The position numbers were made by a program, and so were the translations under genes. From Chloroflexota bacterium (GTDB lineage Bacteria > Chloroflexota > Dormibacteria > Dormibacterales > Dormibacteraceae): DNA of 64,000 bases. Where the stretch lies: the NCBI GenBank assembly GCA_005883575.1, contig VBFH01000005.1:1-64000 (forward strand). The letters are read 5' to 3'. Within the stretch, counting starts at the first letter, position 1; each line of letters starts with the position of its first letter. Below the pieces are notes generated by a model. That model made no database searches. It saw nothing but the letters and a program-made list of their open reading frames with translations, and was not told the DNA's origin. Of this stretch, positions 1 through 64,000 are shown piece after piece.

Positions 1-85
1 TCGTCTTCATTTAAGCATACAGTCTGTTCAAAGTTTAGGCCTCAGAAGTCAATTTCTCAGGGAAGGCTCAGGATGGCGCAAAGGA

Positions 86-547
86 GTGGACCGCGACCGG
101 CGTCGGCTCCTCATCCAGCTGGGGAGCGCGGCGGTCGCAGGTATATGGGCCCTGTCGGTACTGCCTCGATCGCGACGTACCACGGCGGCGGCGCCGGCAA
201 CTCCAGCTGGATCCCCGACCGCCGTCCCCTCGCCGACCGGGACGAGGATTGGCACGCTGGCGAATCTGCGGGCTCATGGCTTTTTGAACTTTCAAGATTC
301 CGCGAGCGGCGACCCCGCGGTTGCGATCGCGCTGTCGAGCGGAAGCGTCGTCGCTTTTGACGCGATCTGCACCCATGCCGGATGTCAGGTGGAGTACGAC
401 TCCGGCCAACGGTTGCTGGCCTGCCCCTGCCACGGCGCGCTTTTCGATCCCTCCCATGGGGCTGCCGTTGTCGCCGGTCCGGCTCCGACTCCGCTTGCAG
501 CGATCCGTGTCGAGGTGGCGTCCGACGGAGGCGTGTACGCGGGCTGA
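86..547 (+). CDS. Rieske [2Fe-2S] protein with Tat-like leader
   Basis: Encodes 153 residues. The leader reads DRDRRRLLIQLG followed by a hydrophobic stretch, which resembles a twin-arginine (Tat) signal or N-terminal anchor. An A/P/T-rich linker (about residues 35-55) leads into a Rieske fold with both cluster motifs: CTHAGC at about residue 95 and CPCHGALFD at about residue 115 supply the two Cys and two His ligands. It probably works outside the membrane as an electron-transfer protein. No cytochrome b partner lies in the window. The GTG start at 86 sits directly after AAAGGA, too close to be its ribosome site, and the frame stays open to the left edge, so a farther upstream start is possible. 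The family call is firm; the redox partner is unknown. Confidence 0.85.
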   Translation: MDRDRRRLLIQLGSAAVAGIWALSVLPRSRRTTAAAPATPAGSPTAVPSPTGTRIGTLANLRAHGFLNFQDSASGDPAVAIALSSGSVVAFDAICTHAGCQVEYDSGQRLLACPCHGALFDPSHGAAVVAGPAPTPLAAIRVEVASDGGVYAG

Positions 548-580
548 GAGACGCCCGGTCGAGAACCTACCATCGCGGCA

Positions 581-1264
581 ATGAGGTTGTGGGATCCGCT
601 TGCGGTGCGCGAGCTGTCAGCGCTACTGGGCGATCCGGTGTTCCGTGGCCGCGGCGTCCCCCGCGGTGACGGGCGGCCGGTGCTGCTGATCCCCGGCTTC
701 CTCGCCGGCGACTGGACGATGCGGGTCCTCCACGGCTGGCTGGGACGAATCGGATACCGCAGCCGGCTTTCGGGGATCGTGCTCAACGTTCAGCACTCCG
801 AGCGGCTGTTGTCGGGCCTCAAACGCGGGGTGGCCGAGGTGAAGGAGGAGACAGGTTCGCGGGTGAGCCTGATCGGGCACAGCCGCGGCGGACTGCTGGC
901 GAAGGTGCTTTCCCAGCGCAGGCCTGACCACGTCGAGCAGGTGATCGCCCTTGGAGCGCCGCTCTCAGACTGGACCGACCTGGCCGCTGTCACACGTCAC
1001 GCGGTGGGCGTGGTCAGGGCCGTGAATGAGCTTGCGTACGGCCGACGCCTCCATGCCGAGGGCCGTTTCACATACGACCTGAAGCTGGCGCCGCTCGTGC
1101 CGACGACCTCGATCTACACCAAGGACGACGACGTCGTGAACTTTCGCTCCTGTCTCCGTCCGGATATCCCCGCGATCCCGGTGTGGGGGACGCACAACGG
1201 CCTCGTTGTCAATCCAGAGGTTTTCCGGCTCCTCGGCCGGCTCTTGGCGCGTCCGAAACGTTGA
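581..1264 (+). CDS. alpha/beta hydrolase, lipase/esterase-like
   Basis: Encodes 227 residues with an alpha/beta-hydrolase layout. The oxyanion strand is VLLIPGFLAGD near residue 30. The nucleophile elbow LIGHSRGG lies near residue 90, with Ser inside GHSRG. A late His is seen in WGTHNGLVV near the C terminus. The compact size and the GHSRGG elbow resemble triacylglycerol-lipase/PGAP1-like esterases. No signal peptide is visible, so it is probably cytoplasmic. It starts 33 nt after the Rieske gene and its TGA overlaps the likely TTG start of the transporter by 4 nt, so the three may form one transcript. Substrate is unknown. Confidence 0.75.
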   Translation: MRLWDPLAVRELSALLGDPVFRGRGVPRGDGRPVLLIPGFLAGDWTMRVLHGWLGRIGYRSRLSGIVLNVQHSERLLSGLKRGVAEVKEETGSRVSLIGHSRGGLLAKVLSQRRPDHVEQVIALGAPLSDWTDLAAVTRHAVGVVRAVNELAYGRRLHAEGRFTYDLKLAPLVPTTSIYTKDDDVVNFRSCLRPDIPAIPVWGTHNGLVVNPEVFRLLGRLLARPKR

Positions 1265-2115
1265 TCGCGATCGCGGTCGGCATGTCCCTCGTGGCGGCGG
1301 TGTTCCACGGCACTTGGAACGTCCTGGTGAAAGTCAGCGGCGACCCGATCGCGACCTTCAGGCGCGCGACGGCGATGGCCGCGGTGATCGCCAGCCTGAG
1401 CATCGTTCCCGCGTGGTTGTTCCTGGGTCGCCCGACTCTCACGGGCGCGTCGGTCGCGTGGTGCCTGCTGTCGTCGGTCCTCGAGACCACTTATTTATGG
1501 CTCCTGTCGACGGCGTACCGGCGGGGCGAGCTGTCGGCGGTCTATCCGATCGCACGAGGCTCAGCGCCGCTGCTCAGCGTCCTGGTGGGGCTGATCTTGC
1601 TCGGCGAGCGGCTGACCTCGCCGCAGCTCGCCGGCGTAGGCCTTTTGCTCCTCGGCATCCTCTCGGTCACCGTCTCGCAGGCCCGGGCAAGCGCAACGCT
1701 GCCGGCGTTGCTGACCGGCGTGGCCATCGCGGCCTACAGCTCGGTGGACCGTGTCGGCGTCCGCCTTGCCACACCCTGGCTCTATGCCTGGCTGCTGTTC
1801 ACGCTGATGGCGATCGAGCTCCCGCTGTCGATATGGATTGCCTCAGCGCTCAGGCTGTACCGACAGCCTCAGCCGCTCCAACGTCCTACCTGGCGCCAGT
1901 CGACAGTAATCGGCATATTTTTCTGGGCGGGCTACTTCCTGGTCCTCTGGGCCCTGAGCCTGGCGCCGCTCGCAGTCGTGGCCCCGGTCCGCGAGATCGC
2001 GATCGTCGCCGTGGCGGTCTGGGGGGTGTGGCGCTTACGCGAAGGGGGACGGACCGTGCTCAAGCTTTCCGGTGCACTTGCGACCCTCGTCGGAGTCGCG
2101 CTGCTGGCCGTTTGA
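1261..2115 (+). CDS. EamA/DMT-family transporter
   Basis: Encodes about 284 residues with around ten hydrophobic segments and a repeated EamA pattern. The first half begins SLVAAVFHGTWNVLVK and contains YPIARGSAPLLSVL; the second half contains PLAVVAPVREIAIVAVAVWGV. This is a drug/metabolite-transporter-superfamily permease of the inner membrane, substrate unknown. I place the start at TTG 1261, which overlaps the hydrolase stop by 4 nt. ATG 1282 is an alternative that would trim the first membrane segment. The frame is also open upstream of 1261, but that part lies inside the hydrolase gene and is not family-like. Confidence 0.8.
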   Translation: MIAIAVGMSLVAAVFHGTWNVLVKVSGDPIATFRRATAMAAVIASLSIVPAWLFLGRPTLTGASVAWCLLSSVLETTYLWLLSTAYRRGELSAVYPIARGSAPLLSVLVGLILLGERLTSPQLAGVGLLLLGILSVTVSQARASATLPALLTGVAIAAYSSVDRVGVRLATPWLYAWLLFTLMAIELPLSIWIASALRLYRQPQPLQRPTWRQSTVIGIFFWAGYFLVLWALSLAPLAVVAPVREIAIVAVAVWGVWRLREGGRTVLKLSGALATLVGVALLAV

Positions 2116-2171
2116 CCCGGTGGTAAGGTTGTGCTGTCTTCGGTAGTCGGGGATGTTCGCCGCGGTCGGTA

Positions 2172-2214
2172 CTTCTCGAAAGGACCCGTGCGTTCGCGAC
2201 ATGCTTTCGAGAAG
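2172..2214 (+). promoter_or_regulatory. Inverted-repeat leader hairpin of the cold-shock gene
   Basis: CTTCTCGAAAG (2172-2182) and CTTTCGAGAAG (2204-2214) are perfect 11-bp complements around a 21-nt loop. The right arm runs into the ribosome-binding site GAAGGGGGG (2211-2219), 7 nt before the cspA ATG. In the mRNA the stem would occlude the first bases of the Shine-Dalgarno. The sequence shows the pairing; a temperature-responsive or autoregulatory role is inferred. Confidence 0.55.
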
Positions 2215-2226
2215 GGGGGTTGTTCG

Positions 2227-2430
2227 ATGCCGACAGGGACCATAAAGAAGCTGGTCTCGGACCGCGGATTCGGCTTCATCGCGGCCGAAGACGGGAAGGA
2301 GTATTTCTTCCACCGGACCGGGCTTGACTCGAGCGTCAACTTCGATTCGCTTGCCGGTGGCGAGCGAGTGAGCTTCGAGATCGAACCGAGCCAGAAGGGT
2401 CCTCGCGCGAACCGGATCAAGCTCGCCTAG
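2227..2430 (+). CDS. cspA: Cold-shock domain protein (CspA family)
   Basis: Encodes a 67-residue single OB-fold cold-shock domain, full length for the family. RNP1 is seen as RGFGFIAA and RNP2 as EYFFHRTGL; the C terminus ends PRANRIKLA as in canonical Csps. Known members bind single-stranded RNA/DNA and melt mRNA structure. ATG 2227 is chosen because it opens with the family-typical MPTGTIKK and is preceded by a strong AGGGGGG ribosome site at 2213-2219. The frame is open farther upstream, but that sequence is leader. A hairpin precedes the start and a clean intrinsic terminator follows, so the gene is probably monocistronic. Confidence 0.93.
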   Translation: MPTGTIKKLVSDRGFGFIAAEDGKEYFFHRTGLDSSVNFDSLAGGERVSFEIEPSQKGPRANRIKLA

Positions 2431-2444
2431 CACAACAAGTGGTG

Positions 2445-2480
2445 AGCCGGCCGCTGGCACGGGGCCGGCTTTTTTGTTTT
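2445..2480 (+). terminator. Intrinsic terminator after cspA
   Basis: AGCCGGCC (2445-2452) pairs perfectly with GGCCGGCT (2463-2470) around a 10-nt loop, followed by a T-rich run (TTTTTTGTTTT). This is the clearest rho-independent terminator in the window. Confidence 0.9.
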
Positions 2481-2500
2481 GATCCGTCTCGAACTTGTTC

Positions 2501-3397
2501 ATGCTCGAACCGGTCGGCAGCTATTCGTTAAAGGAAAGCGCGGGCTTCATCGACGCGTGGCACGAAGCACCGTCCGACGGCGGCAACATTGAAGGCCATC
2601 TCCACCTCGCCTTCCTCAGCGACGCGGCGTGGGCGGCCGTCGGTGTCTGCCTGACGCAGGACGCTCATGGCGCGGTGCACGGCACGGTCTATGGTTCCGC
2701 ACCTCTCGATGGGGTGCGCGACCAGACCGCTCGCATCCTGAGTCTCGACGTTGACGGCCGCGCATGGCCCGAGGTGGGGGAGCGCGATCCCGTGGTCGCA
2801 GGGCTGCAGCACATGTTCCCTGGTTTCCGTCCGGTCAACTGGTCCAACGCTTATGAAGCGGCAGCTTGGTGTCTGATTTCGTCGCGTGTCGCGATGCGCC
2901 AGGCGCAGTCTGTCAAGGAGCGGATGTGTCGCGAGCTTGGCGCGTCCGTGGATATCCATGGACACCGCCTTTACTGCTTTCCCGGACCCGAGACGCTCGT
3001 CCAGCTGAGGTCGTACAAGGGGTTGTCTGGGCGCAAGGTCGAGTATCTGTATGGATTGGGCCAGGCGGCGCTGCGCGGCGAGCTCGACACCGAGGAGCTG
3101 CGCGCTTTGCCGCAAGACGAGGCGTTGGCGAGGCTGCAGGGGCTGAAGGGAATCGGCGAGTTCGGATCGCAGCTTGTGCGACTGCGAGCCTTGAGCGCTG
3201 TGGACGAGCTGCCGACGAGCGAACGGCGCCTTCTTGAGGCGGTTCGTATGGCATATGGCCTGGCGCACGAGCCCGACGCCGCCGAGCTGGAAACGATCGC
3301 GGAGGGCTGGCGACCGTATCGGATGTGGGTGGCGGTATGCCTGCGCCGAACCCTGGCGGGGGGCGCCGGCATGACGCACTCGCGGGCCGCAGGCTGA
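2501..3397 (+). CDS. AlkA-like DNA-3-methyladenine glycosylase (HhH-GPD)
   Basis: Encodes about 298 residues resembling the AlkA / 3-methyladenine glycosylase II group. An N-terminal region (to about 110) is followed by the HhH-GPD domain: VNWSNAYEAAAWCLISSRVAM, then the helix-hairpin-helix LQGLKGIGEFGSQLV, then WRPYRMWVAVCLRR. The usual catalytic Asp region is DELPTSERRL, where Glu stands at the place normally held by Asp. The enzyme would excise alkylated bases from DNA. ATG 2501 is preferred; TTG 2495 in the same frame is an alternative, and neither has a clear ribosome site. It follows the cspA terminator. The TetR remnant begins at its stop codon. Confidence 0.8.
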   Translation: MLEPVGSYSLKESAGFIDAWHEAPSDGGNIEGHLHLAFLSDAAWAAVGVCLTQDAHGAVHGTVYGSAPLDGVRDQTARILSLDVDGRAWPEVGERDPVVAGLQHMFPGFRPVNWSNAYEAAAWCLISSRVAMRQAQSVKERMCRELGASVDIHGHRLYCFPGPETLVQLRSYKGLSGRKVEYLYGLGQAALRGELDTEELRALPQDEALARLQGLKGIGEFGSQLVRLRALSAVDELPTSERRLLEAVRMAYGLAHEPDAAELETIAEGWRPYRMWVAVCLRRTLAGGAGMTHSRAAG

Positions 3398-3627
3398 TCA
3401 CTACCCGCTCGCTTAAAGCCAAGGAGGCCGGCGAGATCGCACCGGACGTAGACCCGGAGCGGTTGGCGTGGGAGATGGACAGCCTGCTCGGCCGCGTGAA
3501 CAGTGGGTTCAAGGGCGGCGACGGGGCGCACGCGCTCGAGCGGGGACGCCGCGCCATCCACGACCGCCTCTCGCGGGCTGCGACTCCGATGGCCAAGCCG
3601 CTACCCAACCCAACGACTACTACCTAG
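3397..3627 (+). pseudogene. Remnant of a TetR-family regulator (C-terminal part only)
   Basis: The frame starting at the alkA stop codon reads RSLKAKEAGEIAPDVDP, then ERLAWEMDSLL and ALERGRRAIHDRL. This pattern (acidic DvDP, helical lid, RR-rich last helix) is typical of the ligand-binding C terminus of TetR/AcrR repressors. No helix-turn-helix half is present upstream; that space is occupied by alkA in another frame. The frame is open back to 3325 but the upstream part is an alkA shadow. It looks like the tail of a deleted regulator gene. The match rests on pattern recognition, not alignment. Confidence 0.5.
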
Positions 3628-3706
3628 CCAGATTCGGGTACCGAGCCGCCCGTTTCGGGTATTTCCCCCCTTATGGGATAGGTCGCCCGATTCTTACTCT
3701 GACCGC

Positions 3707-3877
3707 ATGAGCGACAACTACCGGTTCTACAAGCAAAAGGCGGCAGAATCGCGGTCCAGCCGACACACCGATCGACCTCTCGGCGACCAGCTCGACGAGC
3801 TCCTCGAGGTCGTGCGCTGGTGCGAGGCGGTCTGGGCCGTAGAGGACCGCCTCGATCGACAAATCGGCCTCAGCTAG
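3707..3877 (+). CDS. Small protein of unknown function (56 aa)
   Basis: ATG 3707 opens a 56-codon frame: MSDNYRFYKQKAAESRSS, then LDELLEVVRWCEAVWAVEDRLDRQIGLS. It is hydrophilic, probably helical, with no membrane segment. Its TAG overlaps the TAG of the convergent membrane gene in a shared CTAG (3874-3877), an arrangement repeated at other small genes here, which supports it being real. Function is unknown. Confidence 0.5.
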   Translation: MSDNYRFYKQKAAESRSSRHTDRPLGDQLDELLEVVRWCEAVWAVEDRLDRQIGLS

Positions 3878-4245
3878 CGCGAGTGGCTGCGCACCAGGAC
3901 CATCGCGGCCATCCACAGCAGGCCGCCGGTCACCAGCAGCACCCACATCGTCGAGGGGATGAGGGTGAACTCGACGAGCGCCCCGAATATGCACATCGCG
4001 GCCGCGCCCGCGAGCAAGAACGACCCTGGGAGCAGCAGCCAGGCCGAGTACCACGGCGGCTGGACCATGTCGTCCCGATTCAGGATTCGCCCCGCGCCGA
4101 AGACGACCGCCGCAGTCAGGACGGCCGGTGCGGTCAGGCTGAACGCCCAGCTCATTGCCACCTCGCCGGTCATCGCCGAGACGACCGGCTGGACTCCCGC
4201 CAGCGCAAGCCCCGCCGCGACCGCGAAAGCGACCAGCCTGAGCAT
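3874..4245 (-). CDS. Small four-helix membrane protein
   Basis: Encodes 123 residues from the ATG at 4245 (MLRLVAFAVAAGLALAG). Four hydrophobic segments are visible, including WAFSLTAPAVLTAAVVFGAG, WLLLPGSFLLAGAAAMCIFG and MWVLLVTGGLLWMAAMVLV. The frame extends upstream to 4317, but those 24 residues are not membrane-like and are left out. No family is recognised. It is convergent with the 56-aa gene through a shared CTAG. Confidence 0.65.
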   Translation of the reverse strand: MLRLVAFAVAAGLALAGVQPVVSAMTGEVAMSWAFSLTAPAVLTAAVVFGAGRILNRDDMVQPPWYSAWLLLPGSFLLAGAAAMCIFGALVEFTLIPSTMWVLLVTGGLLWMAAMVLVRSHSR

Positions 4246-4344
4246 CGCACTTGGATGCGGCACGTTCAGCAATTGAGTTTGAAGGCAAGCACTCGAGATT
4301 CCGCGGTCATCTCTCAAACGCGCCGGCTTCGGCCGGAACCCAAT

Positions 4345-5166
4345 TCAGGCGACGGCGAAAAGCACGAAGTTGCGACCGGTGGTTTCGATCGCGCCTGGGT
4401 GATCACGACGTAGGACGTCGATCGCCTCGTCGACAAAGTCCTGTCGCCGCTCTTCGTCGACTTCCTCCAGCCGTGCGGCGCAATCCCACCAGCTGGCGCA
4501 CATGGCGACCAGCTGCTCCGCCGATTCCCACACGACTTTCTCTTCGACCAGTTCCACCTTCGCGGATGCAAAACCGGCCTCCAGCGCCGCCCGCATCAGA
4601 GCGTCGGCATCGGCGGTGATCCTGCGTGTCTTCTCTTGATCGACGGCCCGCGGCGCAGGCGGCAGCCGGCGATTGATGACCTTGTCCAGCAGCTCCTGCA
4701 CCGCCTGGCTCGGGCTTCCCAGCGGCAGGCTGGCCGCGAATCGCGACTCCTCCCGGAGCACGCGACGAGCTTCGCTCATGGCCACATCCAGATGCGGCGC
4801 GAACTGCAGCCCATGGCCGCAAACCGCGGCGTCGAAGGAGGCGTTGGGAAACGCAAGCTGCTCGATGTCCATAACCTCGAAACGAGCGTTGCGGACGGAT
4901 CGGCGCCGTGCGAGCTCGATCATCCCCGGCGCGAGGTCGACGCCGACGACCTCGCCGTCGGGCGCGACCAGCGCCGCGAGCCGCCAGGCGAGGTTGCCCG
5001 GACCGCAGGCGAGGTCCAGCACTCGCATCCCGGGCCTGGCGTCGACGAGGTCGAGTACACGCTGGCGCCCGCGCGCCTCGCCTCGCGCCATGATCTGGTC
5101 GAGGCGCCTGTCGTACGCCGCCGCGTGGCGGCTGAAGATCGCGGGGTAGAGGTCCTTCGATTTCAT
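4345..5166 (-). CDS. SAM-dependent class I methyltransferase
   Basis: Encodes 273 residues. The Rossmann methyltransferase core shows motif I VLDLACGPGN at about residue 50, VGVDLAPGMI (acidic end of strand 2), FEVMDIEQLAFPNASFDAAVCGHGLQF (motifs II/III) and EARRVLREESRFAASL (post-III). The opening SRHAAAYDRRLDQ resembles UbiE/MenG-type and related Methyltransf_11 enzymes. A menaquinone C-methylation role is conceivable because men genes lie at 17-24 kb, but this is not shown. Start at 5166 overlaps the amidase stop in an ATGA, so the two are translationally coupled. Confidence 0.8.
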   Translation of the reverse strand: MKSKDLYPAIFSRHAAAYDRRLDQIMARGEARGRQRVLDLVDARPGMRVLDLACGPGNLAWRLAALVAPDGEVVGVDLAPGMIELARRRSVRNARFEVMDIEQLAFPNASFDAAVCGHGLQFAPHLDVAMSEARRVLREESRFAASLPLGSPSQAVQELLDKVINRRLPPAPRAVDQEKTRRITADADALMRAALEAGFASAKVELVEEKVVWESAEQLVAMCASWWDCAARLEEVDEERRQDFVDEAIDVLRRDHPGAIETTGRNFVLFAVA

Positions 5167-6314
5167 GCCGACTGGCCGCGCCACTGGCTTTCGAGCCACG
5201 CCGCGGCGCGCAGCGTCTCGGCGTTGGTGCGGCCGACCACCTGGATCCCGACCGGCAACCCTCGCACGGGCGCCGGCAGGACTGCGACGGGTTGGTGGGT
5301 CGTATTGAAAGGACGCGTGAATCGGGACAGCGGCTCGCGCACCTCGGGTCCCGCATCGATTGGCGGCGCCACGATCGCGGTGGCCGGCAGGACAAACGCA
5401 TCGAACCCTTCCATCGCCTTGTGCGCCTCTTGTTCCAGCTGCGATCGCTCCGCAAGCGCTTGATCGAACTCGGCGGCCGGGATCTCCAGGCCGCGGCGGA
5501 TCAGGCGAAGTACGTCCTCTCCATATTTCTCCGGGCACTCGGTGGCCCAATGCCGGTGGTAGGAAGCCGCTTCGTATAGCAGGATGGTCAGGCCGACCTG
5601 GAACAGACGGTCGCGATCCAGGAAGTCGAGCTCAGGCAACCGGCCCGAGACAACCTTCCAGGCGGCGGCGGTCGGCGGATCGAGCTCGGACACCCAACCT
5701 CGCGGCACCGCCAGGCGAGGCTGCGTCAGCTTGTCGAGCGAGACCGCCTCGCCCGACATCGCCGCATACGCGGCGGCGGTGGTGTTGATATCGGGCGCAA
5801 TGGGTCCGAGCGTGTCCAGCGACTTGCTCAGCGGGATCACTCCCGCGATGTCGATGCTGCCGAACGCAGGCTTGAACCCGGCCACGCCGCAAAGCGATCC
5901 CGGGATGCGGATCGAGCCGCCGGTGTCGCTGCCGATCGCCCAGTCGCACATACCCGCCGCGACCGCGACCGCCGAGCCGCCCGAAGAACCACCTGCGACG
6001 CGGGACGGGTCGCGCGGATTGCGCACCGTTCCGAAGTGCGGGTTGACGCTGGTCACCCCATATGCGAACTCGTGCAGGTTGGTCTTGCCGACGATCCTGC
6101 AGCCGGCTCGCCGTATACGGGCCACCACGGGCGCGTCCTCGGCCGCGGGCTCGCGCGGCAGGATCATCCCGCCGGCGGTGGTCACCATGCCTTTGACGTC
6201 GATCAGGTCTTTGACGGCCACGACGGTGCCGCTTCCGGAATCGGCCGTGATCGAGATGAAAGCGTTCAGCTCGGGCCTCTCCCGGATCCGCGCTCGCGCC
6301 GCCTCCAGGTCCAT
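5163..6314 (-). CDS. Amidase-signature family amidohydrolase
   Basis: Encodes 383 residues, shorter than GatA (about 480). The amidase-signature triad is intact: Lys35 in AVKDLIDV, the cis-Ser in GGSSGG (about residue 110), and the nucleophile Ser134 in TGGSIR. GKTNLHEFAYG and GVAGFKPAFG are further family hallmarks. It would hydrolyse a C-N amide bond. No gatB or gatC lies nearby, so an aspartyl/glutamyl amidotransferase role is unlikely. It reads away from the hypothetical gene at 6369 and toward the methyltransferase, close to the molybdenum-hydroxylase locus, so it could process an amide related to that enzyme's substrate (inference). Confidence 0.88.
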   Translation of the reverse strand: MDLEAARARIRERPELNAFISITADSGSGTVVAVKDLIDVKGMVTTAGGMILPREPAAEDAPVVARIRRAGCRIVGKTNLHEFAYGVTSVNPHFGTVRNPRDPSRVAGGSSGGSAVAVAAGMCDWAIGSDTGGSIRIPGSLCGVAGFKPAFGSIDIAGVIPLSKSLDTLGPIAPDINTTAAAYAAMSGEAVSLDKLTQPRLAVPRGWVSELDPPTAAAWKVVSGRLPELDFLDRDRLFQVGLTILLYEAASYHRHWATECPEKYGEDVLRLIRRGLEIPAAEFDQALAERSQLEQEAHKAMEGFDAFVLPATAIVAPPIDAGPEVREPLSRFTRPFNTTHQPVAVLPAPVRGLPVGIQVVGRTNAETLRAAAWLESQWRGQSA

Positions 6315-6344
6315 CCGCTCATTGTCCGGGGTTGAGAGAGCGGG

Positions 6345-6365
6345 CCGGGGAGTTATCCTCCCCGG
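6345..6365. promoter_or_regulatory. Perfect inverted repeat between divergent genes
   Basis: CCGGGGAG (6345-6352) and CTCCCCGG (6358-6365) are perfect 8-bp complements with a TTATC loop. It lies 30 nt upstream of the amidase start and ends 3 nt before the ATG at 6369. It could be an operator dyad or, in the rightward mRNA, a stem covering the ribosome site; the left arm holds the only GGGGAG near that start. Confidence 0.45.
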
Positions 6366-6368
6366 TTG

Positions 6369-6887
6369 ATGTCAGGCCCGACCGGCGGCTTCACCGGCGC
6401 AAACCTTTCCTGGAGCAGGGTCGACGTGCTCACCTCGTACCAGCGGCTGACCGGTGAGGTACAGGTTCGCGGGGGGCGCCTACGGGAGACGATCAACGAC
6501 CCCGAGCCGCTCTTTCACATGCGGAACGTGAGCGCTGAGCCGCTCCTTCCCGGCGCTGTCCCCCTCAGCGGGGTGCCCGAAGGCCTGTTCAACAAGAACT
6601 TCATCGGAGGCATCCGCACGATCGAACCCGAGCCGCCGCCGCCCGACCTGGTCGCGGACATGATCCGCCGCTACGTGATGTTCCAGGCCGCGAGCTTCAT
6701 GGTCACCGGAGCGGCCGAGTTCCCAAAGGCCACCGAGCCGGCGATGCACACCGAGATCCTGATTAAGTCCCGGTTCTTCCCCATGGTCGACGTCACGGTC
6801 ACGATCTTCGGTGTCAACGGCAAGAGCTGGACGCAACCCAGCATCTGGGTCAACCGCGACCTGATGCTGGCGGTGTTCCTAGGCTAG
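6369..6887 (+). CDS. Conserved-looking protein of unknown function in the cox locus
   Basis: Encodes 172 residues from ATG 6369 (TTG 6366 adjoins it). No family is recognised. It contains LLPGAVPLSGVPEGLFNKNF in the middle, EPEPPPPDLVADMIRRYV, and near the C terminus FPMVDVTVTIFGVNGKSW followed by PSIWVNRDLMLAVFLG. No signal peptide or clear membrane helix is present. It reads into coxG tail-to-tail with a shared CTAG stop overlap (6884-6887). The position between an amidase and coxG suggests a link with the molybdenum hydroxylase, but this is inference only. Confidence 0.65.
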   Translation: MSGPTGGFTGANLSWSRVDVLTSYQRLTGEVQVRGGRLRETINDPEPLFHMRNVSAEPLLPGAVPLSGVPEGLFNKNFIGGIRTIEPEPPPPDLVADMIRRYVMFQAASFMVTGAAEFPKATEPAMHTEILIKSRFFPMVDVTVTIFGVNGKSWTQPSIWVNRDLMLAVFLG

Positions 6888-7480
6888 GAGGCGCGGCCGA
6901 AGAGGCGCGCGACGCGCACCTTAAGCAGGTGCCAGAGCAACGCAAACGCGCTCACCGGTGCCGCGGACTGAGGTGGCGCCGCGGGCGCGGAGCGCGCGAC
7001 CGCCGCGCTGACGTCGTCCTCGTTGGCCGGCTCGTCAGCCTCCAGATTCGCCTGGATGCAGTTCGCCATATCCTTGATCAGTCGCTTGGAGACGTCTTCC
7101 ATCACCCCGCGGCCGAACTGGGCCACGCGTCCGGCGACGTGGTAGTCGGTGACGATCTCGACCAGCGAGCCCTCTCCGGCCGTCTGGACCTTCATCTGCG
7201 CCGACGCCCGGGCTGAGCCCGGACCCGTCGTCTCCCGACCTTCGGCCGTCAGCGTGGCCGTGCGCTGGGCATCGTCGCGTTCGGAGATTCGAGCGGTTCC
7301 GTTGTAGGCGACGGTGATCGGGCCGACCTTGACCTTGACCTTGCCCTTGAATGTGGTCGGATCGACGACTTCGGACAGCTCGGCGCCCGGCACGCATCCG
7401 ACGACCTTGTTGATGTCGAGGAGGTAGGCGAACACCTTGTCCGGCGGGGCGCTGACCTGAAAGGAATTCTCCAGTTGCAT
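6884..7480 (-). CDS. coxG: CoxG-type SRPBCC protein
   Basis: Encodes 198 residues. An SRPBCC/CoxG domain spans about residues 1-145: MQLENSFQVSAPPDKVFAYL, GCVPGAELSEV, FKGKVKVKVGPITVAYNG, VAQFGRGVMEDVSKRLI. An Ala/Pro linker leads to a short hydrophobic, basic tail (FALLWHLLKVRVARLFG). Known CoxG proteins accompany CO-dehydrogenase-family hydroxylases and have been proposed to bind lipids or help tether the enzyme to the membrane. ATG 7480 is chosen because family similarity begins there; the frame runs to 7573 but overlaps the coxS leader. It is divergent from coxS across about 90 bp that should hold both promoters. Confidence 0.85.
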   Translation of the reverse strand: MQLENSFQVSAPPDKVFAYLLDINKVVGCVPGAELSEVVDPTTFKGKVKVKVGPITVAYNGTARISERDDAQRTATLTAEGRETTGPGSARASAQMKVQTAGEGSLVEIVTDYHVAGRVAQFGRGVMEDVSKRLIKDMANCIQANLEADEPANEDDVSAAVARSAPAAPPQSAAPVSAFALLWHLLKVRVARLFGRAS

Positions 7481-7571
7481 TTCGCGGCTAAAAGTAGCGC
7501 AATAGAGGGGTTCACCTTCGCTGAGCTGATTGGTGGCGCCCGCGGAGCGCCGTTTGGAGGGGATTAGGAGC

Positions 7572-8081
7572 ATGAAGCATAAGGTCGCGACAACCGTGAA
7601 CGGCCGCCGACACGAGCACGAGGTCGAGCCTCGCCTGCTGCTCGTGCATCACCTTCGTGACAACCTGGGGCTGACCGGCACGCACATCGGCTGCGACACG
7701 AGCCAGTGCGGCGCCTGCACCATCCTGGTCGACGGCAAGGCGGTGAAGAGCTGCACCATGTTCGCCGTCCAGGCCGAGGGCAAGAGCCTGACGACGATCG
7801 AGGGCATGGCCAAGGACGGCGAGCTGCACCCGATCCAACAGGCGTTCTGGGACGAGCACGGACTGCAGTGCGGCTACTGCACTCCTGGCTTCATCATGGC
7901 CGCCGCTTACCTGCTGGCGCAGAACCCCAACCCGACCGAAGACGAGATCCGCAAAGGCCTCGAAGGCAACCTCTGCCGGTGCACGGGCTACGTGAACATC
8001 GTCAAGGCGGTGCAGACCGCGGCCAAGACCATGAGCACCGCGCCGGCCAGGAAGACGACGGTCGCCGCGGGAGGGAACTGA
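7572..8081 (+). CDS. coxS: Molybdenum hydroxylase, small [2Fe-2S] subunit
   Basis: Encodes 169 residues. The N-terminal plant-ferredoxin-like cluster uses Cys41, 46, 49 and 61 ([10 protein letters not shown]...SC). The C-terminal four-helix cluster uses Cys100 and 103 (CGYCTPGF) and Cys135 and 137 (CRCTGY). This is the electron-transfer subunit of the CoxSLM heterotrimer, passing electrons from the molybdenum site to FAD. ATG 7572 follows a purine-rich ribosome region (GGAGGGG, then TAGGAG). It is the first gene of coxS-coxL-coxM-(hairpin)-coxD-coxE-coxF; coxL starts 1 nt after its stop. Confidence 0.95.
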
Positions 8082-8082
8082 C

Positions 8083-10437
8083 ATGGCGGTCAGCCAGCTC
8101 GTAGGCGCGAAGATCCACCGCCGCGAAGATCCCCGCCTGATCACAGGGCACGGCCATTACATCGATGACTTCACGCGCCAGGGCGCGGCATACGTCGCAT
8201 TTGTGCGCAGCCCCCACGCTCACGCGCGCATCAAGAGCATCGACATCACCGACGCAAGCAAGGCGCCAGGCGTGGCCGGCGTCTATACGGCGCGCGACTT
8301 CAAGGGCCAGCTTGCCGGCACGCACCCCGCCGCCCCTGCCTTCGTGGCGGAAAAGAAGTACATACCGGAGCGCTTCCCGATCGCAGAAAAAGAAGTGTGC
8401 TACCAGGGCGAGATCGTGGCCGCCGTGCTGGCCGACACCAAGGGCCAGGCGGCCGACGGCGCCAACCTGATCCAGGTCGACTACGAGGAATTGCCTGCCG
8501 TCATGGACCTCGAGAAGGCGCTCAAGGACGGCGGCCCGAAGGTTCACGACGGCGCGGCAGACAACGTGAGCTGGGACCTCACGTTCACCGGACCTGACGT
8601 CACCGACGCGGCATTCAAGGAGGCCGACGTCGTCGTCAAGCAGCGCATCCTCCAGAATCGCCTGGCGCCCGTTCCGATGGAACCGCGCGGCGTCCTGGCC
8701 GAGTATGAGACCTACGACAAGAAGCTGACGATCTGGATGTCGAGCCAGAGCCCGCACTTCATCCGCCTATTCGTGTCTGGCGCCATGGGATTGAAGGAGA
8801 GCCAGGTGCGCGTTATCTCCCCCGACGTCGGTGGCGGCTTCGGCAGCAAGATCAGTCCATATCCCGAGGACTACCTGGTGCCCGCCCTCTCTCGCCTGGC
8901 GGAGCGACCGGTGAAGTGGATCGAGACGCGCACCGAATCAATCCAGAACGCGACTCATGGTCGCGGCCAGTACTACGACGTCGAGGTCGCGGCCAAGACA
9001 GACGGGACGCTGCTCGGCCTGCGCGTCACACAGTTCCTCGACGTGGGCGCCTACTGCGGCACGTTCAGCGCCTTCCAGGCCTGCGCGTGCCTGATGGCCG
9101 GCGGAGCCTACAAGTGGAAGGGAATCTCGGCGCGGACGATCGGGATCTTGACCAACCGAGTGCCGACGGATCCGTACCGTGGCGCCGGGCGGCCCGAGGC
9201 GACACACCTCGTCGAGCGCATGGTCGACCTCGTCGCCGGTGAGTTGAAGATGGACCCCGTCGAGATCCGGCGCAAGAACTTCATCCAGCCGCAGGACTTT
9301 CCTTTCACCCAGAACTTCGGCCTGGTCGTCGACTCAGGTGATTACGAAAAGGCGCTCGACGTCGCGGTGAAGCTTGCGGGTTACGACGACCTGCGCAAGA
9401 AGCAGGCCGACTTGCGCAAGCAGGGCAAATACCTGGGCATCGGACTGTCGACGTGGATCGAGCTCTGCGGCTTCGGCCCGAGCGCCGCGACCGCTCCAGC
9501 CACCGGCGGCATCGCGCTCGTCGAGTCGGCGCAGGTACGCGTCACCCCGACCGGCTCGGTGATCGTCTACACCGGCACTCATTCACATGGCCAGGGCCAC
9601 GAGACCACGTTCAGCCAGCTCGCGGCCGACCAGCTGGGCGTGCCGTACGAGAGCATCGAGCTTCGCCACGGCGACACCTCTGAAGGGACCGCCTTCGGCT
9701 ACGGGACGTACGGGAGCCGCAGCCTGGCGGTCGGAGGCGTGGCCATAAGCAAGGCTGTCGGCAAGGTCATCGACAAGGGCAAGAAGCTTGCCGCCCACAT
9801 GCTCGAGGCGGCCGAAGAGGACGTCGTCTATGAGCACGGCAGCTTTCACGTCAAGGGCTCGCCGGACAAGGCGAAGGCGTTCGGCGAGGTTGCATTCGCC
9901 AGCTACGGAATGAGCCTGCCCGAAGGCATGGAGCAGGGACTCGAGGCCGTCGCCTACTTCGATCCGCCCAACCTCGTCTGGCCGTTCGGCACCCACATCG
10001 CGGTGGTCGAGGTCGACGCCGAGACCGGGAGCGCGAAGCTCGAGAAGTACATCGCGGTGGACGACTGCGGAAACATCATCAACCCGATGATCGTCGACGG
10101 ACAGATCCACGGCGGGATCGCGCAGGCGATCGGACAGGCGCTCTACGAGGAGGTCGTCTACGACGAGGACACCGGTCAGCTCAAGACCGGGACGATGATC
10201 GACTACATGGTCCCGTCCGCGGGTGAGATCCCGCCCATGAGCCTCGACCACACCGTGACACCGAGCCCGACCAACGACCTCGGTGTGAAGGGCATCGGCG
10301 AGGCGGGCACGATCGCCGCGAGCGCGGCGGTCATCAACGCGATCTGCGACGCGCTCAGCCCGCTGGGTATCAAGCACGTCGATATGCCGGCGACTCCAGA
10401 CAGGCTCTGGCACATGATGAAGGGGACGAGCAAGTGA
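8083..10437 (+). CDS. coxL: Molybdenum hydroxylase, large subunit (form II CoxL-like)
   Basis: Encodes 784 residues, normal for the family. It has the molybdopterin-binding motif DVGGGFGSK and a late GIGEAGTI containing the expected catalytic Glu. The active-site loop at residues 364-370 is PYRGAGR, the form II signature; the form I CO-oxidising enzymes carry a CSFR loop with Cys instead. The S-L-M gene order also fits form II. The family includes poorly characterised CO-dehydrogenase-like hydroxylases, so the true substrate is open. Electrons would flow via CoxS and CoxM, probably to quinone. Accessory genes coxD, coxE, coxF, coxG and mocA are all nearby. Confidence 0.93.
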   Translation: MAVSQLVGAKIHRREDPRLITGHGHYIDDFTRQGAAYVAFVRSPHAHARIKSIDITDASKAPGVAGVYTARDFKGQLAGTHPAAPAFVAEKKYIPERFPIAEKEVCYQGEIVAAVLADTKGQAADGANLIQVDYEELPAVMDLEKALKDGGPKVHDGAADNVSWDLTFTGPDVTDAAFKEADVVVKQRILQNRLAPVPMEPRGVLAEYETYDKKLTIWMSSQSPHFIRLFVSGAMGLKESQVRVISPDVGGGFGSKISPYPEDYLVPALSRLAERPVKWIETRTESIQNATHGRGQYYDVEVAAKTDGTLLGLRVTQFLDVGAYCGTFSAFQACACLMAGGAYKWKGISARTIGILTNRVPTDPYRGAGRPEATHLVERMVDLVAGELKMDPVEIRRKNFIQPQDFPFTQNFGLVVDSGDYEKALDVAVKLAGYDDLRKKQADLRKQGKYLGIGLSTWIELCGFGPSAATAPATGGIALVESAQVRVTPTGSVIVYTGTHSHGQGHETTFSQLAADQLGVPYESIELRHGDTSEGTAFGYGTYGSRSLAVGGVAISKAVGKVIDKGKKLAAHMLEAAEEDVVYEHGSFHVKGSPDKAKAFGEVAFASYGMSLPEGMEQGLEAVAYFDPPNLVWPFGTHIAVVEVDAETGSAKLEKYIAVDDCGNIINPMIVDGQIHGGIAQAIGQALYEEVVYDEDTGQLKTGTMIDYMVPSAGEIPPMSLDHTVTPSPTNDLGVKGIGEAGTIAASAAVINAICDALSPLGIKHVDMPATPDRLWHMMKGTSK

Positions 10438-11249
10438 TTCCAGCCGCTTTCGAGTACGCACGCGCCTCGTCCGTGGAGGAGGCATCCAATCTGCTCAGCA
10501 AGTTCGGCGAGGACGCCAAGGTGCTGGCGGGCGGTCACAGCCTGATCCCGCTCATGCGACTGCGCCTGGCGCAGCCTTCGGCGCTCGTCGACATCAACGG
10601 CCTCAAGGACCTCGATCACATCAAAGAGGACGGACGCAAGCTTCGCGTCGGCGCTCTGACGCGCCACGTGACGATTCAGAACTCGTCGACGGTGAAGGAG
10701 AAGCTGCCGCTGCTTGCGGAGATCGCGGGCGAGGTCGGTGACAACCAGGTCCGCAACATGGGCACCATGGGCGGCGTCATCGCGCACGCCGACGCAGCCG
10801 GCGACTATCCGACGCTGGCTTTGATGCTCGACGCGGACATCGTCACGAACCAGCGCACGATTCCGGCGAACGAGTTCTTCAAAGACCTTTTCACCACCGC
10901 TCTGGCGCCGGACGAGATCGTGACCGAAGTCGTCTTCCCGGTCGCGACTGGCGCGCACAAGTACGTCAAATTTCGCCGCCGCCTTTTCGACTGGGCAATC
11001 GTCGGTGTAGCGGCTCAGAAGATGAATGGGGGATGGCGCATCGGCCTGACCAACGTGGGTCCCACTCCGGTAAGGGCGACCGCGGTGGAGGAGGCGCTGC
11101 ACAAGGGGGCCCAGCCCGAGGAGGCGGCGCAGCATGCTTCGGATGAGCTCGACCCGGCGGGTGACCTGCGCGCCAGCCCCGAGTACAAGAAGCACCTCGC
11201 CCGCGTGCTGACGAAGCGAGCGATAAACCAGGCCGAAGGGCGTCAGTAA
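10434..11249 (+). CDS. coxM: Molybdenum hydroxylase, FAD-binding medium subunit
   Basis: Encodes 271 residues. FAD-binding motifs are AGGHSL (32-37) and GTMGG (110-114, within QVRNMGTMGGVIAHAD). The C-terminal CODH-FAD domain follows (VKFRRRLFDWAIVGVAA, RIGLTNVGPTPVRATAVEEAL). It completes the CoxSLM heterotrimer and hands electrons to the respiratory chain. The GTG start overlaps the coxL TGA by 4 nt. The SLM trio ends here, followed by a strong hairpin before coxD. Confidence 0.93.
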   Translation: MIPAAFEYARASSVEEASNLLSKFGEDAKVLAGGHSLIPLMRLRLAQPSALVDINGLKDLDHIKEDGRKLRVGALTRHVTIQNSSTVKEKLPLLAEIAGEVGDNQVRNMGTMGGVIAHADAAGDYPTLALMLDADIVTNQRTIPANEFFKDLFTTALAPDEIVTEVVFPVATGAHKYVKFRRRLFDWAIVGVAAQKMNGGWRIGLTNVGPTPVRATAVEEALHKGAQPEEAAQHASDELDPAGDLRASPEYKKHLARVLTKRAINQAEGRQ

Positions 11250-11255
11250 GCACTG

Positions 11256-11283
11256 GGTGACCGGACCACTCGGTCCGGTCACC
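11256..11283 (+). terminator. Strong hairpin between coxM and coxD
   Basis: GGTGACCGGACC (11256-11267) and GGTCCGGTCACC (11272-11283) form a perfect 12-bp stem with an ACTC tetraloop. No T-run follows, so it may be a partial terminator or an mRNA-stabilising stem that sets coxSLM above coxDEF, rather than a full stop. coxD begins 18 nt downstream. Confidence 0.5.
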
Positions 11284-11300
11284 TCGTACGCTTTGTCACC

Positions 11301-12188
11301 GTGAGCGCCCCGTCGACGATCGAAGACGTCGAGGGCCGCCTGCGTGAGCGGCGCTACATCGGCGACCGCTCGCTTGCGACCTCGATCTTTCTCGCCCTCA
11401 AGCTCCAGAAGCCGCTGTTCATCGAGGGTGAAGCCGGCGTGGGCAAGACCGAGGCGGCCAAGGTCATGGCCGAGGTCCTGGAAGCGCGGCTGATCCGGCT
11501 CCAGTGCTACGAGGGCATCGATCTCGCGCACGCTGTCTACGAGTGGAACTACCCTCGCCAGCTGCTGCACATCCGGCTGATGGGTGAGGGGCAAGATCGT
11601 CGCCTCGCCGAGCGAGAGATCTTCAGCTCCGAGTTCTTGCTTCGCCGTCCGCTCCTGGACGCGATCGACAACGACGACGCGACGCCGCCTGTGCTGTTGA
11701 TCGACGAGATCGACCGCTCCGACGAGGAGTTTGAAGCCTTCCTGCTCGAGCTCCTGTCCGACTTTCAGGTTTCGATCCCGGAGATCGGCACCATCAAAGC
11801 GCGGCAGGTGCCTTTTGTGGTCATCACCTCGAACCGCACCCGCGAGGTGCACGACGCGCTTAAGCGGCGCTGCCTTTACCACTGGATCGACTATCCGAAC
11901 CTCGACAAGGAGGTCGAGATCGTGCGCGCCCGCGCGCCCGAGGCGGCCGACGGCCTCGCGCGCGAGGTGGCCGCACTCGTGCAGGGATTGCGCGGCATGG
12001 ACCTCTATAAGGTGCCCGGCGTGGCCGAGACCCTGGACTGGGCGCGCTCGCTGGCGGCGCTGGGCGCGACCAGGATCGACGCCAACCTCGTCAGCGCGAC
12101 CATGGGCGCGGCCCTGAAGTACCAGGAAGACCTGGAGAGGGTGCGCGAGCAGGTGCCTGCGCTCGTGGAAAAGGCGCAGCGTGCCTGA
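11301..12188 (+). CDS. coxD: CoxD, MoxR-type AAA+ ATPase
   Basis: Encodes 295 residues. Walker A is GEAGVGKT (43-50), Walker B is VLLIDEIDR (about 133-141), and the sensor-1 region is VVITSNRTRE. The AAA+ lid follows, ending in a long helix. CoxD of carboxidotrophs is a membrane-associated chaperone needed to mature the bimetallic active site of CoxL, working with CoxE and CoxF. GTG start; the 3' end overlaps coxE by 8 nt, so the pair is probably translated together. In a form II locus, which lacks the Cys-Cu site, it may instead act in cofactor sulfuration or insertion. Confidence 0.9.
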   Translation: MSAPSTIEDVEGRLRERRYIGDRSLATSIFLALKLQKPLFIEGEAGVGKTEAAKVMAEVLEARLIRLQCYEGIDLAHAVYEWNYPRQLLHIRLMGEGQDRRLAEREIFSSEFLLRRPLLDAIDNDDATPPVLLIDEIDRSDEEFEAFLLELLSDFQVSIPEIGTIKARQVPFVVITSNRTREVHDALKRRCLYHWIDYPNLDKEVEIVRARAPEAADGLAREVAALVQGLRGMDLYKVPGVAETLDWARSLAALGATRIDANLVSATMGAALKYQEDLERVREQVPALVEKAQRA

Positions 12189-13344
12189 GACGTCACCGGA
12201 TCTTCTGCCGCGGCTGGGGGCTTTCGCCCGCCTGCTCCACGACGCCGGCCTGGAAGCCGGACCGCGACGCTTGACCGACGCCACGCGCGCGCTTGCATTC
12301 ATCGACCTGAAGCGGCAAGACGATTTTCGGAGCGCGCTGCGTTCGGTGTTCGTGAGCCGCAAGGAGGACATCCCGGTGTTCGAGGCGGCCTTCGACATCT
12401 TCTGGGCGCCAATCGACCCGCGCGCTTCTGCCGGCGTCATCCCCGGCCGCAGCCGCGCGCTGCCACTGTCGCCCGAGCGCGCCAGGGTGTGGGCGAACGC
12501 GCTCGGCCTCAACGCCTCGCAGATGAACCGGGAGCAGAACCCGACGGAGTTCCCTGCGAGCTCCAGCGGTTACAGCGCCGAGGAGCTGCTGCGGCACAAG
12601 GACTTCGAGGAGATGACTTGGGCCGAGACCGAGCAGGTCCGGCGCCTGCTCGAGCAGGCGCCCTGGCGCGTCGCCGAGCGTCGCACGCGTAGGCTGCGGC
12701 CGTCGCGGGCGGGCCGGATCGACCTGCGCCGCTCGGCGCGGCACGCGATCCGTTCCAGCGGGGAGCTGATGACGCTCTTCCGGCGCAAGCCGCGCGTGCG
12801 CCGGCGGCCGCTGGTGCTGATCTGCGACGTGAGTGGCTCGATGGAGCGCTACTCGCGGTTGTTGATGATCTTCGCGCACGCGGTCGCACGCCGCGAGGAC
12901 CTCGAAGCATTCGTCTTCTCGACCCGCCTGACGCGGATCACGCGCCTGCTCCGGCACCGCGACCTCGACCGCGCGCTCGACTCGGTGAGCAAGGGCGTCC
13001 ACGATTTCAGCGGAGGGACGCGCATCGGCGACGCGCTGGGCGATTTCAATCGGCGGTGGGCTAGGCGTGTCCTCGGCCACGGCGCGGTCGTGATCATCAT
13101 CAGCGATGGGTGGGACAGGGGCGACCCGGGGCATCTGAACGCGGAGCTCATCCACCTTCGCCGCTCCGCCCACCGCCTGATCTGGCTCAACCCGCTGCTG
13201 GGTTCGGAAGGCTACGAGCCGCTGACGCGTGGCATGGCCGCGGCCTTGCCGCACTGCGACGATTTCCTCGCCGCGCACAACGTGGCCGCGCTCGAAGATC
13301 TCGGCAAGCTGCTTGCCGGCCTCGACAGTCGGAGCGCCAGATGA
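12181..13344 (+). CDS. coxE: CoxE, von Willebrand factor A domain protein
   Basis: Encodes 387 residues. The N-terminal half is helical (VWA-CoxE family). A basic stretch (ERRTRRLRPSRAG) precedes the VWA domain, whose metal-ion-dependent adhesion site is DVSGSM at 216-221, with a downstream GGTR and IISDGWDRGD. MoxR ATPase plus VWA pairs act together as chaperones; here the partner is CoxD, which overlaps by 8 nt. The stop overlaps the coxF start in an ATGA. Role: maturation of the CoxSLM enzyme. Confidence 0.9.
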   Translation: MPETSPDLLPRLGAFARLLHDAGLEAGPRRLTDATRALAFIDLKRQDDFRSALRSVFVSRKEDIPVFEAAFDIFWAPIDPRASAGVIPGRSRALPLSPERARVWANALGLNASQMNREQNPTEFPASSSGYSAEELLRHKDFEEMTWAETEQVRRLLEQAPWRVAERRTRRLRPSRAGRIDLRRSARHAIRSSGELMTLFRRKPRVRRRPLVLICDVSGSMERYSRLLMIFAHAVARREDLEAFVFSTRLTRITRLLRHRDLDRALDSVSKGVHDFSGGTRIGDALGDFNRRWARRVLGHGAVVIIISDGWDRGDPGHLNAELIHLRRSAHRLIWLNPLLGSEGYEPLTRGMAAALPHCDDFLAAHNVAALEDLGKLLAGLDSRSAR

Positions 13345-14306
13345 GAGAGGTCCTCAACGAGCTCAAAGAGTGGACGCGCGAGGGCGAGGAGATCGCCATC
13401 GCAACAGTGATCGAAACCTGGGGCTCGAGCCCCAGGCCGCTCGGTTCGAAGATGCTCGTGACGCGGTCGGGCAAGATGGCCGGCTCGGTCTCCAACGGTT
13501 GCATCGAGGGCGCCGTGTACGAGGAAGCCCAGAAGGTTCTGAAGTCCGGGACCCCGAAGATCGCCGCCTTTGGCGTCGCCGACGACGTCGCGTTCGAGGT
13601 CGGTCTTGCGTGCGGCGGCCACATCGAGGTCTTCATCCAGCCGCTCGGGCCGGTTCACCGCCGGCTCATCAGCATGCTCGACCGCGATGAAGCCGCGACC
13701 CTTCGTACGAACCTGGATGACGGTGAGGCGGAGCTGGTCAAGGGCACGCCGCCCGGGTCGGAGCTGGCGAAGAGGGAGGGCGAGGTTTTCGTCGAGCCGT
13801 TCCGCCGCCCCGCGCACCTCGTGATCATCGGCGCGATCCACATCGCGATCCCGCTCCACCGGCTCGCGAAGCTGATGGGCTACCGCGTGACCGTGGTGGA
13901 TGCGCGCGCGAAGTTTGCGACCAGGGAACGATTCCCCGATGCCGACGACCTGATCGTCGCGTGGCCGGACGAGGCGATGACCAAGCTGACGGTCGACGGT
14001 TCGACCTATGTTGTCATTCTCACCCACGATCCGAAGTTCGACCTACCGGCGCTGCGCTCGGTGCTCAAGCAAGACGCCGGCTACATCGGCGCCATCGGCA
14101 GCCGGAAAACCAATCAGAACCGCTTCGACGGGCTGCGTAAGGAAGGCTTCACCGAAGAGCAGCTGGCTCGCGTTCATGGACCGATTGGTCTGGACCTCGG
14201 CAGCCGCGGCGCCGAGGAGACCGCGCTCGGCATCCTGGCCGAGATCACCGCGGTCCGATTTGGCGGCTCGGGCGCCGCGATGAAGGAAGTTCGCGCCACC
14301 TCTTAG
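13341..14306 (+). CDS. coxF: CoxF/XdhC-family maturation factor
   Basis: Encodes 321 residues from ATG 13341, overlapping coxE by 4 nt. The XdhC-CoxI domain is seen as EIAIATVIETWGSSPRPLGSKML, then VSNGCIEGAVYEEA and FGVADDVAFEVGLACGGHIEVFIQPL. The C-terminal Rossmann domain includes HDPKFDLPALRSVL and GYIGAIGSRKT. XdhC proteins bind molybdenum cofactor, promote its sulfuration and insert it into the apoenzyme. The Rossmann entry reads VIIGAIHIAIPLHRLAKLMGY, where relatives usually have GAGHVG, so two glycines are missing. Its TAG overlaps the convergent CGNR gene's TAA (14303-14306). Confidence 0.87.
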   Translation: MREVLNELKEWTREGEEIAIATVIETWGSSPRPLGSKMLVTRSGKMAGSVSNGCIEGAVYEEAQKVLKSGTPKIAAFGVADDVAFEVGLACGGHIEVFIQPLGPVHRRLISMLDRDEAATLRTNLDDGEAELVKGTPPGSELAKREGEVFVEPFRRPAHLVIIGAIHIAIPLHRLAKLMGYRVTVVDARAKFATRERFPDADDLIVAWPDEAMTKLTVDGSTYVVILTHDPKFDLPALRSVLKQDAGYIGAIGSRKTNQNRFDGLRKEGFTEEQLARVHGPIGLDLGSRGAEETALGILAEITAVRFGGSGAAMKEVRATS

Positions 14307-14863
14307 CTATCGCGCTTGTGGGTCTCCCTGAAGCGCCGGGCCTTCTCCCGATTGCCGCAGGACGCCATCTTGCACCAGCGGCTCGACTGGTTCTTGGAGC
14401 GGTCGTAGAAGGCCCAGCGGCAGGGGTCTGAGTCGCAGAGCTTGAGCCTCTCCCAGTCCTCGGCCTGCACGGCCGAGTAGAGCGTCGCCACCAGGCGGCC
14501 GATCGCGCCGACCGCTCCGGCGGCCTCCGGCTCGAGGCGAGCCTTGCCGCCGGATCCGAAGCGCATCCGCAGCCGGCTGGCGATGGCGGCCTCGTTCAGG
14601 GTCGCCAGGTCGACAGGGTAGATCCGCTGGCCCGAGTTGCCAGCGATCAGGCCACGCATCGCCTCCCGCACCGCCAGGGCGTGCTTGAGGTCGGACTCGT
14701 CCACCGGCTGACCCGCGTCCATCAGCCTTCTTGCAACGAGCCAGTCCTTGAGGGTGTTTGGATCCCTGAGCTCTTCGACGCCAGGCATCAGGTCGACCGT
14801 GTTGACGAAGGCCTGGATCAAGCCGAGCTCACCGGTCGCGGCTTCACGTTCAGACATCGGCAC
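14303..14863 (-). CDS. CGNR zinc-finger / ABATE-domain regulator
   Basis: Encodes 186 residues. An ABATE-like helical N-terminal domain (AFVNTVDLMPGVEELRDP, LKHALAVREAMRGLI, AAIASRLRMRF) precedes the zf-CGNR finger near residues 142-171: CDSDPC...WCKMASCGNREKARRF. Such proteins are probable DNA-binding stress regulators; direct functional work is scarce. ATG 14863 and ATG 14857 are both possible starts. It is divergent from the 76-aa gene at 14948, whose TATAAT promoter lies in the 84-bp gap, so it may control that gene or its own synthesis. Confidence 0.85.
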   Translation of the reverse strand: MPMSEREAATGELGLIQAFVNTVDLMPGVEELRDPNTLKDWLVARRLMDAGQPVDESDLKHALAVREAMRGLIAGNSGQRIYPVDLATLNEAAIASRLRMRFGSGGKARLEPEAAGAVGAIGRLVATLYSAVQAEDWERLKLCDSDPCRWAFYDRSKNQSSRWCKMASCGNREKARRFRETHKRDS

Positions 14864-14900
14864 TCAGTTTACCCATAACCACAGAAAGGGCAACATGGGT

Positions 14901-14906
14901 TATAAT
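14901..14906 (+). promoter_or_regulatory. Perfect TATAAT -10 box upstream of the 76-aa gene
   Basis: TATAAT lies 41 nt before ATG 14948 in an AT-rich patch unusual for this window. A convincing -35 is not evident (ATAACC at 14876 would give a 19-nt spacer). A short dyad, ACCCAT (14872-14877) and ATGGGT (14895-14900), brackets the -35 region and touches the -10, a plausible operator for the divergent CGNR protein. Confidence 0.5.
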
Positions 14907-14947
14907 AACTGGCGTAGGGAATTAGACGGTTATAGGAGGTGGACGCA

Positions 14948-15178
14948 ATGAACCCATATGTGAACGAAGACGTGATGTGGCAGCGGCTCAAGGACATGCA
15001 GATGGAGGCCGAGAACCGGCGCAGATTGGGACGCCGGAGCGCCCCTAGCATGCTGGGCTGGATCAAGTTCCTCGGCGCGCGAGCGTGGCTGCTGGCCGGA
15101 TTGGCGACCCTAAGGCCGCCGCGCCACAAGTGGACGGACGGGGCCCACGATGGTGACGCCAGGTCCCACGTGGCCTAA
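14948..15178 (+). CDS. Small protein of unknown function (76 aa)
   Basis: Encodes 76 residues from ATG 14948, preceded by a consensus ribosome site AGGAGGT (14934-14940) at 7 nt spacing. The N-terminal half is charged and helical (VMWQRLKDMQMEAENRRRLGRR). A mildly hydrophobic stretch (MLGWIKFLGARAWLLAGLATL) follows, then a polar tail. It may be a peripheral or single-pass membrane protein. Its own TATAAT, strong ribosome site and exact CTAA tail-to-tail overlap with nfo (15175-15178) argue that it is a real gene. No family is recognised. Confidence 0.7.
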   Translation: MNPYVNEDVMWQRLKDMQMEAENRRRLGRRSAPSMLGWIKFLGARAWLLAGLATLRPPRHKWTDGAHDGDARSHVA

Positions 15179-16020
15179 GCCGCAAGCTTCTTCAGGATCG
15201 CGACCTGCTCGGCGTCGGGCCCGCCACCCGCGCCCGGCACCTCGAGGATGAAGGGCAGCTTCGCGAGCCTCGGCTCATGCAGCAGGGCGCGAAACCCCTC
15301 CTCGCCGATCTGACCGGTTCCGATGTTGGCGTGGCGGTCGCGATTGGACGCGAGGCCGGTAACGGAGTCGTTGCAGTGGATGACCTCGACCTTCTTCAAG
15401 CCCACGACGCGCTCTAGCTCGTCGACCGTCTTTTTGACCTCGGCGGGATTGCGCTCGTCGTAGCCCGACGCAAACGCGTGGCACGTGTCGAAGCACACCG
15501 ACACCCGCGGGTCGTTCTGGAGCGCGCTGAGCATCTGTGCGATCTCCTCGAACCGCGCACCGACGCAGCCACCCAGGCCCGCGTTGTTTTCGATCAGGAG
15601 GCGCGCGCGTTTGGGGTCAGCCCGCTCGAGCACATGGCGCAGGTGCTCGGTGATCGAAGGTAGGCGCGCCTCAAATCCGGCGCCCTTGTGCGAACCGGTG
15701 TGGAAGATGACGCCGTCGACGCCCAAATCGTCGGCGGCTTTGAGATAGCCCGCGAGCGTGCTCTCGGAGCGCTGGCGAAGCGTCGGGTCGTCGCCCGCGA
15801 GGTTGATCAGGTAGACGGCGTGGAAATAGAACGGTGGGTGGCCGTGCTTGGCGGCGGCCTCTTTGAAGGTGGCGATTCGATTCTCGTCGAGCTTGGGCGA
15901 TCCCCAAAAGCCCGGGGGCGTAGGGTGAACCTGGATGGCATCAGCTCCCATTGCCCTGGCGCGCTCGTACGCCAGGTGGAGTCCTCCGGAGGAGTCGACG
16001 TGAGCACCAAGAATGGGCAT
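15175..16020 (-). CDS. nfo: Endonuclease IV (AP endonuclease, family 2)
   Basis: Encodes 281 residues, full length. TIM-barrel metal-site motifs are present: LGAHVDSSGGL at the start, FHAVYLINLAG, VIFHTGSHKGAG, LIENNAGLGG, CFDTCHAFASGYD, and IHCNDSVTGLASNRDRHANIG, with the late LEVPG. The enzyme is a zinc-dependent 5'-AP endonuclease in base-excision repair. It is an obvious functional companion for the AlkA-like glycosylase at 2.5 kb, although not linked to it. ATG at 16020. It shares a 4-nt stop overlap with the 76-aa gene. Confidence 0.93.
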   Translation of the reverse strand: MPILGAHVDSSGGLHLAYERARAMGADAIQVHPTPPGFWGSPKLDENRIATFKEAAAKHGHPPFYFHAVYLINLAGDDPTLRQRSESTLAGYLKAADDLGVDGVIFHTGSHKGAGFEARLPSITEHLRHVLERADPKRARLLIENNAGLGGCVGARFEEIAQMLSALQNDPRVSVCFDTCHAFASGYDERNPAEVKKTVDELERVVGLKKVEVIHCNDSVTGLASNRDRHANIGTGQIGEEGFRALLHEPRLAKLPFILEVPGAGGGPDAEQVAILKKLAA

Positions 16021-16080
16021 TCAGGAGAGAGTAAGCCGGGTCCCATCTGGCATGCTGAGCCGGCTTTGTCAGTCTTCGTC

Positions 16081-17007
16081 ATGGGGGACCTCGACCTCGC
16101 CATTCGCGGCCGCACCTATCGCGAGCCGGAGGGGCAGCACTCAATGGTCGTGCGCGGCCGAGACCTCGACGCGGGGCTGCAGCACATCACGTCCCGCAGT
16201 GATTGCAGGTCGGTGGCGATCGTCGGCTTGCCCGAGCAGGTACCTGACCTTTCGCCGTTGATCGGACGCCGGCTTCTCCTCGTCGACGGTGACAGCGGCC
16301 GGCTGCGCGATTTCGCGGAGACGGCGATCCGCGCCGGCATCGAGGTGGAGTGGATCCGCTCCGCCCGACCTCCGTTCGAGCGCCTGGCCGCCGCGCTCCT
16401 TCCGGTCGGTGGCATCGTCCTCGCGGCGGGTCGGAGCTCACGCATGCCCGGCTCGCAAAAGCTGCTCCTCGACCTCGACGGCGTGCCTATGGTCCGCCAC
16501 GTCTTCGAGGCCGCGTCGGAAGGTGGCTGCCATCAGACCGTAGTCATCTATGCCGAGGACGACGTGAAGCGCGCGATCAACGGAAGGGCGGAGCTCGTCT
16601 ACAACGCCAAGGCGCACACGGGGATGGCGTCGTCGCTCCGTGCGGGCCTGAAGGCCATGCGCCCGGAGATCGAAGGCGCGGTGATCCTGCTGGGAGACCA
16701 GCCGCTCGTCGGCTCGCGCACCGTGGCTACGCTGCTACGGGCCTGGCGGCGGGAGGGCTCGCGCCCGGCCGTCGCAGTCTCCCAGGGCGCAGATGGTTGG
16801 GCGCCGCCGGTCGTGCTGTCGCGCGAGCTGTGGAGCCAGGTGCTCGCCCTCCGGGGTGACTCCGGCGCGCGCCAGGTGCTGCACGGCCGGCCCGAGCTGC
16901 TGGACATCGTGCCCGCCCCGGGGCGGCCGGACGACATCGACACGCCCGACGACTACGCCAAGATCGTGCGCCTGTTCCCCCGCAAGAAGCCGCGCCAGCA
17001 CGCCTAG
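16081..17007 (+). CDS. MocA-like molybdopterin cytidylyltransferase with extra N-terminal region
   Basis: Encodes about 308 residues. The C-terminal two thirds is an NTP-transferase of the MobA/MocA group: GGIVLAAGRSSRMPGSQKLLL at about residue 111, AVILLGDQPLVGSRTV, and DIDTPDDYAKI at the end. MocA adds CMP to molybdopterin to make the MCD cofactor used by CoxL-type hydroxylases, so its place just after the cox genes makes sense. The first ~110 residues (IRGRTYREPEGQHSMVVRG, VAIVGLPEQVPDLSPLIGRR) form a separate region I do not recognise; MocA normally starts at the LAAG motif. ATG 16081 is the start taken; the frame is open upstream, antisense to nfo. Confidence 0.78.
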   Translation: MGDLDLAIRGRTYREPEGQHSMVVRGRDLDAGLQHITSRSDCRSVAIVGLPEQVPDLSPLIGRRLLLVDGDSGRLRDFAETAIRAGIEVEWIRSARPPFERLAAALLPVGGIVLAAGRSSRMPGSQKLLLDLDGVPMVRHVFEAASEGGCHQTVVIYAEDDVKRAINGRAELVYNAKAHTGMASSLRAGLKAMRPEIEGAVILLGDQPLVGSRTVATLLRAWRREGSRPAVAVSQGADGWAPPVVLSRELWSQVLALRGDSGARQVLHGRPELLDIVPAPGRPDDIDTPDDYAKIVRLFPRKKPRQHA

Positions 17008-17055
17008 ACGCGTAGCATCAGCAATGGTGCTAGTGATCGCTCTAGGAGTGGTGAC

Positions 17056-17886
17056 TTGAAAGATCAACCTGAGCTCGGCTGGACTCGCTCGGGCGACTAC
17101 CAAGACATCCTCTACGACACCTGGAACGGGATCGCGAAGATCACCATCAACCGCCCTGAGGTGCGCAACGCATTCCGCCCCGCGACCGTCATCGAGATGT
17201 CGAAAGCATTCGAGGTCGCCCGCGACGACCCTGCCATCGGGGTGATCATCCTGACCGGCGCCGGCACCGAGGCGTTCTGTTCCGGGGGGGATCAGAGGGT
17301 GCGCGGGGATGACGGCTACGTCGACGCGGGCGGGACCGGGCGGCTCAACGTTTTGGACCTGCAGGTCCAGATCCGCCGCCTGCCCAAGCCGGTGATCGCG
17401 ATGGTCGCGGGCTACGCGATCGGTGGCGGACACGTGCTGCACGTGGTTTGCGACCTCACGATCGCCGCTGATAATGCCCGTTTCGGGCAGACAGGTCCGC
17501 GTGTGGGCAGCTTCGACGGAGGCTACGGCGCTGGTCTTCTCGCGCGCATCGTCGGCCAGAAGAAGGCACGCGAGATCTGGTTTCTCTGCGAGCAGTACGA
17601 CGCGCAGCAGGCGCTCGACATGGGACTCGTGAACAAGGTCGTGCCGGTCGCTGACCTCGAGAAGGAGACCGTCGAGTGGTGCCGCCGCATGCTCGAGCTG
17701 AGCCCGCTCGCGCTTCGCATGCTGAAGGCCGGGCTCAACGCCGCCGACGACGGTCTCGCCGGTATCCAGCAGCTGGCCGGAGACGCCACGCTTCTCTACT
17801 ACATGAGCGAAGAGGCGCAGGAAGGGCGCGACGCATACGTGCAGAAGCGGAAACCCAACTTCGCGAAATTTCCCAAGCGTCCGTAG
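17056..17886 (+). CDS. menB: 1,4-dihydroxy-2-naphthoyl-CoA synthase
   Basis: Encodes 276 residues of the crotonase fold, close to typical MenB. Typical features are [11 protein letters not shown], the oxyanion-hole segment [47 protein letters not shown], and the C-terminal [16 protein letters not shown]. It closes the second ring of the menaquinone headgroup from O-succinylbenzoyl-CoA. TTG 17056 is the likely start, with AGGAGTGG 6-12 nt upstream. It is followed 6 nt later by menA. Confidence 0.95.
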
Positions 17887-17892
17887 GCGACG

Positions 17893-18786
17893 GTGAACAG
17901 CTTGTCGGCGCGCGGCGCAGCGCGCGTCTGGTGGTCGGCGGTCCGGCCCGCGACGCTGGCTGCGTCCGTGGCGCCGGTGCTGATCGGGACGGCGATAGCG
18001 GTCCACGACGGCGGCGCCAGTTGGGCCGCGGGTCTTGCGGCTCTCGTGGTCGCGCTCGGGATGCAGCTGGGCGTCAACTTCGCCAACGACTACTCAGACT
18101 TCGTCCGCGGCGCCGACGCGACAAGAATCGGACCGCTGCGTGCCGCATCCTCGGGCGTCGTCAGTCCGAAGCACGTGAGGTGGGCCGCCTTTGCAGCGTT
18201 CGGGGTCGCGGCCTTGACTGGACTCGCGCTCAGCATCGCCGTCGACTGGCGACTGCTCATCGTCGGGGCCGCGTGCCTCCTCGCCGGCTGGCTCTATACG
18301 GGTGGTCCGCGCCCCTACGGATACCTCGGGATGGGCGAAGTTTTCGTGTTCGTATTCTTCGGCCTCGTCGCCACGATCGGAACGGTTTATGTCGAGGCGG
18401 GTCGCGTCACCGCATTGAGTGTTTTGCTCGGCTGCGGCGCCGGATTTTTGGCCACCGCCATCCTCGTTCTCAACAACCTGCGCGACATCGAAACCGACGC
18501 CGCTGTGGGCAAGCGAACCCTGGCGACGCGCATCGGCCGCCGGGGAACGCGCGTGCTCTTGCTCGTGCTGGTTTGCGCGGCGTTTGCGGTGCCGATCCTG
18601 GTCTTCACGACCAGGCTCGCCGGCGTGACGGTGATGGCGATGCATTTCGGCATCCCGATCGCGTCGGTTCCGGTGCGCACCGCGTTCGCCAGCACATCGG
18701 CTCCACAGCTGGTGCAAGCCTTGAGGCGGATGGCGATCGCCGAGCTCGCCTACGCGCTGCTGTTCACGCTCGGGGTGCTGCTGTGA
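17893..18786 (+). CDS. menA: 1,4-dihydroxy-2-naphthoate polyprenyltransferase
   Basis: Encodes 297 residues of the UbiA superfamily with about eight or nine membrane segments. Both Asp-rich prenyl-diphosphate/Mg motifs are present: NFANDYSDFVRGAD (about residue 58) and NNLRDIETDAAVGKRTLA (about residue 195). It attaches the isoprenoid tail to DHNA, the membrane step of menaquinone synthesis. GTG start 6 nt after menB. The stop overlaps a downstream GTG start of a 69-aa frame. Confidence 0.94.
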   Translation: MNSLSARGAARVWWSAVRPATLAASVAPVLIGTAIAVHDGGASWAAGLAALVVALGMQLGVNFANDYSDFVRGADATRIGPLRAASSGVVSPKHVRWAAFAAFGVAALTGLALSIAVDWRLLIVGAACLLAGWLYTGGPRPYGYLGMGEVFVFVFFGLVATIGTVYVEAGRVTALSVLLGCGAGFLATAILVLNNLRDIETDAAVGKRTLATRIGRRGTRVLLLVLVCAAFAVPILVFTTRLAGVTVMAMHFGIPIASVPVRTAFASTSAPQLVQALRRMAIAELAYALLFTLGVLL

Positions 18787-18992
18787 AAATCACCGCGAAG
18801 CGTCCGGCCGATGTGGCGCATGAAGTCGAGATCCTCAAGCGCGCGGGCCAACGGGCGTTCGTGGTCTCGCGGATCGATCAGGGGGGGATGCTGGACCGCG
18901 AGCGGCTCGGCGCGGCCCGCTACGCTGCGGGGATTCAGTCGACCGTCGAGCTGGAAGACGAGACGCTTGCCGCGGTTGCCGCGGCGAGGTGA
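18783..18992 (+). CDS. Small protein coupled to menA (69 aa)
   Basis: GTG 18783 overlaps the menA stop in a GTGA and opens 69 codons: KITAKRPADVAHEVEILKRA, GQRAFVVSRIDQGGMLD, LAAVAAAR at the end. It is hydrophilic and probably alpha/beta. It overlaps the 3' end of the opposing menH gene by 58 nt. The overlap-coupled start supports translation; the absence of a recognised family and the antisense overlap lower confidence. Confidence 0.45.
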   Translation: MKITAKRPADVAHEVEILKRAGQRAFVVSRIDQGGMLDRERLGAARYAAGIQSTVELEDETLAAVAAAR

Positions 18993-19777
18993 GAGGCGAG
19001 GACGCGAGCGAACGCATCAGGCTGCTCCTGGTGAACCGGATGGCCGGCCCGCGGCACGATCTCGGATCGTCCGTGCAGTACGGTCGCTGCCAGTCTCCGT
19101 GCCGACGCCACGTATCCGTGGTCGAGCTGGCCCGCCACGAATGTGCATGGAATCGCGACGTACGCCAGCTCGCCCCAAAGGGGCTCCATGGCGCCCGCGC
19201 CCATTCCACGCAGCGAGCACGCAAGGCCCGCCGCATGATTGCGCAGGCGCTCCGCACGGACCTGGGCGACGTACGCCGGCCCTCGACGTTCCAGGCCGGC
19301 GAACAGCGGCAGCGAGCCCCAGTAGCTGACGAATGCGTCGACGCCGTCGTTTTCGATCCGCTCGGCAAGCGCCTCGTCGCCAAGCCTTCGTCCCTCACGC
19401 GCATCTTCGTCGAGCCCGGCGTGCGCACCGATGGTGAGAAGCGAGAGCGCACGGTCGGGGTCGCGCGCTGCGATGTGAAGCGCGAGGCGGCCGCCCATCG
19501 AGTAACCCACGACATGACTTCGCTCGAGGCCGAGCTCGTCCCACAGCCGCAGAACGTCCGCGGCACACCCGTCCATCGAGCATGGGGCGCCCGGGCGGAC
19601 CTCCGTCTCGCCGTGGCCGCGAAGGTCTGGCACGATCCATCTCCAGCCTTGCGGCATATGCGCGATGACCTCGTGCCAGCTGCGGCCGCTCTGGGTGAAG
19701 CCGTGCAAGAGCGTCACCGGCGGGCCGGTGCCCGACACAACGTAGCTCAGCCTGACGTCCTCAGTCGCCAGAATCAC
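18935..19777 (-). CDS. menH: MenH-like alpha/beta hydrolase (SHCHC synthase)
   Basis: Encodes 280 residues. The alpha/beta hydrolase core has LLHGFTQSGRSW (oxyanion region, typical of MenH), VPDLRGHGET, nucleophile VGYSMGGRLALHIA, and a late PRAGHPVHQEQPDAF with the catalytic His. MenH eliminates pyruvate from SEPHCHC to give SHCHC. Its position back to back with menD (15-nt gap) and next to menB and menA supports this over a generic hydrolase. The tail LAAATAASVSSSSSTVD looks unstructured and overlaps the 69-aa gene on the other strand. Confidence 0.83.
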   Translation of the reverse strand: MILATEDVRLSYVVSGTGPPVTLLHGFTQSGRSWHEVIAHMPQGWRWIVPDLRGHGETEVRPGAPCSMDGCAADVLRLWDELGLERSHVVGYSMGGRLALHIAARDPDRALSLLTIGAHAGLDEDAREGRRLGDEALAERIENDGVDAFVSYWGSLPLFAGLERRGPAYVAQVRAERLRNHAAGLACSLRGMGAGAMEPLWGELAYVAIPCTFVAGQLDHGYVASARRLAATVLHGRSEIVPRAGHPVHQEQPDAFARVLASHLAAATAASVSSSSSTVD

Positions 19778-19791
19778 AGGCAGTCAATGCT

Positions 19792-21471
19792 ATGAGCGAT
19801 GTAACCCAGTCCTTCGCCGCGACCTTCGTCGACGAGCTGGCGGCGCAGGGCGTCGAGTTCGCCTGCGTCTCTCCAGGATCGCGCTCAGCGCCGATCGCCA
19901 TGGCCCTGCAGCGGCATCCGCGCATCAAAGTCCTCGTACATATCGACGAGCGCTGCGGTTCTTTCTTTGCCGTCGGCCTCGGCAAAGCCACCGGCAAGCC
20001 CGCGGTCGTGCTCTCGACCTCGGGGACGGCGGCGGCGGAGTTCCACGCCGCGGTGATAGAGGCTTCCTACTCGCGGACTCCGCTCATCGTCCTGACCGCG
20101 GACCGCCCGCCCGAGCTGCAGGGCGTCGGAGCGAACCAGGCGATCGATCAGCAACACCTCTACGGCACGGCCCCGCGCTGGTTCTTCGACCCCGGCGTCC
20201 CCGCCGAGATCCCAAACGCGGCGCGTTTGTGGCGGCGGCTCGCGGCTCGAGCGATCGCCGAGGCGGCGGCCGGTCCTGTGCACGTGAATCTCCCCTTTCG
20301 GGAGCCCCTGGTCGGACCGCCGGGCCAGACCCCCGTCGCCGAAGGCGCGCCCGCACAGGCAGCGACCGGAGGCCGGTTGTTGCCGAGCCAGGCCCAGGTG
20401 GCCACGCTCGCCTCCGCGCTGCAGCGCGCACAGCGCCCGCTCGTCGTGGCGGGCGAGCTGCGCGAGGGTGAGCGGTTGGCGCCGGCGCTGCACCGGCTCG
20501 GACTGCCGGTGCTTGCCGAGCCGACCTCGCAGCTTCGCCGGGCCGAAACCGGGGCCGCCGTCGAGTCTTACGAGGCGCTGCTTCGCGCCGGCTGGTCGCT
20601 CCAGCACGGACCCGACCTCGTCCTGCGGATCGGGGCCACGCCCACCTCCAGAGTCTTGAACAGGTGGCTGGCAGCCGCCGCGTCGCCGACTTTCCTCATC
20701 GACCCCGACCGCAGCTGGCGCGACCAGGACCACGTGGCGACGAACCTCCTCGCCTGCGACCCGCAGCCGCTTCTCGAAGCGCTCCCTGCACTCGATCGTT
20801 CCGCATGGCGGGAGCAGTGGGTGAGCGCAGGGAAGCGCGCCTCGGCTGCGATCGCAGCCACGCTCGTCACGACGCCGCTGCACGAAGGGCATGTCGTGAA
20901 GGCCCTGAGCCGCCGCCTGCCAGACCCAGGCCAGGTGTTCATCGGCTCGAGCATGCCAATCCGCGCGGCCGACAGCTTCTGGCCTCTCACCAGGCCCCAG
21001 CAGCGCTTCTACGGCAACCGCGGGGCGAGCGGCATCGATGGCCTGGTTTCGAGCGGGCTTGGCGTCGCCACGGGCCGCGACCCGTCGCCGACGGTTCTCC
21101 TGCTGGGCGACCTGTCGCTTTACCACGACATGAACGGTCTCTGGGCTCTGCAGCGCCATGGCATCCGGGCGACGCTTCTCATCTGCGACAACAATGGCGG
21201 TGGAGTGTTCAACTTTCTGCCCCAGGCGGAGCATCAGGATGTGTTCGAAGAGATCTTCGCCACGCCGCTCGGTCTCGATCTCTCGCAGGTGGCGCGCCTA
21301 TACGGCCTCGTCTACAGCCCGGTGAGCGATCGCTCCGGTCTGGAGCCCGCGATCGCCGACGCGATCGCCGCGCCCACCCCGACCATGGTGGTCGTACGCA
21401 TGAAACGCGAGGACAGCGTCAGCGGCCATCGACTCTGTTGGGAGGCGGCGGCCTCGGCGTTGAAGAGCTAG
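19792..21471 (+). CDS. menD: 2-succinyl-5-enolpyruvyl-6-hydroxy-3-cyclohexene-1-carboxylate synthase
   Basis: Encodes 559 residues, full-length ThDP enzyme. Hallmarks are FACVSPGSRSAPIAMA, HIDERCGSFFAVGLGKATG, VLSTSGTAAAEFHAAVIEA, LTADRPPELQGVGANQAIDQ, GNRGASGIDGLVSS, LLLGDLSLYHDMNGL (ThDP/metal region) and NNNGGGVFNFLP. It joins 2-oxoglutarate to isochorismate in menaquinone synthesis. It is divergent from menH. Its TAG shares CTAG with the convergent hydrolase (21468-21471). Confidence 0.96.
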   Translation: MSDVTQSFAATFVDELAAQGVEFACVSPGSRSAPIAMALQRHPRIKVLVHIDERCGSFFAVGLGKATGKPAVVLSTSGTAAAEFHAAVIEASYSRTPLIVLTADRPPELQGVGANQAIDQQHLYGTAPRWFFDPGVPAEIPNAARLWRRLAARAIAEAAAGPVHVNLPFREPLVGPPGQTPVAEGAPAQAATGGRLLPSQAQVATLASALQRAQRPLVVAGELREGERLAPALHRLGLPVLAEPTSQLRRAETGAAVESYEALLRAGWSLQHGPDLVLRIGATPTSRVLNRWLAAAASPTFLIDPDRSWRDQDHVATNLLACDPQPLLEALPALDRSAWREQWVSAGKRASAAIAATLVTTPLHEGHVVKALSRRLPDPGQVFIGSSMPIRAADSFWPLTRPQQRFYGNRGASGIDGLVSSGLGVATGRDPSPTVLLLGDLSLYHDMNGLWALQRHGIRATLLICDNNGGGVFNFLPQAEHQDVFEEIFATPLGLDLSQVARLYGLVYSPVSDRSGLEPAIADAIAAPTPTMVVVRMKREDSVSGHRLCWEAAASALKS

Positions 21472-22259
21472 GCCCCGCGGAGGAAGTCCAGCACCAGGCG
21501 GTTGAATTCCTCGGGGTGCTCGAGGTTGGGCAGATGCGCCGCGTCGTGGATCACCGCTTTGCGGGCGTGCGGTATCGAGGCCACGAGCTGATCGGATGCC
21601 TCCAACACGGTGGGCACGTCGACGTCGCCAACGATCACGAGCGTCGGGGCGGTGATCTTTTCCAGCCGTCCGGCCGCTGGAGGTTCGATGTCTTCTGGCG
21701 GCGATTCCTCAAAGTTGACGCGAACTGCGCGCTCGTTCATTTCGTGGACCAGATCACGGATGGGTTTGGCGACGTAGCCGCTCGGCCGGAGTGGTCCGTC
21801 CACGAACAAATCGAGCATCGCTTCGTTGAGCGCCGGGTAATCCTTGGCCTTCCTCGCCGCAGCCGCCGCCTGGAAGAGGTGCGCGTGCTCGGGCTTCAGC
21901 TCGAATCCGCTAAACGCCGAACCCACGAGCACCAGCGTCGAGATCCGTTCCGGATGCTCGAGCGCGAAATCGATCGCCAGCTCGCCGCCCATCGAACATC
22001 CGACGACGTGCGCCGGCTGGAGCTCGAGCTCGTCGACCAGCGCGAGGAGGTCCGCGACCGGTGACCACGGGCCTGACGGCAGCTCTGAGCGCCCGAATCC
22101 GCGCATGTCAGGGCAGACCACGTCGAACTGCTTCGCGAACGCGTCCACCTGCGGCGCCCACATCCGGGAGTCGGCAAGTCCGGCGTGCAGGAAGATGACC
22201 GGCCGCCCCGCGCCCGCGCGTACGAAGTTGATGAGCGCCCCGTAGATCGCCGTTTGCAT
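21468..22259 (-). CDS. Alpha/beta hydrolase, paralogue A
   Basis: Encodes 263 residues. Features are VIFLHAGLADSRMW, VCPDMRGFGRSELP, nucleophile VVGCSMGGELAIDFAL, VIVGDVDVPTV (acid region) and DAAHLPNLEHPEEFNRLVLDFL (His). It resembles 3-oxoadipate enol-lactonase/haloperoxidase-like hydrolases. Last gene of a reverse-strand run merR-menF-hydrolase B-hydrolase A, with its ATG overlapping the stop of its paralogue in an ATGA. Substrate unknown; a link to menaquinone or aromatic acid metabolism is only contextual. Confidence 0.8.
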   Translation of the reverse strand: MQTAIYGALINFVRAGAGRPVIFLHAGLADSRMWAPQVDAFAKQFDVVCPDMRGFGRSELPSGPWSPVADLLALVDELELQPAHVVGCSMGGELAIDFALEHPERISTLVLVGSAFSGFELKPEHAHLFQAAAAARKAKDYPALNEAMLDLFVDGPLRPSGYVAKPIRDLVHEMNERAVRVNFEESPPEDIEPPAAGRLEKITAPTLVIVGDVDVPTVLEASDQLVASIPHARKAVIHDAAHLPNLEHPEEFNRLVLDFLRGA

Positions 22260-23024
22260 CAGCTCTGCAGGAACTCGAGCACGATCCGATTGAACTCGTC
22301 CGGGTGCTCGAGGTTGGGCAGATGCGCGGCATCGTGGATCACCGCCTTGCGAGCGTGCGGGACTTTCTCCATCAACAGCTCGACCGAGTCGAAGACGGGC
22401 GGGACGTCGTGGTCGCCGACGACGACGAGCATCGCCGCGCTGATCTCTTGCAGCCGCTCCGCCGCGGGCGGATCGAGGCGCTCAATCGGCGCGCTCTTGA
22501 AGTCGCTCGCGAAATTGCCGCCGTTCATGTCGAGAAACAGGTCACGCACGGGCTGCCTCACGTAACCCTTCCAGGTGCATCTCCGCGCGGTTGACCGCGT
22601 CCATTTCCCCGGCCTTCTCGGCAGCTTCGACCTCAGCAAAAAGCTCGGGATACTTCTGCCCGAAGTTGGTGCCACCGATTCCCGGTCCGACCAGCACGAG
22701 CTTGGAGATGCGCCCCGGATGCTGGAGCGCGAAGTCCAGAACGACGCCACCACCGATCGAGCATCCGATGAGGTGAGCGGGCTTGAGCTGCAGCTCATCC
22801 ATGAGCCCGAGCACGTCGGCTGTGGGCGACCATCCCATGGGCGGCAGCTCGGAGTTGCCGAAGCCGCGCATGTCGGGCCTGATGACATCGAAGTGCCGGG
22901 CGAACGGCCAGACCTGCGGTTCCCACATCCTGCTGTCGGCGACGCCCGCGTGAAGACAGAGGACCGGAAGGCCTTCACCCTCGCGCTCGTAGTGGATCCG
23001 CGCCCCGTTGATCATCGTCTCCAT
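22259..23024 (-). pseudogene. Alpha/beta hydrolase, paralogue B, frameshifted
   Basis: The N-terminal half reads from 23024 in one frame (LCLHAGVADSRMW, DMRGFGNSELP, LIGCSIGGGVVLDFAL, up to NRAEMHLEG). The C-terminal half continues only in another frame to the stop at 22259 (GYVRQPVRDLFLDMNGG, LVVVGDHDVPPVFDS, HLPNLEHPDEFNRIVLEFL). Both halves match paralogue A closely. The break is near 22561-22577. Compared with paralogue A about nine residues are also missing there, so a short deletion that is not a multiple of three explains it. The ends keep tight overlaps with menF (1 nt) and with paralogue A (ATGA), so the lesion is recent, or a sequencing/assembly error. Confidence 0.75.
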
Positions 23025-24331
23025 CAGACGAGGGCGGTGAGCAGTGCCTTGAACTTCAGCTCGGTCTCCTCGAGCTCGCGCGCCGGATCAGAGTCCGGCA
23101 TGACGCCGACTCCGGCGTACAACCGGGCGCCGTCCTCCCAGAGCAGACCGCAGCGCAGCGCGACCGCGAGCTCGCCGTCGCCGCGTCCGTCGATCCACCC
23201 GACCACGCCCGCGTACCACCCGCGCTCCATCCCTTCGAGCTCGTCGATCAGTACCTCCGCCGCGTCGCGGGGCCAACCCCCTACTGCAGGCGTCGGGTGG
23301 AGCGCTGCCGCCAGCGTGAGCACGTCGGCTGGCGGCTCCTGAAGGTGCGCAGCCACGCTCGTGGCGAGGTGCTGGATGTTGGTGAAGCGCGCCACCTCAG
23401 GATCGCGTGCGGTCACAGAGGACGAGAAGGGTTTCAGCGCCTCCAACACGAAGGTGGCGACGACGCGATGCTCGACGAGGTCTTTGGAGCTGCGCGTGAG
23501 CTCGTTCGCAAGGCGCTCATCCTCGGCGTCGCTGGCGCCGCGCGCGACCGAGCCGGCCATGGGCTGCGCAAACGCGCGGCTTCCGGAACGGCGGATCAGG
23601 AGCTCGGGCGAGGCGCCCGCGAATGCGGTGCCGTCGGCGCCCGCGATCAAGTACGTGAAGCACGACGGGTATGACGCTCGCAGCCCTCGCACGACCATGC
23701 CCGCGGACATCACTCCGTCGCCCCGGGCAAGAACCTCGCGGGCGAGGACGACTTTCTCGGCTTCACCCGCGCGCAGCCGTGCCGCCGCTGTTTGCAAGGC
23801 GGCAGTCCACGCGAGCGGATTGCGGATCGGGCTGACGTCGAGCCGGTGGGCTGAGGGTGCTCGCACTGGCGCTGCGGACAGATCCATCAGGTCCTCCGCG
23901 TCGGCCTTCGCGGCGAAGACAAACGTCCGGCCGCGCCGCCGCATCACCGCCAGCTCGGGGACGCGAAAGAGGAGGGCGGGGAAGCCGGACCAAGCGCCGC
24001 CGGGTTCTCGGTCCGGCCTGTAGGCGAATCCTCCGACCGCGACCATGTCCAGCGATCCTCCAAGCCGTCGCCACAAGCGGGACGCCGCCAGGATGCGATC
24101 GCCTGCCGGCTCGAAGTCGATCGCCTTGCCGTCGGCGTCTTCGAGCGCGACGCCGCCAGGCGCCGCGACGATGTCGTAGGCCCGGCCGATGGCGGCGACG
24201 CTCACGGCGTCAGGCATTGGGCGTTCGACGAGCATCACCTCGTGGCCCGCGTCGCGGGCGGCGCTGACCAGGTCGACGAGGTCCGGCGTGCGGTCGAGCT
24301 CCCAGGAGCGAACGGTCTTCGCGGCGATCAT
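23024..24331 (-). CDS. menF: Isochorismate synthase
   Basis: Encodes 435 residues. The chorismate-binding domain occupies the C-terminal part: EKVVLAREVLARG, TYLIAGADGTAFAGASPELLIRR, FAQPMAGSVARG, ELTRSSKDLVEHRVVATFV, LHPTPAVGGWPRDAA and WYAGVVGWID. It converts chorismate to isochorismate, the first committed step to menaquinone and substrate for MenD. EntC-like members share the fold, but the men genes around it favour MenF. Its start overlaps the merR stop in an ATGA. Confidence 0.92.
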   Translation of the reverse strand: MIAAKTVRSWELDRTPDLVDLVSAARDAGHEVMLVERPMPDAVSVAAIGRAYDIVAAPGGVALEDADGKAIDFEPAGDRILAASRLWRRLGGSLDMVAVGGFAYRPDREPGGAWSGFPALLFRVPELAVMRRRGRTFVFAAKADAEDLMDLSAAPVRAPSAHRLDVSPIRNPLAWTAALQTAAARLRAGEAEKVVLAREVLARGDGVMSAGMVVRGLRASYPSCFTYLIAGADGTAFAGASPELLIRRSGSRAFAQPMAGSVARGASDAEDERLANELTRSSKDLVEHRVVATFVLEALKPFSSSVTARDPEVARFTNIQHLATSVAAHLQEPPADVLTLAAALHPTPAVGGWPRDAAEVLIDELEGMERGWYAGVVGWIDGRGDGELAVALRCGLLWEDGARLYAGVGVMPDSDPARELEETELKFKALLTALV

Positions 24332-25023
24332 GCCTTCTTCTCAATGTGCTCGCGGGCCGCCCGAATCAGGGTGCGTTGGAAGTGGTGGCGGACGAGCGTC
24401 CCGCTCGCCTCGAGCAGCTCGTTGAAGGTCTGGAGCAGCCGCCGCTCCGCAGCCTCGGTCTCACCGCCCTCGGCCTGGATCCGCTCCCTTACGTGGTGGT
24501 CGAAGAGGTCGACCGCCTGCCGGGCGGTGCGGTCGACAGCCGCCGCGTAGTCCTCGCCCAGCTCCATCAACGACCCCAGCGGGACGCCGGCCGCGATGAG
24601 CTTCATCCCCGCGGCTATCGCCTCCAGGTCGTCGGCCGGATACTCGGGTTGGTCACCGCCCTCGATGGGGACCAACAGCCCAGCCTGCTGGAGGCTCAGG
24701 AGCAGCGGTTCGGCCACGCCGCTGCGCTCTGCCAGCTCAGCCAGCGTGAGCGTCGCCGGCGCCGAGGGGTGAGTCACCGCGGCGACAAGCGCCTCGTCGG
24801 AAGCCTCCAGCTCCCCGTTCAGGAAGCGCTGGATGACGGTCAAGGTGAATCCCTGCTGCTGGAGCTCTTTGATCCGGCGAAGCCTCTCGACGTGGGCGTC
24901 GCCGTACCAGGTGACCCGGCCCTCCCGCCGCGGAGCCTCGAGCAGGCCCTTCCCCTGATAGAAGCGGATCGTGTCGACGGCGACCCCGGCGGCGCGGGCC
25001 AATTGTTCGATCCGATACTCCAT
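24328..25023 (-). CDS. MerR-family transcriptional regulator
   Basis: Encodes 231 residues. An N-terminal MerR winged helix-turn-helix (YRIEQLARAAGVAVDTIRFYQGKGLL, RVTWYGDAHVERLRRIKELQQQGF) is followed by a second helical region containing LTLAELAERSGVAEPLLLSL and a C-terminal helical domain. No Cys-rich metal site is visible, so it is not a typical metal sensor. It heads the reverse-strand run merR-menF-hydrolases with 4-nt coupling to menF, so it probably regulates that operon. An imperfect dyad, GAGTGATTACTC (25024-25035), sits at its own start and could be an autoregulatory site. Confidence 0.85.
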   Translation of the reverse strand: MEYRIEQLARAAGVAVDTIRFYQGKGLLEAPRREGRVTWYGDAHVERLRRIKELQQQGFTLTVIQRFLNGELEASDEALVAAVTHPSAPATLTLAELAERSGVAEPLLLSLQQAGLLVPIEGGDQPEYPADDLEAIAAGMKLIAAGVPLGSLMELGEDYAAAVDRTARQAVDLFDHHVRERIQAEGGETEAAERRLLQTFNELLEASGTLVRHHFQRTLIRAAREHIEKKA

Positions 25024-25427
25024 GAGTGATTACTCAGGATACGGATCTCGCGTCGGAGCCGGTCAGTAAGCGCCCTGTTGTGAGAGCTCGGAGCCGGCCG
25101 AAGACGGCTGTGGTGCAGGCGCATGAGGCTCCCGCGTCGCGACCTCGTGGCCATGGCGAGCAGCCGCCCTGCGGCAGCTTTCACAACACCATGTCTTCGT
25201 GCCCGGGCGCGCAGTCCGGACGAGTCGAGTCAGTACTCCCACCGAATTTGACCAACGTCGTCGGGACTCGAAACCGTCGGTGTTTGGATGGGACATTTGC
25301 CCATGTCGATTGGGAGGGGTTAACGGCTAGCTACATCCCCCTGAAAAACCCGTAGCCGAGAGAGCGGTCATCGGAGCCGGTGCAGTTTGGTCGGACTGGG
25401 TGGAACTCGTTTCGATGGCGGGACGGC
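25024..25427. other. 404-bp intergenic stretch, no convincing gene
   Basis: Lies upstream of merR and downstream of the transglycosylase gene, both on the reverse strand, so it should contain the merR-menF promoter. A 109-codon forward frame (25026-25355) has no protein-like pattern and is not called. A weak dyad around 25286-25305 (ATGGG...CCCAT) is present. No tRNA, riboswitch consensus or repeat is recognised. Confidence 0.6.
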
Positions 25428-26183
25428 TCACGTCGCTAGCGCTGCCATCCGGCCGATGTTACTGGCCAGAACTCCGTAACCGGACCAGATCCGCGCACCA
25501 CCGAGACCTTTGAGTCTGGTCCGATTCCAACCAAACCGCCTCTTCAGATGATGCCCGTAGTTTGCCCATGTGCTCGGCAGAAACTGCATCGGCCCCCTGG
25601 CGCCCGCGGATGAAGGTCCGTTCACGCGGCCGAAGTTGCTCTCGATGAAGTTGATCGAGGCCAGGTAGCTGGCGTCGACGCCGTAACGGTTTTGAGCCTC
25701 CAGATAGTAGGAGCGCAGGGCGGTCAGCGGCGCGGCGTCGGAGTAGGGGTGCGTGAAGTGCACGTTGACGAGGTAGTACTGGTCGATACCCGCGAGCGTG
25801 TAGAGCGAGTGCAGGGCCGCGATCGAATCCCGCAGGGGACTCTGGGTGTCCGCGGGGAGGAGGGGTAGGACCGAAGACTCGACGCTCGAGTAGCCGGCGA
25901 GCTCGTAGACGCGCAGCTCCTCCTGGCGGGCCGCCTGGCGAAAGCCGTAGGTGGCGCCGTCGACCGCGAGCTCGTGCCGCATTGCTTCCGCCAGTCCGGC
26001 TGGATGCTCGGCGGCCAGCGCGGTGAGCCGCGCCGAGGCGTCCTCCATCGCGAGCTCTGCGGCGACGATCCGCGCTGCTTCGTGGTGGGCGTTGGGTGCT
26101 GCGTCGGGGTCCTGGGCCGCAGCGGCGCGTGGCTGAGCCGCGAGGACGACCGCAACCAGGACCGCCGCTCCGCGTGGGATCAC
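25428..26183 (-). CDS. Lytic transglycosylase-like protein, truncated SLT domain
   Basis: Encodes 251 residues with a signal peptide (AAVLVAVVLAAQPRAAAAQD), so it is exported. A helical region precedes the SLT/lysozyme-like motif YGVDASYLASINFIESNFGRVNG, whose Glu is the expected catalytic acid, and GPMQFLPSTWANYG. In relatives the domain continues with a DP.DAI.AAA.YL segment and a Tyr-rich YN motif; here the sequence instead becomes basic (HHLKRRFGWNRTRLKGLGG) and ends. No other frame downstream restores the missing part. It may be a decaying gene or a minimal variant. 9 nt downstream of the FtsH-like gene. Confidence 0.7.
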   Translation of the reverse strand: MIPRGAAVLVAVVLAAQPRAAAAQDPDAAPNAHHEAARIVAAELAMEDASARLTALAAEHPAGLAEAMRHELAVDGATYGFRQAARQEELRVYELAGYSSVESSVLPLLPADTQSPLRDSIAALHSLYTLAGIDQYYLVNVHFTHPYSDAAPLTALRSYYLEAQNRYGVDASYLASINFIESNFGRVNGPSSAGARGPMQFLPSTWANYGHHLKRRFGWNRTRLKGLGGARIWSGYGVLASNIGRMAALAT

Positions 26184-26192
26184 GGCCTGTAC

Positions 26193-28322
26193 TTAGGCGG
26201 TTTGCTCTGTGCTGGCGGCGATGTACGGCCGCTGGTCGGGGATGATCGGCACGTCTTCCGGATACGGGTCCGCCGCGTCCGGCTCGCGGAGGCCGCAAGA
26301 GTCCAGCAGGCCCGCGATCTCGTCCCCTACGAGCTCGCCCTGCGCGATCAGCGCCTCTGCCGCCTGGTCGATGCCTTCCTTGTTGATCGCCATCAGCCGC
26401 CAGTCGTCGATGTAAGCGTGTCCCAACAGCTGGGCGACGGTCTTGCGGCTGCGGGGGTTGTTGAGCACCGCACCGACACCCGTCCCTTGCTCGTGCATGC
26501 CCTGCGTCACCTCGGCGACCGAGATCAGCTGCTCGCCGATGCCCACCGCCTTGGCGGACATGGGCGGATCGAGCTTGTCGGCGCCCATGCCGACGATGCC
26601 CACCATCCGGCACGCGGTGTTCGTCGCCTGGACCAGGTCCATGGTCACGCCCGTCGTGTTCTCGCCGTAGAAGACGTGCTCGCAAGCAAGGGAGCCGAGC
26701 TGGGCGCGGATTCGGGACGAGAGCTGGGAGCGAAAGGTCAGCCACTCCTCTTCCTGGGGCAGCGACTTGTGGTAGCCCCCAATCTCTCCCAGCTGCGGAT
26801 CGGCGCGCCGGCGGATGGAGAGGCGCACGTGCGAGCGGTCCTTCTCGAAGAAGTGCGACGCGATCGCGTGGCCGAGCTCGTGCCGGGCGACCGCGATCTT
26901 GTCCCTCTTGGTGTACTCGACCGGGATCGCAAGGCCCGCCTCCACGTTGCCCATCGCCTCTCGGATGTCGGGCCAGCCGAACGTGTCCCGTCCCTCCTCG
27001 AACGCGTACAGCAGGGCGAGCGAAAGCACCTGCTCGATGTCGGCCGGTGAGTAGCCTTCGGTCACGCGTGCGAACTCGTCCCGCCGGGCGGGCGTGTCGA
27101 GCGCGGGGTCGTGCTGCTTCTTGTCGAAGTACAGCGCGGCGATGTCCTTGCGCGCTTCGCGGTTGGGCATCAGGAAGGTGATCTGGCGGCCGAAGCGTCC
27201 CGGTCGCGTCAGGGCCTCGTCCAGCACGGAAGGCCGGTTGGTGGCGCCGATGAAAAGGATGTTGTAGTTCGGCGCCTTGAGGGCGGGGATGCGGAGGTGC
27301 AACTTCGTGCCGTTGAAGCCGATCGTGCGCGGCAGGAACAGTCCGTCGAGCGTCAGGTTGAGCAGGCTGCGCAGCTGGCGTGCGATCCAGCCCGGGTTGT
27401 CGATGCCGTCCATGAGGACGAGCAGCATGTTCAGGCCGAGCATGCCGCCGCCGAACATTCCACCCATTCCAGGCATCATGCCGCCGCCGCCCTGTGTGCC
27501 GGATCGCCGCTGGCCGAGAGCGTCGATCTCGTCGATGAAGACGATGCAGCCGCCCCACACCTTGGCGCGCTTGCGCGCCGCGCGCACCATGAGATAGACG
27601 CTCAGCGCGTCGATGCCAAGGAACATACCGGCGAAAGAGCCACCGTTGGCGATGTAGATAGGCACATGCAGCGACGAGGCGATCGCCTTGGCGAGCATCG
27701 TCTTGCCTGTCCCTGGGGGACCGACCATCAGCACGCCCCGCTCGCGCTTGCCGCCGGCCTTGACGAAGAGTCGCCCATGCTCGATCAGGCGCAGGATCCG
27801 CTTCATCTCTTCGACCGCGGCGAGCTGGCCGCGGACGTCGCTCATGTCGACGCCGAAGTTCGCGTCGTCGGGGTTGATCATCGTCTTGCCGATGCGCGTG
27901 TAGAGATAGAAGGGACCGAAGAACAACATGAAGTTCGCGCCCAGCAGGAAGAAGAGGTAGAGGAGCTGCGTGAGGGCGAGGGCCAGGAAGTCGGGCAGGG
28001 CCGCGAGAGCGTCCTCGGGAGCCAGCCCGAAGAAAAAGTAGGAGACCGCGAAGTAGCCGGTCGGGATGAGGGCCAGGAAGATCGCCCGCTTCCAGAAGAC
28101 CGCCCGATTCGTCTCGACCGTGCGCTGCAGGACGTCGGTCTCTGGCGTCATCTTTTCTCGGACGATCAGAGCTCGGCGGACCATGCTCAGGATGCCGCGC
28201 GCCAGAAGCATCGCGATCACCGCGTAAAGCAGCGACATGGCGATGCCCATCTGGAGGGCGATCAGCGCGAAAGCGAAAGCCGATGCGCCGACAAAAAACG
28301 TGAAGATCCAGAAGATGATCAC
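26193..28322 (-). CDS. Divergent FtsH-like AAA+ membrane metalloprotease
   Basis: Encodes 709 residues. Four hydrophobic segments precede residue 150, where FtsH normally has two. The AAA+ module has Walker A GPPGTGKT (about 200-208), Walker B CIVFIDEIDALG, and the second region of homology ATNRPSVLDEALTRPGRFGRQI. The peptidase domain has HELGH (about 481-485) and a downstream TMDLVQATNTACRMVG whose Asp fits the third zinc ligand. Between Walker B and the SRH lies an unusual insert with a Gly/Met-rich run (GGGGMMPGMGGMFGGGML) and an extra ~45 residues. It looks catalytically intact but is not a canonical FtsH. It ends in a Pro/Asp tail. Likely role: membrane protein quality control. Confidence 0.82.
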   Translation of the reverse strand: MIIFWIFTFFVGASAFAFALIALQMGIAMSLLYAVIAMLLARGILSMVRRALIVREKMTPETDVLQRTVETNRAVFWKRAIFLALIPTGYFAVSYFFFGLAPEDALAALPDFLALALTQLLYLFFLLGANFMLFFGPFYLYTRIGKTMINPDDANFGVDMSDVRGQLAAVEEMKRILRLIEHGRLFVKAGGKRERGVLMVGPPGTGKTMLAKAIASSLHVPIYIANGGSFAGMFLGIDALSVYLMVRAARKRAKVWGGCIVFIDEIDALGQRRSGTQGGGGMMPGMGGMFGGGMLGLNMLLVLMDGIDNPGWIARQLRSLLNLTLDGLFLPRTIGFNGTKLHLRIPALKAPNYNILFIGATNRPSVLDEALTRPGRFGRQITFLMPNREARKDIAALYFDKKQHDPALDTPARRDEFARVTEGYSPADIEQVLSLALLYAFEEGRDTFGWPDIREAMGNVEAGLAIPVEYTKRDKIAVARHELGHAIASHFFEKDRSHVRLSIRRRADPQLGEIGGYHKSLPQEEEWLTFRSQLSSRIRAQLGSLACEHVFYGENTTGVTMDLVQATNTACRMVGIVGMGADKLDPPMSAKAVGIGEQLISVAEVTQGMHEQGTGVGAVLNNPRSRKTVAQLLGHAYIDDWRLMAINKEGIDQAAEALIAQGELVGDEIAGLLDSCGLREPDAADPYPEDVPIIPDQRPYIAASTEQTA

Positions 28323-28329
28323 GGCGGGG

Positions 28330-28851
28330 TCAGCTCACTATACGGGCTGGGGTTGCAGTTGCGATGAACACGGTGATGGCCAGCCCGAGCGCGATCAGAA
28401 CGTCCCCAGGACTGTAGGCCTCGGGCACGGGGTACAGCGCGATCCAATCTCCCAACAGATTGAGGTGGGTGTCGCTGCTCATGACCACGTACTGGCCCAC
28501 CGTGCCACGCCGCACGAGTGAGCCCGCCAGCTCCGTCGCGACCGGCATCCGCCCCCCGTTGGCGATCATCACCAGCAGGTTGACGGCGATGCCGGCGCTG
28601 ACCAGCCACAGGGCGGACAGCCGATTCCAGTGCCAGGCCGTCCAGGCCAGGATCGCGGCCAGTCCCAGCATGTAGGCGTACTGCGCGCCCGCGACGCGGT
28701 TCAAGGGTGTGAGGAGGACGGCCTCGCGCACGATGACCGCGGCCAGAACGAGCCACGGCCACCGAAAACGAATCCGGGCCAGGTTGCCGACCTTCCCTCC
28801 GGTCAGGAGGCCGAAGACGATGCCGAGGACGATGGCGAACAGAAACAGCAA
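28330..28851 (-). CDS. DUF5317-type membrane protein
   Basis: Encodes 173 residues with about five hydrophobic segments (LFLFAIVLGIVFGLLTGG at the start, WPWLVLAAVIVREAVLL, LAAILAWTAWHW, LVSAGIAVNLLVMIANGG, DVLIALGLAITVFIATAT). The NGGRMPV motif after the fourth helix and the length match the DUF5317 family as I remember it. Function unknown. It sits 7 nt upstream of the FtsH-like gene and 6 nt after the amidohydrolase, so co-transcription is likely, and it might be a partner or client of the protease (inference). Confidence 0.7.
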   Translation of the reverse strand: MLFLFAIVLGIVFGLLTGGKVGNLARIRFRWPWLVLAAVIVREAVLLTPLNRVAGAQYAYMLGLAAILAWTAWHWNRLSALWLVSAGIAVNLLVMIANGGRMPVATELAGSLVRRGTVGQYVVMSSDTHLNLLGDWIALYPVPEAYSPGDVLIALGLAITVFIATATPARIVS

Positions 28852-28857
28852 TGTTCG

Positions 28858-30054
28858 CTACTCGGACGCGAGACGTGCCGCCGCTCCCGCCAGCACCTTT
28901 ACGCCCACTGGCAGCGCGGCCTCGTCGATCCGGAATCCCGGCGAGTGGTGCGCTGGCGGCACGTCACCGCTCGGTCGCGCGCCGAGCATGAAGTAACAAC
29001 CCGGAATCCTCGTCAGAAACTCGGCGAAGTCATCGCTCACCGTCAGCGGCCGGCCAAGCAGGCTCGCGCGGTCTCCGATCAGCTCCTCGCCGACCTCGAG
29101 CACCTTGCGCGTCACGTTGGGCTCGTTCATCAAAGGCACGGTGCCGTGCACGAGCGCGACGTTGGTCTGGACTTCGAACTCGCTCTGGGTTTCTCGGAGC
29201 AGGTCGTGCAGCCGATCGAGCGCCTGGGCGCGTAACGAATCGTTGAACGTGCGCAGGCTGCCCTGGACCAGCACGCCTCGCGGCACGATGTTCCAGGCGC
29301 CGTCGCTGCTGATGTTGCCGATCGTGGTGTGGCACTGCACGCCGTCGTGCTCGAGGCCTTCGACGACCGTGTGCAATCGCTCGACGAAGAAGGCCTGCGC
29401 CGCAAGCACGTTGCCGCGACGGCCCATCATGCCCCCGTGGCCGCCCGGTCCCGAAAACTTGACGTCGAATGCATCCGAGCCGGCCCACAACAATCCAGGC
29501 CGCGTGATCACTGTCCCGGATTGCATAAAGCTCACGATGTGCAGGCCGATGACAACGTCAGGTCGATGGTCGTCGAGCAGGCCGCGCGCGATCATCGCTT
29601 TCGCGCCTTCGACGATCTCTTCCGCAGGCTGGAAGACGAAGAGGTATTTGCCGTTCACGTCCCAGATCCGGTCGATCAGGGTGCGAGCGACGCCGATCAT
29701 GATCGCCATGTGCGCGTCGTGACCGCACGCGTGCATTCGCCCCTCGGTGCGCGACTGAAAGTCGACGCCGGACTCTTCCAGGATCGGAAGACCGTCGATG
29801 TCCGCACGCAGCATCACCGTCCTGCCCCTTCTGCCGGTGTCGAGCAGCGCGACAGCGCCTGTCTCGGTGGGGCAGGTCTCGAGGTCGAGGCCGAGCTCGT
29901 GCAGTCTGTCCTTCAAGTAGCGCGACGTTTCGTGCTCGCTGAAGCTGACCTCGGGATGTTGGTGAAAGTAGCGACGCAGGTCGACCACGTCGTCGAGCAC
30001 CGACTTGCTCGGCAGCGGAGTCGTCCCGTGCTCGGCATGCGAATCGTCAGTCAT
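28858..30054 (-). CDS. M20-family amidohydrolase (hippurate/N-acyl-amino-acid type)
   Basis: Encodes 398 residues from ATG 30054. Features: DLRRYFHQHPEVSFSEHETS at the N terminus, metal-site motifs MLRADIDGLPI and RMHACGHDAHMAIMIG, catalytic VFQPAEEIVEGAKAMI, dimerisation-domain KFSGPGGHGGM, and late AHHSPGFRIDEAALPVG. These enzymes hydrolyse N-acyl amino acids such as hippurate, N-acetyl or indole-acetyl conjugates. Start overlaps the response-regulator stop by 8 nt, so regulator and enzyme share a transcript. Confidence 0.88.
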   Translation of the reverse strand: MTDDSHAEHGTTPLPSKSVLDDVVDLRRYFHQHPEVSFSEHETSRYLKDRLHELGLDLETCPTETGAVALLDTGRRGRTVMLRADIDGLPILEESGVDFQSRTEGRMHACGHDAHMAIMIGVARTLIDRIWDVNGKYLFVFQPAEEIVEGAKAMIARGLLDDHRPDVVIGLHIVSFMQSGTVITRPGLLWAGSDAFDVKFSGPGGHGGMMGRRGNVLAAQAFFVERLHTVVEGLEHDGVQCHTTIGNISSDGAWNIVPRGVLVQGSLRTFNDSLRAQALDRLHDLLRETQSEFEVQTNVALVHGTVPLMNEPNVTRKVLEVGEELIGDRASLLGRPLTVSDDFAEFLTRIPGCYFMLGARPSGDVPPAHHSPGFRIDEAALPVGVKVLAGAAARLASE

Positions 30055-30847
30055 GCACCGCCACCAGGCTGTAGCCCCGAGCCGAAGCATGCACGAATGT
30101 CGTGCCCAATCCCGGCTCTAGGTCATCGAGGCGCCGCCGCAGCGTCAGCAGCGCCGAGTGCACAGTCGAATGCGCCGCGTTGTTGCGAAACAGTCCGGCC
30201 AGGATGAGGTCGCGCGCGGTCACGGGTTTGGATCCTTGGGCAAGAAACAGGACGAGGGCGGCCTGCTGCTGAGTCAGGCGTGCCTCCCGTTCCCCGAGCT
30301 TCACGGTTCGCCGCGTCGGGTCGAACTCGAGCCGGCCGAAACGATAGCTGCCGGGACGGCCGGTGCCGCGCTCGACCAGGCGTGCGGCCAGGTCGGAGTA
30401 GATGTGGGCCATCGGGACGTTGCCCTTGACGAAATAAGAGCTCGCTCCGAGCTCGTAAGCGCGCCGGATCGATGCAGAGTTGACCTGCGCGGCCGAAAGC
30501 ACGATCACAGGCAGGCCCGGGTGGTGCTGGCGGATCCAGGTCAGCAGCTCGAAGCCCGAGTCTTCGCGCTCATCCAGCACCAGGTCGAGAAGGACGGCGG
30601 CCACCCGCTCATGCTCGAGCAGGTCGCGCGCCTCGACCACCGTGGCGGCAACCGACGGCCGGTAACCGAGGTCCTGTAAGTCGATGCGCAGCTGCTGCAG
30701 CATCGCGGCTTCGTCCTCGACCACCAGGACCGAGGAGCCGAGCACGTCAGCCGGGCGGTAGACCTCGAGGCCGGGCGGCAGTGGCGGTAGGCGCACCTCG
30801 CGCTGGCGCGGCTGGCTCCGATTTTGGGTGATAGTTTGATTTTCCAA
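30047..30847 (-). CDS. Response regulator, receiver plus winged helix
   Basis: Encodes 266 residues. A 35-residue leader precedes a receiver domain with Glu44/Asp45/Glu46 (VLVVEDEAAM), phospho-acceptor Asp88 (VLLDLVL), Ser118 (IVLSAA) and Lys141 (YFVKG). The C-terminal OmpR/PhoB-like winged helix spans about 165-266 (RFGRLEFDPTRRTVKLGEREARLTQQQAALV, VHSALLTLRRRLDD, FVHASARGYSLV). TTG 30847 has AGGGAT upstream; GTG 30796 is an alternative. A direct-repeat pair lies immediately upstream. Cognate kinase is probably the six-GAF kinase at 31561 or its relay. Confidence 0.86.
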   Translation of the reverse strand: MENQTITQNRSQPRQREVRLPPLPPGLEVYRPADVLGSSVLVVEDEAAMLQQLRIDLQDLGYRPSVAATVVEARDLLEHERVAAVLLDLVLDEREDSGFELLTWIRQHHPGLPVIVLSAAQVNSASIRRAYELGASSYFVKGNVPMAHIYSDLAARLVERGTGRPGSYRFGRLEFDPTRRTVKLGEREARLTQQQAALVLFLAQGSKPVTARDLILAGLFRNNAAHSTVHSALLTLRRRLDDLEPGLGTTFVHASARGYSLVAVHD

Positions 30848-30855
30848 GGCTATCC

Positions 30856-30888
30856 CTACACTATTTTTTACGATTATTGACTACACTA
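30856..30888. repeat. Direct repeat CTACACTA x2 between divergent signalling genes
   Basis: CTACACTA occurs at 30856-30863 and 30881-30888, 25 nt apart, each flanked by an A/T run, inside a 120-bp AT-rich gap between the response regulator (start 30847) and the 41-aa gene (30969). The first copy touches the regulator's ribosome site. This fits a direct-repeat operator for an OmpR-type winged-helix regulator, though 25 nt is longer than the usual spacing for that class. Confidence 0.45.
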
Positions 30889-30968
30889 AAATGCTCAAAT
30901 TCAACCGGCCTACCGCATACTTTGTGCCGGACCAAACGTAATTGGAAAAACAAAGGGGTAAATTGGGG

Positions 30969-31094
30969 ATGACTTGGCGACTGAAGGTCCAGGGTGTGGT
31001 CTTTGTGATCGTGGTACTGGTTGCGCTTGCACTCGCCGCCGGGGCGCAGTGGACCGACGCGTTCGCTTCGACCGACTGGGCAGACTTCTTTTAA
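30969..31094 (+). CDS. 41-aa single-pass membrane protein
   Basis: ATG 30969 opens 41 codons: MTWRLKVQGVV, then a continuous hydrophobic helix VVFVIVVLVALALAAG, then an acidic aromatic tail (QWTDAFASTDWADFF). The N terminus is basic, so the tail should face outside. A ribosome site AGGGGT (30955-30960) lies 8 nt upstream. Its TAA overlaps the TAA of the convergent lone receiver in a shared TTAA (31091-31094). Position between two response regulators and beside a large kinase suggests a role in that signalling system. No known family. Confidence 0.65.
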   Translation: MTWRLKVQGVVFVIVVLVALALAAGAQWTDAFASTDWADFF

Positions 31095-31531
31095 TCACTA
31101 GGCTCTGAGTCCCGGCGCTCGCGAGAGCGCCGGATCGCGACCGGCAGCAACGCGTAGAGATCTGCCCGGTCGACTGCTTTGCTCATGTAACCGACGACGT
31201 CCGGGTCGTCCGTCCCAGAGGGGAAGACCGGGTAGGCCGTGTAAAAGATGACAGGCACCTTCTGGCCGCGCGTTCGCAGCTCGTTCAAAAGCCCCCAGCC
31301 GTCCATCGGCTCCGGGAGCATCAGGTCGATGATCGCCACCTCCGGCCTGTCGGCCGCCGCCCTGACCAGCGCCTGGTCGGCGTCTTCGGCCATCGAAACT
31401 TTGTAGCCAAGCATTTTGAGGTCGGTTTCCAGGATGACCCTCCACGCTCGCTCGTCATCGACGACGAGCACAGTCGAGCCCCTCAACTCCTCCGGAGTAG
31501 GTGCAATTGGCTTTGGCGGGGTGAAAGGCAC
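31091..31531 (-). CDS. Stand-alone receiver-domain response regulator
   Basis: Encodes about 146 residues from GTG 31531. A complete receiver domain has Asp25/Asp26 (LVVDDERAW), phospho-acceptor Asp69 (AIIDLMLP), Thr98 (IFYTAYP) and Lys118 (YMSKAV). No output domain follows, only a basic tail RRSRERRDSEPSD. Such single-domain receivers often act as phosphorelay intermediates or CheY-like effectors. The frame extends to TTG 31567 but that would overlap the kinase start. It is divergent from the kinase with a gap of about 30 nt. Confidence 0.85.
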   Translation of the reverse strand: MPFTPPKPIAPTPEELRGSTVLVVDDERAWRVILETDLKMLGYKVSMAEDADQALVRAAADRPEVAIIDLMLPEPMDGWGLLNELRTRGQKVPVIFYTAYPVFPSGTDDPDVVGYMSKAVDRADLYALLPVAIRRSRERRDSEPSD

Positions 31532-31560
31532 CTGAATTCTGGCGCAGTATATCCGTGGCA

Positions 31561-34500
31561 ATGGCAACCTCCGCGCGTCGTAACACCGGACCGCACCGCA
31601 CTCCGACGGTGATCAACCGATCACTCGCCCGCCCGACGCCGGTACCCAGAGCGCGGGCCAGCGGCAAAGCGGCGCCCTCCGTGACCGCGCTGGTCCACGA
31701 GCTGGGCACCTGCGTGACCGAGGCCGACCTCCTCCAGGTGCTCTACCGGGGGCTCCAGGGCAAGTTCGGATACGACGCCATCAACCTCCAGGTACTCGAG
31801 CGCGAGGGCTGGTACCACTCGCTCGCCATGGACGCGGGCGTGCTGCAGGACGTTCGCCGCCGGCCGGTGCGGGAATCCATGTACGCACGCCAGTTCGCCC
31901 ACCCGAATACGACGGTCCTGCCGATCGAATCGAACCGCCGCCTGGAGATCGGCAAAGGACCAGGCGTTACGGTCCGCAGCAAGCTTGCCATCTGGGTCCC
32001 AGTGCGGCATCAGAGCGAGCTCATCGGCAGCGTCATCTATCACACGTACCGCAAGCGTCGGGTGCCGCCCGCCGAGCTCCAGTTCCTCGAAGACGTGCAT
32101 GCCCGGCTTGGGATCCTGCTCGCCAATGCGTCCCTCAACGAGCTGACGCGCAACCAGGCGCGCAGCCTCCAGGCCCTGAACGGTGTCGCCCGCGCGATGA
32201 CCTCGACCCTGGACGAGAGCACCGTGCTGACCGGGCTGTACGGAACCCTGCGGGAACTGCTGCCGGTGGACTCGCTCGAGATGGTGACGTTCCAGGAGAG
32301 CACGGACCGCGCCCGGCACCTGCATCTCGACGGGGAGGCGACCGCAACCTCGAAATCGCTTTCCGCGCGGTCGCCACTATCGGCCACGGCCCGCGACGTC
32401 ATGGCCGGCAACAAACCGGTGCTGACCCACGATCCGCACTCGTCCTTGTGGGTTCCGCTCAAAGAGGGCGGCGTCGCACGAGGCGCGCTGGGCATCAAGT
32501 GCTCGCGCCCGTACGCGTACGAAGACTCGACCGCAGCCTTCCTCGAGCTCGTCTCGGACGAGGTCGCGCTGGCGCTTCGCAACGCCCGCAGTTATGAGGC
32601 GATCGAGGATCAGCGCCGCCGGCTCGAGGTCGTCAACTCGGTTGGACGCCGCCTGGCCTCGAGCCTCGACCGCTGGTCGATCATGCGCACGCTGCGCGAG
32701 GAGCTCTCGGCGACGCTGAGCTTCGACGGCTTCATCCTGGCCACGATCACCCAGACGGCCGAAGGCCCCGTCGCCGAGGGCTACCAGTACGTCGCCGGCG
32801 TCGAAGAGGTCGTTCCTCCGGTCGCGCTTGCGATCACGGGTCCTTCGCGCGAGGCATACGAGACCGGCAAGCCGGTGCTGGTGCGGAGCTCGCCGTGGGC
32901 TCGGAGCTTCGAAGGCAAAGATCTCGAGCGCGAGGTCTGGACGGTTGGCCAGGGTGCCGCGGTTTTCGTGTCCGGTCCTCCGTCGGACAGGCGCCGGGTG
33001 TCGCGCTCTTTCGTGTGGGTGCCCGTGCTCAGCGGCGAGCGCATCACGGCCATGCTCTCGCTGCAGTCGTACACCGAAGGCACCTTCGACGAATGGCACG
33101 TCAAGCTCCTGCAGGACGTGGCCGCCCACGTGAGCCTGGCGCTTGCCAACGCCGACCACTTCGCGCAGGCCCAGACGGAGCGCGCGCGCCTTGAAGCGCT
33201 GCACTTGCTGGAGCTGGGGGTCGCGGGCGCGTCCGACGAACGTCAGCTTGCGGACGCCGTCTTCTCCGTCGCGAGCGACTATCTCGAGTCGACCCACATG
33301 GTCCTTGCCTACGTCGATGTCGCCGGCCTCGTGTCCGGGTTCCTCGCTGAGCGCGGCCGGCCGTCGACCTCGGTAGGGCCGGTCCTCATCGACAACGCGC
33401 CCTTCTTCCGCCGGATGATCGACAGCGGTCCCCAGGTCGCGGAATCGGTCAACCCCGAGCCGCCGGACCTTGGTGGGCCGATCGGAAGCTACATCTTCAC
33501 GCGCTCGCCGAGCCACGTCGTCTGGGCGCCGATCACACAGGACGACCGTGTGGTGGCAGGCGTGGTCGCCATGCGCAACGACGGCGCGCGATTCCAGGCC
33601 ACGCACGTGAAGCTGCTCGAGGCCGCGATGCCGGTCGTCGGCATCGCGCTGCGCACGTTGCGGCTCCACCACGCCAACGAGCTCGCGCTCGCGCAGTCGG
33701 TGCGAATCCAGGAGCTGGCGGCGCTGGCCGGCCACGAGCTGATGAGCGTCGTTGCGAACATCGCGGACCAGGCCCGAACCATGCTCGAGTGCGCCGGGGC
33801 GGTCTGCTGGGCGTTCGACACCGAGGGTCGCGTGACGGCAACTCGCGGCAGCGGCGATGCGGCCGCGGAGGAGGTGCTGGCCTGGGCCGGCCTCAACTCC
33901 GACGACCGCATCGCTCCTGCCGGAATCGTCAGCGGGACGGCGCACGACTACGCGTGGAACCTGGTGCCGCTCTGGTATGGCGACCGCCTCGTCGGCGTGA
34001 TCGGCGCGGTGCATGCGTCGACGCTCGTCGCCGAACCGAGCGCCGCGGCCCTCGACTTCGCCCGCCACGCGGCTGTCGCGATCGAGAACGCACGGCTGGT
34101 CGCCGAGACTCGAGGCCGGATCCGCACCCTCGAGGCGGTGGCCGCGTTCACCGAGCTGACGCCCACCGAGCCGGACCGCGCTCGCTCCGAGATGGCGCGT
34201 CTGGTCAGCCGCGCGCTGGCCGGGTCTCAGGGCGAGCTCTGGCTGCTCGAGGACGGCGAGCTCGTGCGCCGTTCCGATGATGGGGAGGCGGCCCCCAAGG
34301 TGCCGGTCACCGACAGCGCGCAGCTGCTGCGTGCGCTTACCTCGGCCGCGGGCGGGCGCCGGCTTCGCGCCCTGCTCGACCTGCTTGGCGCGCCGCCCGA
34401 TGCGTTTGCGATTCCGATCCAGGTCGAAGGCCGGTTCGGGGGTTTGCTGGTGGCGCGCATCACCGTGGGTGGCGCCGAGACGCGCAGGCTCGCCGCCGTG

Positions 34501-35580
34501 CTGGCCGGCCAGGCTTCGGTTCTGCTGGGTCAGCTCGAGCTGGTCGACGCTCTCGACCGCGAGCGTCGGATGATGAACGCGATCCTCCGCCATTCGCCGG
34601 TGGGAGTGATGCTCGAGGACGCCGCAGGGCGGATCGTCTACGCCAATCCCGAGATCGAGTCCATATACAGCCTGCAGGCGTCAGAGATGCCAGGTCGCAA
34701 ACCGGACGAGATCTATGCCGCGGCGGGCGCGATCCTGGCCGAAGACGGCGATTCCGACGGGACGCTCGAGCTCCGCATGAAGGAGCCCGACCGCACCGTG
34801 CATGTGCGGCGCGTGGTCATCCCCGGACTCGAGGGCGAGCCTGCCGGGGTGCTCACGCTGCACGAGGACGTCACCGTGCAGAGGCAAGCGCTCGAGGCGA
34901 AAGACCTGATGCTTCGCGCCATCGGCCACGAGGTCAGGAGTCCCGCCGCGGCGATGAAGAACACCCTCGCCGGGATCATGCAGTGGGACGAGACGATCGA
35001 CTCGGCGGGCCGGCGAACGCTGCTCCAGGAGGCGTACGAGTCGTCGGACCGGCTGCTCAGCCTGGTCGAGAGCCAGCTGATCATCGCCAAGCTGGAGACC
35101 AGGCATTTCGAGCCGACTCCCGAGCCCGTCGACCTTGCGTCGGTCCTGGCCGGGGTGATCGCAGTCCTCCATCATCGCTACGCGGAGCGGACGGCCGCGG
35201 TCCAGGTCAACCTGCCCGGGAACCTGCCCGCCGCATTCTGCGAGCCGGCCCACCTCGCGCAGGTGGTGACGAACCTGATCGGCAACGCGCTCGAGTACAC
35301 GATCGGGTCGGTTCAGGTCGAGGCGCGGCAGGTCCAGCGCGGATGGCTGGAGGTGACGGTGGCCGACAACGGTCAGGGTCTCCCGGCCGCGACCCTCGAG
35401 ACCGTTTTCGAGAAAACGGGTCCCGCCGGCCGGAGCCGGTCCCAGGGCGGCCTCGGGCTAGGTCTCTACCTGTGTCGGCTCGTGGTCGAGCGTTCGTTCG
35501 GCGGCCGCATCTGGGTCGCCGCCAGCGACCGCCGCGGTACGACCTTCAGATTCACCGTCCCTGCCCGGATTCGTACCTAA
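31561..35580 (+). CDS. Histidine kinase with six tandem GAF domains and a PAS domain
   Basis: Encodes about 1339 residues with no membrane segment. Six GAF-like units repeat an L..L..G.A..... helix-to-ALxNA pattern, at about 20-190, 200-360, 360-545, 545-705, 705-860 and 860-1000. A PAS domain follows (about 1005-1110: HSPVGVMLEDAAGRIVYANP). The kinase core has H box IGHEVRSPAAAM (His about 1123), N box NLIGNALEYT, G1 DNGQGLP and G2 GGLGLGLYL, so it should be active. GAF domains bind small ligands or chromophores; no phytochrome-type Cys can be assigned by eye. It is divergent from a lone receiver and followed by a degenerate kinase-like protein. ATG 31561 is preferred over GTG 31555. Confidence 0.9.
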   Translation: MATSARRNTGPHRTPTVINRSLARPTPVPRARASGKAAPSVTALVHELGTCVTEADLLQVLYRGLQGKFGYDAINLQVLEREGWYHSLAMDAGVLQDVRRRPVRESMYARQFAHPNTTVLPIESNRRLEIGKGPGVTVRSKLAIWVPVRHQSELIGSVIYHTYRKRRVPPAELQFLEDVHARLGILLANASLNELTRNQARSLQALNGVARAMTSTLDESTVLTGLYGTLRELLPVDSLEMVTFQESTDRARHLHLDGEATATSKSLSARSPLSATARDVMAGNKPVLTHDPHSSLWVPLKEGGVARGALGIKCSRPYAYEDSTAAFLELVSDEVALALRNARSYEAIEDQRRRLEVVNSVGRRLASSLDRWSIMRTLREELSATLSFDGFILATITQTAEGPVAEGYQYVAGVEEVVPPVALAITGPSREAYETGKPVLVRSSPWARSFEGKDLEREVWTVGQGAAVFVSGPPSDRRRVSRSFVWVPVLSGERITAMLSLQSYTEGTFDEWHVKLLQDVAAHVSLALANADHFAQAQTERARLEALHLLELGVAGASDERQLADAVFSVASDYLESTHMVLAYVDVAGLVSGFLAERGRPSTSVGPVLIDNAPFFRRMIDSGPQVAESVNPEPPDLGGPIGSYIFTRSPSHVVWAPITQDDRVVAGVVAMRNDGARFQATHVKLLEAAMPVVGIALRTLRLHHANELALAQSVRIQELAALAGHELMSVVANIADQARTMLECAGAVCWAFDTEGRVTATRGSGDAAAEEVLAWAGLNSDDRIAPAGIVSGTAHDYAWNLVPLWYGDRLVGVIGAVHASTLVAEPSAAALDFARHAAVAIENARLVAETRGRIRTLEAVAAFTELTPTEPDRARSEMARLVSRALAGSQGELWLLEDGELVRRSDDGEAAPKVPVTDSAQLLRALTSAAGGRRLRALLDLLGAPPDAFAIPIQVEGRFGGLLVARITVGGAETRRLAAVLAGQASVLLGQLELVDALDRERRMMNAILRHSPVGVMLEDAAGRIVYANPEIESIYSLQASEMPGRKPDEIYAAAGAILAEDGDSDGTLELRMKEPDRTVHVRRVVIPGLEGEPAGVLTLHEDVTVQRQALEAKDLMLRAIGHEVRSPAAAMKNTLAGIMQWDETIDSAGRRTLLQEAYESSDRLLSLVESQLIIAKLETRHFEPTPEPVDLASVLAGVIAVLHHRYAERTAAVQVNLPGNLPAAFCEPAHLAQVVTNLIGNALEYTIGSVQVEARQVQRGWLEVTVADNGQGLPAATLETVFEKTGPAGRSRSQGGLGLGLYLCRLVVERSFGGRIWVAASDRRGTTFRFTVPARIRT

Positions 35581-35673
35581 CAAGCGCGGGTGACGATCTC
35601 GGCGAGAGATTGGCGCGCCGAAGATCCGTCGCGGGGGCGCCAGCCCCAGCCTCCGGCCGCGTTAGAAGTCGAT

Positions 35674-36420
35674 ATGAACGCCGTCGCGCCCATATGGGTG
35701 CGTGTTGGCGGCGGCCTCGAGCTGGTCCCCGACCATCTCAGGCACGGCCCGGCGGACACGGAGTTTCCGCCCCCCGGCGGTCCCTGGGAGGCGCTTCTCC
35801 TGAACGGCCGTCTCGTCGGTTGGGCGGAGCGCGGCGGGCTTCGGGTGGCTCGGCAGAGCGCCGAGATAGGGCAGCGGCTCGTCAACGAGCAACGCGACTA
35901 CCTGCTCGGCCGATTGGGCCACAAGCTGCGCTCCTCGGTGCTGGCGCTCCAGGAGTCCGCCCGTCAGGCCGCCTTCGGCCGGCCCGAGCTGCTGGAAGGG
36001 CTTTTCGAGCAGGCGCAGGAGGTGGTACGGAGGGCCGCCGGCCTCGAGGCCGCGGCGGTCGAGCCCAAAGACAGCGCACGCGGCGTCGTCCTGGGCGCGG
36101 TGCTCAACCTCGCCCTGCCGACCGCGACCAACAACGTGCCCGCCGACGCCGTCGTCCTCGGCTCCGAGCCCGTCATGGTCGAGGCCTTCACTCGGATCCG
36201 GGACTGGCTGCTCGGCGATTCGCTCAACGTCGAGGCCCAGCCAATGGGTGGCTGGTGGAGGGTCCAGGTGACGGCCGCCGGTGAGCGCAAACCACTTGCG
36301 GTGCCTGAGCTTGGCGAGCCTCTCGTCCGCCTGATCGTGGATACACAGCTCGACGGCTGGCTCGACGCCGGCCGCTCGGATGGAGTCGACATCTACCTCC
36401 CGGCCTATCACCTGCGCTGA
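35674..36420 (+). CDS. Kinase-like protein lacking ATP motifs; candidate histidine phosphotransferase (ChpT/Spo0B-like)
   Basis: Encodes about 248 residues from ATG 35674 (GTG 35590 in frame is an alternative). After an ~75-residue N-terminal region comes a two-helix DHp-like segment: YLLGRLGHKLRSSVLALQESARQAA with a candidate phospho-His83, then LLEGLFEQAQEVVRRAAGLEA. The rest follows the outline of a HATPase fold (SEPVMVEAFTRIRDWLL, WWRVQVTAAGE, LVRLIVDTQLDGWL, VDIYLPAYHL) but has no N box, no DxGxG and no GxGL. ChpT and Spo0B have exactly such a DHp plus degenerate ATPase layout. It begins 93 nt after the six-GAF kinase. The phosphotransferase role is inferred. Confidence 0.65.
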   Translation: MNAVAPIWVRVGGGLELVPDHLRHGPADTEFPPPGGPWEALLLNGRLVGWAERGGLRVARQSAEIGQRLVNEQRDYLLGRLGHKLRSSVLALQESARQAAFGRPELLEGLFEQAQEVVRRAAGLEAAAVEPKDSARGVVLGAVLNLALPTATNNVPADAVVLGSEPVMVEAFTRIRDWLLGDSLNVEAQPMGGWWRVQVTAAGERKPLAVPELGEPLVRLIVDTQLDGWLDAGRSDGVDIYLPAYHLR

Positions 36421-36429
36421 CGTCCGACC

Positions 36430-37185
36430 GTGGCTCTAGTCACCCGCGTCGTGGCCCCGAATCCGGGGCCGTACACGGGGCCCGGCACCAACACCTGGAT
36501 CATCGAGGCGGGCCCTGTGGTCGCGGTGATCGACCCCGGCCCCGACGACGACTCCCATCTCGCGGCGCTCAACAAGCGCCTCGCCGGCAAAACCGTCGGC
36601 GTCGTCCTGGTCACGCACTCGCACCCCGACCACCTTCCGCTCGCGGAGCGTTTCGCCGCCCCGCACCACGCGTCTGTGCGGCGCCACCCTGAACTGCACG
36701 ACGGCGACATCGTGCGCGCGGGCACTCTCAACCTGACCGCGCTCCACACCCCGGGTCACAGCGCCGACCATCTGAGCTTTGTCATTCCTGAGGATCGCGC
36801 CATCTTTACGGGCGACCTGATCCTCGGCCACGGCAGCTCGATGGTCACCTACCCCGAGGGCGACGTCGCCGCCTACCTGCAATCGCTCGACCGCCTGGCG
36901 GCCCTGGAGCCTCGCATCCTGTTCCCCGGCCACTGGGATCCCGTCACGAACGCGATGGCCAAGATCGAGGAGTACAGGAAGCACAGGCTCGAGCGGGAGG
37001 CCCAGGTGCTGGCCGAGGTCAGGCGCGGCTCCGGCACCGGCGCAGAGCTGACCCGTCGCGTTTACGGCGACCTCGACGAGAGGTTGATCATCGCGGCCGA
37101 GATGACGATGCGTGCGCACCTGCGCAAGCTGGTCGATGACGGCCTGGTGCGCGAGACCGGGGAGGTCTACGAACCCCGTCGGTAA
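36430..37185 (+). CDS. Metallo-beta-lactamase-fold hydrolase (LACTB2-like)
   Basis: Encodes 251 residues. NPGPYTGPGTNTWII opens the MBL fold; the metal motif is THSHPDH (62-68), followed by HTPGHSADHLSFV, FTGDLILGHGSS and LFPGHWDPV. A C-terminal winged-helix-like segment (AELTRRVYG, MRAHLRKLVDDGLV) matches the LACTB2/RNase-type subgroup. GTG start 9 nt after the kinase-like gene. Probable metal-dependent hydrolase or nuclease; substrate unknown. Confidence 0.87.
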   Translation: MALVTRVVAPNPGPYTGPGTNTWIIEAGPVVAVIDPGPDDDSHLAALNKRLAGKTVGVVLVTHSHPDHLPLAERFAAPHHASVRRHPELHDGDIVRAGTLNLTALHTPGHSADHLSFVIPEDRAIFTGDLILGHGSSMVTYPEGDVAAYLQSLDRLAALEPRILFPGHWDPVTNAMAKIEEYRKHRLEREAQVLAEVRRGSGTGAELTRRVYGDLDERLIIAAEMTMRAHLRKLVDDGLVRETGEVYEPRR

Positions 37186-37194
37186 TCTAGGCCC

Positions 37195-38244
37195 GTGACT
37201 CCGATCCTTTCCCTGTCCGCGGCCGAACTCGAGCGGTGGCTCGAAGGTCACGGCGAGCCTGCTTATCGGCGCAAGCAGGTCTGGGCCTGGCTTGCCCGCG
37301 GCGAGATGGATTTCGACGGGATGCGGGACCTGCCGAGAGCGCTGCGCGAGGCGCTGGCGAAGGAATTTCGGGCCAGCTCCCTGAGGTCGATCGCGACCTC
37401 GCAGGCGGACCGCGGCCTCACCTCCAAGACGTTGTTCGAGCTCGACGGCGGGCACTCGGTCGAGGCGGTCGTGATGCGCTATCCGGACCGCTCGACTCTC
37501 TGCATCTCATCGCAGGCCGGATGTCCAATCGGCTGTCCCTTCTGCGCCACCGGCAAATTTCCCTTCGGACGCAACCTGAAAGCTCATGAGATCGTGGAGC
37601 AGGCCGCTGACGCGGTGCGCGTGCTGGCGGCCGAGGGGCGCAGGCTGTCGCACGTGGTGTTCATGGGCATGGGCGAGCCGATGGCCAACTATCACGCGGT
37701 CGTCGAATCCGTCCGCCGCTTATCGGATCCGGAGCTCCTGGGCATCAGCCCTCGGCGCATCGTCGTCTCGACGAGCGGGCTGATCCCTCGCATCACGCAG
37801 CTCGGCGAGGAAAAGATTCCGGTGACGCTGGCCATCTCTCTGCACGCGGCGCGCGATGAGCTGCGCGACGTGCTGGTTCCGATCAATCGCAAATACCCGG
37901 TGCAGGATCTCGTCGACGCGGCCCAGACCTACGCCGAGGGGACGGGGCGGCGGGTCAGCTACGAGTGGGTGATGCTCGCGGGCGTCAACGACACGGAGCG
38001 TGACGCCAAAGAGTTGGGTTCGCTGCTCAAGCACAGGCTCGCGCACGTCAACCTCATTCCCTTCAACCCGGTCGAGGACACGCCTTACCACGCGCCCGAC
38101 CGTGCCTCGATCCGCTCATTCAAGGAAAGGGTCGAGGCTCAGGGCCTGAACGTGACCGTGCGCGACACCCGTGGACGCGAGGCCGACGCGGCTTGCGGGC
38201 AGCTCCACGAGCGCGTAATGCGGACCAGGGTCCCGGTCTCGTAA
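37195..38244 (+). CDS. rlmN: 23S rRNA/tRNA adenine C2-methyltransferase RlmN
   Basis: Encodes 349 residues, full length. Radical-SAM cluster Cys110, Cys114 and Cys117 lie in AGCPIGCPFCATG. VVFMGMGEPMANY, RIVVSTSGLIP, AISLHAARDELRD and NLIPFNPVEDTPYHAP are family marks, and the C-terminal RDTRGREADAACGQL holds the methyl-carrying Cys. It methylates A2503 of 23S rRNA and A37 of some tRNAs. GTG start, 9 nt after the MBL gene. Confidence 0.96.
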   Translation: MTPILSLSAAELERWLEGHGEPAYRRKQVWAWLARGEMDFDGMRDLPRALREALAKEFRASSLRSIATSQADRGLTSKTLFELDGGHSVEAVVMRYPDRSTLCISSQAGCPIGCPFCATGKFPFGRNLKAHEIVEQAADAVRVLAAEGRRLSHVVFMGMGEPMANYHAVVESVRRLSDPELLGISPRRIVVSTSGLIPRITQLGEEKIPVTLAISLHAARDELRDVLVPINRKYPVQDLVDAAQTYAEGTGRRVSYEWVMLAGVNDTERDAKELGSLLKHRLAHVNLIPFNPVEDTPYHAPDRASIRSFKERVEAQGLNVTVRDTRGREADAACGQLHERVMRTRVPVS

Positions 38245-38249
38245 CCTCC

Positions 38250-38954
38250 GTGCTCTTCGCCGGGACGTCCGGTTTCAGCTACGCGACGTGGAAGGGTAAG
38301 TTCTACCCTGCGTCGCTCCCCGGCTCGAAGATGCTTCGCCACTACGCCGAGCGCCTGACGGGGGTCGAGCTCAACGGCAGCTTCTACCGCACTCCTCCCG
38401 AATCGACGCTTTTGAATTGGGCCTCCCAGACGCCGCCTGGCTTCCGCTTCTCCATGAAGGCCAATCGGGGCCTTACCTACTCCGCCGAGGGATTCGATCG
38501 CGTCGGGCTCGCGCGCATCTTCACCGAGCGGATTTCGGTCCTGGGCGAGCGCCTCGGCCCAGTCCTGCTCCAGTTCCCACCCGCGCGGAAGAAGAATGTT
38601 GCGCTCCTCGATTCGCTGCTCACGGCGCTGAACCGCCCGGCGGCCGCTGAGTTCCGGCACGAATCGTGGTTCGACGAGGACACATTTCGCGTCATCCAGC
38701 AGCACGGCGGGGCGCTGGTGATCACGGACGAGGCGAAGTGGCCGCGCGCGCCTCTTGTCGAGCTGGGCTCGATCGCCTACTTCCGGCTACGACGCGGGTA
38801 CACGACAGCATCGCTGCAGCCGTGGGTCGCGGAGGTGAAATCGGCAGTTGCGGCGCACGAGGAGGTCCACGTCTATTTCAAACACGACTCGGGGTCGCCG
38901 GCGCTGGCTCGGCGCCTCTTGCGGCTAGCCGGAAAAGAACCGGTACGGCGATGA
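38250..38954 (+). CDS. DUF72-family protein
   Basis: Encodes 234 residues from GTG 38250: LFAGTSGFSYATWKGKFYP, LTGVELNGSFYRTPPESTLLNWASQTPPGFRFSMKAN, LGPVLLQFPPARKKN, AAEFRHESWF, VHVYFKHDSGSPALA. These are the typical DUF72 (YecE-like) TIM-barrel motifs. Biochemical role unknown. It starts 5 nt after rlmN. Its 3' end overlaps lgt on the opposite strand by 77 nt. Confidence 0.88.
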   Translation: MLFAGTSGFSYATWKGKFYPASLPGSKMLRHYAERLTGVELNGSFYRTPPESTLLNWASQTPPGFRFSMKANRGLTYSAEGFDRVGLARIFTERISVLGERLGPVLLQFPPARKKNVALLDSLLTALNRPAAAEFRHESWFDEDTFRVIQQHGGALVITDEAKWPRAPLVELGSIAYFRLRRGYTTASLQPWVAEVKSAVAAHEEVHVYFKHDSGSPALARRLLRLAGKEPVRR

Positions 38955-39705
38955 CCGCGATCACGACCATCAGCGCCGATGCAAGCTGTGCCTGGCGCAG
39001 GCCGAGAAACACGCTCGGATCTGTACGCATGAAGCTGAGCAGGAAGCGGCCCGCCGCGTAGATTCCGAAGTACGTCAATCCCAAGACCCCGTCCGGGAAT
39101 CGCTTCTTGAGCCGCTGGTGGAAGGGCAGCATCAGGCCGAGGATCGCGAGGCACAGCACCATCTCGTATGCGACCTCGGGGTGCACCACCTTTCCGGGTT
39201 CGCCGAGGGTGTTGGGGTTGACGTACTCAACGCCCCACGGCAGGTTCGTTGGGCTGCCGTGGTGCTCACCGTTGATGATGTCGCCCACACGGCCGATCGC
39301 CAGCCCGATCATCGCGCCGGCGCCACCCGCGTCGATGATCTTCCAGAACGAGAACTTCGACAGTCGGGCCCAGATGTAGGCACCAACCATGGCGCCGAAC
39401 AGTCCGCCCCATTGGCTGATGCCGCCCTCGGTGAGGGCGAAGATGCGAAGAATCTGACCGCCGGCGAACAGTCTGAAGTTCTCCCACACATAGAGGAGTC
39501 GGGCGCCCACAAGACCGGCGATGACCATCCATGCGAGTCCGTCGCCGCTTCCTTTCAGGCTTCCCACGTCCTTCTCCAGGAGCCAGAAGCCCAGTCGTGC
39601 CGCCGCGATGATCCCCAGCACCGAGAACACTCCGTGCCACGTGATCAGCACCGGCCCGAGGCGCAGGATGTTGGGGTTGAGGTCGATGACGATCGTCAGG
39701 GGCAT
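38878..39705 (-). CDS. lgt: Prolipoprotein diacylglyceryl transferase
   Basis: Encodes 275 residues with about seven membrane segments. The Lgt signature is GRVGDIINGEHHGSPTNLPWGVEYV; HPEVAYEMVLCLAI and FGIYAAGRFLLSFMRTDPSVFLGLRQAQLAS complete the family pattern. It transfers diacylglycerol from phosphatidylglycerol to the lipobox Cys of prolipoproteins in the membrane. Start overlaps the gltX stop by 1 nt. The C-terminal tail overlaps the DUF72 gene antisense. Confidence 0.94.
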   Translation of the reverse strand: MPLTIVIDLNPNILRLGPVLITWHGVFSVLGIIAAARLGFWLLEKDVGSLKGSGDGLAWMVIAGLVGARLLYVWENFRLFAGGQILRIFALTEGGISQWGGLFGAMVGAYIWARLSKFSFWKIIDAGGAGAMIGLAIGRVGDIINGEHHGSPTNLPWGVEYVNPNTLGEPGKVVHPEVAYEMVLCLAILGLMLPFHQRLKKRFPDGVLGLTYFGIYAAGRFLLSFMRTDPSVFLGLRQAQLASALMVVIAVIAVPVLFRLAARGAEPAPATPSRV

Positions 39706-41093
39706 CAGACGCGGACGTTGGTGGCCCGCTGCAGCCGCTGCAGCGCAACCTCTTTGGGCAGCAGCTCGAGCGTGTAGTGGATCGGCAGCGAGACTTTCTT
39801 GCCGGTCAGGACGTCACGAAGCGGTGTATAGAACTTGCCTTTGCCGACGCCCGACTCTGCCACCGCCTTCTCCAACGCGCTTTCGATCGCCTCAGCTTGC
39901 CAGGGCATGTCTTGCAGCACGTTGATCGCGGACTTGACGCGCTCGATCGTCTCCGCGTCGAGGGTGGGGGGTGCGGGCTCCGTCCAGAGATAGTCGAGGT
40001 AGTCGACCGCCTGGGCCAGCTTGTGCATGCGCGTCCTGAGCGGTGGGATCGCCCGCTTGACGGTCGCTTCGTCGAGTTGAGGAAGAAAAGGCCGGAGCCG
40101 GCTCGCAAGCTCGTCGTCGCTGAGCTTGCGGATGTACTCGCCGTTGATCCAGTTCAGCTTCTCCCAGTCGAATCGCGCACCCGCGTGCTGCACGCGCTCG
40201 AATGAAAACGCCGTCAGCAAGTCGTCGAAGCTGAAGATCTCCTGCGCCGTGCCGGGATTCCATCCAAGCAGCGCCAGATAGTTCAGGAGTGCCTCGGGGA
40301 GGTAGCCCTGCTCGCGGTAGATGGCAACGTTCAGCTCGGGATGCTTGCGCTTGGACATCTTCGAGCCGTCCTTGGCGAGGATCAAGGGCATGTGCGCGTA
40401 CGCCCGCGGGCGCTCGTAGCCGAGGGCGTCGACGAGCATCAGCTGGTACGGCGTGTTGGACAGGTGCTCCTCGCCGCGGATCACGTGGGTGATCTTCATC
40501 AGGGCGTCGTCGACCGGGCTCGCGAACTGATACGTTGGATAGCCGTCCGACTTGACGATGATGAAGTCGCCGATCAGGTCTCCGTCGAAGTGCATCTCGC
40601 CGCGGACCATGTCCTTGAAGCTGACGTCGCCGCCCGGCACTTTGAAGCGGACGGCGAACACCGAGCGGCCTTCCAGTGGATTCGTGAGGCAGCGCCGCGA
40701 GTACTTGTAGGCCCGCTTCTCCGACTGCGCCTGCCTGCGCTCGGTCTCAAGCTCCTCAGGTGTGCAGTAGCAGCGGTAAGCCTTACGCTCCGTGATCAGC
40801 CGCGCCGCCTCTTCCTTATAGAGGTCCAGGCGCTCCGACTGGCGGTAGGGCGCATGCGGGCCGCCCTTGTCCGGTCCCTCGTCCCAGTCGAGCCTCAGCC
40901 AGTGCAGGCTCTCGTAGATCAGCGCCTCGTATTCGGGACGGTTGCGCTCGACGTCGGTGTCATCGATGCGCAGGACGAACGTTCCGTCCTGCTGGCGCGC
41001 GAAGAGCACGTTGTAGAGCGCGGTGCTGGCGGTACCGAGGTGCGCGAACCCCGTCGGGCTGGGCGCGATCCTGACGCGAACGGACACCGCCAT
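39705..41093 (-). CDS. gltX: Glutamyl-tRNA synthetase
   Basis: Encodes 462 residues, full length class I synthetase. HIGH region APSPTGFAHLGTASTAL, RIDDTDVERN, YRCYCTPEEL (zinc-type region), VIRGEEHLSNTPYQ and the KMSKS equivalent SKMSKRKHPELN are all visible, with a helical anticodon-binding C terminus (LPIHYTLELLPKEVALQRL). It charges tRNA-Glu. It is divergent from the S51 peptidase with an 11-nt gap, so promoters overlap coding sequence, and it is translationally coupled to lgt. Confidence 0.95.
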   Translation of the reverse strand: MAVSVRVRIAPSPTGFAHLGTASTALYNVLFARQQDGTFVLRIDDTDVERNRPEYEALIYESLHWLRLDWDEGPDKGGPHAPYRQSERLDLYKEEAARLITERKAYRCYCTPEELETERRQAQSEKRAYKYSRRCLTNPLEGRSVFAVRFKVPGGDVSFKDMVRGEMHFDGDLIGDFIIVKSDGYPTYQFASPVDDALMKITHVIRGEEHLSNTPYQLMLVDALGYERPRAYAHMPLILAKDGSKMSKRKHPELNVAIYREQGYLPEALLNYLALLGWNPGTAQEIFSFDDLLTAFSFERVQHAGARFDWEKLNWINGEYIRKLSDDELASRLRPFLPQLDEATVKRAIPPLRTRMHKLAQAVDYLDYLWTEPAPPTLDAETIERVKSAINVLQDMPWQAEAIESALEKAVAESGVGKGKFYTPLRDVLTGKKVSLPIHYTLELLPKEVALQRLQRATNVRV

Positions 41094-41104
41094 ATCCTAC
41101 GAAC

Positions 41105-41836
41105 GTGGCGGTATCGCCCGGTTTGCTGGCGCTCGTCGGAGGTGACGAGTTCAAGCCGGGCAACGAGGAGCAGGACGGCATGCTCGCGCGCGCGGCCGGG
41201 CAGGGCCCTGCGTATGTGGTGCCGACCGCGGCCGCGAGGCAGGGACCGGAGGAGGCGGTGGCCCATGCGACGGCGTGGTTCCAGCAGTTTGGGCTGCACC
41301 TGGACGAGCTTCCCGTGTTGAAGCGCGCGGATGCCAACTCCAGGGAGCTCTCCGAGCTTGCGCGTGGCGGTGGTTTCTTCTACCTGGTAGGTGGCGACCC
41401 CGGCCTTGTGGCGCAGGTCCTGCGCGAATCGCGGGTGTGGAGCGCGATCGTCGACGCGTGGGAGCGCGGCGCGTCGCTGGCGGGATCGTCCGCCGGCGCG
41501 ATGGCGCTCTGCAGCCACACGCTGATCCGCGCCACGTGGCCGGACCGCACCAACCGCCGGCCCGCCGACGCTCTCGGACTCGTTCCCGGCGTCGCCGTGC
41601 TGCCGCACTACGAAACCTTCGGCCACCGCTGGGTCGAATCCGCCAGGCGCGAGCTGCCCGGAGCCACGCTGCTGGGTATCGACGAGCGCTCCGCGGCGGT
41701 CTGGGTGGGCGGCGGCTGGCGGGCCGCCGGCCCAGGGGCCGTGACCATGATCGAAGGAGCGAATGCTGCGCGCTTCACCACCGGCATGCAGGTGACCGGA
41801 CTCCCGATCCCCGCCCGTATGCTTCCGAGCCAATGA
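41105..41836 (+). CDS. Peptidase S51 / cyanophycinase-like protein
   Basis: Encodes 243 residues. LLALVGGDEFKPGNEEQD at the start, YLVGGDPGLVAQVLRES, and the nucleophile elbow GSSAGAMAL with Ser129 are S51 features; HYETFGHRW and GIDERSAAVW supply later conserved positions. Relatives include dipeptidase E and cyanophycinase. No cyanophycin synthetase is in the window, so the substrate is open. GTG start 11 nt from the divergent gltX. Its stop overlaps the next ATG by 4 nt. Confidence 0.82.
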   Translation: MAVSPGLLALVGGDEFKPGNEEQDGMLARAAGQGPAYVVPTAAARQGPEEAVAHATAWFQQFGLHLDELPVLKRADANSRELSELARGGGFFYLVGGDPGLVAQVLRESRVWSAIVDAWERGASLAGSSAGAMALCSHTLIRATWPDRTNRRPADALGLVPGVAVLPHYETFGHRWVESARRELPGATLLGIDERSAAVWVGGGWRAAGPGAVTMIEGANAARFTTGMQVTGLPIPARMLPSQ

Positions 41837-42732
41837 TCGCCGGCAAGCGCGCGCCGAGCCTTGTTCGATCCGGATTTGTGGATCTGGGCTCGCTGCGCGT
41901 GCACCACATGCTCGGCGGCCGCGGCTCACCGGTCCTGTTCATCCATGGACTCGGTTCCTCGGGCTACATGGAATGGCGGCGCAACCTCGAGACCACCGCC
42001 GTTCGCCACCGCGTGCTCGCGCCCGACCTTCCCGGCTACGGCCGCACCGACAAACCCCGGGCTCGCTACACCGTCCCGTACTTCGCGCGCTTCATCGAGC
42101 GCTACATGGAGGACCGCGGCCTGAGGTCGGCGGCGCTGGTCGGGGCGTCGCTCGGCGGGCGCGTGGCGCTGGAGGTCGCGCTCGACAAACCCCGGCTGGT
42201 GCGGAGGCTTGTCCTGGTCAACACGCTCGGCCTTGGAAGACCGAAGGTCCAGATGACGCAGATGGCTTACGGTCTGGTGACGATCCCTCGCGTGGGGGAG
42301 GCGGTGATGAGGTTTGCCCGCGACGCTCTGGATTGGGCGCCGCCGAACATGATCCGGCGCGTCGTGGCTCGTTACGCGGGTTCGACGTCAGACCTTGAAA
42401 AGACTCTGGACGACGCCTACCTGGCAAACTTGCGCGAGCTCTACGCGACAGCCGAGTTTCATAACGCCTATCTGGCGACGATTCGATCGCTGATCCGTCC
42501 CGGCGCACTTTTGGGCGGCCACCACGACGTCACGCGGCGGCTGAACGAGCTCAAGATTCCCGTCCAGCTGATCTGGGGCGCCAACGATCCGCTTTTTCCT
42601 GTCGCCCACGCGGCGCGCGCCCAGTCGCTGATCGAGGGAAGCCAACTGGCGGTGATTCAAGGCGCTGGCCATACGCCACAGGCTGAGCGGCCAGAGGAGT
42701 TCAACCGCGTCCTCCACAACTTCCTCGACTGA
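41833..42732 (+). CDS. Alpha/beta hydrolase
   Basis: Encodes 299 residues from ATG 41833. VLFIHGLGSSGYMEW, APDLPGYGRTDKP, nucleophile VGASLGGRVALEVAL, VQLIWGANDPLFPV (acid) and VIQGAGHTPQAERPEEF (His) give a complete triad layout. Generic epoxide-hydrolase/meta-cleavage-hydrolase-like family; specific substrate unknown. Coupled to the S51 gene (ATGA). Confidence 0.85.
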   Translation: MIAGKRAPSLVRSGFVDLGSLRVHHMLGGRGSPVLFIHGLGSSGYMEWRRNLETTAVRHRVLAPDLPGYGRTDKPRARYTVPYFARFIERYMEDRGLRSAALVGASLGGRVALEVALDKPRLVRRLVLVNTLGLGRPKVQMTQMAYGLVTIPRVGEAVMRFARDALDWAPPNMIRRVVARYAGSTSDLEKTLDDAYLANLRELYATAEFHNAYLATIRSLIRPGALLGGHHDVTRRLNELKIPVQLIWGANDPLFPVAHAARAQSLIEGSQLAVIQGAGHTPQAERPEEFNRVLHNFLD

Positions 42733-42823
42733 AGGCCCGCCAGAACCGAATCGCTACAGGAGCCCCGAGTTCCGGGCTCTCGTCGAAGGCGCTTTCGACC
42801 CGCTGGTCCATCCCCAGCCGGCA

Positions 42824-43438
42824 GTGCCCCCTCGGCTGTACCTGGTCCTGAGCAGGCTGGTCAGATGGATCGTGACGCACCTGTTTCGCGTCTCGGCCAC
42901 TGGCATGGAGAACATCCCGCGGCCCCCCTTCATCATCGCCGCCAACCACCAAGCCTGGTTCGACCCGGCTTTCATAATCCCGTTCTTTCCGGAACGGCCA
43001 CTGATCTACACGATGGCCAAGCGCGAGACCGTCTTCAACCGGGCGTGGAAGCGGAGGCTGCTACCGATGATCGGCGTGTTCCCGATTTCACCCAACAAGG
43101 GTGAGCTCGATGAGCAAGGGCTCCGGACCGTCTACCAGGTGCTCGATCGTGGTGGCGTCATCCTGATGTTTCCCGAGGGGCGGTACTCACGCGGCCGCGC
43201 TCTTCGGCCGCTGAAGAACGGCATCGGCTACTTCGCCCTCCAGGCGGGTGTCCCTGTCTGCCCGGTCGCGGTCCGGGGAACCGACGAGCTGAGGCCGTTC
43301 CGCCGCATCGACGTCTCGATCGGGGCGCCGATCATGCCCGACGTCCCGGCATGGTGGGAGCTGAGCCGTCGCGTGACGAGCATGGTCGACAGAGTCAGGA
43401 ACGCCATCTCCACAGCCCTGTCGCGCCGCCGAGCCTAG
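42824..43438 (+). CDS. plsC: 1-acyl-sn-glycerol-3-phosphate acyltransferase (PlsC-like)
   Basis: Encodes 204 residues from GTG 42824. Acyltransferase motif I is NHQAWFD (His42, Asp47), motif II/III is FPEGRYSRG (116-124), and VPVCPVAVRGTDELRP is motif IV. It acylates lysophosphatidic acid to phosphatidic acid at the membrane. The same frame stays open upstream to before 42731 and reads plausibly (RYRSPEFRALVEGAFDPLV) but with no ATG, GTG or TTG, so a CTG or other start could lengthen the protein by about 20-35 residues. Confidence 0.87.
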   Translation: MPPRLYLVLSRLVRWIVTHLFRVSATGMENIPRPPFIIAANHQAWFDPAFIIPFFPERPLIYTMAKRETVFNRAWKRRLLPMIGVFPISPNKGELDEQGLRTVYQVLDRGGVILMFPEGRYSRGRALRPLKNGIGYFALQAGVPVCPVAVRGTDELRPFRRIDVSIGAPIMPDVPAWWELSRRVTSMVDRVRNAISTALSRRRA

Positions 43439-43450
43439 AATCTGCCAGTT

Positions 43451-44413
43451 TTGCATCTGGTCATCGGGGCGGGCGAGTTCCTCGGCACGCACGTCACTCG
43501 CGCGCTCGCCTCCGAGGTTCCGGTCATCGAGCTCAACGCCGACGCCGACGACGAAACGGTGAGCGACGCCATCAGCGGCGTTGAGGTGGTTGTCTTCTGC
43601 GCGGAGACCAGCTCACCCGCTCGACGGCTCCGTCATCGCAAGCGCCCTCCAGCCGCGCTGGCGCGCGTCGTCGACGCCGCGCGCCGGGCACGTGTTCGCC
43701 GGTTCGTGCATGTGTCTACCGCCGACGTTTTCGGCCCGGACCACTTCGAGCGCGTCACCGAGAAATCCGCGGTCAGACCCGCACATGCCTACGAGCGAAT
43801 CAAGCTCTTCGAGGAGGAGTGGCTGCTCGATGCCGCCGATGAGCTCGAGGTGGTGATCATGCGTCCCGCCCGCGTCTTCGGGGACGGGGAGGCCTGGATC
43901 CTGCCGCGCCTCATGGCTGCGGTGGTCCGTGGAAGGGTCTGGCTGCCGGGCGGTGGACGAGCAAAGCAGACCTTCGTCTCCGCCGAGGACGTCGGCCGGG
44001 CCTGCCTCGCGGCATCCGACCGCGGCCGGCCGGGTCACCGCTACCTGGTCGGGGGATTCGACTCCACTTGGCATGACTTCGTGATTTCGGCGGCTCGTGC
44101 AGCCGGCGTTGCGGCGGACATCGGCTCGATCCCGTACGACCTGGCTTACCTGCGCGCGCTCGGGGTTGAAACCCTCACCGCACCGGGCGCCGCGCCCTGG
44201 CCGGGCGTCCTCGCCATCGACGTCCTCGGCAAGCCTCACTACTACGACGACTCTTACTCCCGTCGCGAGCTGACATGGTCGCCATCAGTCGGCAGCTTCG
44301 AGCAGGAGATGCCGGCGATGACGCGATGGCTGACGCAGCTCCCCGCTGTGTCGGCGGCGCTGACCCGAGCGACTTTGGAGGCTACTTCACCGCCAAGCAG
44401 GTTATCGTTTTAA
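43451..44413 (+). CDS. NAD-dependent epimerase/dehydratase (extended SDR)
   Basis: Encodes 320 residues. The nucleotide motif LVIGAGEFLG lies at the N terminus, FVHVSTADVFGP in the middle, the catalytic YxxxK as YERIK, then IMRPARVFGDGE and TFVSAEDVGRACLAA. These fit atypical extended SDRs (epimerase/3-beta-HSD-like). Substrate unknown. TTG start 12 nt after plsC. The last 32 nt overlap the opposing RAM gene. Confidence 0.83.
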   Translation: MHLVIGAGEFLGTHVTRALASEVPVIELNADADDETVSDAISGVEVVVFCAETSSPARRLRHRKRPPAALARVVDAARRARVRRFVHVSTADVFGPDHFERVTEKSAVRPAHAYERIKLFEEEWLLDAADELEVVIMRPARVFGDGEAWILPRLMAAVVRGRVWLPGGGRAKQTFVSAEDVGRACLAASDRGRPGHRYLVGGFDSTWHDFVISAARAAGVAADIGSIPYDLAYLRALGVETLTAPGAAPWPGVLAIDVLGKPHYYDDSYSRRELTWSPSVGSFEQEMPAMTRWLTQLPAVSAALTRATLEATSPPSRLSF

Positions 44414-44609
44414 AGACGCCGTCGATCTTCTGGATCTTGTCGACGATCAAAGAGCCGATGGAGTTCACGTCGGGGGCCTCGCAGACCGCGATCACGTCGT
44501 ACTCACCTGTGATGGCGTCGGCGGCGGAGATGCCCTGCACGCCTTCCATCTTCTTGGCCACCTCCAGGGCGCGCCCGGGCGACGCATTGATGAGGACGTA
44601 GGCCTTCAT
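44382..44609 (-). CDS. Stand-alone AsnC/Lrp ligand-binding (RAM) domain protein
   Basis: Encodes 75 residues: MKAYVLINASPGRALEVAKKM, GEYDVIAVCEAPDVNSIGSLIV, GVFKTITCLAVK. This is the RAM/AsnC_trans_reg domain without a DNA-binding half. Such stand-alone RAM proteins bind amino acids or similar ligands and may modulate Lrp-type regulators. It starts 64 nt beyond the tandem-repeat array, which on the reverse strand forms its upstream region. Confidence 0.85.
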   Translation of the reverse strand: MKAYVLINASPGRALEVAKKMEGVQGISAADAITGEYDVIAVCEAPDVNSIGSLIVDKIQKIDGVFKTITCLAVK

Positions 44610-44673
44610 CGTCTCAACCCCCCAAACTCGTGGACCGGAACCGCCTCAGCGTACTCGCGTTCCGAATTTCTTA

Positions 44674-45180
44674 CTAGCGGGACTTTGGCGGCCGGGTTCA
44701 TCCCGGCCGCGACCATGCTTCCCGGTCTCCAGGAGGTCGCATTGCTGGGCTACTTGATTGAGTGAAACCGTATACGGAATGGGAGCAGCGCCTGCGGCGA
44801 AGCCGCACGCGCGATGAGGGAAAACCATCAGGGTTTTCCTACCAGCGTGACTTTGGCGGCCGGGTTCATCCCGGCCGCGACCATGCTTCTCGGTCTCCAG
44901 GACCTCGCATTGCTCGGGCTACTTGATTAAGTCAAACCGTATACCGGAATGGGAGCAGCGCCTGCGGCGAAGCCGCACGCGCGATGAGGGAAAACCATCA
45001 GGGTTTTCCTGCCAGCGTGACTTTGGCGGCCGGGTTCATCCCGGCCGCGACCATGCTTCTCGGTCTCCAGGACGTCGCATTGCTCGGGCTACTTGATTAA
45101 GTCAAACCGTATACCGGAATGGGAGCAGCGCCTGCGGCGAAGCCGCACGCGCGATGAGGGAAAACCATCAGGGTTTTCCC
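44674..45180. repeat. Three tandem 168-170 bp hairpin-rich repeats
   Basis: Units span 44674-44841 (168 bp), 44842-45011 (170) and 45012-45180 (169). Units 2 and 3 differ at only about two positions; unit 1 is more diverged. Each holds a perfect 9-bp stem GCGGCCGGG/CCCGGCCGC with a TTCAT loop (e.g. 44688-44710), a TGCGGC-GAA-GCCGCA hairpin (e.g. 44793-44807), a CCGTATAC-type near-palindrome, and a closing GGAAAACC-ATCAG-GGTTTTCC hairpin (44819-44839, 44989-45009). Read on the reverse strand each carries a short ATG frame ending ...NPAAKVTL. The array fills the gap between two reverse-strand genes. It could be a structured RNA, a protein-binding array or a multiplied terminator; nothing known is matched. 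Confidence 0.9.
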
Positions 45181-45183
45181 TCA
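45155..45183. terminator. Hairpin containing the stop codon of the 54-aa gene
   Basis: TGAGGGAAAACC (45155-45166) pairs perfectly over 12 bp with GGTTTTCCCTCA (45172-45183) around ATCAG. On the reverse strand the gene's TGA (45168-45170) lies in the loop. The stem combines GC and A/T runs but lacks a trailing T-tract, so it is an atypical terminator. Shorter copies close the other repeat units. Confidence 0.55.
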
Positions 45184-45332
45184 TATTTCTTGCGGCTCTT
45201 GTCGGCAAGGTGCTGGGCGAGCTTCTTGAGCCCAGGGTTGACTGACACCACCTTCGGTCCCCGCACCTTCTTGTCCCGCGCCTTGACGCGTGCGCTCTCC
45301 CGCGGGGCGACGCGGTCCAGCTCGTCCGTCAT
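45168..45332 (-). CDS. Small basic protein (54 aa)
   Basis: ATG 45332 opens 54 codons: MTDELDRVAPRESARVKARD, KKVRGPKVVSVNPGLKKLAQHL, ADKSRKKYEGKP. It is very Lys/Arg-rich, helical and soluble, perhaps nucleic-acid or ribosome associated. The start overlaps the stop of the membrane protein gene in an ATGA, and its stop lies inside the third repeat unit. No family is recognised. Confidence 0.6.
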   Translation of the reverse strand: MTDELDRVAPRESARVKARDKKVRGPKVVSVNPGLKKLAQHLADKSRKKYEGKP

Positions 45333-46288
45333 GCCGTGGCCTGCGGAGGCGGCGGCTGATACTGCAGGCCGGTTGATGGGGCGTACTCGAGGTCCAGCCG
45401 CCTGAACGCGAGGGTCCAGTAGGTGGATCCCTGCGCCGCGATGAATCCGCCCACGATCAGGGAAAGCGGCACGAGCACCAGGGCCCCGAGCACTACGAAC
45501 GGCACCAGCGCCGCCGACTTGGTGGCGACAAGGCCGGCTCCCGCAAGAAAGAGCGGCACCAGAAAGATCGCGAGGAAGCAGGCCAGGACGATGCCGAGCA
45601 CGATGCTGACCACGATCGACACCAACCAGACGAGAAGCGACCGGCCGAGGCGCTTGCGCAGCAGCCGGTGGCCGCGCACCAGCGCAGGCCTCGCCATGAG
45701 CTGCTCCAGGACCGCGGCTCGAGCGCCCATGCGGTCGAGGAAGGAAAGGTAGATCACATAAGGGATCCCGACGACTGCCAGCAGCAGGGCGAGCACGACC
45801 ATCGTGACGATGGCGCCCCCACTCTGGTTCATCACCGCCACGATGAAGCCGATGACGAGCCCGGCGAACAGCAGGAAGAGAGGCAAGCCAAGGGCGACGA
45901 TCAGCAGCCGGAAGCGGACGATGACCCACATCGTCGCGACACCAGACCGCCACGCCCAGGCAAGGCCAAACGGCCTCTCGGCGTCGTGCTCGGCGGCGGC
46001 CCGCACCGTGGCGCCTTCGCAGACTGCGCCAAGGATGAATAAGCCGATCAGGAGCAACAGCCAGATGACGGCGAGAACCACGATGAGCGCGACGTGGTCG
46101 GCGAGCCATGTAGTGACCTGCTGCTGGATGGCCGAAACGTCGGGAGGCCTTCCGTTGTTCGAGGTTCCCTGGTTGAAGCTGAAGTTGTAGCCGCCGCCAC
46201 CCTCGCCGGCGAACAGCGCGATCAGCCAGAGGTACTTGTGATTCCAGCTGATCCGAAACGACCGTGTGACGATGTTCCAGTACGGCAT
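45329..46288 (-). CDS. Multi-pass membrane protein of unknown function
   Basis: Encodes 319 residues with about six membrane segments (LIVVLAVIWLLLLIGLFILGAV, LLIVALGLPLFLLFAGLVIGFIVAV, IVTMVVLALLLAVVGIPYVIYL, LLVWLVSIVVSIVLGIVLACFLAIFLV, ALVPFVVLGALVLVPLSLIVGGF). The N terminus YWNIVTRSFRISWNHKYLWLIALFAG and the tail TYWTLAFRRLDLEY are characteristic of a group of Chloroflexota/Actinomycetota membrane proteins related to YciC/DUF975-like families. Function unknown. Downstream it is coupled to the 54-aa basic protein. Confidence 0.75.
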   Translation of the reverse strand: MPYWNIVTRSFRISWNHKYLWLIALFAGEGGGGYNFSFNQGTSNNGRPPDVSAIQQQVTTWLADHVALIVVLAVIWLLLLIGLFILGAVCEGATVRAAAEHDAERPFGLAWAWRSGVATMWVIVRFRLLIVALGLPLFLLFAGLVIGFIVAVMNQSGGAIVTMVVLALLLAVVGIPYVIYLSFLDRMGARAAVLEQLMARPALVRGHRLLRKRLGRSLLVWLVSIVVSIVLGIVLACFLAIFLVPLFLAGAGLVATKSAALVPFVVLGALVLVPLSLIVGGFIAAQGSTYWTLAFRRLDLEYAPSTGLQYQPPPPQATA

Positions 46289-46290
46289 CG

Positions 46291-46656
46291 CTAGAAGGCC
46301 GCCGGCACGATCGCGCGCTTGTGGGTGCCGGAGCCGAGCAGCTGATCACCTTCCCGGCACTCGACCTGGAAGTGGAGCTTGTTTCCCTTGACCTCGGTGA
46401 GGCGCGAAGTCACGACGATCTTGCGTCCGGGCGCGGTCGGGGCCAGATGTCTCACGTGCACCTCGTACCCGACAGTCGTGTAGCCGTCGGGCAGCAAGCG
46501 TTCTACTGAGCGGTGGCTCGTGATCTCCATCAGGCCGATCATTGCCGGCGTCGCAAAGGTTCCCTTACCGCCTACGTGGTGGGTGAGCAGATCGCCCTCG
46601 ACGACACGCTCAAGGCGGCCTTCGACGCCCGGCCGGATGCCTTTGATCGTGTCCAT
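46291..46656 (-). CDS. FlK-like hotdog-fold thioesterase
   Basis: Encodes 121 residues from ATG 46656. The pattern GTFATPAMIGLMEITSHRSVE plus EVHVRHLAPTAPG matches fluoroacetyl-CoA thioesterase-like proteins, including the Thr, Glu and His positions used in catalysis. Probably hydrolyses an acyl-CoA. A stop lies just upstream of the membrane-protein gene on the same strand (2-nt gap). The frame is open to 46743 but that overlaps galU. Confidence 0.78.
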   Translation of the reverse strand: MDTIKGIRPGVEGRLERVVEGDLLTHHVGGKGTFATPAMIGLMEITSHRSVERLLPDGYTTVGYEVHVRHLAPTAPGRKIVVTSRLTEVKGNKLHFQVECREGDQLLGSGTHKRAIVPAAF

Positions 46657-46673
46657 TCGATAGATTGTCCTCA

Positions 46674-47591
46674 ATGACGGGTCGTTCCGTACGCAAGGCG
46701 ATCTTTCCCGCGGCCGGTCTCGGGACGCGCTTTTTGCCTGCAACGAAGGCCCAGCCGAAAGAGATGCTGCCTCTCGTCGACAAGCCGACGATCCAGTACG
46801 GCGTTGAAGAAGCGATCGCGAGCGGCATCGAGCAGGTGATCATGGTCACGGGCGGCGGCAAGCGCGCCATCGTCGACCACTTCGACCGCTCCCTCGAGCT
46901 CGAGCACTATCTGGAGCAGCGCGGCAAGAGTGACCTGCTCCACATCCTGGGCGAAGTCGACGACCTGAGCAACCGGGTCGACATCACCTACATCCAGCAG
47001 AAGGAACCACTGGGCCTTGGCCACGCCGTTTGGACAGCGCGGCGGTTGGTCGAAGGCGAAGCATGCGCGGTTCTACTGGCCGACGACGTGATCCTGTGCG
47101 AGGAGCGTCCCGTCCTCAAGCAACTGATCGACGCCCACCGAACGACCGGCGCCACGGTGCTCGCGGTGAGGCGCGTGCCCAGGAACGAGGTGAGCCGTTT
47201 CGGAATCATAGCCACAGCCGGGTCGAAGGGCGGCATTCACGAGGTCGTCGACATCGTGGAGAAGCCTCCGGTCGGGGACGCTCCCTCCGATCTGGCCGCG
47301 CTCGGCCGGTACGTCCTGCTGCCGGCCGTCTTCACCGAGTTGGATCGCGCCGAGCCCGGGGCGGGAAATGAGATCCAGCTGGTGGACGCGATCAGGCGCA
47401 CCATCAGCCGCCAGCAGGTGGTCGGGGTCGAGTTCGAGGGCGACTATTACGACACAGGGACGGTGCCAGGTTACCTGCGGGCCAACCTGATGCTGGCCAT
47501 GAAGCGGGAAGGGCTCCGCGAGGAGCTGGCTCCGCTGCTCCGAGAGCTGCTGGAAACCTCGCCCGAGGGCCTCCAACGCTCGGGCCTATAA
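46674..47591 (+). CDS. galU: UTP-glucose-1-phosphate uridylyltransferase
   Basis: Encodes 305 residues. KAIFPAAGLGTRFLPATKAQPKEMLPLVDKP is the nucleotidyltransferase signature; IQYGVEEAIASGIEQVIMVTGGGKRAI, PLGLGHAVWTARRLVEGEACAVLLADDVI and EFEGDYYDTGTVPGYLRANL complete GalU. It makes UDP-glucose for cell-envelope polysaccharides. ATG 46674 is preferred (TTG 46665 in frame). Divergent from the thioesterase with a 17-nt gap. Confidence 0.95.
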   Translation: MTGRSVRKAIFPAAGLGTRFLPATKAQPKEMLPLVDKPTIQYGVEEAIASGIEQVIMVTGGGKRAIVDHFDRSLELEHYLEQRGKSDLLHILGEVDDLSNRVDITYIQQKEPLGLGHAVWTARRLVEGEACAVLLADDVILCEERPVLKQLIDAHRTTGATVLAVRRVPRNEVSRFGIIATAGSKGGIHEVVDIVEKPPVGDAPSDLAALGRYVLLPAVFTELDRAEPGAGNEIQLVDAIRRTISRQQVVGVEFEGDYYDTGTVPGYLRANLMLAMKREGLREELAPLLRELLETSPEGLQRSGL

Positions 47592-47592
47592 T
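47587..47592 (+). promoter_or_regulatory. TATAAT box overlapping the galU stop
   Basis: A perfect TATAAT overlaps the TAA of galU, 46 nt before ATG 47638, in a locally AT-rich patch (TATAATTAATAG). No good -35 is seen 16-18 nt upstream. Probable -10 for the 88-aa gene. Confidence 0.4.
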
Positions 47593-47637
47593 TAATAGAC
47601 GCTCAATGAGCCGCATCCCCGCCCGAGTGATTTACCT

Positions 47638-47904
47638 ATGGCTGTTTCAGGACGAAAGAGATTCGACGACGACAAAGTTGTTCGGTATGAGACCGCGGAG
47701 AAAGACTTCGAGGTCGAAGTCTCGCGCACGCTCAACAAGTGGTGCGTCACCGTCTACCAGCAGCCGGACCGCCAGATCCTGGTTCAAGACTTCTTCCCGG
47801 AGCGTTGGAAGGCGCTCGCGCGGGCGCAGGACTTCATCCGACTCCTGAATCAGCGCAAGAAGAAGGAAGAGGAAGGCCTGGGCTCTAACGACGACGACTT
47901 TTAG
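47638..47904 (+). CDS. Small charged protein of unknown function (88 aa)
   Basis: Encodes 88 residues: MAVSGRKRFDDDKVVRYETAEKDF, EVEVSRTLNKWCVTVYQQP, then FFPERWKALARAQDFIRLLNQRKKKEEEG and an acidic end (SNDDDF). The alternating hydrophobic strands followed by a helix suggest a small alpha/beta domain. No family recognised. It has its own TATAAT upstream and is separated from galU by 46 nt. Confidence 0.65.
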   Translation: MAVSGRKRFDDDKVVRYETAEKDFEVEVSRTLNKWCVTVYQQPDRQILVQDFFPERWKALARAQDFIRLLNQRKKKEEEGLGSNDDDF

Positions 47905-47926
47905 TCGTAGTTAGAATCGACGACTC

Positions 47927-48160
47927 GTGAACTGGGCTGTGCTGCGTCGGGAGTGGGGGGCGGTCACTTTCGTGCTGACCGTCATCGCCGGCATGATCGT
48001 GGTCCCGCTGGCGCTTTACTTTGCTAACCAGAGCCCAGCGCCGATCGCGAGCCCGAACCTCACGACCACCAGCAGCGCGAGAGCCAGCAGCGTGACGAGC
48101 CCTACGCCGTCGCCCTCGCCAACACCTTCCCACTCGCCTTCGCCATCGCCGTCGAAGTAG
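47927..48160 (+). CDS. Small single-pass membrane protein with Ser/Pro-rich tail
   Basis: GTG 47927 opens 77 codons: a short basic N terminus (NWAVLRREWG), one membrane helix (AVTFVLTVIAGMIVVPLALYFA), then a Ser/Thr/Pro-rich low-complexity tail (PSPSPTPSHSPSPSPSK) probably outside the cell. It ends 3 nt before the stop of the convergent gene. Function unknown. Confidence 0.6.
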   Translation: MNWAVLRREWGAVTFVLTVIAGMIVVPLALYFANQSPAPIASPNLTTTSSARASSVTSPTPSPSPTPSHSPSPSPSK

Positions 48161-48163
48161 CTC

Positions 48164-48694
48164 CTAAGCGATTCCCCACAGCAGGCGCTCTCCGTTGGGC
48201 CGGACGATGTCCTCGAGGGGGAGGGAAAGCTCCGCGACCGATTTCCTCTCGGCGCTGACGCGCATCTCGATCACGTCTGACAGCCGGAGGTGGGCGATGG
48301 CCGCACAGTCCTGAAGAAACGTGAAAACCACCGGCCGGACGAGGTTCAGCACGTAGTCTGCGATGCGCGCTCCCTCGGCCAGCGTGTGGCCGCTGACGCT
48401 CCGATCGCGATAGGCGAGGATGACGACTCCGTCGCCGAGCAGGACAGGGTCGGTCCAGGCGTATGAGCGCGACCTGGAGCCGCTGAGCAGCTGCAGGACC
48501 TCGGCCAGCCGCTCCACCGGCGGCGCCGGACCTTCGAACAGCAAAGGCACGTCCCGCTGCGGCTCGTTGAAGTGCTGGGCGCGGTACTGGGCCGTGAAGC
48601 CGAGGTCCGAGATGCCGGCAAAGGGCGCGGGCACCTTGATCGTCATCTCGCCAAGATGTGAGCCAGAGCGCATGCTGGAACCAGACTCTTCCAT
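48164..48694 (-). CDS. Protein of unknown function (176 aa)
   Basis: Encodes 176 residues. Features: IKVPAPFAGISDLGFTAQYRAQHF, AEVLQLLSGSRSRSYAWTDPVLLGDGVVILAYRDR, then LNLVRPVVFTFLQDCAAIAHLRLSDVIEMRV. No signal peptide or membrane helix. No family recognised. ATG 48694 is the first start; an internal ATG at 48673 gives a shorter version. Divergent from the CaiB gene. Confidence 0.65.
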   Translation of the reverse strand: MEESGSSMRSGSHLGEMTIKVPAPFAGISDLGFTAQYRAQHFNEPQRDVPLLFEGPAPPVERLAEVLQLLSGSRSRSYAWTDPVLLGDGVVILAYRDRSVSGHTLAEGARIADYVLNLVRPVVFTFLQDCAAIAHLRLSDVIEMRVSAERKSVAELSLPLEDIVRPNGERLLWGIA

Positions 48695-48739
48695 GCCGTA
48701 TTAACGCATGGCCGGCTATCGAAAGTCTCCTACCAACGT

Positions 48740-49858
48740 ATGAGCGAAGCCAGAATTCGTGACGCGATGCCACTAAAAGGGACCCGTGTCCTCGACCTGA
48801 CGCGGCTTTTGCCAGGCGCTTACTGCACCCTCCTCCTGGCCGACATGGGCGCCGATGTGATCAAGGTCGAAGAGCCCGGCAGCGGCGATTACATGCGCTC
48901 GACTCCACCGGTGGTCGATGGGCAGAGCGCGCTTTTCGACGCCATCAACCGCAACAAGCGCAGCATCACCCTCAACCTGAAATCCGATTTCGGGCGTGAG
49001 CTGCTGCTGCGCATCGTCGACACGGCCGACGTGCTCGTGGAGGGCAACCGTCCGGGCGTGATGGATCGTCTGGGCCTTGGGTGGAATGTTCTGCACACGC
49101 GGAATCGCCGCCTCGTCATGTGCTCGATCACCGGCTACGGGCAGGACGGTCCGTTCTCAGCGCGTGCCGGACACGACCTCAACTACATGGCGATCGCGGG
49201 GGCGCTTGGTTTGAACGGAGCACGTGACGGTCCGCCGGTTCCTCTTTCCGTCCAGGTCGCGGACATCGGGGGCGGAGGACTTCAACCGGCGGTCGCGATT
49301 CTCGGCGCGCTCGTCGCTGTGCAGCGTCGTGGCGAAGGTCGCTGGATCGACGTCTCGATGACCGACGGCGCCGTCAGCTGGCTGGCACTCGCTTTTGCGG
49401 CCCGCGCAGGCGGCGAACGTGTGGCGCGCGGCGACCAGAGACTCTCCGGTCGGTATCCCTGCTACCGCGTTTATGCATGCAAGGGTGGCGGCTACTACAG
49501 CGTGGCCGCCCTGGAACCCAAGTTCTGGAGTGCGCTGTGCGTGACCATGGAGCGGCCCGAGCTGGTTGAGCTGCAGTACTCCGAAGCCATGGACGCCCAC
49601 GCCACCCTGGAAAAGATCTTCGCGTCCAGGACGCGGGACCAGTGGGAAGAGATGCTGTCCGCACAGGACGCGTGCTGCGAGCCCGTGCTCGAGCTCGACG
49701 AGGTGGCATTGCATCCGCAGATCGCAGCTCGGCGGCTCTTCGAGCGCGGCGAGTCGCGCCACGCTCCCCACCTGGGCGAGCATACGGACGAGCTGCTCCG
49801 GGAGATCGGCGTCGACCCGGCAGGCGTCGACGAGCTGAAAGCTCAGGGCGTCATCTAG
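48740..49858 (+). CDS. CaiB/BaiF-family CoA transferase (class III)
   Basis: Encodes 372 residues. MPLKGTRVLDLTRLLPGAYCTLLLADMGADVIKVEEPGSGDYMRS is the typical family start. NRNKRSITLNLKSDFGR, NRPGVMDRLGLGW, ITGYGQDGPFSARAGHDLNYMAIAG (with the catalytic Asp in HDLNY) and PVPLSVQVADIGGGGL follow. It moves CoA between carboxylic acids; alpha-methylacyl-CoA racemases share the fold. Start at ATG 48740 or ATG 48767, the latter beginning at the conserved core. Its end overlaps coaE by 8 nt on the other strand. Confidence 0.88.
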   Translation: MSEARIRDAMPLKGTRVLDLTRLLPGAYCTLLLADMGADVIKVEEPGSGDYMRSTPPVVDGQSALFDAINRNKRSITLNLKSDFGRELLLRIVDTADVLVEGNRPGVMDRLGLGWNVLHTRNRRLVMCSITGYGQDGPFSARAGHDLNYMAIAGALGLNGARDGPPVPLSVQVADIGGGGLQPAVAILGALVAVQRRGEGRWIDVSMTDGAVSWLALAFAARAGGERVARGDQRLSGRYPCYRVYACKGGGYYSVAALEPKFWSALCVTMERPELVELQYSEAMDAHATLEKIFASRTRDQWEEMLSAQDACCEPVLELDEVALHPQIAARRLFERGESRHAPHLGEHTDELLREIGVDPAGVDELKAQGVI

Positions 49859-50447
49859 CGGAAGTCAGCTCAGTCCAGATCTTTTCCACCTGCTCGCGCG
49901 TGTGCTCGCGACTGCCGCTGTTGTCGATCACGTGCTGCGCGCGCCGGCGTTTCTCCTCGATGGGCAGCTGGGCCGCAATGATGGCGCGAGCGCGATCAGG
50001 GTCCATGCGTCGACCGGCGACCAGGCGCCGCACCTGCAATTTTTCCGGCGTGTAGACGAGCACGACGTCTCCGTACATCGGCTCCAAAGCGTTCTCGAAA
50101 AGCAGCGGCACGTCATGGACCACGATCTCTTTCCCGTCGTCGGCCGCGGCCACCGTGCGCTCGGCCATCCATTCCCGGACCAGCGGATGCACTATCGCGT
50201 TCAGCCGGCGCCGGGCGTCTTCGTCGTGGAAGACGAGCTCACCCAGCCGCGCACGGTCTATCTCGCCATTGCGTAGATATCCCGGGCCGAACTCGCTCAC
50301 CACCGCCTCGAAGCCCGGAGTCTGCGGCGCATAGACAGCGTGGCTCGCTTCGTCGGCGTCGACGATGGCGGCGCCCAGCTGGCGAAACATCTCGGCCACC
50401 GTCGACTTCCCCGACCCCGCGCCGCCCGTCAGGCCAATGAGCTTCAA
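49851..50447 (-). CDS. coaE: Dephospho-CoA kinase
   Basis: Encodes 198 residues, full length. P-loop GGAGSGKS (8-15), then IVDADEASHAVY, LGELVFHDEDARRRLNAIVHPLVRE, VVHDVPLLFENAL, and a lid region with RRLVAGRRMDPDRARAIIAAQLP. It catalyses the last step of CoA synthesis. Divergent from the fixC-like gene with a 9-nt gap. Confidence 0.94.
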   Translation of the reverse strand: MKLIGLTGGAGSGKSTVAEMFRQLGAAIVDADEASHAVYAPQTPGFEAVVSEFGPGYLRNGEIDRARLGELVFHDEDARRRLNAIVHPLVREWMAERTVAAADDGKEIVVHDVPLLFENALEPMYGDVVLVYTPEKLQVRRLVAGRRMDPDRARAIIAAQLPIEEKRRRAQHVIDNSGSREHTREQVEKIWTELTSAR

Positions 50448-50456
50448 TTTGATTCG

Positions 50457-51770
50457 GTGGCTGACGAGGAGAAGTTCGACGCGGTCGTCGTCGGCGCGGG
50501 TCCAGCGGGCAGCGCTGCCGCGATCACGATGGCAAAGGCCGGGCTACAGGTCGCTTTGCTCGAGCGCGGCGCGAAGCCAGGCGCCAAGAACGTCATGGGC
50601 GGCATCCTCTACAACCACTACCTCGAAGAGATCCTAGGCGAGGATTGGAAGCAGGCTCCGCTCGAGCGCCCGATCATCGAGGAGCGGCGCTGGCTGATGA
50701 CCGCGGAGGCCGCCATCGGCCTCGACTACAAGAACCTGCGCAACCGCGCTCACCCGCACTCCTACTCGGTGCTGCGCGCGCGCTTCGATCCCTGGTTTGC
50801 GGAACAGGCCGAGAAGGCGGGCGCGATGGTCGTCCCGGAGACGGTGGTCGACCGCTTGATCGTGAAGGACGGCCGCGTGGTCGGGGTCGGAACCGGGCGC
50901 GGCGACGACCTCCAGGCCGAGGTGACGATCGTGTGCGAGGGAATCGGTCTGGGCACGGGCTTGCTCGAGAGCACCGTCATCAACGGCAGGCCGCTCCGGC
51001 GCAACCTGCGCGCGGACGAGGTCGCCATGGCGGTCAAGGAGATCATGCAGCTCGATTCAGGGTTGATCGAGGAACGCTTCAACTGCGAGCCGGGCGAAGG
51101 GTGCACCATCGAATGCTTCGGCGACTCGACAATGGGGATGTCGGGCTTCATGTTCATCTACACGAACCGCGACACGCTCTCCGTCGGAGGTGGCGCGCTG
51201 CTGAGCGAGTTCAACAAGACCCTGCGCACGCCGAACGATCTGATGGAGCACTTCAAGCAGCATCCCGCGGTCAAGCCACTGCTGCGCGGGGCCGAGACGG
51301 TGGAATACCTGGCCCACTTGATTCCGGAGGGCGGCTATCGGGGCATCCCGAAAGTGTTCGGACCGGGTTATCTCGTGTGCGGCGACGCCGCGATGCTCTC
51401 CAATCCCGTGCACCGCGAGGGTTCGAACCTCGCGATGGAGTCAGGGCGGCTCGCCGGTGAGACGGTGGTCCGCGCCAAAGAGGCCGGCGACTTCTCCGAG
51501 CGAAAGCTGGCCGAGTACCGGGGGCGGCTCGACCACTCGTGGATCATGGCCGACATGAAGAAGTACGACAAAGCCGTCCCACTGCTGGAGCACAACCCAC
51601 AGCTCCTTTCGAAGTACCCCCAGGTCGCGGACCGCTCCCTCGACGAGTTCTTCCGCGTCGACGGAACGTCGAAATGGGATAAGCAAAAAAAGATCATGCG
51701 GATGCTGCGCAAAGAAGGATTGTTCCGGATGGGATGGGACACCTTCAAGTCAGTGTGGGCGATGAAGTGA
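50457..51770 (+). CDS. fixC: FixC/ETF-quinone oxidoreductase-like flavoprotein
   Basis: Encodes 437 residues from GTG 50457. FAD motif FDAVVVGAGPAGSAAAITMAKAGLQVALLERG, GGILYNHYLEEI, SYSVLRARFDPWFAEQAEKAGA, VAMAVKEIMQLDSGLIEERF, LIPEGGYRGIPKVFGPGYLVCGDAAMLSNP follow the FixC pattern. FixC moves electrons from an electron-transfer flavoprotein toward quinone or nitrogenase. No fixA, fixB or ferredoxin-like fixX is adjacent, so the partner must be elsewhere. A stop-overlapping GTG couples it to the next hydrolase. Confidence 0.85.
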   Translation: MADEEKFDAVVVGAGPAGSAAAITMAKAGLQVALLERGAKPGAKNVMGGILYNHYLEEILGEDWKQAPLERPIIEERRWLMTAEAAIGLDYKNLRNRAHPHSYSVLRARFDPWFAEQAEKAGAMVVPETVVDRLIVKDGRVVGVGTGRGDDLQAEVTIVCEGIGLGTGLLESTVINGRPLRRNLRADEVAMAVKEIMQLDSGLIEERFNCEPGEGCTIECFGDSTMGMSGFMFIYTNRDTLSVGGGALLSEFNKTLRTPNDLMEHFKQHPAVKPLLRGAETVEYLAHLIPEGGYRGIPKVFGPGYLVCGDAAMLSNPVHREGSNLAMESGRLAGETVVRAKEAGDFSERKLAEYRGRLDHSWIMADMKKYDKAVPLLEHNPQLLSKYPQVADRSLDEFFRVDGTSKWDKQKKIMRMLRKEGLFRMGWDTFKSVWAMK

Positions 51771-52777
51771 AATCCCTCCAGAGGACCGAAGACGGTGTCG
51801 TATTCGAAGACGGTTTGCTCGAGCTCAGCGACGGTCGGGAGATGGCGTGGCGTTGGTGGGGCGATCCGGACGGCAAGCCAGTTTTCCGCATCCAGGGCAC
51901 CCCGAGCTCGCGCCTGCAGCGGAACCCCGACGCCTCGGTGCAGCGGAACCTGGGCGTCCGGTTCCTGATGGCGGACCGGCCGGGCTATGGCGGTTCGACG
52001 CGAAAGCCAGGGCGCGGGATCGCTGACATCGCCGATGACTACGCCCAGCTTCTCGACGCGCATGGCCTCGACCGTGTGCCGGCGATGGGCACGAGCGGCG
52101 GAGGGCCGCACGTGCTTGCCCTGGCGGCCAGGCATCCGGACCGCGTTCCGGCCGCAACCGTGGTCGTGGGCGGGACACCGCTGCAGGGCGACGAGGTCGC
52201 GCGACTGGTCGGGGTGAACGCGCGAGGCTACGCCCTGGCGGAGGAACATCCGGACCGCGTTCCGGCCGCAACCGTGGTCGTGGGCGGGACACCGCTGCAG
52301 GGCGACGAGGTCGCGCGACTGGTCGGGGTGAACGCGCGAGGCTACGCCCTGGCGGAGGAAGGGTGGGAGCCGCTGCACGAGTTCCTGGTTGAGATTCGCG
52401 AGCGCCTGGTCGGCGACGAGGGCATGCAGGGCGTGCTGAGCGACGCCCCCGCGAGCGACCGGGCGATCATGACGGACCCGCTGTGGCAGCGAATGTCGCG
52501 CGAGAACATCGCCGAGACGCTCCGGCAGGGCGCCGAAGGTTGGACCGATGAATCCCTGGCCATGCACCGGGAGTGGGACTTCGACCCCGCCGACGTGAAG
52601 AGCTCGGTGACTTGGTGGCACGGCGATGACGACATGAACGCACCCCTGTCCGCGGCGCGACGCATCGTCGCGAGGCTGCCCGGAGTCGACCTGCGGGTGT
52701 GGCACGACGAGGGCCACTTCGCGTCACTCATCCATGACCGAGAGATCGTCGCGGAGCTTCTCTCGCGGTCGAGCTGA
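51767..52777 (+). CDS. Alpha/beta hydrolase with internal 38-residue tandem duplication
   Basis: Encodes 336 residues from GTG 51767 (overlapping the fixC TGA). Features: FRIQGTPSSRLQRNP, MADRPGYGGSTRKPGRG, nucleophile MGTSGGGPHVLALAARHP, WWHGDDDMNAPLSAARR (acid) and VWHDEGHFASLI (His). Immediately after the nucleophile helix a 38-residue block (HPDRVPAATVVVGGTPLQ to ALAEE) occurs twice in direct succession, identical at DNA level. The duplication sits at the strand after the nucleophile elbow and probably disturbs the fold. Without it the protein would be about 298 residues, the usual size. Confidence 0.82.
   Translation: MKSLQRTEDGVVFEDGLLELSDGREMAWRWWGDPDGKPVFRIQGTPSSRLQRNPDASVQRNLGVRFLMADRPGYGGSTRKPGRGIADIADDYAQLLDAHGLDRVPAMGTSGGGPHVLALAARHPDRVPAATVVVGGTPLQGDEVARLVGVNARGYALAEEHPDRVPAATVVVGGTPLQGDEVARLVGVNARGYALAEEGWEPLHEFLVEIRERLVGDEGMQGVLSDAPASDRAIMTDPLWQRMSRENIAETLRQGAEGWTDESLAMHREWDFDPADVKSSVTWWHGDDDMNAPLSAARRIVARLPGVDLRVWHDEGHFASLIHDREIVAELLSRSS
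52133..52360 (+). repeat. Perfect 114-bp tandem duplication inside the hydrolase gene
   Basis: 52133-52246 and 52247-52360 appear identical base for base (114 bp, 38 codons) and keep the reading frame. Zero divergence points to a very recent event or an assembly artefact. The two copies begin CATCCGGACCGC and end GCGGAGGAA. Confidence 0.95.
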
Positions 52778-52794
52778 CCGTGGTCACAGGGGAA

Positions 52795-54285
52795 TCAGCC
52801 CGAGATATTGACCTGTACCGTGTGGTAGCCACTGGCGCCGCTCGGGTAGCTTGGCGCGTTGCGAGCATCCTGGGCACTACCCATCGCGTCAGCGGCACGA
52901 ACCATCAGCCTGTAGGCCCCTTCTGACGAGGGCGTCCACATCGCCCGCCATACGACCCACGTGAGGTCCGAGAGCGGCGGGTCGAAGTCAGCGCTCCGCC
53001 AGCTGCGACCCTCATCCGTCGAGTACTCGACCTTGCTCACGCCGCGCGTCCCCGCGAAAGCAACGCCTCCGAGCTCGATCGCCCCCAGCTTGATGATGTC
53101 GCCGTCGCGCGGCACGTCGAACCGGGCCGTCGTCTTGACCACGGCGTTGTGGTCCCAACCCTGCTGCTCCCAGTACCCGCGCAGCTCCTGGTTGGCGAGG
53201 TCGATGCTGTCCAGCCACTTCGGGCCCTTCATCCCGTAGTGGCCCGGAATCAGGATCCGAGCCGGGAACCCGTGCGCCATCGGCAGCGGCGCACCGTCGA
53301 GTTCGTAGGCGACGAGGATCTCGCGCGCGCCGACCACAAGGCTCAGCGGCAGGCTCTCGGTGTAGCCGTCGCGCGCCTTGAAGCTGACCCAGCTCGCGTT
53401 GGCCTGGGGCGAGGCGCTGGCGACCAGGTCACGCAGCCTCACTCCGGTGAAGACGCCGGTGCTCATCAGGTCTCCGCCGACGTTGTTGCTGACGCATTCG
53501 AGGGTCACGTACTCCTGCGTCGCCGGCAGCGCGCGGAGGTCCCTGAGCGACAGGTTGAGGGATTTGTCGACCATCCCGCCCACCTGCAGCCTCCAGCTCT
53601 GCCCGTCCACCGACGGATCCCCGAAGTTCTTGGAGACGACATAGAAGTTCTGGACTGGGGTGATGTTGGGCGAGATACCGCGCAGCCCCAACTCGGGTGG
53701 ATTGAAGATCGCCCGATACCAGTCGGGGAGCAGGCGCAGTGCCAGGGCGCCCAGGCTCACCGCGGCGATCGAGATCGGCACGGTGGTCAGCAGGCGGCGG
53801 CGGCCCAGATCGACTCCTGAGGGCGGCTGGCCTCCGAACTGGAGCACGACGGCGTAGATCGCAAACAGCGCGGCCCAGATCAGCGGCGTCGCCGGCCCGT
53901 CATACAGCCCGAGCCAGCCGAGGCCCGCGATCGGCAGCAAGACGAGGCAGACGACCATCCAACCGAGGCCCGCGAACGCGAACGGAAGGTAGGGCGATGT
54001 CCACCGAAGGCTCGCGACGGCGGACAGGGCACCTAGAGCGCCCAGGGCCAGGATCATGGCGACGATCAACCCGATCTCTTCGATCACCTTGCCGGCATGC
54101 TGCAAGGTGTCGATGAGGAAGCCGAACAAGAAGCCCGGCATGAGCGAAAGCAGCGGCTCGTTCAGCAGTTCAGGCAGGGGACGCACACCAAGAAAGACGC
54201 CGGCGTAATACATCAGCGCAACAAGCGCCGTCCCGGCGATGCACCCCCAGCCGAAGCCGCTGAGCGCTGTCCGCTTACGTGTCAT
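52795..54285 (-). CDS. Membrane-anchored sulfite-oxidase-family molybdopterin enzyme
   Basis: Encodes 496 residues. About five or six membrane segments occupy residues 10-200. The oxidoreductase molybdopterin domain follows: YVVSKNFGDPSVDGQSWRLQVGG, LECVSNNVGGDLMSTGVFTGV with the Mo-ligand Cys264, and MAHGFPARILIPGHYGMKGPKWL. A Mo-co dimerisation-like domain (KVEYSTDEGRSWRSADFDPP) ends the protein. It is probably tethered to the membrane and oxidises or reduces a small sulfur or oxo compound; the true substrate is unknown. It adds a second molybdenum enzyme to the window and uses uncytidylated cofactor, unlike CoxL. Confidence 0.87.
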   Translation of the reverse strand: MTRKRTALSGFGWGCIAGTALVALMYYAGVFLGVRPLPELLNEPLLSLMPGFLFGFLIDTLQHAGKVIEEIGLIVAMILALGALGALSAVASLRWTSPYLPFAFAGLGWMVVCLVLLPIAGLGWLGLYDGPATPLIWAALFAIYAVVLQFGGQPPSGVDLGRRRLLTTVPISIAAVSLGALALRLLPDWYRAIFNPPELGLRGISPNITPVQNFYVVSKNFGDPSVDGQSWRLQVGGMVDKSLNLSLRDLRALPATQEYVTLECVSNNVGGDLMSTGVFTGVRLRDLVASASPQANASWVSFKARDGYTESLPLSLVVGAREILVAYELDGAPLPMAHGFPARILIPGHYGMKGPKWLDSIDLANQELRGYWEQQGWDHNAVVKTTARFDVPRDGDIIKLGAIELGGVAFAGTRGVSKVEYSTDEGRSWRSADFDPPLSDLTWVVWRAMWTPSSEGAYRLMVRAADAMGSAQDARNAPSYPSGASGYHTVQVNISG

Positions 54286-54373
54286 GGGAGAGGTTGTAGC
54301 ACCGATCCTTGTCGATTGCTTTACAGCGGAAAGTAACTACAAACGCCTCTACTGGTAGCATCGAGGAGTCGGC

Positions 54374-57300
54374 ATGCCCGCCCCGATCACCCCTGAGGAC
54401 CTTTACCGCTTCCGCTGGATCGATCACGTTCGCCTGAGCCCGGACGGCGACCGGGTCGCCTATCAGGTGGGCTGGGCGGACGCCGCTTCGCGGCAGAATC
54501 GCAGTCGAGTTGTCGTCCGCCGGCTGCTCGATCCCGAGCCCGTGGATCCGACCGCGGGGGTGCTCCGTGACCACTCGCCCGAGTGGTCGCCGGACGGCCG
54601 CAGCATTGCCTTTGTAAGCAAGGTCGGGGCCGCCGACCAGCTGTTTGTGCTCGACATCACGACCGGAGCTCCCCCTCAGCAGCTGAGCACGGTGCTTGAC
54701 GGCGTGGGCATGCCGCGGTGGTCACCGGATGGAGAGTGGATCGCCTTCTTGGGGGCGGTGCTCGCCGACGCTGACGGCGTGGTCGACGATCCGCGGCCAC
54801 CTGAGGGTCGGGAGCAGCTGCGCCGCGCTCCAGTCGCGCGGGTCGTACGCCGCCTCGACTACAAGCACGACGGTCGCGGTTACGTGGACGGCCGGTACCA
54901 CCACCTGTTTTGCGTCCCGGCCGCGGGCGGCGAGGTCAAGCAGCTCACCGACGGAGCCTGGGACGTAACCGACTTCGACTGGTCGCCGGACAGCGGCCGC
55001 ATCGTGGTCGCCGGCAACGCCGAGCCGGGCGCCGACCTGCAGCGCGAGCTGAACCTCTACCTCGTCGACCTCGACGCCAGACGGGTCCGGCTTGGAGGCG
55101 GCTTCTATCTGAGCTCCCCGATCTGGTCGCCCAAGGGTGACCTGATCGCGTTCATCGCCCCGAATGGACTCGACGTCGGCCTGCTGGAACGACTTTGGGT
55201 CGTGCCCCTGGCCGGCGGCGGCCCCCGCTGCCTGACCGCTAACTTCGACCAGGCGGTGAATGACAGCGTCATCAACGACATGCGCTCCGGGCACACGACC
55301 AGAGTCGCTTGGTCCACGGAAGGCGATCGCATCTACTTCCCAGCCAGCGGACCGGGCGTGACGACCATCCGGTCGGTCGACCTTGACGGCAACATCCGCG
55401 AGGACGCAGGCGGGCGGCGCCGGATCTACGACTTCGACCTCGCGTCGGGAGTGCTGGCCTTCTGCGCCTCCGACCCTCGCAGCCCGGGCGAGCTCTACAT
55501 GCTGACCAAGAGCGCCGAGGCGCGCGTCACCGACCTGAATCCGTGGCTGCACGACCGCTACATCGCCGAGCCCGAGCAGCAGTTCTTCACTGCGCCGGAC
55601 GGCTGGAGGCTCGAAGGGTGGGTGCTCAAGCCCCAGGACTTCGACCAGAGCCGGGTGTACCCGACGGTGATGGAGATCCACGGCGGCCCGCACGCCCAGT
55701 ACGGATGGTCCTTCTTCCACGAGCTCCAGGTCCTGGCGGGCATGGGCTTTGTCGTCTTCTACATGAACCCACGCGGCTCCGACGGCTATGGCGAGCGGTT
55801 TCGCCGCGACGTCGTGCGCGACTGGGCGGGCAAGGACTACATCGACCTCATGAGCTCGCTGGACCAGGCCATCGAACGCACCGGCTACATCGACAGCAAG
55901 CGGCTGGGCGTCGGCGGCGGCTCTTATGGCGGTTACATGACCAACTGGATCATCGGTCAGACCGACCGCTTCGCGGCTGCGGTCTCGATGCGGTCGATCT
56001 CCAACCTCGTGAGCGAGTACTCGCAGCACGACATCGTGTTGTGGGGCGTGCTCCAGCTCGGCCCGCCGCCCTGGCCTGACCTCGACGAGCTGTGGCGCCG
56101 CTCGCCGATCCGCTACGTGAAGAACGTGCGCACCCCTCTGCTGCTTACCGCGGGCGAGATGGATCTTCGCTGCGCGATGTCTCAGTCCGAAGAGCTGTTC
56201 GGTGCGCTGCGCCTGCTCGGCAAGACCGCGGAGCTGGTGCGATTCCCCGAGGAGTCGCATGACCTTTCGCGCGGCGGCCGGCCCGACCGGCGCGTCGAGC
56301 GGCTGAAGCGGATCGTCGCATGGTACGAGAAGTATCTCGGCACCGCGTCCGCGGAACGGCCGGCCCCGGAGGAGGTCACGCAGATTCTCCCCGTCCCGGC
56401 CGAGGCGCCGCGTGAATGGGCGAAGACCGTGGCGATCACGAACCGCTCCGACGAGGCCGCGCCCGTCTACGAGGTGGCTGCCGAGCAAGAGGTGGCGCCG
56501 GAACCGGCGCCCGTCGAGGCCGCGGAGCCGGAAGTCATCCAGCCCATGGTTCCGGAGTTCGCGACCGCGGAGGCGCCGATCGTCGAGCCGGAGGCTCTGC
56601 CCGACCTCCCGGAGCCCGAGGAGCCGCCGGCCGAGGCCGCGCCCGAATCGGGACCCGAGGCGGAGCCCGAGCTTGCCCCGATCGTCGCGGAGGCGGCGCC
56701 TGTCACCGAGCCGGAACCGGAACCGGAGCCGGTCGTCGAGCCCGCGGTCGAGCCGGAACCTTTGCCGGCGGTTGCTGAGGCGGAGCTGGTCCTCGAATCG
56801 GAACCCGAACCCGTCCTCGCCGAGGCGCAGGGAGAGCCGGAACCCGGATCGACCATCACCGAACCGGAGCTGCCCGCGTTCGACGAGCCGGTCGCGCCAC
56901 CTCCGCTACCCGAACAACCCGAGCCGCAGCCGGAGCCTGTAGGTGCGGCGAGCTCCTCCGCCGAGCCCACGGCTCAAGCTGCTCCCGACGTGAGCGCCAC
57001 GCTGGTTGCCTGGCCTACCGGTGCGCCAGCGGCAAGCCCCGAAAACGGAGCTCCGGCCGAGGCCGGCTCCTTCGAGGAGGCCACCTCTGTGATTCCGGCC
57101 TGGCAGCAGACCGACCCCAACGCCGACGCCAAGCGCACCGTCTCACTCCAGGCGATGCCACCGGAGGAGATCGCTTCAGGAGCGGGCTTTGCGGCGCTGC
57201 TGACGTTCGAATCGGGTCCGTTTGCCGGCCGCATCGTTGCCCTGCCAAACCAGATGGTGAGCATCGGCCGCGCGCCAGACAACGACGTGGTCGTGGGCGA

Positions 57301-57481
57301 TCCCGCAACCTCGGGGCATCACGGCAGGATCGAGGTCCGGACCGGCTCCTTCTGGATCAGCGACCTCGGCAGCACCAACGGCACGCTGGTCAACGGCGAG
57401 CCGGTGATTGAAAAGGAGCTCTCTGACCGCGACTTGATCGCGATCGGTCAGAACACGCTGCGCTTCACCCTCGAGGCCTGA
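54374..57481 (+). CDS. S9-family prolyl oligopeptidase fused to a C-terminal FHA domain
   Basis: Encodes 1035 residues. Residues 1-400 are WD40/PD40-like beta-propeller repeats (HSPEWSPDGRSIAFVSK, PRWSPDGEWIAFLG, FDWSPDSGRIVVAGN). The S9 catalytic domain (about 400-655) has Ser517 in GGGSYGGYMTNW, Asp597 in GEMDLRC and His629 in EESHDLSRGGRPDRR. No signal peptide is seen. A long Glu/Pro/Ala linker (about 690-900) leads to threonine motifs EEATSVIPAW (about 901) and KRTVSLQA (about 920), then an FHA domain (about 940-1035: VSIGRAPDNDVVV, SGHHGRIEV, DLGSTNGTLVNG). The FHA should bind a phosphothreonine, possibly its own TSVIP motif as in GarA. ATG 54374. Its regulation is inferred. Confidence 0.9.
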   Translation: MPAPITPEDLYRFRWIDHVRLSPDGDRVAYQVGWADAASRQNRSRVVVRRLLDPEPVDPTAGVLRDHSPEWSPDGRSIAFVSKVGAADQLFVLDITTGAPPQQLSTVLDGVGMPRWSPDGEWIAFLGAVLADADGVVDDPRPPEGREQLRRAPVARVVRRLDYKHDGRGYVDGRYHHLFCVPAAGGEVKQLTDGAWDVTDFDWSPDSGRIVVAGNAEPGADLQRELNLYLVDLDARRVRLGGGFYLSSPIWSPKGDLIAFIAPNGLDVGLLERLWVVPLAGGGPRCLTANFDQAVNDSVINDMRSGHTTRVAWSTEGDRIYFPASGPGVTTIRSVDLDGNIREDAGGRRRIYDFDLASGVLAFCASDPRSPGELYMLTKSAEARVTDLNPWLHDRYIAEPEQQFFTAPDGWRLEGWVLKPQDFDQSRVYPTVMEIHGGPHAQYGWSFFHELQVLAGMGFVVFYMNPRGSDGYGERFRRDVVRDWAGKDYIDLMSSLDQAIERTGYIDSKRLGVGGGSYGGYMTNWIIGQTDRFAAAVSMRSISNLVSEYSQHDIVLWGVLQLGPPPWPDLDELWRRSPIRYVKNVRTPLLLTAGEMDLRCAMSQSEELFGALRLLGKTAELVRFPEESHDLSRGGRPDRRVERLKRIVAWYEKYLGTASAERPAPEEVTQILPVPAEAPREWAKTVAITNRSDEAAPVYEVAAEQEVAPEPAPVEAAEPEVIQPMVPEFATAEAPIVEPEALPDLPEPEEPPAEAAPESGPEAEPELAPIVAEAAPVTEPEPEPEPVVEPAVEPEPLPAVAEAELVLESEPEPVLAEAQGEPEPGSTITEPELPAFDEPVAPPPLPEQPEPQPEPVGAASSSAEPTAQAAPDVSATLVAWPTGAPAASPENGAPAEAGSFEEATSVIPAWQQTDPNADAKRTVSLQAMPPEEIASGAGFAALLTFESGPFAGRIVALPNQMVSIGRAPDNDVVVGDPATSGHHGRIEVRTGSFWISDLGSTNGTLVNGEPVIEKELSDRDLIAIGQNTLRFTLEA

Positions 57482-57554
57482 GGCGCGAGCCCGAAAATCC
57501 CTCGCCTCCGCCATCCGGAGCCCATCGTAAGTCGGCCGGTACGCTTGCGGTCGT

Positions 57555-58223
57555 ATGGCGACGGTGAAGGAAATCTGGCGCTATCCGGTCAAATCGATGG
57601 CAGGTGAGCGGCTCGAGTCATGCCTGGTCACCGAGCACGGACTCGAAGGCGACCGGCGTTACGCGCTGATAGACGGCTCGCCCAACCGAGCAGGCAAGTT
57701 CTTCAATATCAAGCAACACGCGGCACTGATGACCTATCGCGCGCGCCTGGCCGGCGGCAACGTGCAGGTGGTCGCGCCCGATGGCGCGAGCCTTCTCCCC
57801 GACCAGGGGATGGTGCGCAAGTTCGAGGCGGAGTCGGAGCGGCCACTCGTGCTGCGCGAGCTTCCCGGCGGCAACTTCGATGACTCGCAGGTTCTGATTG
57901 TCAATCTCGCCTCGGTCCAGGCGTTCGCGCTCGAGGCAGGGGTGCCACTCGACTACCGCAGGTTTCGCGCCAACCTCTACGTGGACGAGCTCGAACCGGA
58001 GGAGGAGCTGCGCTGGCTGGGCCGTGTCATCCGGGCCGGCGAGGCGGAGCTCGAGGTGACCAGCCGTTGCGAGCGCTGCAAGGTCATCACCATGGACCCG
58101 GACACGACCGAAGCCACGCCCGACATCCTGCGCGTCCTGGTCGACCTGCACGACGAGCGGATGGGGATGTACTGCCGGGTCGTCACGCCAGGAACTGTCT
58201 CCGTCGGCGACTTCGTCGGGTAG
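57555..58223 (+). CDS. MOSC-domain protein
   Basis: Encodes 222 residues. The MOSC N-terminal beta-barrel opens EIWRYPVKSMAGERLESCLVTEHGLEGDRRYALID, followed by the MOSC core with VPLDYRRFRANLYVDE and SRCERCKVITMDPDT, where the Cys is the likely sulfur or molybdenum site. MOSC proteins handle molybdenum cofactor sulfur or reduce N-oxygenated substrates (YiiM/mARC-like). It fits the molybdenum theme of the window. ATG 57555 is 73 nt after the S9-FHA gene. Confidence 0.87.
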   Translation: MATVKEIWRYPVKSMAGERLESCLVTEHGLEGDRRYALIDGSPNRAGKFFNIKQHAALMTYRARLAGGNVQVVAPDGASLLPDQGMVRKFEAESERPLVLRELPGGNFDDSQVLIVNLASVQAFALEAGVPLDYRRFRANLYVDELEPEEELRWLGRVIRAGEAELEVTSRCERCKVITMDPDTTEATPDILRVLVDLHDERMGMYCRVVTPGTVSVGDFVG

Positions 58224-58302
58224 CTATGTTTCAGTTCCGGGTTTCCTCTCATAAGTCCTAACCTTCACGGCGGAAGGTTTCGGTCAGAGCAGGAGGTCGC
58301 AC

Positions 58303-58725
58303 ATGGCGGTCAAGGCTTTCTCCGACGAGTGGGCCCAGCAGTTCAAGGACGAGGTCAACAAGTCGAGCGTCTACAAGTCGGCGGCCAAGGGCTGGAAGTG
58401 GACGGTCGGGCTGGTGGTCGAGGCCGAGCCGGACAAGAACTTTCCCGAGGCGAAAGGTGTCGTGATGGATCTATTTGACGGCTCGGCGCGCGACATCACG
58501 GTGGGGACAGCGGCCGACGCACAGAGGTGCAACTTTGTGATCACCGCTCCCTACTCGCGCTGGAAGCAGGTCGCCACCAAAGAGCTCGACGCGACCAAGG
58601 GCATGCTCCAGGGCAAGCTCAAGCTGAAGGGCGATTTGCCCACCATCGTGCGCTACACGAAGGCCTCGCAGGAGATGACCGAGTGCACGACGCGGGTCCC
58701 CGTCGAATGGCCGGACGAAAACTGA
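58303..58725 (+). CDS. SCP2-like sterol/lipid-binding protein
   Basis: Encodes 140 residues: FSDEWAQQFKDEVNKSSVYKSAAKGWKWTVGLVVEAEP, GVVMDLFDGSARDITVG, FVITAPYSRWKQVATKELDATKGMLQGKLKLKGDLPTIVRY. This is the SCP2 lipid-transfer fold. A strong ribosome site (GCAGGAGGT) precedes ATG 58303. First gene of the coupled propionyl-CoA operon; the next gene begins inside its last codons. It may bind acyl-CoA or lipid substrates for the operon enzymes (inference). Confidence 0.85.
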   Translation: MAVKAFSDEWAQQFKDEVNKSSVYKSAAKGWKWTVGLVVEAEPDKNFPEAKGVVMDLFDGSARDITVGTAADAQRCNFVITAPYSRWKQVATKELDATKGMLQGKLKLKGDLPTIVRYTKASQEMTECTTRVPVEWPDEN

Positions 58726-59153
58726 AGGCCAGGCCGAAGACGGTCGAGTACGCCGATGCCGAACCCAGCGCGTTCGCGTCCATGCTTGGGGGGCTGATCG
58801 AGGCCAACGTCGAAAGCCGGCCCGAGAAGCAGAGGGACTTCGGTTCACTCGCCGCGCGCGTCGGCATCTTCGTGACCGACATCGACGAAGGCGTGACGCT
58901 CGACTTTCAGGGCGGTCACCTGGTTGTCCACAACGGCCTGGCCCCCAGGCGCGACCTCACGATCCGCGCCGAGGCCGGGACCGTGATGAACCTGAGCAAC
59001 CTGAAGATCGGGCTTTTCGGGATGCCCGTCTACTACGACGAGGTCGGGCGAGGCGTGGCGGCAAAGCTTCTGCAACGGAAGCTGCGAATCGATGGATTGC
59101 TGGGCAACCTCGCCACCCTCAACACGGTGACGCGCATCTTCTCCGTTCAATGA
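58707..59153 (+). CDS. Second SCP2-like protein
   Basis: Encodes 148 residues from ATG 58707, overlapping the first SCP2 gene by 19 nt. FASMLGGLIEANVESRPEKQRDFGSLAARVGIFVTDIDEGVTLDF, then LVVHNGLAPRRDLTIRAEAGTVMNLSNLKIGLFGMPVYYD and VAAKLLQRKLRIDG follow an SCP2-like pattern. Probably a lipid- or acyl-binding protein paired with its neighbour. The stop overlaps the dehydrogenase relic's ATG by 4 nt. Confidence 0.7.
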   Translation: MAGRKLKARPKTVEYADAEPSAFASMLGGLIEANVESRPEKQRDFGSLAARVGIFVTDIDEGVTLDFQGGHLVVHNGLAPRRDLTIRAEAGTVMNLSNLKIGLFGMPVYYDEVGRGVAAKLLQRKLRIDGLLGNLATLNTVTRIFSVQ

Positions 59154-59281
59154 AACTCGCAGTGGTCGGCGCCGGCAGCATGGGCGCGGAGATCGCACAG
59201 CAGGCGGCTCTACATGGCATCAAGGTAAAAGCGGGAAAGCTTGGACGGAAGGTCGAAGAAGGGTGGTATCGCTATCAGTGA
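59150..59281 (+). pseudogene. 43-aa in-frame relic of 3-hydroxyacyl-CoA dehydrogenase
   Basis: The frame reads MKLAVVGAGSMGAEIAQQ, AALHGIKV, then KAGKLGRKVEEGWYRYQ. The first ~25 residues are the N-terminal NAD-binding start of 3-hydroxyacyl-CoA dehydrogenase (GxGxxG); the last ~15 are the characteristic C-terminal GRLGRKTGRGFYDY-like end. About 240 residues between them are missing, yet the frame and both coupled overlaps (ATGA with SCP2, TGATG with the epimerase) are kept. It cannot be an active dehydrogenase. It is either a true internal deletion or an assembly collapse. Confidence 0.75.
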
Positions 59282-59673
59282 TGAAGATTCACCACGTAGG
59301 CGTGGCGGTCGACGACCTGGACGCTGCGATCAGGCTCTACACGACGGCTTTCGGCGCCGAGCTGACGCATCGCGCCTCCAATGAGAAGGACGGGCTGAAG
59401 GCCGCCTTTCTGCGCGCCGGCGAGGCCGAGGTCGAGCTTCTGCAGCCGCTGCGCGACGACACCCCGGTCGGCAAGTTTCTGGCCAAGCGCGGGCCTGGCC
59501 TGCACCACATCGCCGTCGCCGTGCCGGACATCGAGAAGGCGATCGCCGACGCGCGGGCTGACGGCCTCGAGATGATCGATCAGGAACCGCGGATCGGCCT
59601 GCACGGCACGCGCATCGCCTTCATCCATCCAAGAAGCGTCGGCGGTGTGCTGACGGAGCTCGTCGAGACATGA
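59281..59673 (+). CDS. mce: Methylmalonyl-CoA epimerase
   Basis: Encodes 130 residues of the glyoxalase/VOC fold: MKIHHVGVAVDDLDAAIRLY, VELLQPLRDDTPVGKFLAKRGPGLHHIAVAV, GLHGTRIAFIHPRSVGGVLTELVE. The metal ligands (His near the start, HH in the middle, late Glu) are in place. It interconverts (S)- and (R)-methylmalonyl-CoA between the carboxylase and the mutase. The mutase starts in its stop (ATGA). Confidence 0.93.
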   Translation: MKIHHVGVAVDDLDAAIRLYTTAFGAELTHRASNEKDGLKAAFLRAGEAEVELLQPLRDDTPVGKFLAKRGPGLHHIAVAVPDIEKAIADARADGLEMIDQEPRIGLHGTRIAFIHPRSVGGVLTELVET

Positions 59674-61238
59674 CCGAAATTCAAAACGACAGTGGCCTGC
59701 CGCTCAAGCCTGTCTACTCAGTCGAGGATCGGCGTGCCGAGGAACCGCCGCCAGGGACGTTCCCTTTCACGCGCGGCATCCACAAGGACATGTATCGCGG
59801 ACGCCTGTGGACGATGCGCCAGTACGCCGGGTTCGGCACGGCGGCCAAATCCAACAAGCGCTACCGGTTTCTTTTGAAGCAGGGTCAGACCGGGCTGTCG
59901 GTCGCCTTCGACCTGCCCACCCAGATCGGCTACGACTCGGACGATCCCATGGCCAACGGCGAGGTCGGCAAGGTGGGTGTGGCGATCGACTCGCTCGAGG
60001 ACATGGAGATCCTGCTCCAGGACATCCCGCTCGAGCAGGTTTCCACGTCGATGACGATCAACGCGACCGCCGCCATGCTCCTGCTTCTTTATCAACTGGT
60101 GGCCGAGAAGCAGGGATGCCCGCCGGAGAAGATCACGGGCACAGTCCAGAACGACATCCTCAAGGAGTACGCGGCCCGGGGAACGTACATCTTTCCGCCC
60201 CAACCGTCGATGCGTTTGATCACCGACCTTTTCGCCTACTGCGCGCAGAACCTGCCCAACTGGAACACGATCTCGATCTCGGGCTACCACATGCGGGAGG
60301 CCGGTTCGACCGCGGCCGAGGAGATCGCCTTCACCCTCAGCCACGCCATCGCCTACGTCGAGGCGGCGCAGGCGGCCGGCCTTGCCGTAGACGATTTCGC
60401 GCCGCGCGTCTCGTTCTTCTTTGCCTGCCACATGGACTTCTTCGAAGAGGTGGCGAAGTTTCGCGCCGCCCGGCGCATGTGGGCGCGGATCATGCGCGAC
60501 CGGTTCCACGCCCGAGACGAGCGCGCGCAGGCGTTGCGCTTTCACACGCAGACTGGCGGGGTGACTCTCACTGCGCAGCAACCCCTCAACAACGTCGTCC
60601 GTACGACTCTCGAGGCCATGAGCGCTGTGCTCGGCGGCACGCAATCGCTGCACACCAACGCGTATGACGAGGCGCTCGGCCTGCCGTCGGAGAGCGCGGC
60701 CGAGATCGCATTGAGGACGCAACAGGTCATCGGCTACGAGTCCGCGGTGCCGTTCGTCGCCGATCCGCTCGGCGGCTCTTACTACGTCGAGAACCTCACC
60801 GACCGCGTCGAGGAAGAGGCGCTCGCGATCATGGCCGAGATCGACGAGCTGGGCGGCGCCGTCAGCTGCATCGAGACGGGGTGGACGCAGCGCCGGATCG
60901 CGGACAGCGCGTACCGGCTGCAGCGGCGAATCGAGGCGGGCGACCGCGTCGTCGTGGGGGTGAATCGCTACGCCGAGACCGACTCGCGTCCCGTCGAGAT
61001 CATGCGCGTGAGCCCGCGGCAGCAGGCCGCCCAGTCTGGCGCCCTGAAGAAGCTCCGGGCGCGCCGCCCGAAGGCCACCGTCGAGCGCCACCTGGCGGAG
61101 CTCGAACGCGCGGCGCGTGGAACCGGCAACCTGATGCCGCCGCTGAAGGCGGCCCTCGCGGACTACGTGACCATCGGCGAATGCTGCCGCGTCCTGCGCG
61201 GCGTGTTCGGCGAATTCCACCCAGGGGAGGCTGCGTGA
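59670..61238 (+). CDS. mutA: Methylmalonyl-CoA mutase, large (catalytic) subunit
   Basis: Encodes 522 residues: the mutase TIM-barrel domain only. FTRGIHKDMYRGRLWTMRQYAGFGTAAKSNKRYRFLL, GLSVAFDLPTQIGYDSD, SMTINATAAMLL, GTVQNDILKEYAARGTYIFPP, NTISISGYHMREAGST and RTTLEAMSAVLGGTQSLHTNAYDEALGLPS are canonical. The cobalamin-binding domain (DxHxxG) is absent, as in split-subunit mutases; its partner gene is not in the window. Product is succinyl-CoA. TGATG coupling to the next gene. Confidence 0.94.
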   Translation: MTEIQNDSGLPLKPVYSVEDRRAEEPPPGTFPFTRGIHKDMYRGRLWTMRQYAGFGTAAKSNKRYRFLLKQGQTGLSVAFDLPTQIGYDSDDPMANGEVGKVGVAIDSLEDMEILLQDIPLEQVSTSMTINATAAMLLLLYQLVAEKQGCPPEKITGTVQNDILKEYAARGTYIFPPQPSMRLITDLFAYCAQNLPNWNTISISGYHMREAGSTAAEEIAFTLSHAIAYVEAAQAAGLAVDDFAPRVSFFFACHMDFFEEVAKFRAARRMWARIMRDRFHARDERAQALRFHTQTGGVTLTAQQPLNNVVRTTLEAMSAVLGGTQSLHTNAYDEALGLPSESAAEIALRTQQVIGYESAVPFVADPLGGSYYVENLTDRVEEEALAIMAEIDELGGAVSCIETGWTQRRIADSAYRLQRRIEAGDRVVVGVNRYAETDSRPVEIMRVSPRQQAAQSGALKKLRARRPKATVERHLAELERAARGTGNLMPPLKAALADYVTIGECCRVLRGVFGEFHPGEAA

Positions 61239-61648
61239 TGTATCCGAGTGTCATACCGATGATCGCTTACGAGAACGGGCCGGTAGCGATGGACTGGCTT
61301 GCGAACGCCTTTGGCTTTCGCGAGCGCGCGCGCTTGCTCGGTGACGGCGGCAGGCTCAGCCACGGCGAGATGGAGGCCGGCGACGGCATGATCATGCTCG
61401 CCACGCCTTCGCCGCATTACCACGCACCCAAGCACCACCGCGAAGAATGTGACGCCGCCCGACGCTGGCAGGAGGTGCCGTACATCGTCGACGGCGTCCT
61501 CGTCTACGTCGACGACGTCAGGTCCCACTACGAGCGCGCCCGGGCCGAGGGCGCGACCATCCTGTCCGAGGTCGAAGAGGGCGAGGAGGGCAAGCGTTAC
61601 CGCGCCGAGGACCTAGAGGGACATCGCTGGATGTTCATCCAGCGCTGA
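61238..61648 (+). CDS. VOC/glyoxalase-family protein (PhnB-like)
   Basis: Encodes 136 residues: PSVIPMIAYENGPVAMDWLANAFGFRERARLLGDGGRLSHGEMEAGDGMIMLATPS, then VDGVLVYVDDVRSHYERARAEGATILSEVEEGEEGKRYRAEDLEGHRWMF. This is the PhnB-type VOC fold, distinct from the epimerase. Role in the operon unknown. Both ends overlap neighbours by 1 nt (TGATG), so it is a firm member of the propionyl-CoA operon. Confidence 0.85.
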   Translation: MYPSVIPMIAYENGPVAMDWLANAFGFRERARLLGDGGRLSHGEMEAGDGMIMLATPSPHYHAPKHHREECDAARRWQEVPYIVDGVLVYVDDVRSHYERARAEGATILSEVEEGEEGKRYRAEDLEGHRWMFIQR

Positions 61649-63204
61649 TGGCGACGCCGCCTCGGCACAAGAAGGTCGACCCGCTCAACGAGCTGCGACA
61701 GCGCAAGTACGAGGCCGGGCACGGCGACGCCGAGGCGTTCAACCGCCAGCACGCCAAGGGCAAGCTCACCGCGCGTGAGCGGATCGCGCGCCTGGTCGAC
61801 CGCAACTCGTTCGAGGAGATCGACCTCTTCGCCACCCACAGGGCGAGCGGCTTCGGGATCGAGTCCAGGCGAGTGCCGGGTGATGGCGTGGTCACGGGTA
61901 TGGCGAAGATCGACGGCCGCGACGTCATGCTGTTCAGCCACGACGCGAGCGTGTTCGGCGGCTCCCTTGGCGAGGTCTTCGCCGAGAAGGTGATCAAGGC
62001 CATGGACCTGGCCGTGAGCAACCGGGTCCCGATCATCGGCATCAACGACTCGGGCGGTGCGCGGATCCAGGAAGGCGTGGTCTCGCTCGCCGGTTACGCC
62101 GAGATCTTCTGGCGCAACGTCGAGGCGAGCGGCGTCGTCCCGCAGCTCAGCCTGATCCTCGGGCCCTGCACCGGGGGCGCGGTGTACTCGCCTGCGATCA
62201 CCGACTTCACCTTCATGGTCCACGGCGTGGGTTACATGTTCATCACCGGTCCGGAGGTCATCCGGGTCACCACCGGCGAGGATGTGACGTTCGACTCGCT
62301 CGGCGGGGCCGAGGTTCACAACGTGAAGTCAGGCGTGGCGCATTTCCTGGCCGAGAGCGAGGACGAGTGCTTCGCCCAGGTCCGCAAGCTGTTCCGGTAC
62401 ATCCCGCAGAGCTGCGACGACCTGCCGCGCGTGCTCGAGGCGACGGACGATCCAGAGCGCGCCGAGCCCTCGCTTGCCACGGTCATTCCCGACAACCCGA
62501 AGGAGCCGTACGACATCAAGGACGTCATCGGCGCGGTTGTCGACCAGGGCGATTTCTTCGAGGTGCATCCCTACTTCGCCATGAACCTCGTGGTCGGCTT
62601 CGCCCACCTCGACGGCAAGCCCGTGGGCGTCGTGGCGAACCAACCCAAGGTGATGGCCGGCGCTCTCGACATCAACGCGTCGGACAAGGGCGCGCGGTTC
62701 GTGCGTTTCTGCGACGCGTTCAACATCCCGCTCGTGACCTTTGTCGACGTGCCTGGGTTTCTGCCCGGGACGTCGCAGGAGTATGGCGGCATCATCCGTC
62801 ACGGAGCCAAGCTCCTCTACGCCTTCAGCGAGGCGACGGTGCCGAAGCTCACGGTGATCACACGCAAGGCGTACGGAGGCGCGTATTGCGTCATGTGCTC
62901 GAAGCACATCCGTGCCGACTTCAATGTGGCCTGGCCCACGGCCGAGATTGCGGTGATGGGCCCTGAAGGCGCGGTGAACATCCTTTTCCGGCGTGAGCTG
63001 GCGAGTGGCGAGGCGCAGCGGAGCGAGCTGGTCAGCGAGTACACGGAGCGTTTCGCTAACCCGTACATCGCCGCGGAGCGAGGCTACATCGACGACGTGA
63101 TCGAGCCGGGTCGGACGCGCGGAGAGCTGATCCGCGCGCTGCGGATCGCGATGCGCAAGGAGCGGCGCCGAAGTCCGCGCTGGCACGGAAACATCCCGCT
63201 TTAG
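61648..63204 (+). CDS. pccB: Propionyl-CoA (acyl-CoA) carboxylase, carboxyltransferase subunit
   Basis: Encodes 518 residues. GKLTARERIARLVDRNSFEEID, NDSGGARIQEGVVSLAGYAEIFWRNVEASGVVPQLSLILGPCTGGAVYSPAITDF, VDVPGFLPGTSQEYGGIIRHGAKLLYAFSEATVPKLTVITRKAYGGAYCVMCSKH, and the C-terminal RRSPRWHGNIPL are textbook carboxyltransferase features. With the epimerase and mutase it points to propionyl-CoA carboxylase; a methylmalonyl-CoA decarboxylase alpha subunit (MmdA) is a close relative. The biotin carboxylase subunit is not in the window. Confidence 0.92.
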   Translation: MATPPRHKKVDPLNELRQRKYEAGHGDAEAFNRQHAKGKLTARERIARLVDRNSFEEIDLFATHRASGFGIESRRVPGDGVVTGMAKIDGRDVMLFSHDASVFGGSLGEVFAEKVIKAMDLAVSNRVPIIGINDSGGARIQEGVVSLAGYAEIFWRNVEASGVVPQLSLILGPCTGGAVYSPAITDFTFMVHGVGYMFITGPEVIRVTTGEDVTFDSLGGAEVHNVKSGVAHFLAESEDECFAQVRKLFRYIPQSCDDLPRVLEATDDPERAEPSLATVIPDNPKEPYDIKDVIGAVVDQGDFFEVHPYFAMNLVVGFAHLDGKPVGVVANQPKVMAGALDINASDKGARFVRFCDAFNIPLVTFVDVPGFLPGTSQEYGGIIRHGAKLLYAFSEATVPKLTVITRKAYGGAYCVMCSKHIRADFNVAWPTAEIAVMGPEGAVNILFRRELASGEAQRSELVSEYTERFANPYIAAERGYIDDVIEPGRTRGELIRALRIAMRKERRRSPRWHGNIPL

Positions 63205-63219
63205 GCGACACTTAAGCCG

Positions 63220-63507
63220 ATGCCGCATCAGGACGCGCAGGGGCGGTGGATCTCAGACGACGGACTTCAGTATTGGGATGGCAACGCGTGGCGCCCGACA
63301 GGCGCGCAGGCGCCCGCGCGCAGCGGTATATCGGCCGTTCCGGCCGTCCTCATTGGATGCGGTTTCGCGCTCGTGATCGTGCTCTTGCTCGGCATCGGCC
63401 TCGTGGTCTTCATGTTCAACAGTGCCGAGTTCCAGCGCGGGTTTTGCAACGGCTGGCTGAGCGGAAACAACCAGAACCTCACTTGCCCATTCCACCCCTC
63501 CCCCTGA
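63220..63507 (+). CDS. Small membrane protein with DUF2510-like N terminus
   Basis: Encodes 95 residues. GRWISDDGLQYWDGNAWRPTG resembles the DUF2510 motif (W.DG..WR). One membrane helix follows (VPAVLIGCGFALVIVLLLGIGLVVFMF), then a short Cys-containing tail (FCNGWLSGNNQNLTCPFHP) probably outside. Function unknown. Lies between pccB and sucC, 15 nt after pccB. Confidence 0.72.
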   Translation: MPHQDAQGRWISDDGLQYWDGNAWRPTGAQAPARSGISAVPAVLIGCGFALVIVLLLGIGLVVFMFNSAEFQRGFCNGWLSGNNQNLTCPFHPSP

Positions 63508-63508
63508 G

Positions 63509-64000
63509 TTGAAGCTTCTCGAGTACCAGGCCAAGGAGGTGCTGGCCTCGCTTGGCATCGCGATCCCGCCGGGCGTGGTCGCGCGCAACCCCGCCGAAGC
63601 CGCGGCTGCCTTTGCCAGGCTCGGCCCGGTGGCGGTCAAGGCTCAGGTACCGGTCGGTGGCCGCGGCAAAGCCGGCGGCATCAAGCTCGCCAGCTCAGAG
63701 GCGGAAGCCCGGCGCGCCGCAGAGCAGATCATCGGCATGGACATCAAAGGTTTCAAGGTGCCCCTCGTCTACTGCGAGGCCGCGCTCGACATCGCGCGCG
63801 AGATTTATCTCGGCTTCACCGTGGACCGCGACGCGCGGGCCAACATCCTGATGCTGTCGGCGAAGGGCGGCATGGAAATCGAGCAGGTGGCAGAGGAGTC
63901 GCCGGCGGCGATTGCGCGGCTCTACCCGAATCCATGGCGCGGCCCGCTGGACTTCGAGCTCACTCAGCTCGTGTTCGACGCGGGGCTGGGCGACCTGTCG
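63509..64000 (+). CDS. sucC: Succinyl-CoA synthetase beta subunit (5' part, cut by window end)
   Basis: TTG 63509 opens a frame running off the window after 164 codons: KLLEYQAKEVLASLGIAIPPG, VAVKAQVPVGGRGKAGGIKLA, VPLVYCEAALDIAREIYLGFTVDRDARANILMLSAKGGMEIEQVAEESP, LTQLVFDAGLG. These are SucC ATP-grasp N-terminal motifs. It would turn succinyl-CoA from the mutase into succinate with ATP or GTP synthesis. The start overlaps no gene; the previous stop is 1 nt away. Confidence 0.9.
   Translation, partial: MKLLEYQAKEVLASLGIAIPPGVVARNPAEAAAAFARLGPVAVKAQVPVGGRGKAGGIKLASSEAEARRAAEQIIGMDIKGFKVPLVYCEAALDIAREIYLGFTVDRDARANILMLSAKGGMEIEQVAEESPAAIARLYPNPWRGPLDFELTQLVFDAGLGDLS

Follow-up and report, generated by a model that had tools for sequence, protein, structure and literature searches.

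Three palindromic units lie in tandem at the 3′ end of a 54-aa gene

In the stretch of 64,000 nucleotides analysed here (the window), three head-to-tail units of 167-175 bp lie between a conserved 54-aa gene and a downstream RAM-domain gene, both read from the minus strand. The features of the locus, in descending coordinates and thus in the direction of the 54-aa gene, are as follows.

45168-45332, minus strand: conserved 54-aa gene, the final codons (YEGKP) and stop of which come from the element
45185-45191, plus strand: ATTTCTT, candidate 7-bp target-site duplication, adjoining unit 3
44673-45184, minus strand (that of the 54-aa gene, P4 end first): whole tandem array of three units, delimited by the flanking 7-bp repeat
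45010-45184, minus strand: unit 3, the sole unit with a full 13-bp P4, adjoining the 54-aa gene (110 bits)
45154-45184, unstranded: P4 of unit 3 (ATGAGGGAAAACC/GGTTTTCCCTCAT, 13 bp), which forms the stop-codon end of the element
45128-45152, unstranded: P3 of unit 3, 4+6 bp flanking a conserved C-C mismatch, with a GAA cap
45105-45127, unstranded: near-invariant core ACCGTATACCGGAANGNGAGCAG of unit 3, adjoining P3
45026-45048, unstranded: P1 of unit 3, 9 bp
44840-45009, minus strand: unit 2, 99% identical to unit 3
44958-44982, unstranded: P3 of unit 2
44856-44878, unstranded: P1 of unit 2
44673-44839, minus strand: unit 1, diverged, with a core that is short by one base
44788-44812, unstranded: P3 of unit 1
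44688-44710, unstranded: P1 of unit 1
44666-44672, plus strand: ATTTCTT, candidate target-site duplication, adjoining unit 1
44646-44672, minus strand: putative original 3′ end of the 54-aa gene, now displaced, an in-frame FGTRVR-stop after the repeated AAGAAAT (assigned by eye and from orthologue tails)
44382-44609, minus strand: RAM/AsnC ligand-binding-domain gene, 75 aa, downstream

Each unit carries, in plus-strand order, P1, a variable spacer, a conserved core, P3 and P4. The first-pass annotation had described three tandem units of ~170 bp with three hairpins each, and this was confirmed by Tandem Repeats Finder (a single 170-bp array at 44667-45179, 3.0 copies, 96% matches), by a repeat search of the window and by folding. 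The repeat search also bore out the near identity of units 2 and 3 (99% over 170 nt) and the divergence of unit 1, which is concentrated in the P1 half (~92% over 83 nt; the other half is 100% identical over 65 nt). The P1 stem (9 bp, GCGGCCGGG/CCCGGCCGC) and the GAA-capped hairpin, which unit 1 had been said to retain, are present in all three units, and the 13-bp P4 is complete in unit 3 only, its outer 5 bp being missing at both internal junctions. Folding of a single unit relative to dinucleotide shuffles gave z-scores of -4.5 and -4.8 as RNA (two strands) and -5.8 as DNA, and none of 200 shuffles folded as well as one unit. The array boundaries were set at 44673-45184 because the flanking 7-bp repeat marks both ends; the earlier placement at 44674-45183 was right as to the site and one base off at each end. 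The array had also been described as separating the 54-aa and RAM-domain genes, and it does lie between them, but the 54-aa gene ends inside it, with its stop codon (minus strand) at 45168-45170.

In the window, the 54-aa protein ends in ...LADKSRKK-YEGKP, with P4 encoding both the final five residues and the stop; its orthologues have a Lys/Arg-rich tail. AAGAAAT flanks the array on both sides, and past the array the frame runs on as FGTRVR-stop. In relatives, the 54-aa and RAM-domain genes lie 40-50 bp apart at five loci (L225, L226 and L232 by script, L228 and L230 by eye), and at loci outside those five the RAM-domain neighbour is different or was not found beside the 54-aa orthologue. Homologues of the 319-aa neighbour gene, many of them distant, were found at 27 further loci, none of which carries the element. 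Judged from these sequences, the window locus looks as would be expected if the array had inserted into the last codons of the 54-aa gene and duplicated 7 bp.

The units belong to a dispersed family restricted to one bacterial family

The units are members of a dispersed, multi-copy family. With the array as query, 13 places were matched in its own genome, some of them overlapping or partial, and a DNA-similarity search gave matches in 25 of 41 genomes. An alignment of 36 copies was made, and a covariance model of the P4-P3-core part (R1) was built from 31 sequences. R1 matched 14 places in the own genome, and of 110 genomes from the class 32 gave one match or more, all 32 from one family of Candidatus Dormibacterota; the match in one of the 32 (G019) is a weak remnant, and 10 genomes of the element-bearing family gave no match. 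When R1 was run on 251 genomes drawn from the phylum, 8 were positive, all from the same family. Exact-pattern matches that carry names were, among the matches listed, mostly from Candidatus Dormibacterota or 'Chloroflexi CF_' MAGs, and most of those outside the phylum fail R1. The mean element length is 171 bp over 46 copies.

Two contigs with other labels, L126 ('Myxococcales', palsa_1153) and L087 ('Dehalococcoidia', fen_1078), carry the element and pass R1. The flanks of L126 are common to L055, and L087 has alignments of 0.9-1.4 kb with Dormibacterota loci at 72-79%; by these flanks both are probably Dormibacterota contigs that were mislabelled or misbinned. A pattern scan of viral contigs picked out a single stretch (L182) that was not confirmed by R1, and blastn found nothing in phage or plasmid collections. 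Rfam had no match for the element at the gathering threshold and, at permissive thresholds, only sub-threshold, implausible hits, and no account of Dormibacterota repeats was found in the literature searched. The first-pass annotation had taken the unit for a multi-copy, structured sequence of no known RNA class, in agreement with the genome matches, the Rfam result and the strong covariation of the copies described below. Absence elsewhere and a lack of covariation, which it had named as grounds for rejection, are both contradicted by these results.

The P4 end of the element abuts stop codons

The element is polar: in most copies, its P4 end falls between -4 and +6 bp relative to a stop codon. 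With a simple purpose-made gene caller, most copies were found to have an opposite-strand gene that ends at the P4 end. Of 50 loci, a set in which tandem copies were collapsed and L204:6702 (called inside an ORF) was excluded, 32 had the P4 end within -6 to +8 bp of a stop codon, compared with 11.5 ± 2.3 loci (maximum 20 in 5000 draws) when placement and orientation were randomised within the same gaps, and 5 had the P1 end there; the 50 loci are not fully independent because they come mostly from three genomes and five represent the same PII site in different species. Among 109 unique copies, an ORF ended near P4 in 82, and at -4 to +6 in 69, with +4 the commonest distance. At -4, the stop codon is the TGA within the element's own ATGAG. 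Some copies come instead after a short hairpin plus T's or after a terminator-like T-run.

Orthologous sites are filled, empty or inverted

Relatives differ at one and the same intergenic site in whether the element is present and in which orientation. At the PII 3′ site, eight species of the genus (G000, G001, G003, G004, G005, G008, G013 and G014) carry the element in its usual orientation. G016 has an inverted copy, the copies of G009 and G002 are both inverted and truncated, only P4 fragments are left in G105, G019 and G100, and others lack it (one row of this survey was unreadable and one was ended by a contig). Several filled PII sites still have, downstream, a hairpin-type terminator resembling the one at empty sites. 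At the frr 3′ site, the element is present in G000, G005, G014, G010 and G098, variant in G101, truncated in G002 and reduced to remnants in G100 and G102, with 4 of 30 rows unreadable. Unrelated palindromic repeats were seen directly after the frr stop in L305, L306, L309, L311, L321 and L323. Different palindromes seem to share gene 3′ ends as landing sites.

Dispersal does not appear recent, because copies of the same genome have a mean identity of only 82%, and there are no near-identical dispersed copies. In 54 syntenic pairs, 437 of 3817 aligned letters differ in the hairpins, 101 of 1293 in the core and 595 of 2838 in the spacer; four of the closer pairs have 0-1 hairpin changes, and other pairs look replaced. 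Flanking matches of at least 5 nt were found at 9 of 43 single copies (4.2 expected) and of at least 6 nt at 3 (1.0 expected). Convincing target-site duplications are confined to the window (7 bp), L067 (8 bp) and the tandem L115 (13 bp), and a general target-site duplication signal, looked for twice among the copies, was not established.

Tandem copies are also found in L020, L021, L024, L203, L207 and L217. Tandem junctions elsewhere hold host DNA: L207 has a stop codon there, L203 the start of a gene and L115 the upstream CAGCGAAGCTGGT. L203 has a second three-unit array (16084-16586), the units of which take in approximately the first 37 bp of the apparent downstream gene. P1 lies at a fixed distance in most copies, with no ORF between core and P1, and a pattern search (1 mismatch) for P1 as a separate element end gave few hits, several genomes being at or below the reversed control.

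Hairpin pairing points to DNA palindromes

Standard pairs make up 98.7% of the pair cells in 31 copies, and both sides have changed in 10 of 23 pairs; neither value was reached by any of 500 shuffle controls. P3 and P4 in 125 unique copies comprise 2643 Watson-Crick, 22 GU, 13 CA and 20 other cells (GU 0.8%, CA 0.5%), whereas 18 tRNAs in the same loci, used as a yardstick, comprise 369 Watson-Crick, 26 GU and 0 CA (GU 6.6% of 395). GU is approximately 8-fold rarer in the element than in these tRNAs and little commoner than its mirror CA, and the excess of G-U intermediates on the transcribed strand expected of a selected RNA structure was not seen. Since GU is nearly absent and CA nearly as frequent, the pairing of the element appears to be kept mostly at the DNA level, and the covariation of the hairpins points to DNA palindromes rather than to a selected RNA fold. 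Strong covariation is by itself no proof of RNA, the pattern of this element being nearly wobble-free; template switching in replication is reported, in the accessible part of one source, to create and repair perfect stems (PMC8794818).

The variable core letter covaries with the sixth P4 pair, as 81 Watson-Crick and 6 GU combinations among 95 readable copies of 125 (30 were unreadable by the script). The GU cases fit the window's plus strand only and point the opposite way, toward RNA. In the window, this covariation joins 45122 with 45159 and 45179, and no drawn structure fully accounts for it.

Palindromes that pair almost purely by Watson-Crick rules, with 20 of 50 loci between convergent genes versus 5 of 50 between divergent genes, would also suit a BIME-like DNA-binding array, a site for a nucleoid protein or gyrase at gene 3′ ends that acts on supercoiling or transcription. 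We consider this unlikely, as no protein is known for it, and sister genera within the family lack the element, as do many orthologous sites, although binding and a mobile origin are not mutually exclusive.

A functional structured RNA under in-place selection, whether a 3′-UTR element, a terminator-like structure or the multi-copy small RNA suggested by the first-pass annotation, is distinctly improbable. Strong folding of both strands, the compensatory changes and the strand-specific G-U cases of the core-P4 covariation argue for it. A few close syntenic pairs, in which hairpins and core are almost unchanged and the spacer is 10-20% different (0-1 of 61-76 hairpin versus 6-12 of 56-59 spacer changes in some), would suit function in place; however, in-place selection is not relied on here because these clean pairs were picked post hoc and others differ more, and blockwise. 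The near-absence of G-U that sets the element apart from tRNAs, its polar placement at gene 3′ ends, its patchy presence and inversion at orthologous sites, the native terminator that persists beside it at PII, the lack of an Rfam hit and the lack of a clear U-tract after the hairpins among the copies inspected all speak against such an RNA.

A non-autonomous mobile element as the probable origin

The units probably constitute a family of small (~170 bp), non-autonomous palindromic mobile elements that land at gene 3′ ends, with the array in the window as a local amplification. Insertion into or just after gene ends, dispersal, polarity and local amplification are documented by the loci described above. 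The element has three internal palindromes (P4, P3 and P1), a conserved core and no coding capacity for its own movement. The family is new and lies in a poorly known phylum; its broad kind, the bacterial miniature non-autonomous elements, is already known, and many dispersed copies per genome, empty and filled orthologous sites and the lack of mobility coding place the element there. Several results count against a mobile element: clean target-site duplications are not general, near-identical dispersed copies are missing, no autonomous partner was found, and in a few close syntenic pairs the hairpins and core are almost unchanged.

A trans-acting enzyme would recognise the palindromes as DNA, in the form of a folded single strand, a cruciform or dyads, and place the copies with a preference for gene 3′ ends. 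In the window, the element is inserted at the 54-aa gene's 3′ end and now supplies its last five residues and stop, and the three units would have arisen later through local tandem duplication, because the internal junctions are without the outer P4 arm. Transcription of the upstream gene would take in an element in place, as part of the 3′ UTR or as an intercistronic region, with possible effects on mRNA stability or coupling. It is doubtful that the element is actively directed to gene 3′ ends by a non-Y1 enzyme that sets one defined end a few bases from stop codons, perhaps guided by short pairing between the core (GNG) and the terminal palindrome (CNC), which covary among the copies.

A REP/BIME or IS200/IS605-derived element mobilised by a Y1 (RAYT-type) transposase is very improbable. 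Hairpins with conserved adjacent single-stranded letters, the location at gene 3′ ends and the guide-like short covariation next to P3 are consistent with one, but PF01797 was found in only 1 of 42 genomes of the family, the element-free G094, and the units measure ~170 bp as opposed to the 20-40 bp given for REPs in the accessible part of PMC3733652. None of the 32 element-bearing genomes has a Y1 transposase, which rules it out as the mobiliser for the present genomes. G094 (L283-L293), the sole Y1-bearing genome of the family, has eleven Y1 matches. An assembly artefact is a scarcely credible source of the three copies, for although these are MAG contigs and the contig of one relative (L266) is broken at the element, with others starting or ending nearby, unit 1 is clearly distinct from units 2 and 3 and tandem copies occur in other genomes too.

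Among known mobile elements, the closest description appears to be that of YPAL/RU-2, the Yersinia palindromic sequence, a resemblance by description only and not a membership, drawn from the accessible part of PMC2229807. YPAL/RU-2 is ~168 bp long, intergenic and not A+T-rich, has internal inverted repeats and no TA termini, and has targets that span or adjoin dyads, with target duplications of 3-26 bp (PMC2229807). The present element is alike in length, in its internal rather than terminal inverted repeats, in having no TA ends, in being intergenic and not A+T-rich, and in targets spanning or adjoining dyads; it differs in its three separate hairpins, its polar abutment to stop codons, the apparent lack of consistent 3-26 bp target duplications and its phylum. 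ERIC/IRU/RU-1, Correia/NEMIS and RUP are likewise small, non-autonomous and intergenic, and some of them fold in RNA or fuse to reading frames, but they have terminal inverted repeats and 5′-TA ends, according to the same part of PMC2229807, and the element has neither. No terminal inverted repeats were found at the element ends inspected, and the element is therefore not classed as a classical MITE. With REP/BIME (REPINs) it shares the character of extragenic palindromes and possible protein sites, as far as the accessible part of PMC2817692 describes them.

The findings provide a further interspersed-repeat family, from a poorly known phylum, a filled/empty pair in which insertion rewrites a protein C-terminus, and a sharp preference for stop codons. 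Elsewhere in the window, an exact 114-bp tandem duplication (52133-52360; 2.0 copies, 100%) lies inside the called gene 51734-52777, the reading frame of which is kept because 114 bp corresponds to 38 codons.

What the first reader, a model, noticed from the sequence alone, without database searches (positions are those of the whole stretch)
54374..57481. Prolyl-oligopeptidase fused to an FHA domain with a GarA-like threonine motif
An apparently active intracellular S9 peptidase (Ser517, Asp597, His629) carries a 200-residue Glu/Pro linker and a C-terminal FHA domain. Just before the FHA is EEATSVIPAW, similar in layout to the phosphorylated ETTSVF-type motif of GarA, which is bound by its own FHA. 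This suggests a protease switched or localised by Ser/Thr kinase signalling. I know of no described S9-FHA enzyme.
Basis: partly seen in the sequence, partly recalled or inferred. Interest (0 to 1): 0.72.

Follow-up and report, generated by a model that had tools for sequence, protein, structure and literature searches.

The report
Peptidase fused to a phosphothreonine-binding domain
In one lineage of uncultured soil bacteria (Dormibacteria), an ordinary cytosolic peptide-trimming enzyme was joined once to a phosphothreonine-reading domain through a long flexible tether carrying conserved, GarA-like threonine sites, which suggests (but does not show) that a protein-kinase pathway controls or positions a peptidase.

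Summary
Window 54374-57481 (+) is one intact gene for a 1035-residue S9C-type peptidase: Ser517/Asp597/His629, and a fold closest to the Geobacillus S9 carboxypeptidase 8wt1. A roughly 270-residue disordered Pro/Ala/Glu tether leads to a C-terminal FHA domain.

It is not an assembly chimera. The same one-ORF fusion occurs in five genera of the family and forms a single clade (100/100 support). Unfused S9 orthologues sit in six other genera; in the two checked they lie at the same locus.

The FHA half is closest to the family's only other recurrent FHA gene, a membrane FHA protein beside a PP2C phosphatase, so the fusion probably copied that gene's 3' end.

In a tether that otherwise drifts freely, Thr669, Thr876, Thr904 and Thr922 and their flanks are 15-16/16 conserved. 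Thr904 (EEATSVIPAW) lies 38 residues before the FHA, matching the GarA/OdhI ETTSVF layout, except that the first Thr is always Ala. Related Thr motifs are conserved in two Hanks kinases, the PP2C C-terminus and the membrane FHA.

Best reading: a peptidase plugged into a kinase/phosphatase/FHA circuit. Phosphorylation, and cis versus trans action, are untested. It is not a GarA/OdhI member. It is a new variant of known modules.

The parts
54374..57481 (+). S9C peptidase-FHA fusion gene (1035 aa)
   Evidence: one ORF; orthologous one-ORF fusions
54374..55543 (+). N-terminal beta-propeller (about residues 1-390)
   Evidence: PD40/DPPIV_N hits; AlphaFold strands with pLDDT mostly >90; Foldseek to 8wt1, TMt 0.93
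55706..56341 (+). Peptidase_S9 alpha/beta-hydrolase domain, residues 445-656
   Evidence: Pfam E 9e-52
55922..55924 (+). nucleophile Ser517 (GGSYGG, S9C signature)
   Evidence: invariant in 60 sequences; subfamily motif from PMC12871690
56162..56164 (+). catalytic Asp597
56258..56260 (+). catalytic His629
56351..57193 (+). disordered Pro/Ala/Glu tether, residues 660-940
   Evidence: pLDDT about 30; variable length and low conservation in 16 orthologues
56369..56395 (+). Thr motif 1: EEVTQILPV, Thr669
   Evidence: Thr 15/16 conserved
56990..57016 (+). Thr motif 2: VSATLVAWP, Thr876
   Evidence: Thr, Trp and Pro 16/16
57074..57103 (+). Thr motif 3, GarA-like: EEATSVIPAW, Thr904
   Evidence: Thr 16/16; start of the NCBIfam OdhI alignment
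57131..57154 (+). Thr motif 4: KRTVSLQA, Thr922
   Evidence: T-V-S 16/16
57194..57478 (+). FHA domain (residues 941-1035; Pfam core 962-1025 = 57257-57448)
   Evidence: Pfam FHA 64.2 bits; GarA/OdhI are the best PDB matches; pocket residues present

Best explanation
The gene encodes a cytosolic S9C oligopeptidase, probably carboxypeptidase-like. Once, in a Dormibacteria ancestor, it was fused in place to the 3' half of the lineage's membrane-FHA signalling gene (disordered tail plus FHA). Inferred mechanism: Hanks-type kinases phosphorylate the conserved T-x-hydrophobic-hydrophobic(-P) sites in the tether and in their own tails. The FHA reads one of these phosphothreonines, either in cis at Thr904 (GarA-like closed state) or in trans on the kinase or membrane-FHA complex, so peptidase placement or partner binding follows kinase state. 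The PP2C encoded beside the membrane FHA would reset it. Shown: the fusion, domains, triad, single origin, FHA donor relationship, and conserved Thr islands shared with the kinase/PP2C/FHA set. Inferred: phosphorylation, FHA ligand, direction of regulation, substrates.
For: S9 and FHA profiles. S9C carboxypeptidase fold, 8wt1 TMt 0.93, with 5yzn and 7ep9 next. One-ORF fusion in 5 genera as a single 100/100 clade. Positional S9 orthologue unfused in G052 and G189 beside the same molybdoenzyme gene. FHA closest to the family's membrane FHA (52-59% identity, about 100-115 bits, against 73 bits or less elsewhere). Four Thr islands conserved in an otherwise drifting tether. Related Thr motifs in the membrane FHA tail, PP2C C-terminus (T-A-V-L-P), kinase K1 N-tail (TMRLIPVPP 16/16) and kinase K2 juxtamembrane segment. 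K1 is found in most fusion-bearing genera and not in five of the six unfused genera; the one K1 homologue from an unfused genus (G401) lacks the motif. OdhI HMM aligns from residue 902. GarA/OdhI cis binding is published (PMC2784874).
Against: No phosphosite, binding or activity data exist for this lineage. AlphaFold shows no docking. G043 carries the fusion without a K1 orthologue at the threshold used. Thr in the linker as a class is only weakly enriched among conserved columns (Fisher P 0.06-0.24); the case rests on the specific islands. The gene is not next to a kinase. S9 enzymes cleave only short peptides (PMC12871690), so a direct signalling-protease role is not obvious.
Confidence: 0.62

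Rival explanations
1. GarA-type intramolecular switch specifically: kinase phosphorylation of Thr904 makes the tail bind its own FHA, which frees or blocks FHA partners (or changes S9 access), as in OdhI/GarA.
For: E-A-T-S-V-I matches E-T-T-S-V-F; Thr904 is 38 residues before the first FHA strand, and the OdhI NCBIfam model aligns colinearly from 902; the FHA's best PDB relatives are GarA and OdhI; Thr904 is 16/16.
Against: The first Thr of ETTS is Ala in all 16; three other Thr sites are about equally conserved; the NCBIfam OdhI cut-off is not reached (58 against 200 bits); no docking in AlphaFold.
Confidence: 0.33
2. Recruitment in trans: the FHA tethers the peptidase to phosphorylated kinase K1 (TMRLIPVPP tail) or to the membrane FHA complex, placing peptide hydrolysis at the membrane.
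For: K1 N-tail motif invariant in 16/16 and present in fusion genera g1, g5, g7 and g8, absent from the G401 homologue; a long disordered tether fits a fishing-line role.
Against: G043 has the fusion but no K1; only one motif-absent comparison; no localisation data.
Confidence: 0.33
3. The FHA fusion is a nearly neutral or structural passenger (e.g. stability or multimer tether), and the Thr islands are kept as linear motifs for FHA-family reasons inherited from the donor gene rather than for peptidase control.
For: Tail and FHA were inherited together from the membrane FHA gene; the S9 works alone in sister genera.
Against: FHA (mean 90% identity) and islands stay under strong constraint after the fusion while the rest of the linker falls to 48%; motif 1 (Thr669) was not seen in the unfused S9 termini nor in the donor tails shown.
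Confidence: 0.2
4. Assembly chimera or frame artefact.
For: Some orthologues are split at contig ends or N gaps in the repetitive linker.
Against: 16 full-length one-ORF orthologues from different genomes and genera; no N in this gene.
Confidence: 0.01

Closest known systems
S9C carboxypeptidases (Geobacillus 8wt1; Deinococcus radiodurans 5yzn/6ikg; Fusobacterium nucleatum S9Cfn 7ep9)
   Same: Propeller plus alpha/beta-hydrolase fold, GGSYGG, Ser-Asp-His order; TMt 0.88-0.93
   Different: None of those chains extends into a tether plus FHA; carboxypeptidase specificity of this protein untested
GarA / OdhI (Actinobacteria)
   Same: C-terminal FHA preceded by E-x-T-S-V-hydrophobic at similar spacing; FHA is the best PDB relative
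   Different: GarA/OdhI are small stand-alone inhibitors described as unique to Actinobacteria (PMC12321487); here the partner is a covalently fused peptidase, the first Thr is Ala, and there are extra Thr sites
Membrane FHA protein next to PP2C in the same genomes (G000:C118, 533-aa ORF)
   Same: Closest FHA (about 55% identity) and ordered Thr motifs in a low-complexity tail
   Different: TM anchor and Pro/Ala/Trp linker, no enzyme domain
Trypsin-FHA fusion of Bacteroides thetaiotaomicron NP_811686.1 (PMC2605481)
   Same: Precedent for a serine protease fused to FHA domains
   Different: Unrelated protease fold, two N-terminal FHAs; no S9-FHA reported there

Membership tests
S9C prolyl-oligopeptidase subfamily | GGSYGG nucleophile motif and Ser-Asp-His order | tested here: met
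   S517 in GGSYGG, D597, H629 (motif definition PMC12871690)
S9C prolyl-oligopeptidase subfamily | N-terminal beta-propeller plus C-terminal alpha/beta-hydrolase | tested here: met
   model; Foldseek 8wt1 TMt 0.93
S9 carboxypeptidase | release of C-terminal residues; binding of the substrate carboxylate | not testable with these tools
   only nearest-fold inference; the papers describing the residues are not held
FHA domain | profile match and pocket residues (GR, SxxH, NG) | tested here: met
   Pfam 64.2 against 20.7 bits; G965-R966, S980-H983, N1002-G1003
FHA domain | phosphothreonine binding | not testable with these tools
   needs peptide-binding assays
GarA/OdhI | ETTS double-Thr phosphorylation motif | tested here: not met
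   EATS or EATG in the fusion orthologues: second Thr kept in 16/16, first is Ala in 16/16
GarA/OdhI | curated family score | tested here: not met
   NF041660 58.2 bits against cut-off 200
GarA/OdhI | small stand-alone protein (OdhI 143 aa) | tested here: not met
   1035-aa fusion
GarA/OdhI | intramolecular pThr-FHA closure | not testable with these tools
   AlphaFold uninformative

The most novel reading that the evidence does not exclude
A lineage-specific phosphothreonine code (T-x-hydrophobic-hydrophobic-P and its T-M-x-L/M relatives) shared by Hanks kinases, a PP2C, a membrane FHA protein and this peptidase links kinase state to intracellular peptide hydrolysis: the first S9 peptidase under FHA/kinase control.
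Probability: 0.33. Interest if true: 0.74.

Novelty: new variant of a known kind. Interest (0 to 1): 0.52.

Why it matters
Bacterial Hanks kinases have few clearly wired enzymatic outputs. A peptidase covalently fused to an FHA reader, with conserved candidate sites in the enzyme, kinases and phosphatase, gives a compact and testable kinase-to-enzyme circuit. It also shows the GarA-type tail-FHA layout outside Actinobacteria and attached to a different kind of effector. The unfused sister genera provide natural controls.

Tried and rejected
Assembly chimera: rejected, because 16 full-length orthologues are one ORF and three unfused-looking rows in the first tree are contig ends. A split gene in G352/L010: explained by N runs in the linker. 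Other S9-FHA fusions: none in the S9 ORFs of the other best-matching loci of the 84,980-species collection, none in four long-ORF S9 hits, and none in 16 long-ORF FHA hits elsewhere in the phylum, where no S9 was found and at least five carry an ABC signature. Distant S9 subfamilies in other phyla were not exhaustively searched. Structure of the tail-FHA alone: mean pLDDT 43 from 7 sequences, discarded. A general 'Thr enriched among conserved linker columns' test was not significant and is not used. Papers on S9 carboxypeptidase specificity residues were not held. Literature searches for S9-FHA found nothing.

Full report
What is there. The ORF at 54374-57481 (+) encodes 1035 residues. Pfam finds PD40/DPPIV_N, Peptidase_S9 (445-656, E 9e-52) and FHA (962-1025, E 1.5e-17). 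The triad Ser517-Asp597-His629 is invariant in 60 homologues. AlphaFold with 60 sequences gives a mostly confident propeller plus hydrolase (residues 1-660, mostly pLDDT >90), a tether with pLDDT about 30 from 675 on, and a moderately confident FHA. Foldseek's best PDB matches are S9 carboxypeptidases: 8wt1 (TMt 0.93), then 5yzn/6ikg and 7ep9. The GGSYGG motif places it in S9C by the definition in PMC12871690. No TM or signal-like segment is visible.

It is a real, heritable fusion. The nearest named contigs are Chloroflexi/Candidatus Dormiibacterota MAGs. Within the genus, 11 of 17 genomes show S9 and FHA in one ORF; the others are cut by contig ends or one frameshift. The fusion also occurs in genera g2, g5, g7 and g8 of the family. 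In g3, g4, g6, g179, g180 and g181 the S9 orthologue ends near residue 660-680 with no FHA. The tree gives one fused clade at 100/100 (one search agrees once contig-end rows are recognised). In unfused G052 and G189 the S9 gene sits at the same locus, beside the same molybdopterin oxidoreductase and FAD oxidoreductase, and in G052 also near methylmalonyl-CoA mutase. So the FHA was added in place.

Where the FHA came from. Fusion-bearing genomes of other genera have one other FHA gene (plus a 38-residue fragment in G228), and the window's genome likewise has two FHA genes in all: a TM-anchored, Pro/Ala/Trp-rich protein with a C-terminal FHA next to a PP2C, besides the fusion. Among 400 genomes of the phylum, those membrane FHAs are the closest relatives of the S9-linked FHA (52-59% identity, about 100-115 bits; next best 73 bits). 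Genus g6 has the membrane FHA but unfused S9; g4 has no FHA at all. The fusion donor was therefore probably a copy of the membrane FHA 3' end.

The threonine islands. In 16 full-length orthologues (995-1118 aa as aligned) the linker averages 48% identity per residue in its main part. Four islands stand out: EExTQ[IVL]LP (Thr669, 15/16), STLVAWP (Thr876, 16/16), EEATS[VI]IP[AV]W (Thr904, 16/16) and TVS[LM]QA (Thr922, 16/16). The linker has two T-x-[ILVM]-[ILVM]-P sites against 0.07 expected after shuffling, P=0.0016, and the window's other 58 ORFs have four in all. Thr904 lies 38 residues before the first FHA strand. The NCBIfam OdhI model aligns from 902 onward though far below its cut-off, and GarA/OdhI are the best PDB relatives of the FHA. 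In OdhI/GarA the equivalent Thr is phosphorylated and bound by its own FHA (PMC2784874). GarA is described as unique to Actinobacteria, with an ETTS motif (PMC12321487). Here the first Thr is Ala in all 16.

The wider circuit. The genome has six Hanks-kinase genes. K1 (G000:C94) has an N-terminal disordered tail whose longest invariant stretch is TMRLIPVPP (TMRLIPVP in 16/16 aligned rows), and K2 (G000:C77) has an invariant Thr in its TMVM-type juxtamembrane segment. The PP2C ends in TKTAVLPK, and the membrane FHA tail has ordered DVAATM, [EP]TTLMPAW and [ED]TMAM motifs. K1 orthologues with the motif occur in fusion genera g1, g5, g7 and g8. None was found at the threshold in five of six unfused genera, and the G401 homologue lacks the motif; but G043 has the fusion without K1. 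This co-occurrence is suggestive only.

Interpretation. The best-supported reading is a peptidase wired into a Hanks-kinase/PP2C/FHA circuit. Cis (GarA-like) and trans (recruitment) versions cannot be separated here, and no phosphorylation has been shown. S9 enzymes act on short peptides (PMC12871690), so the output is more likely controlled peptide turnover or placement than cleavage of folded signalling proteins (inference).

Novelty. Both modules are known, and a trypsin-FHA fusion has been catalogued (NP_811686.1, PMC2605481). No S9-FHA enzyme was found in the library held. I rate it a new variant of known kinds. The most novel reading is a lineage-specific phosphothreonine code controlling a peptidase.

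Noticed in passing
window 52133-52360: Perfect in-frame 114-bp (38-aa) tandem duplication inside an alpha/beta-hydrolase gene (51734-52777), absent from orthologues L003, L005 and L006: private duplication or assembly artefact.
   Followed up: partly
G000:C94:211349-212680 (locus L166): Hanks kinase with an invariant N-terminal TMRLIPVP motif in a drifting disordered tail, next to a CHASE2-adenylate/guanylate cyclase gene.
   Followed up: partly
L161:3775-6177 (-): Membrane FHA protein with a very long Pro/Ala/Trp linker next to a PP2C whose C-terminus TKTAVLPK carries the same type of Thr motif.
   Followed up: partly
window 59263-63204: Methylmalonyl-CoA epimerase-like protein, methylmalonyl-CoA mutase and a carboxyltransferase gene (propionate pathway) downstream; mutase synteny kept in unfused G052.
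   Followed up: no
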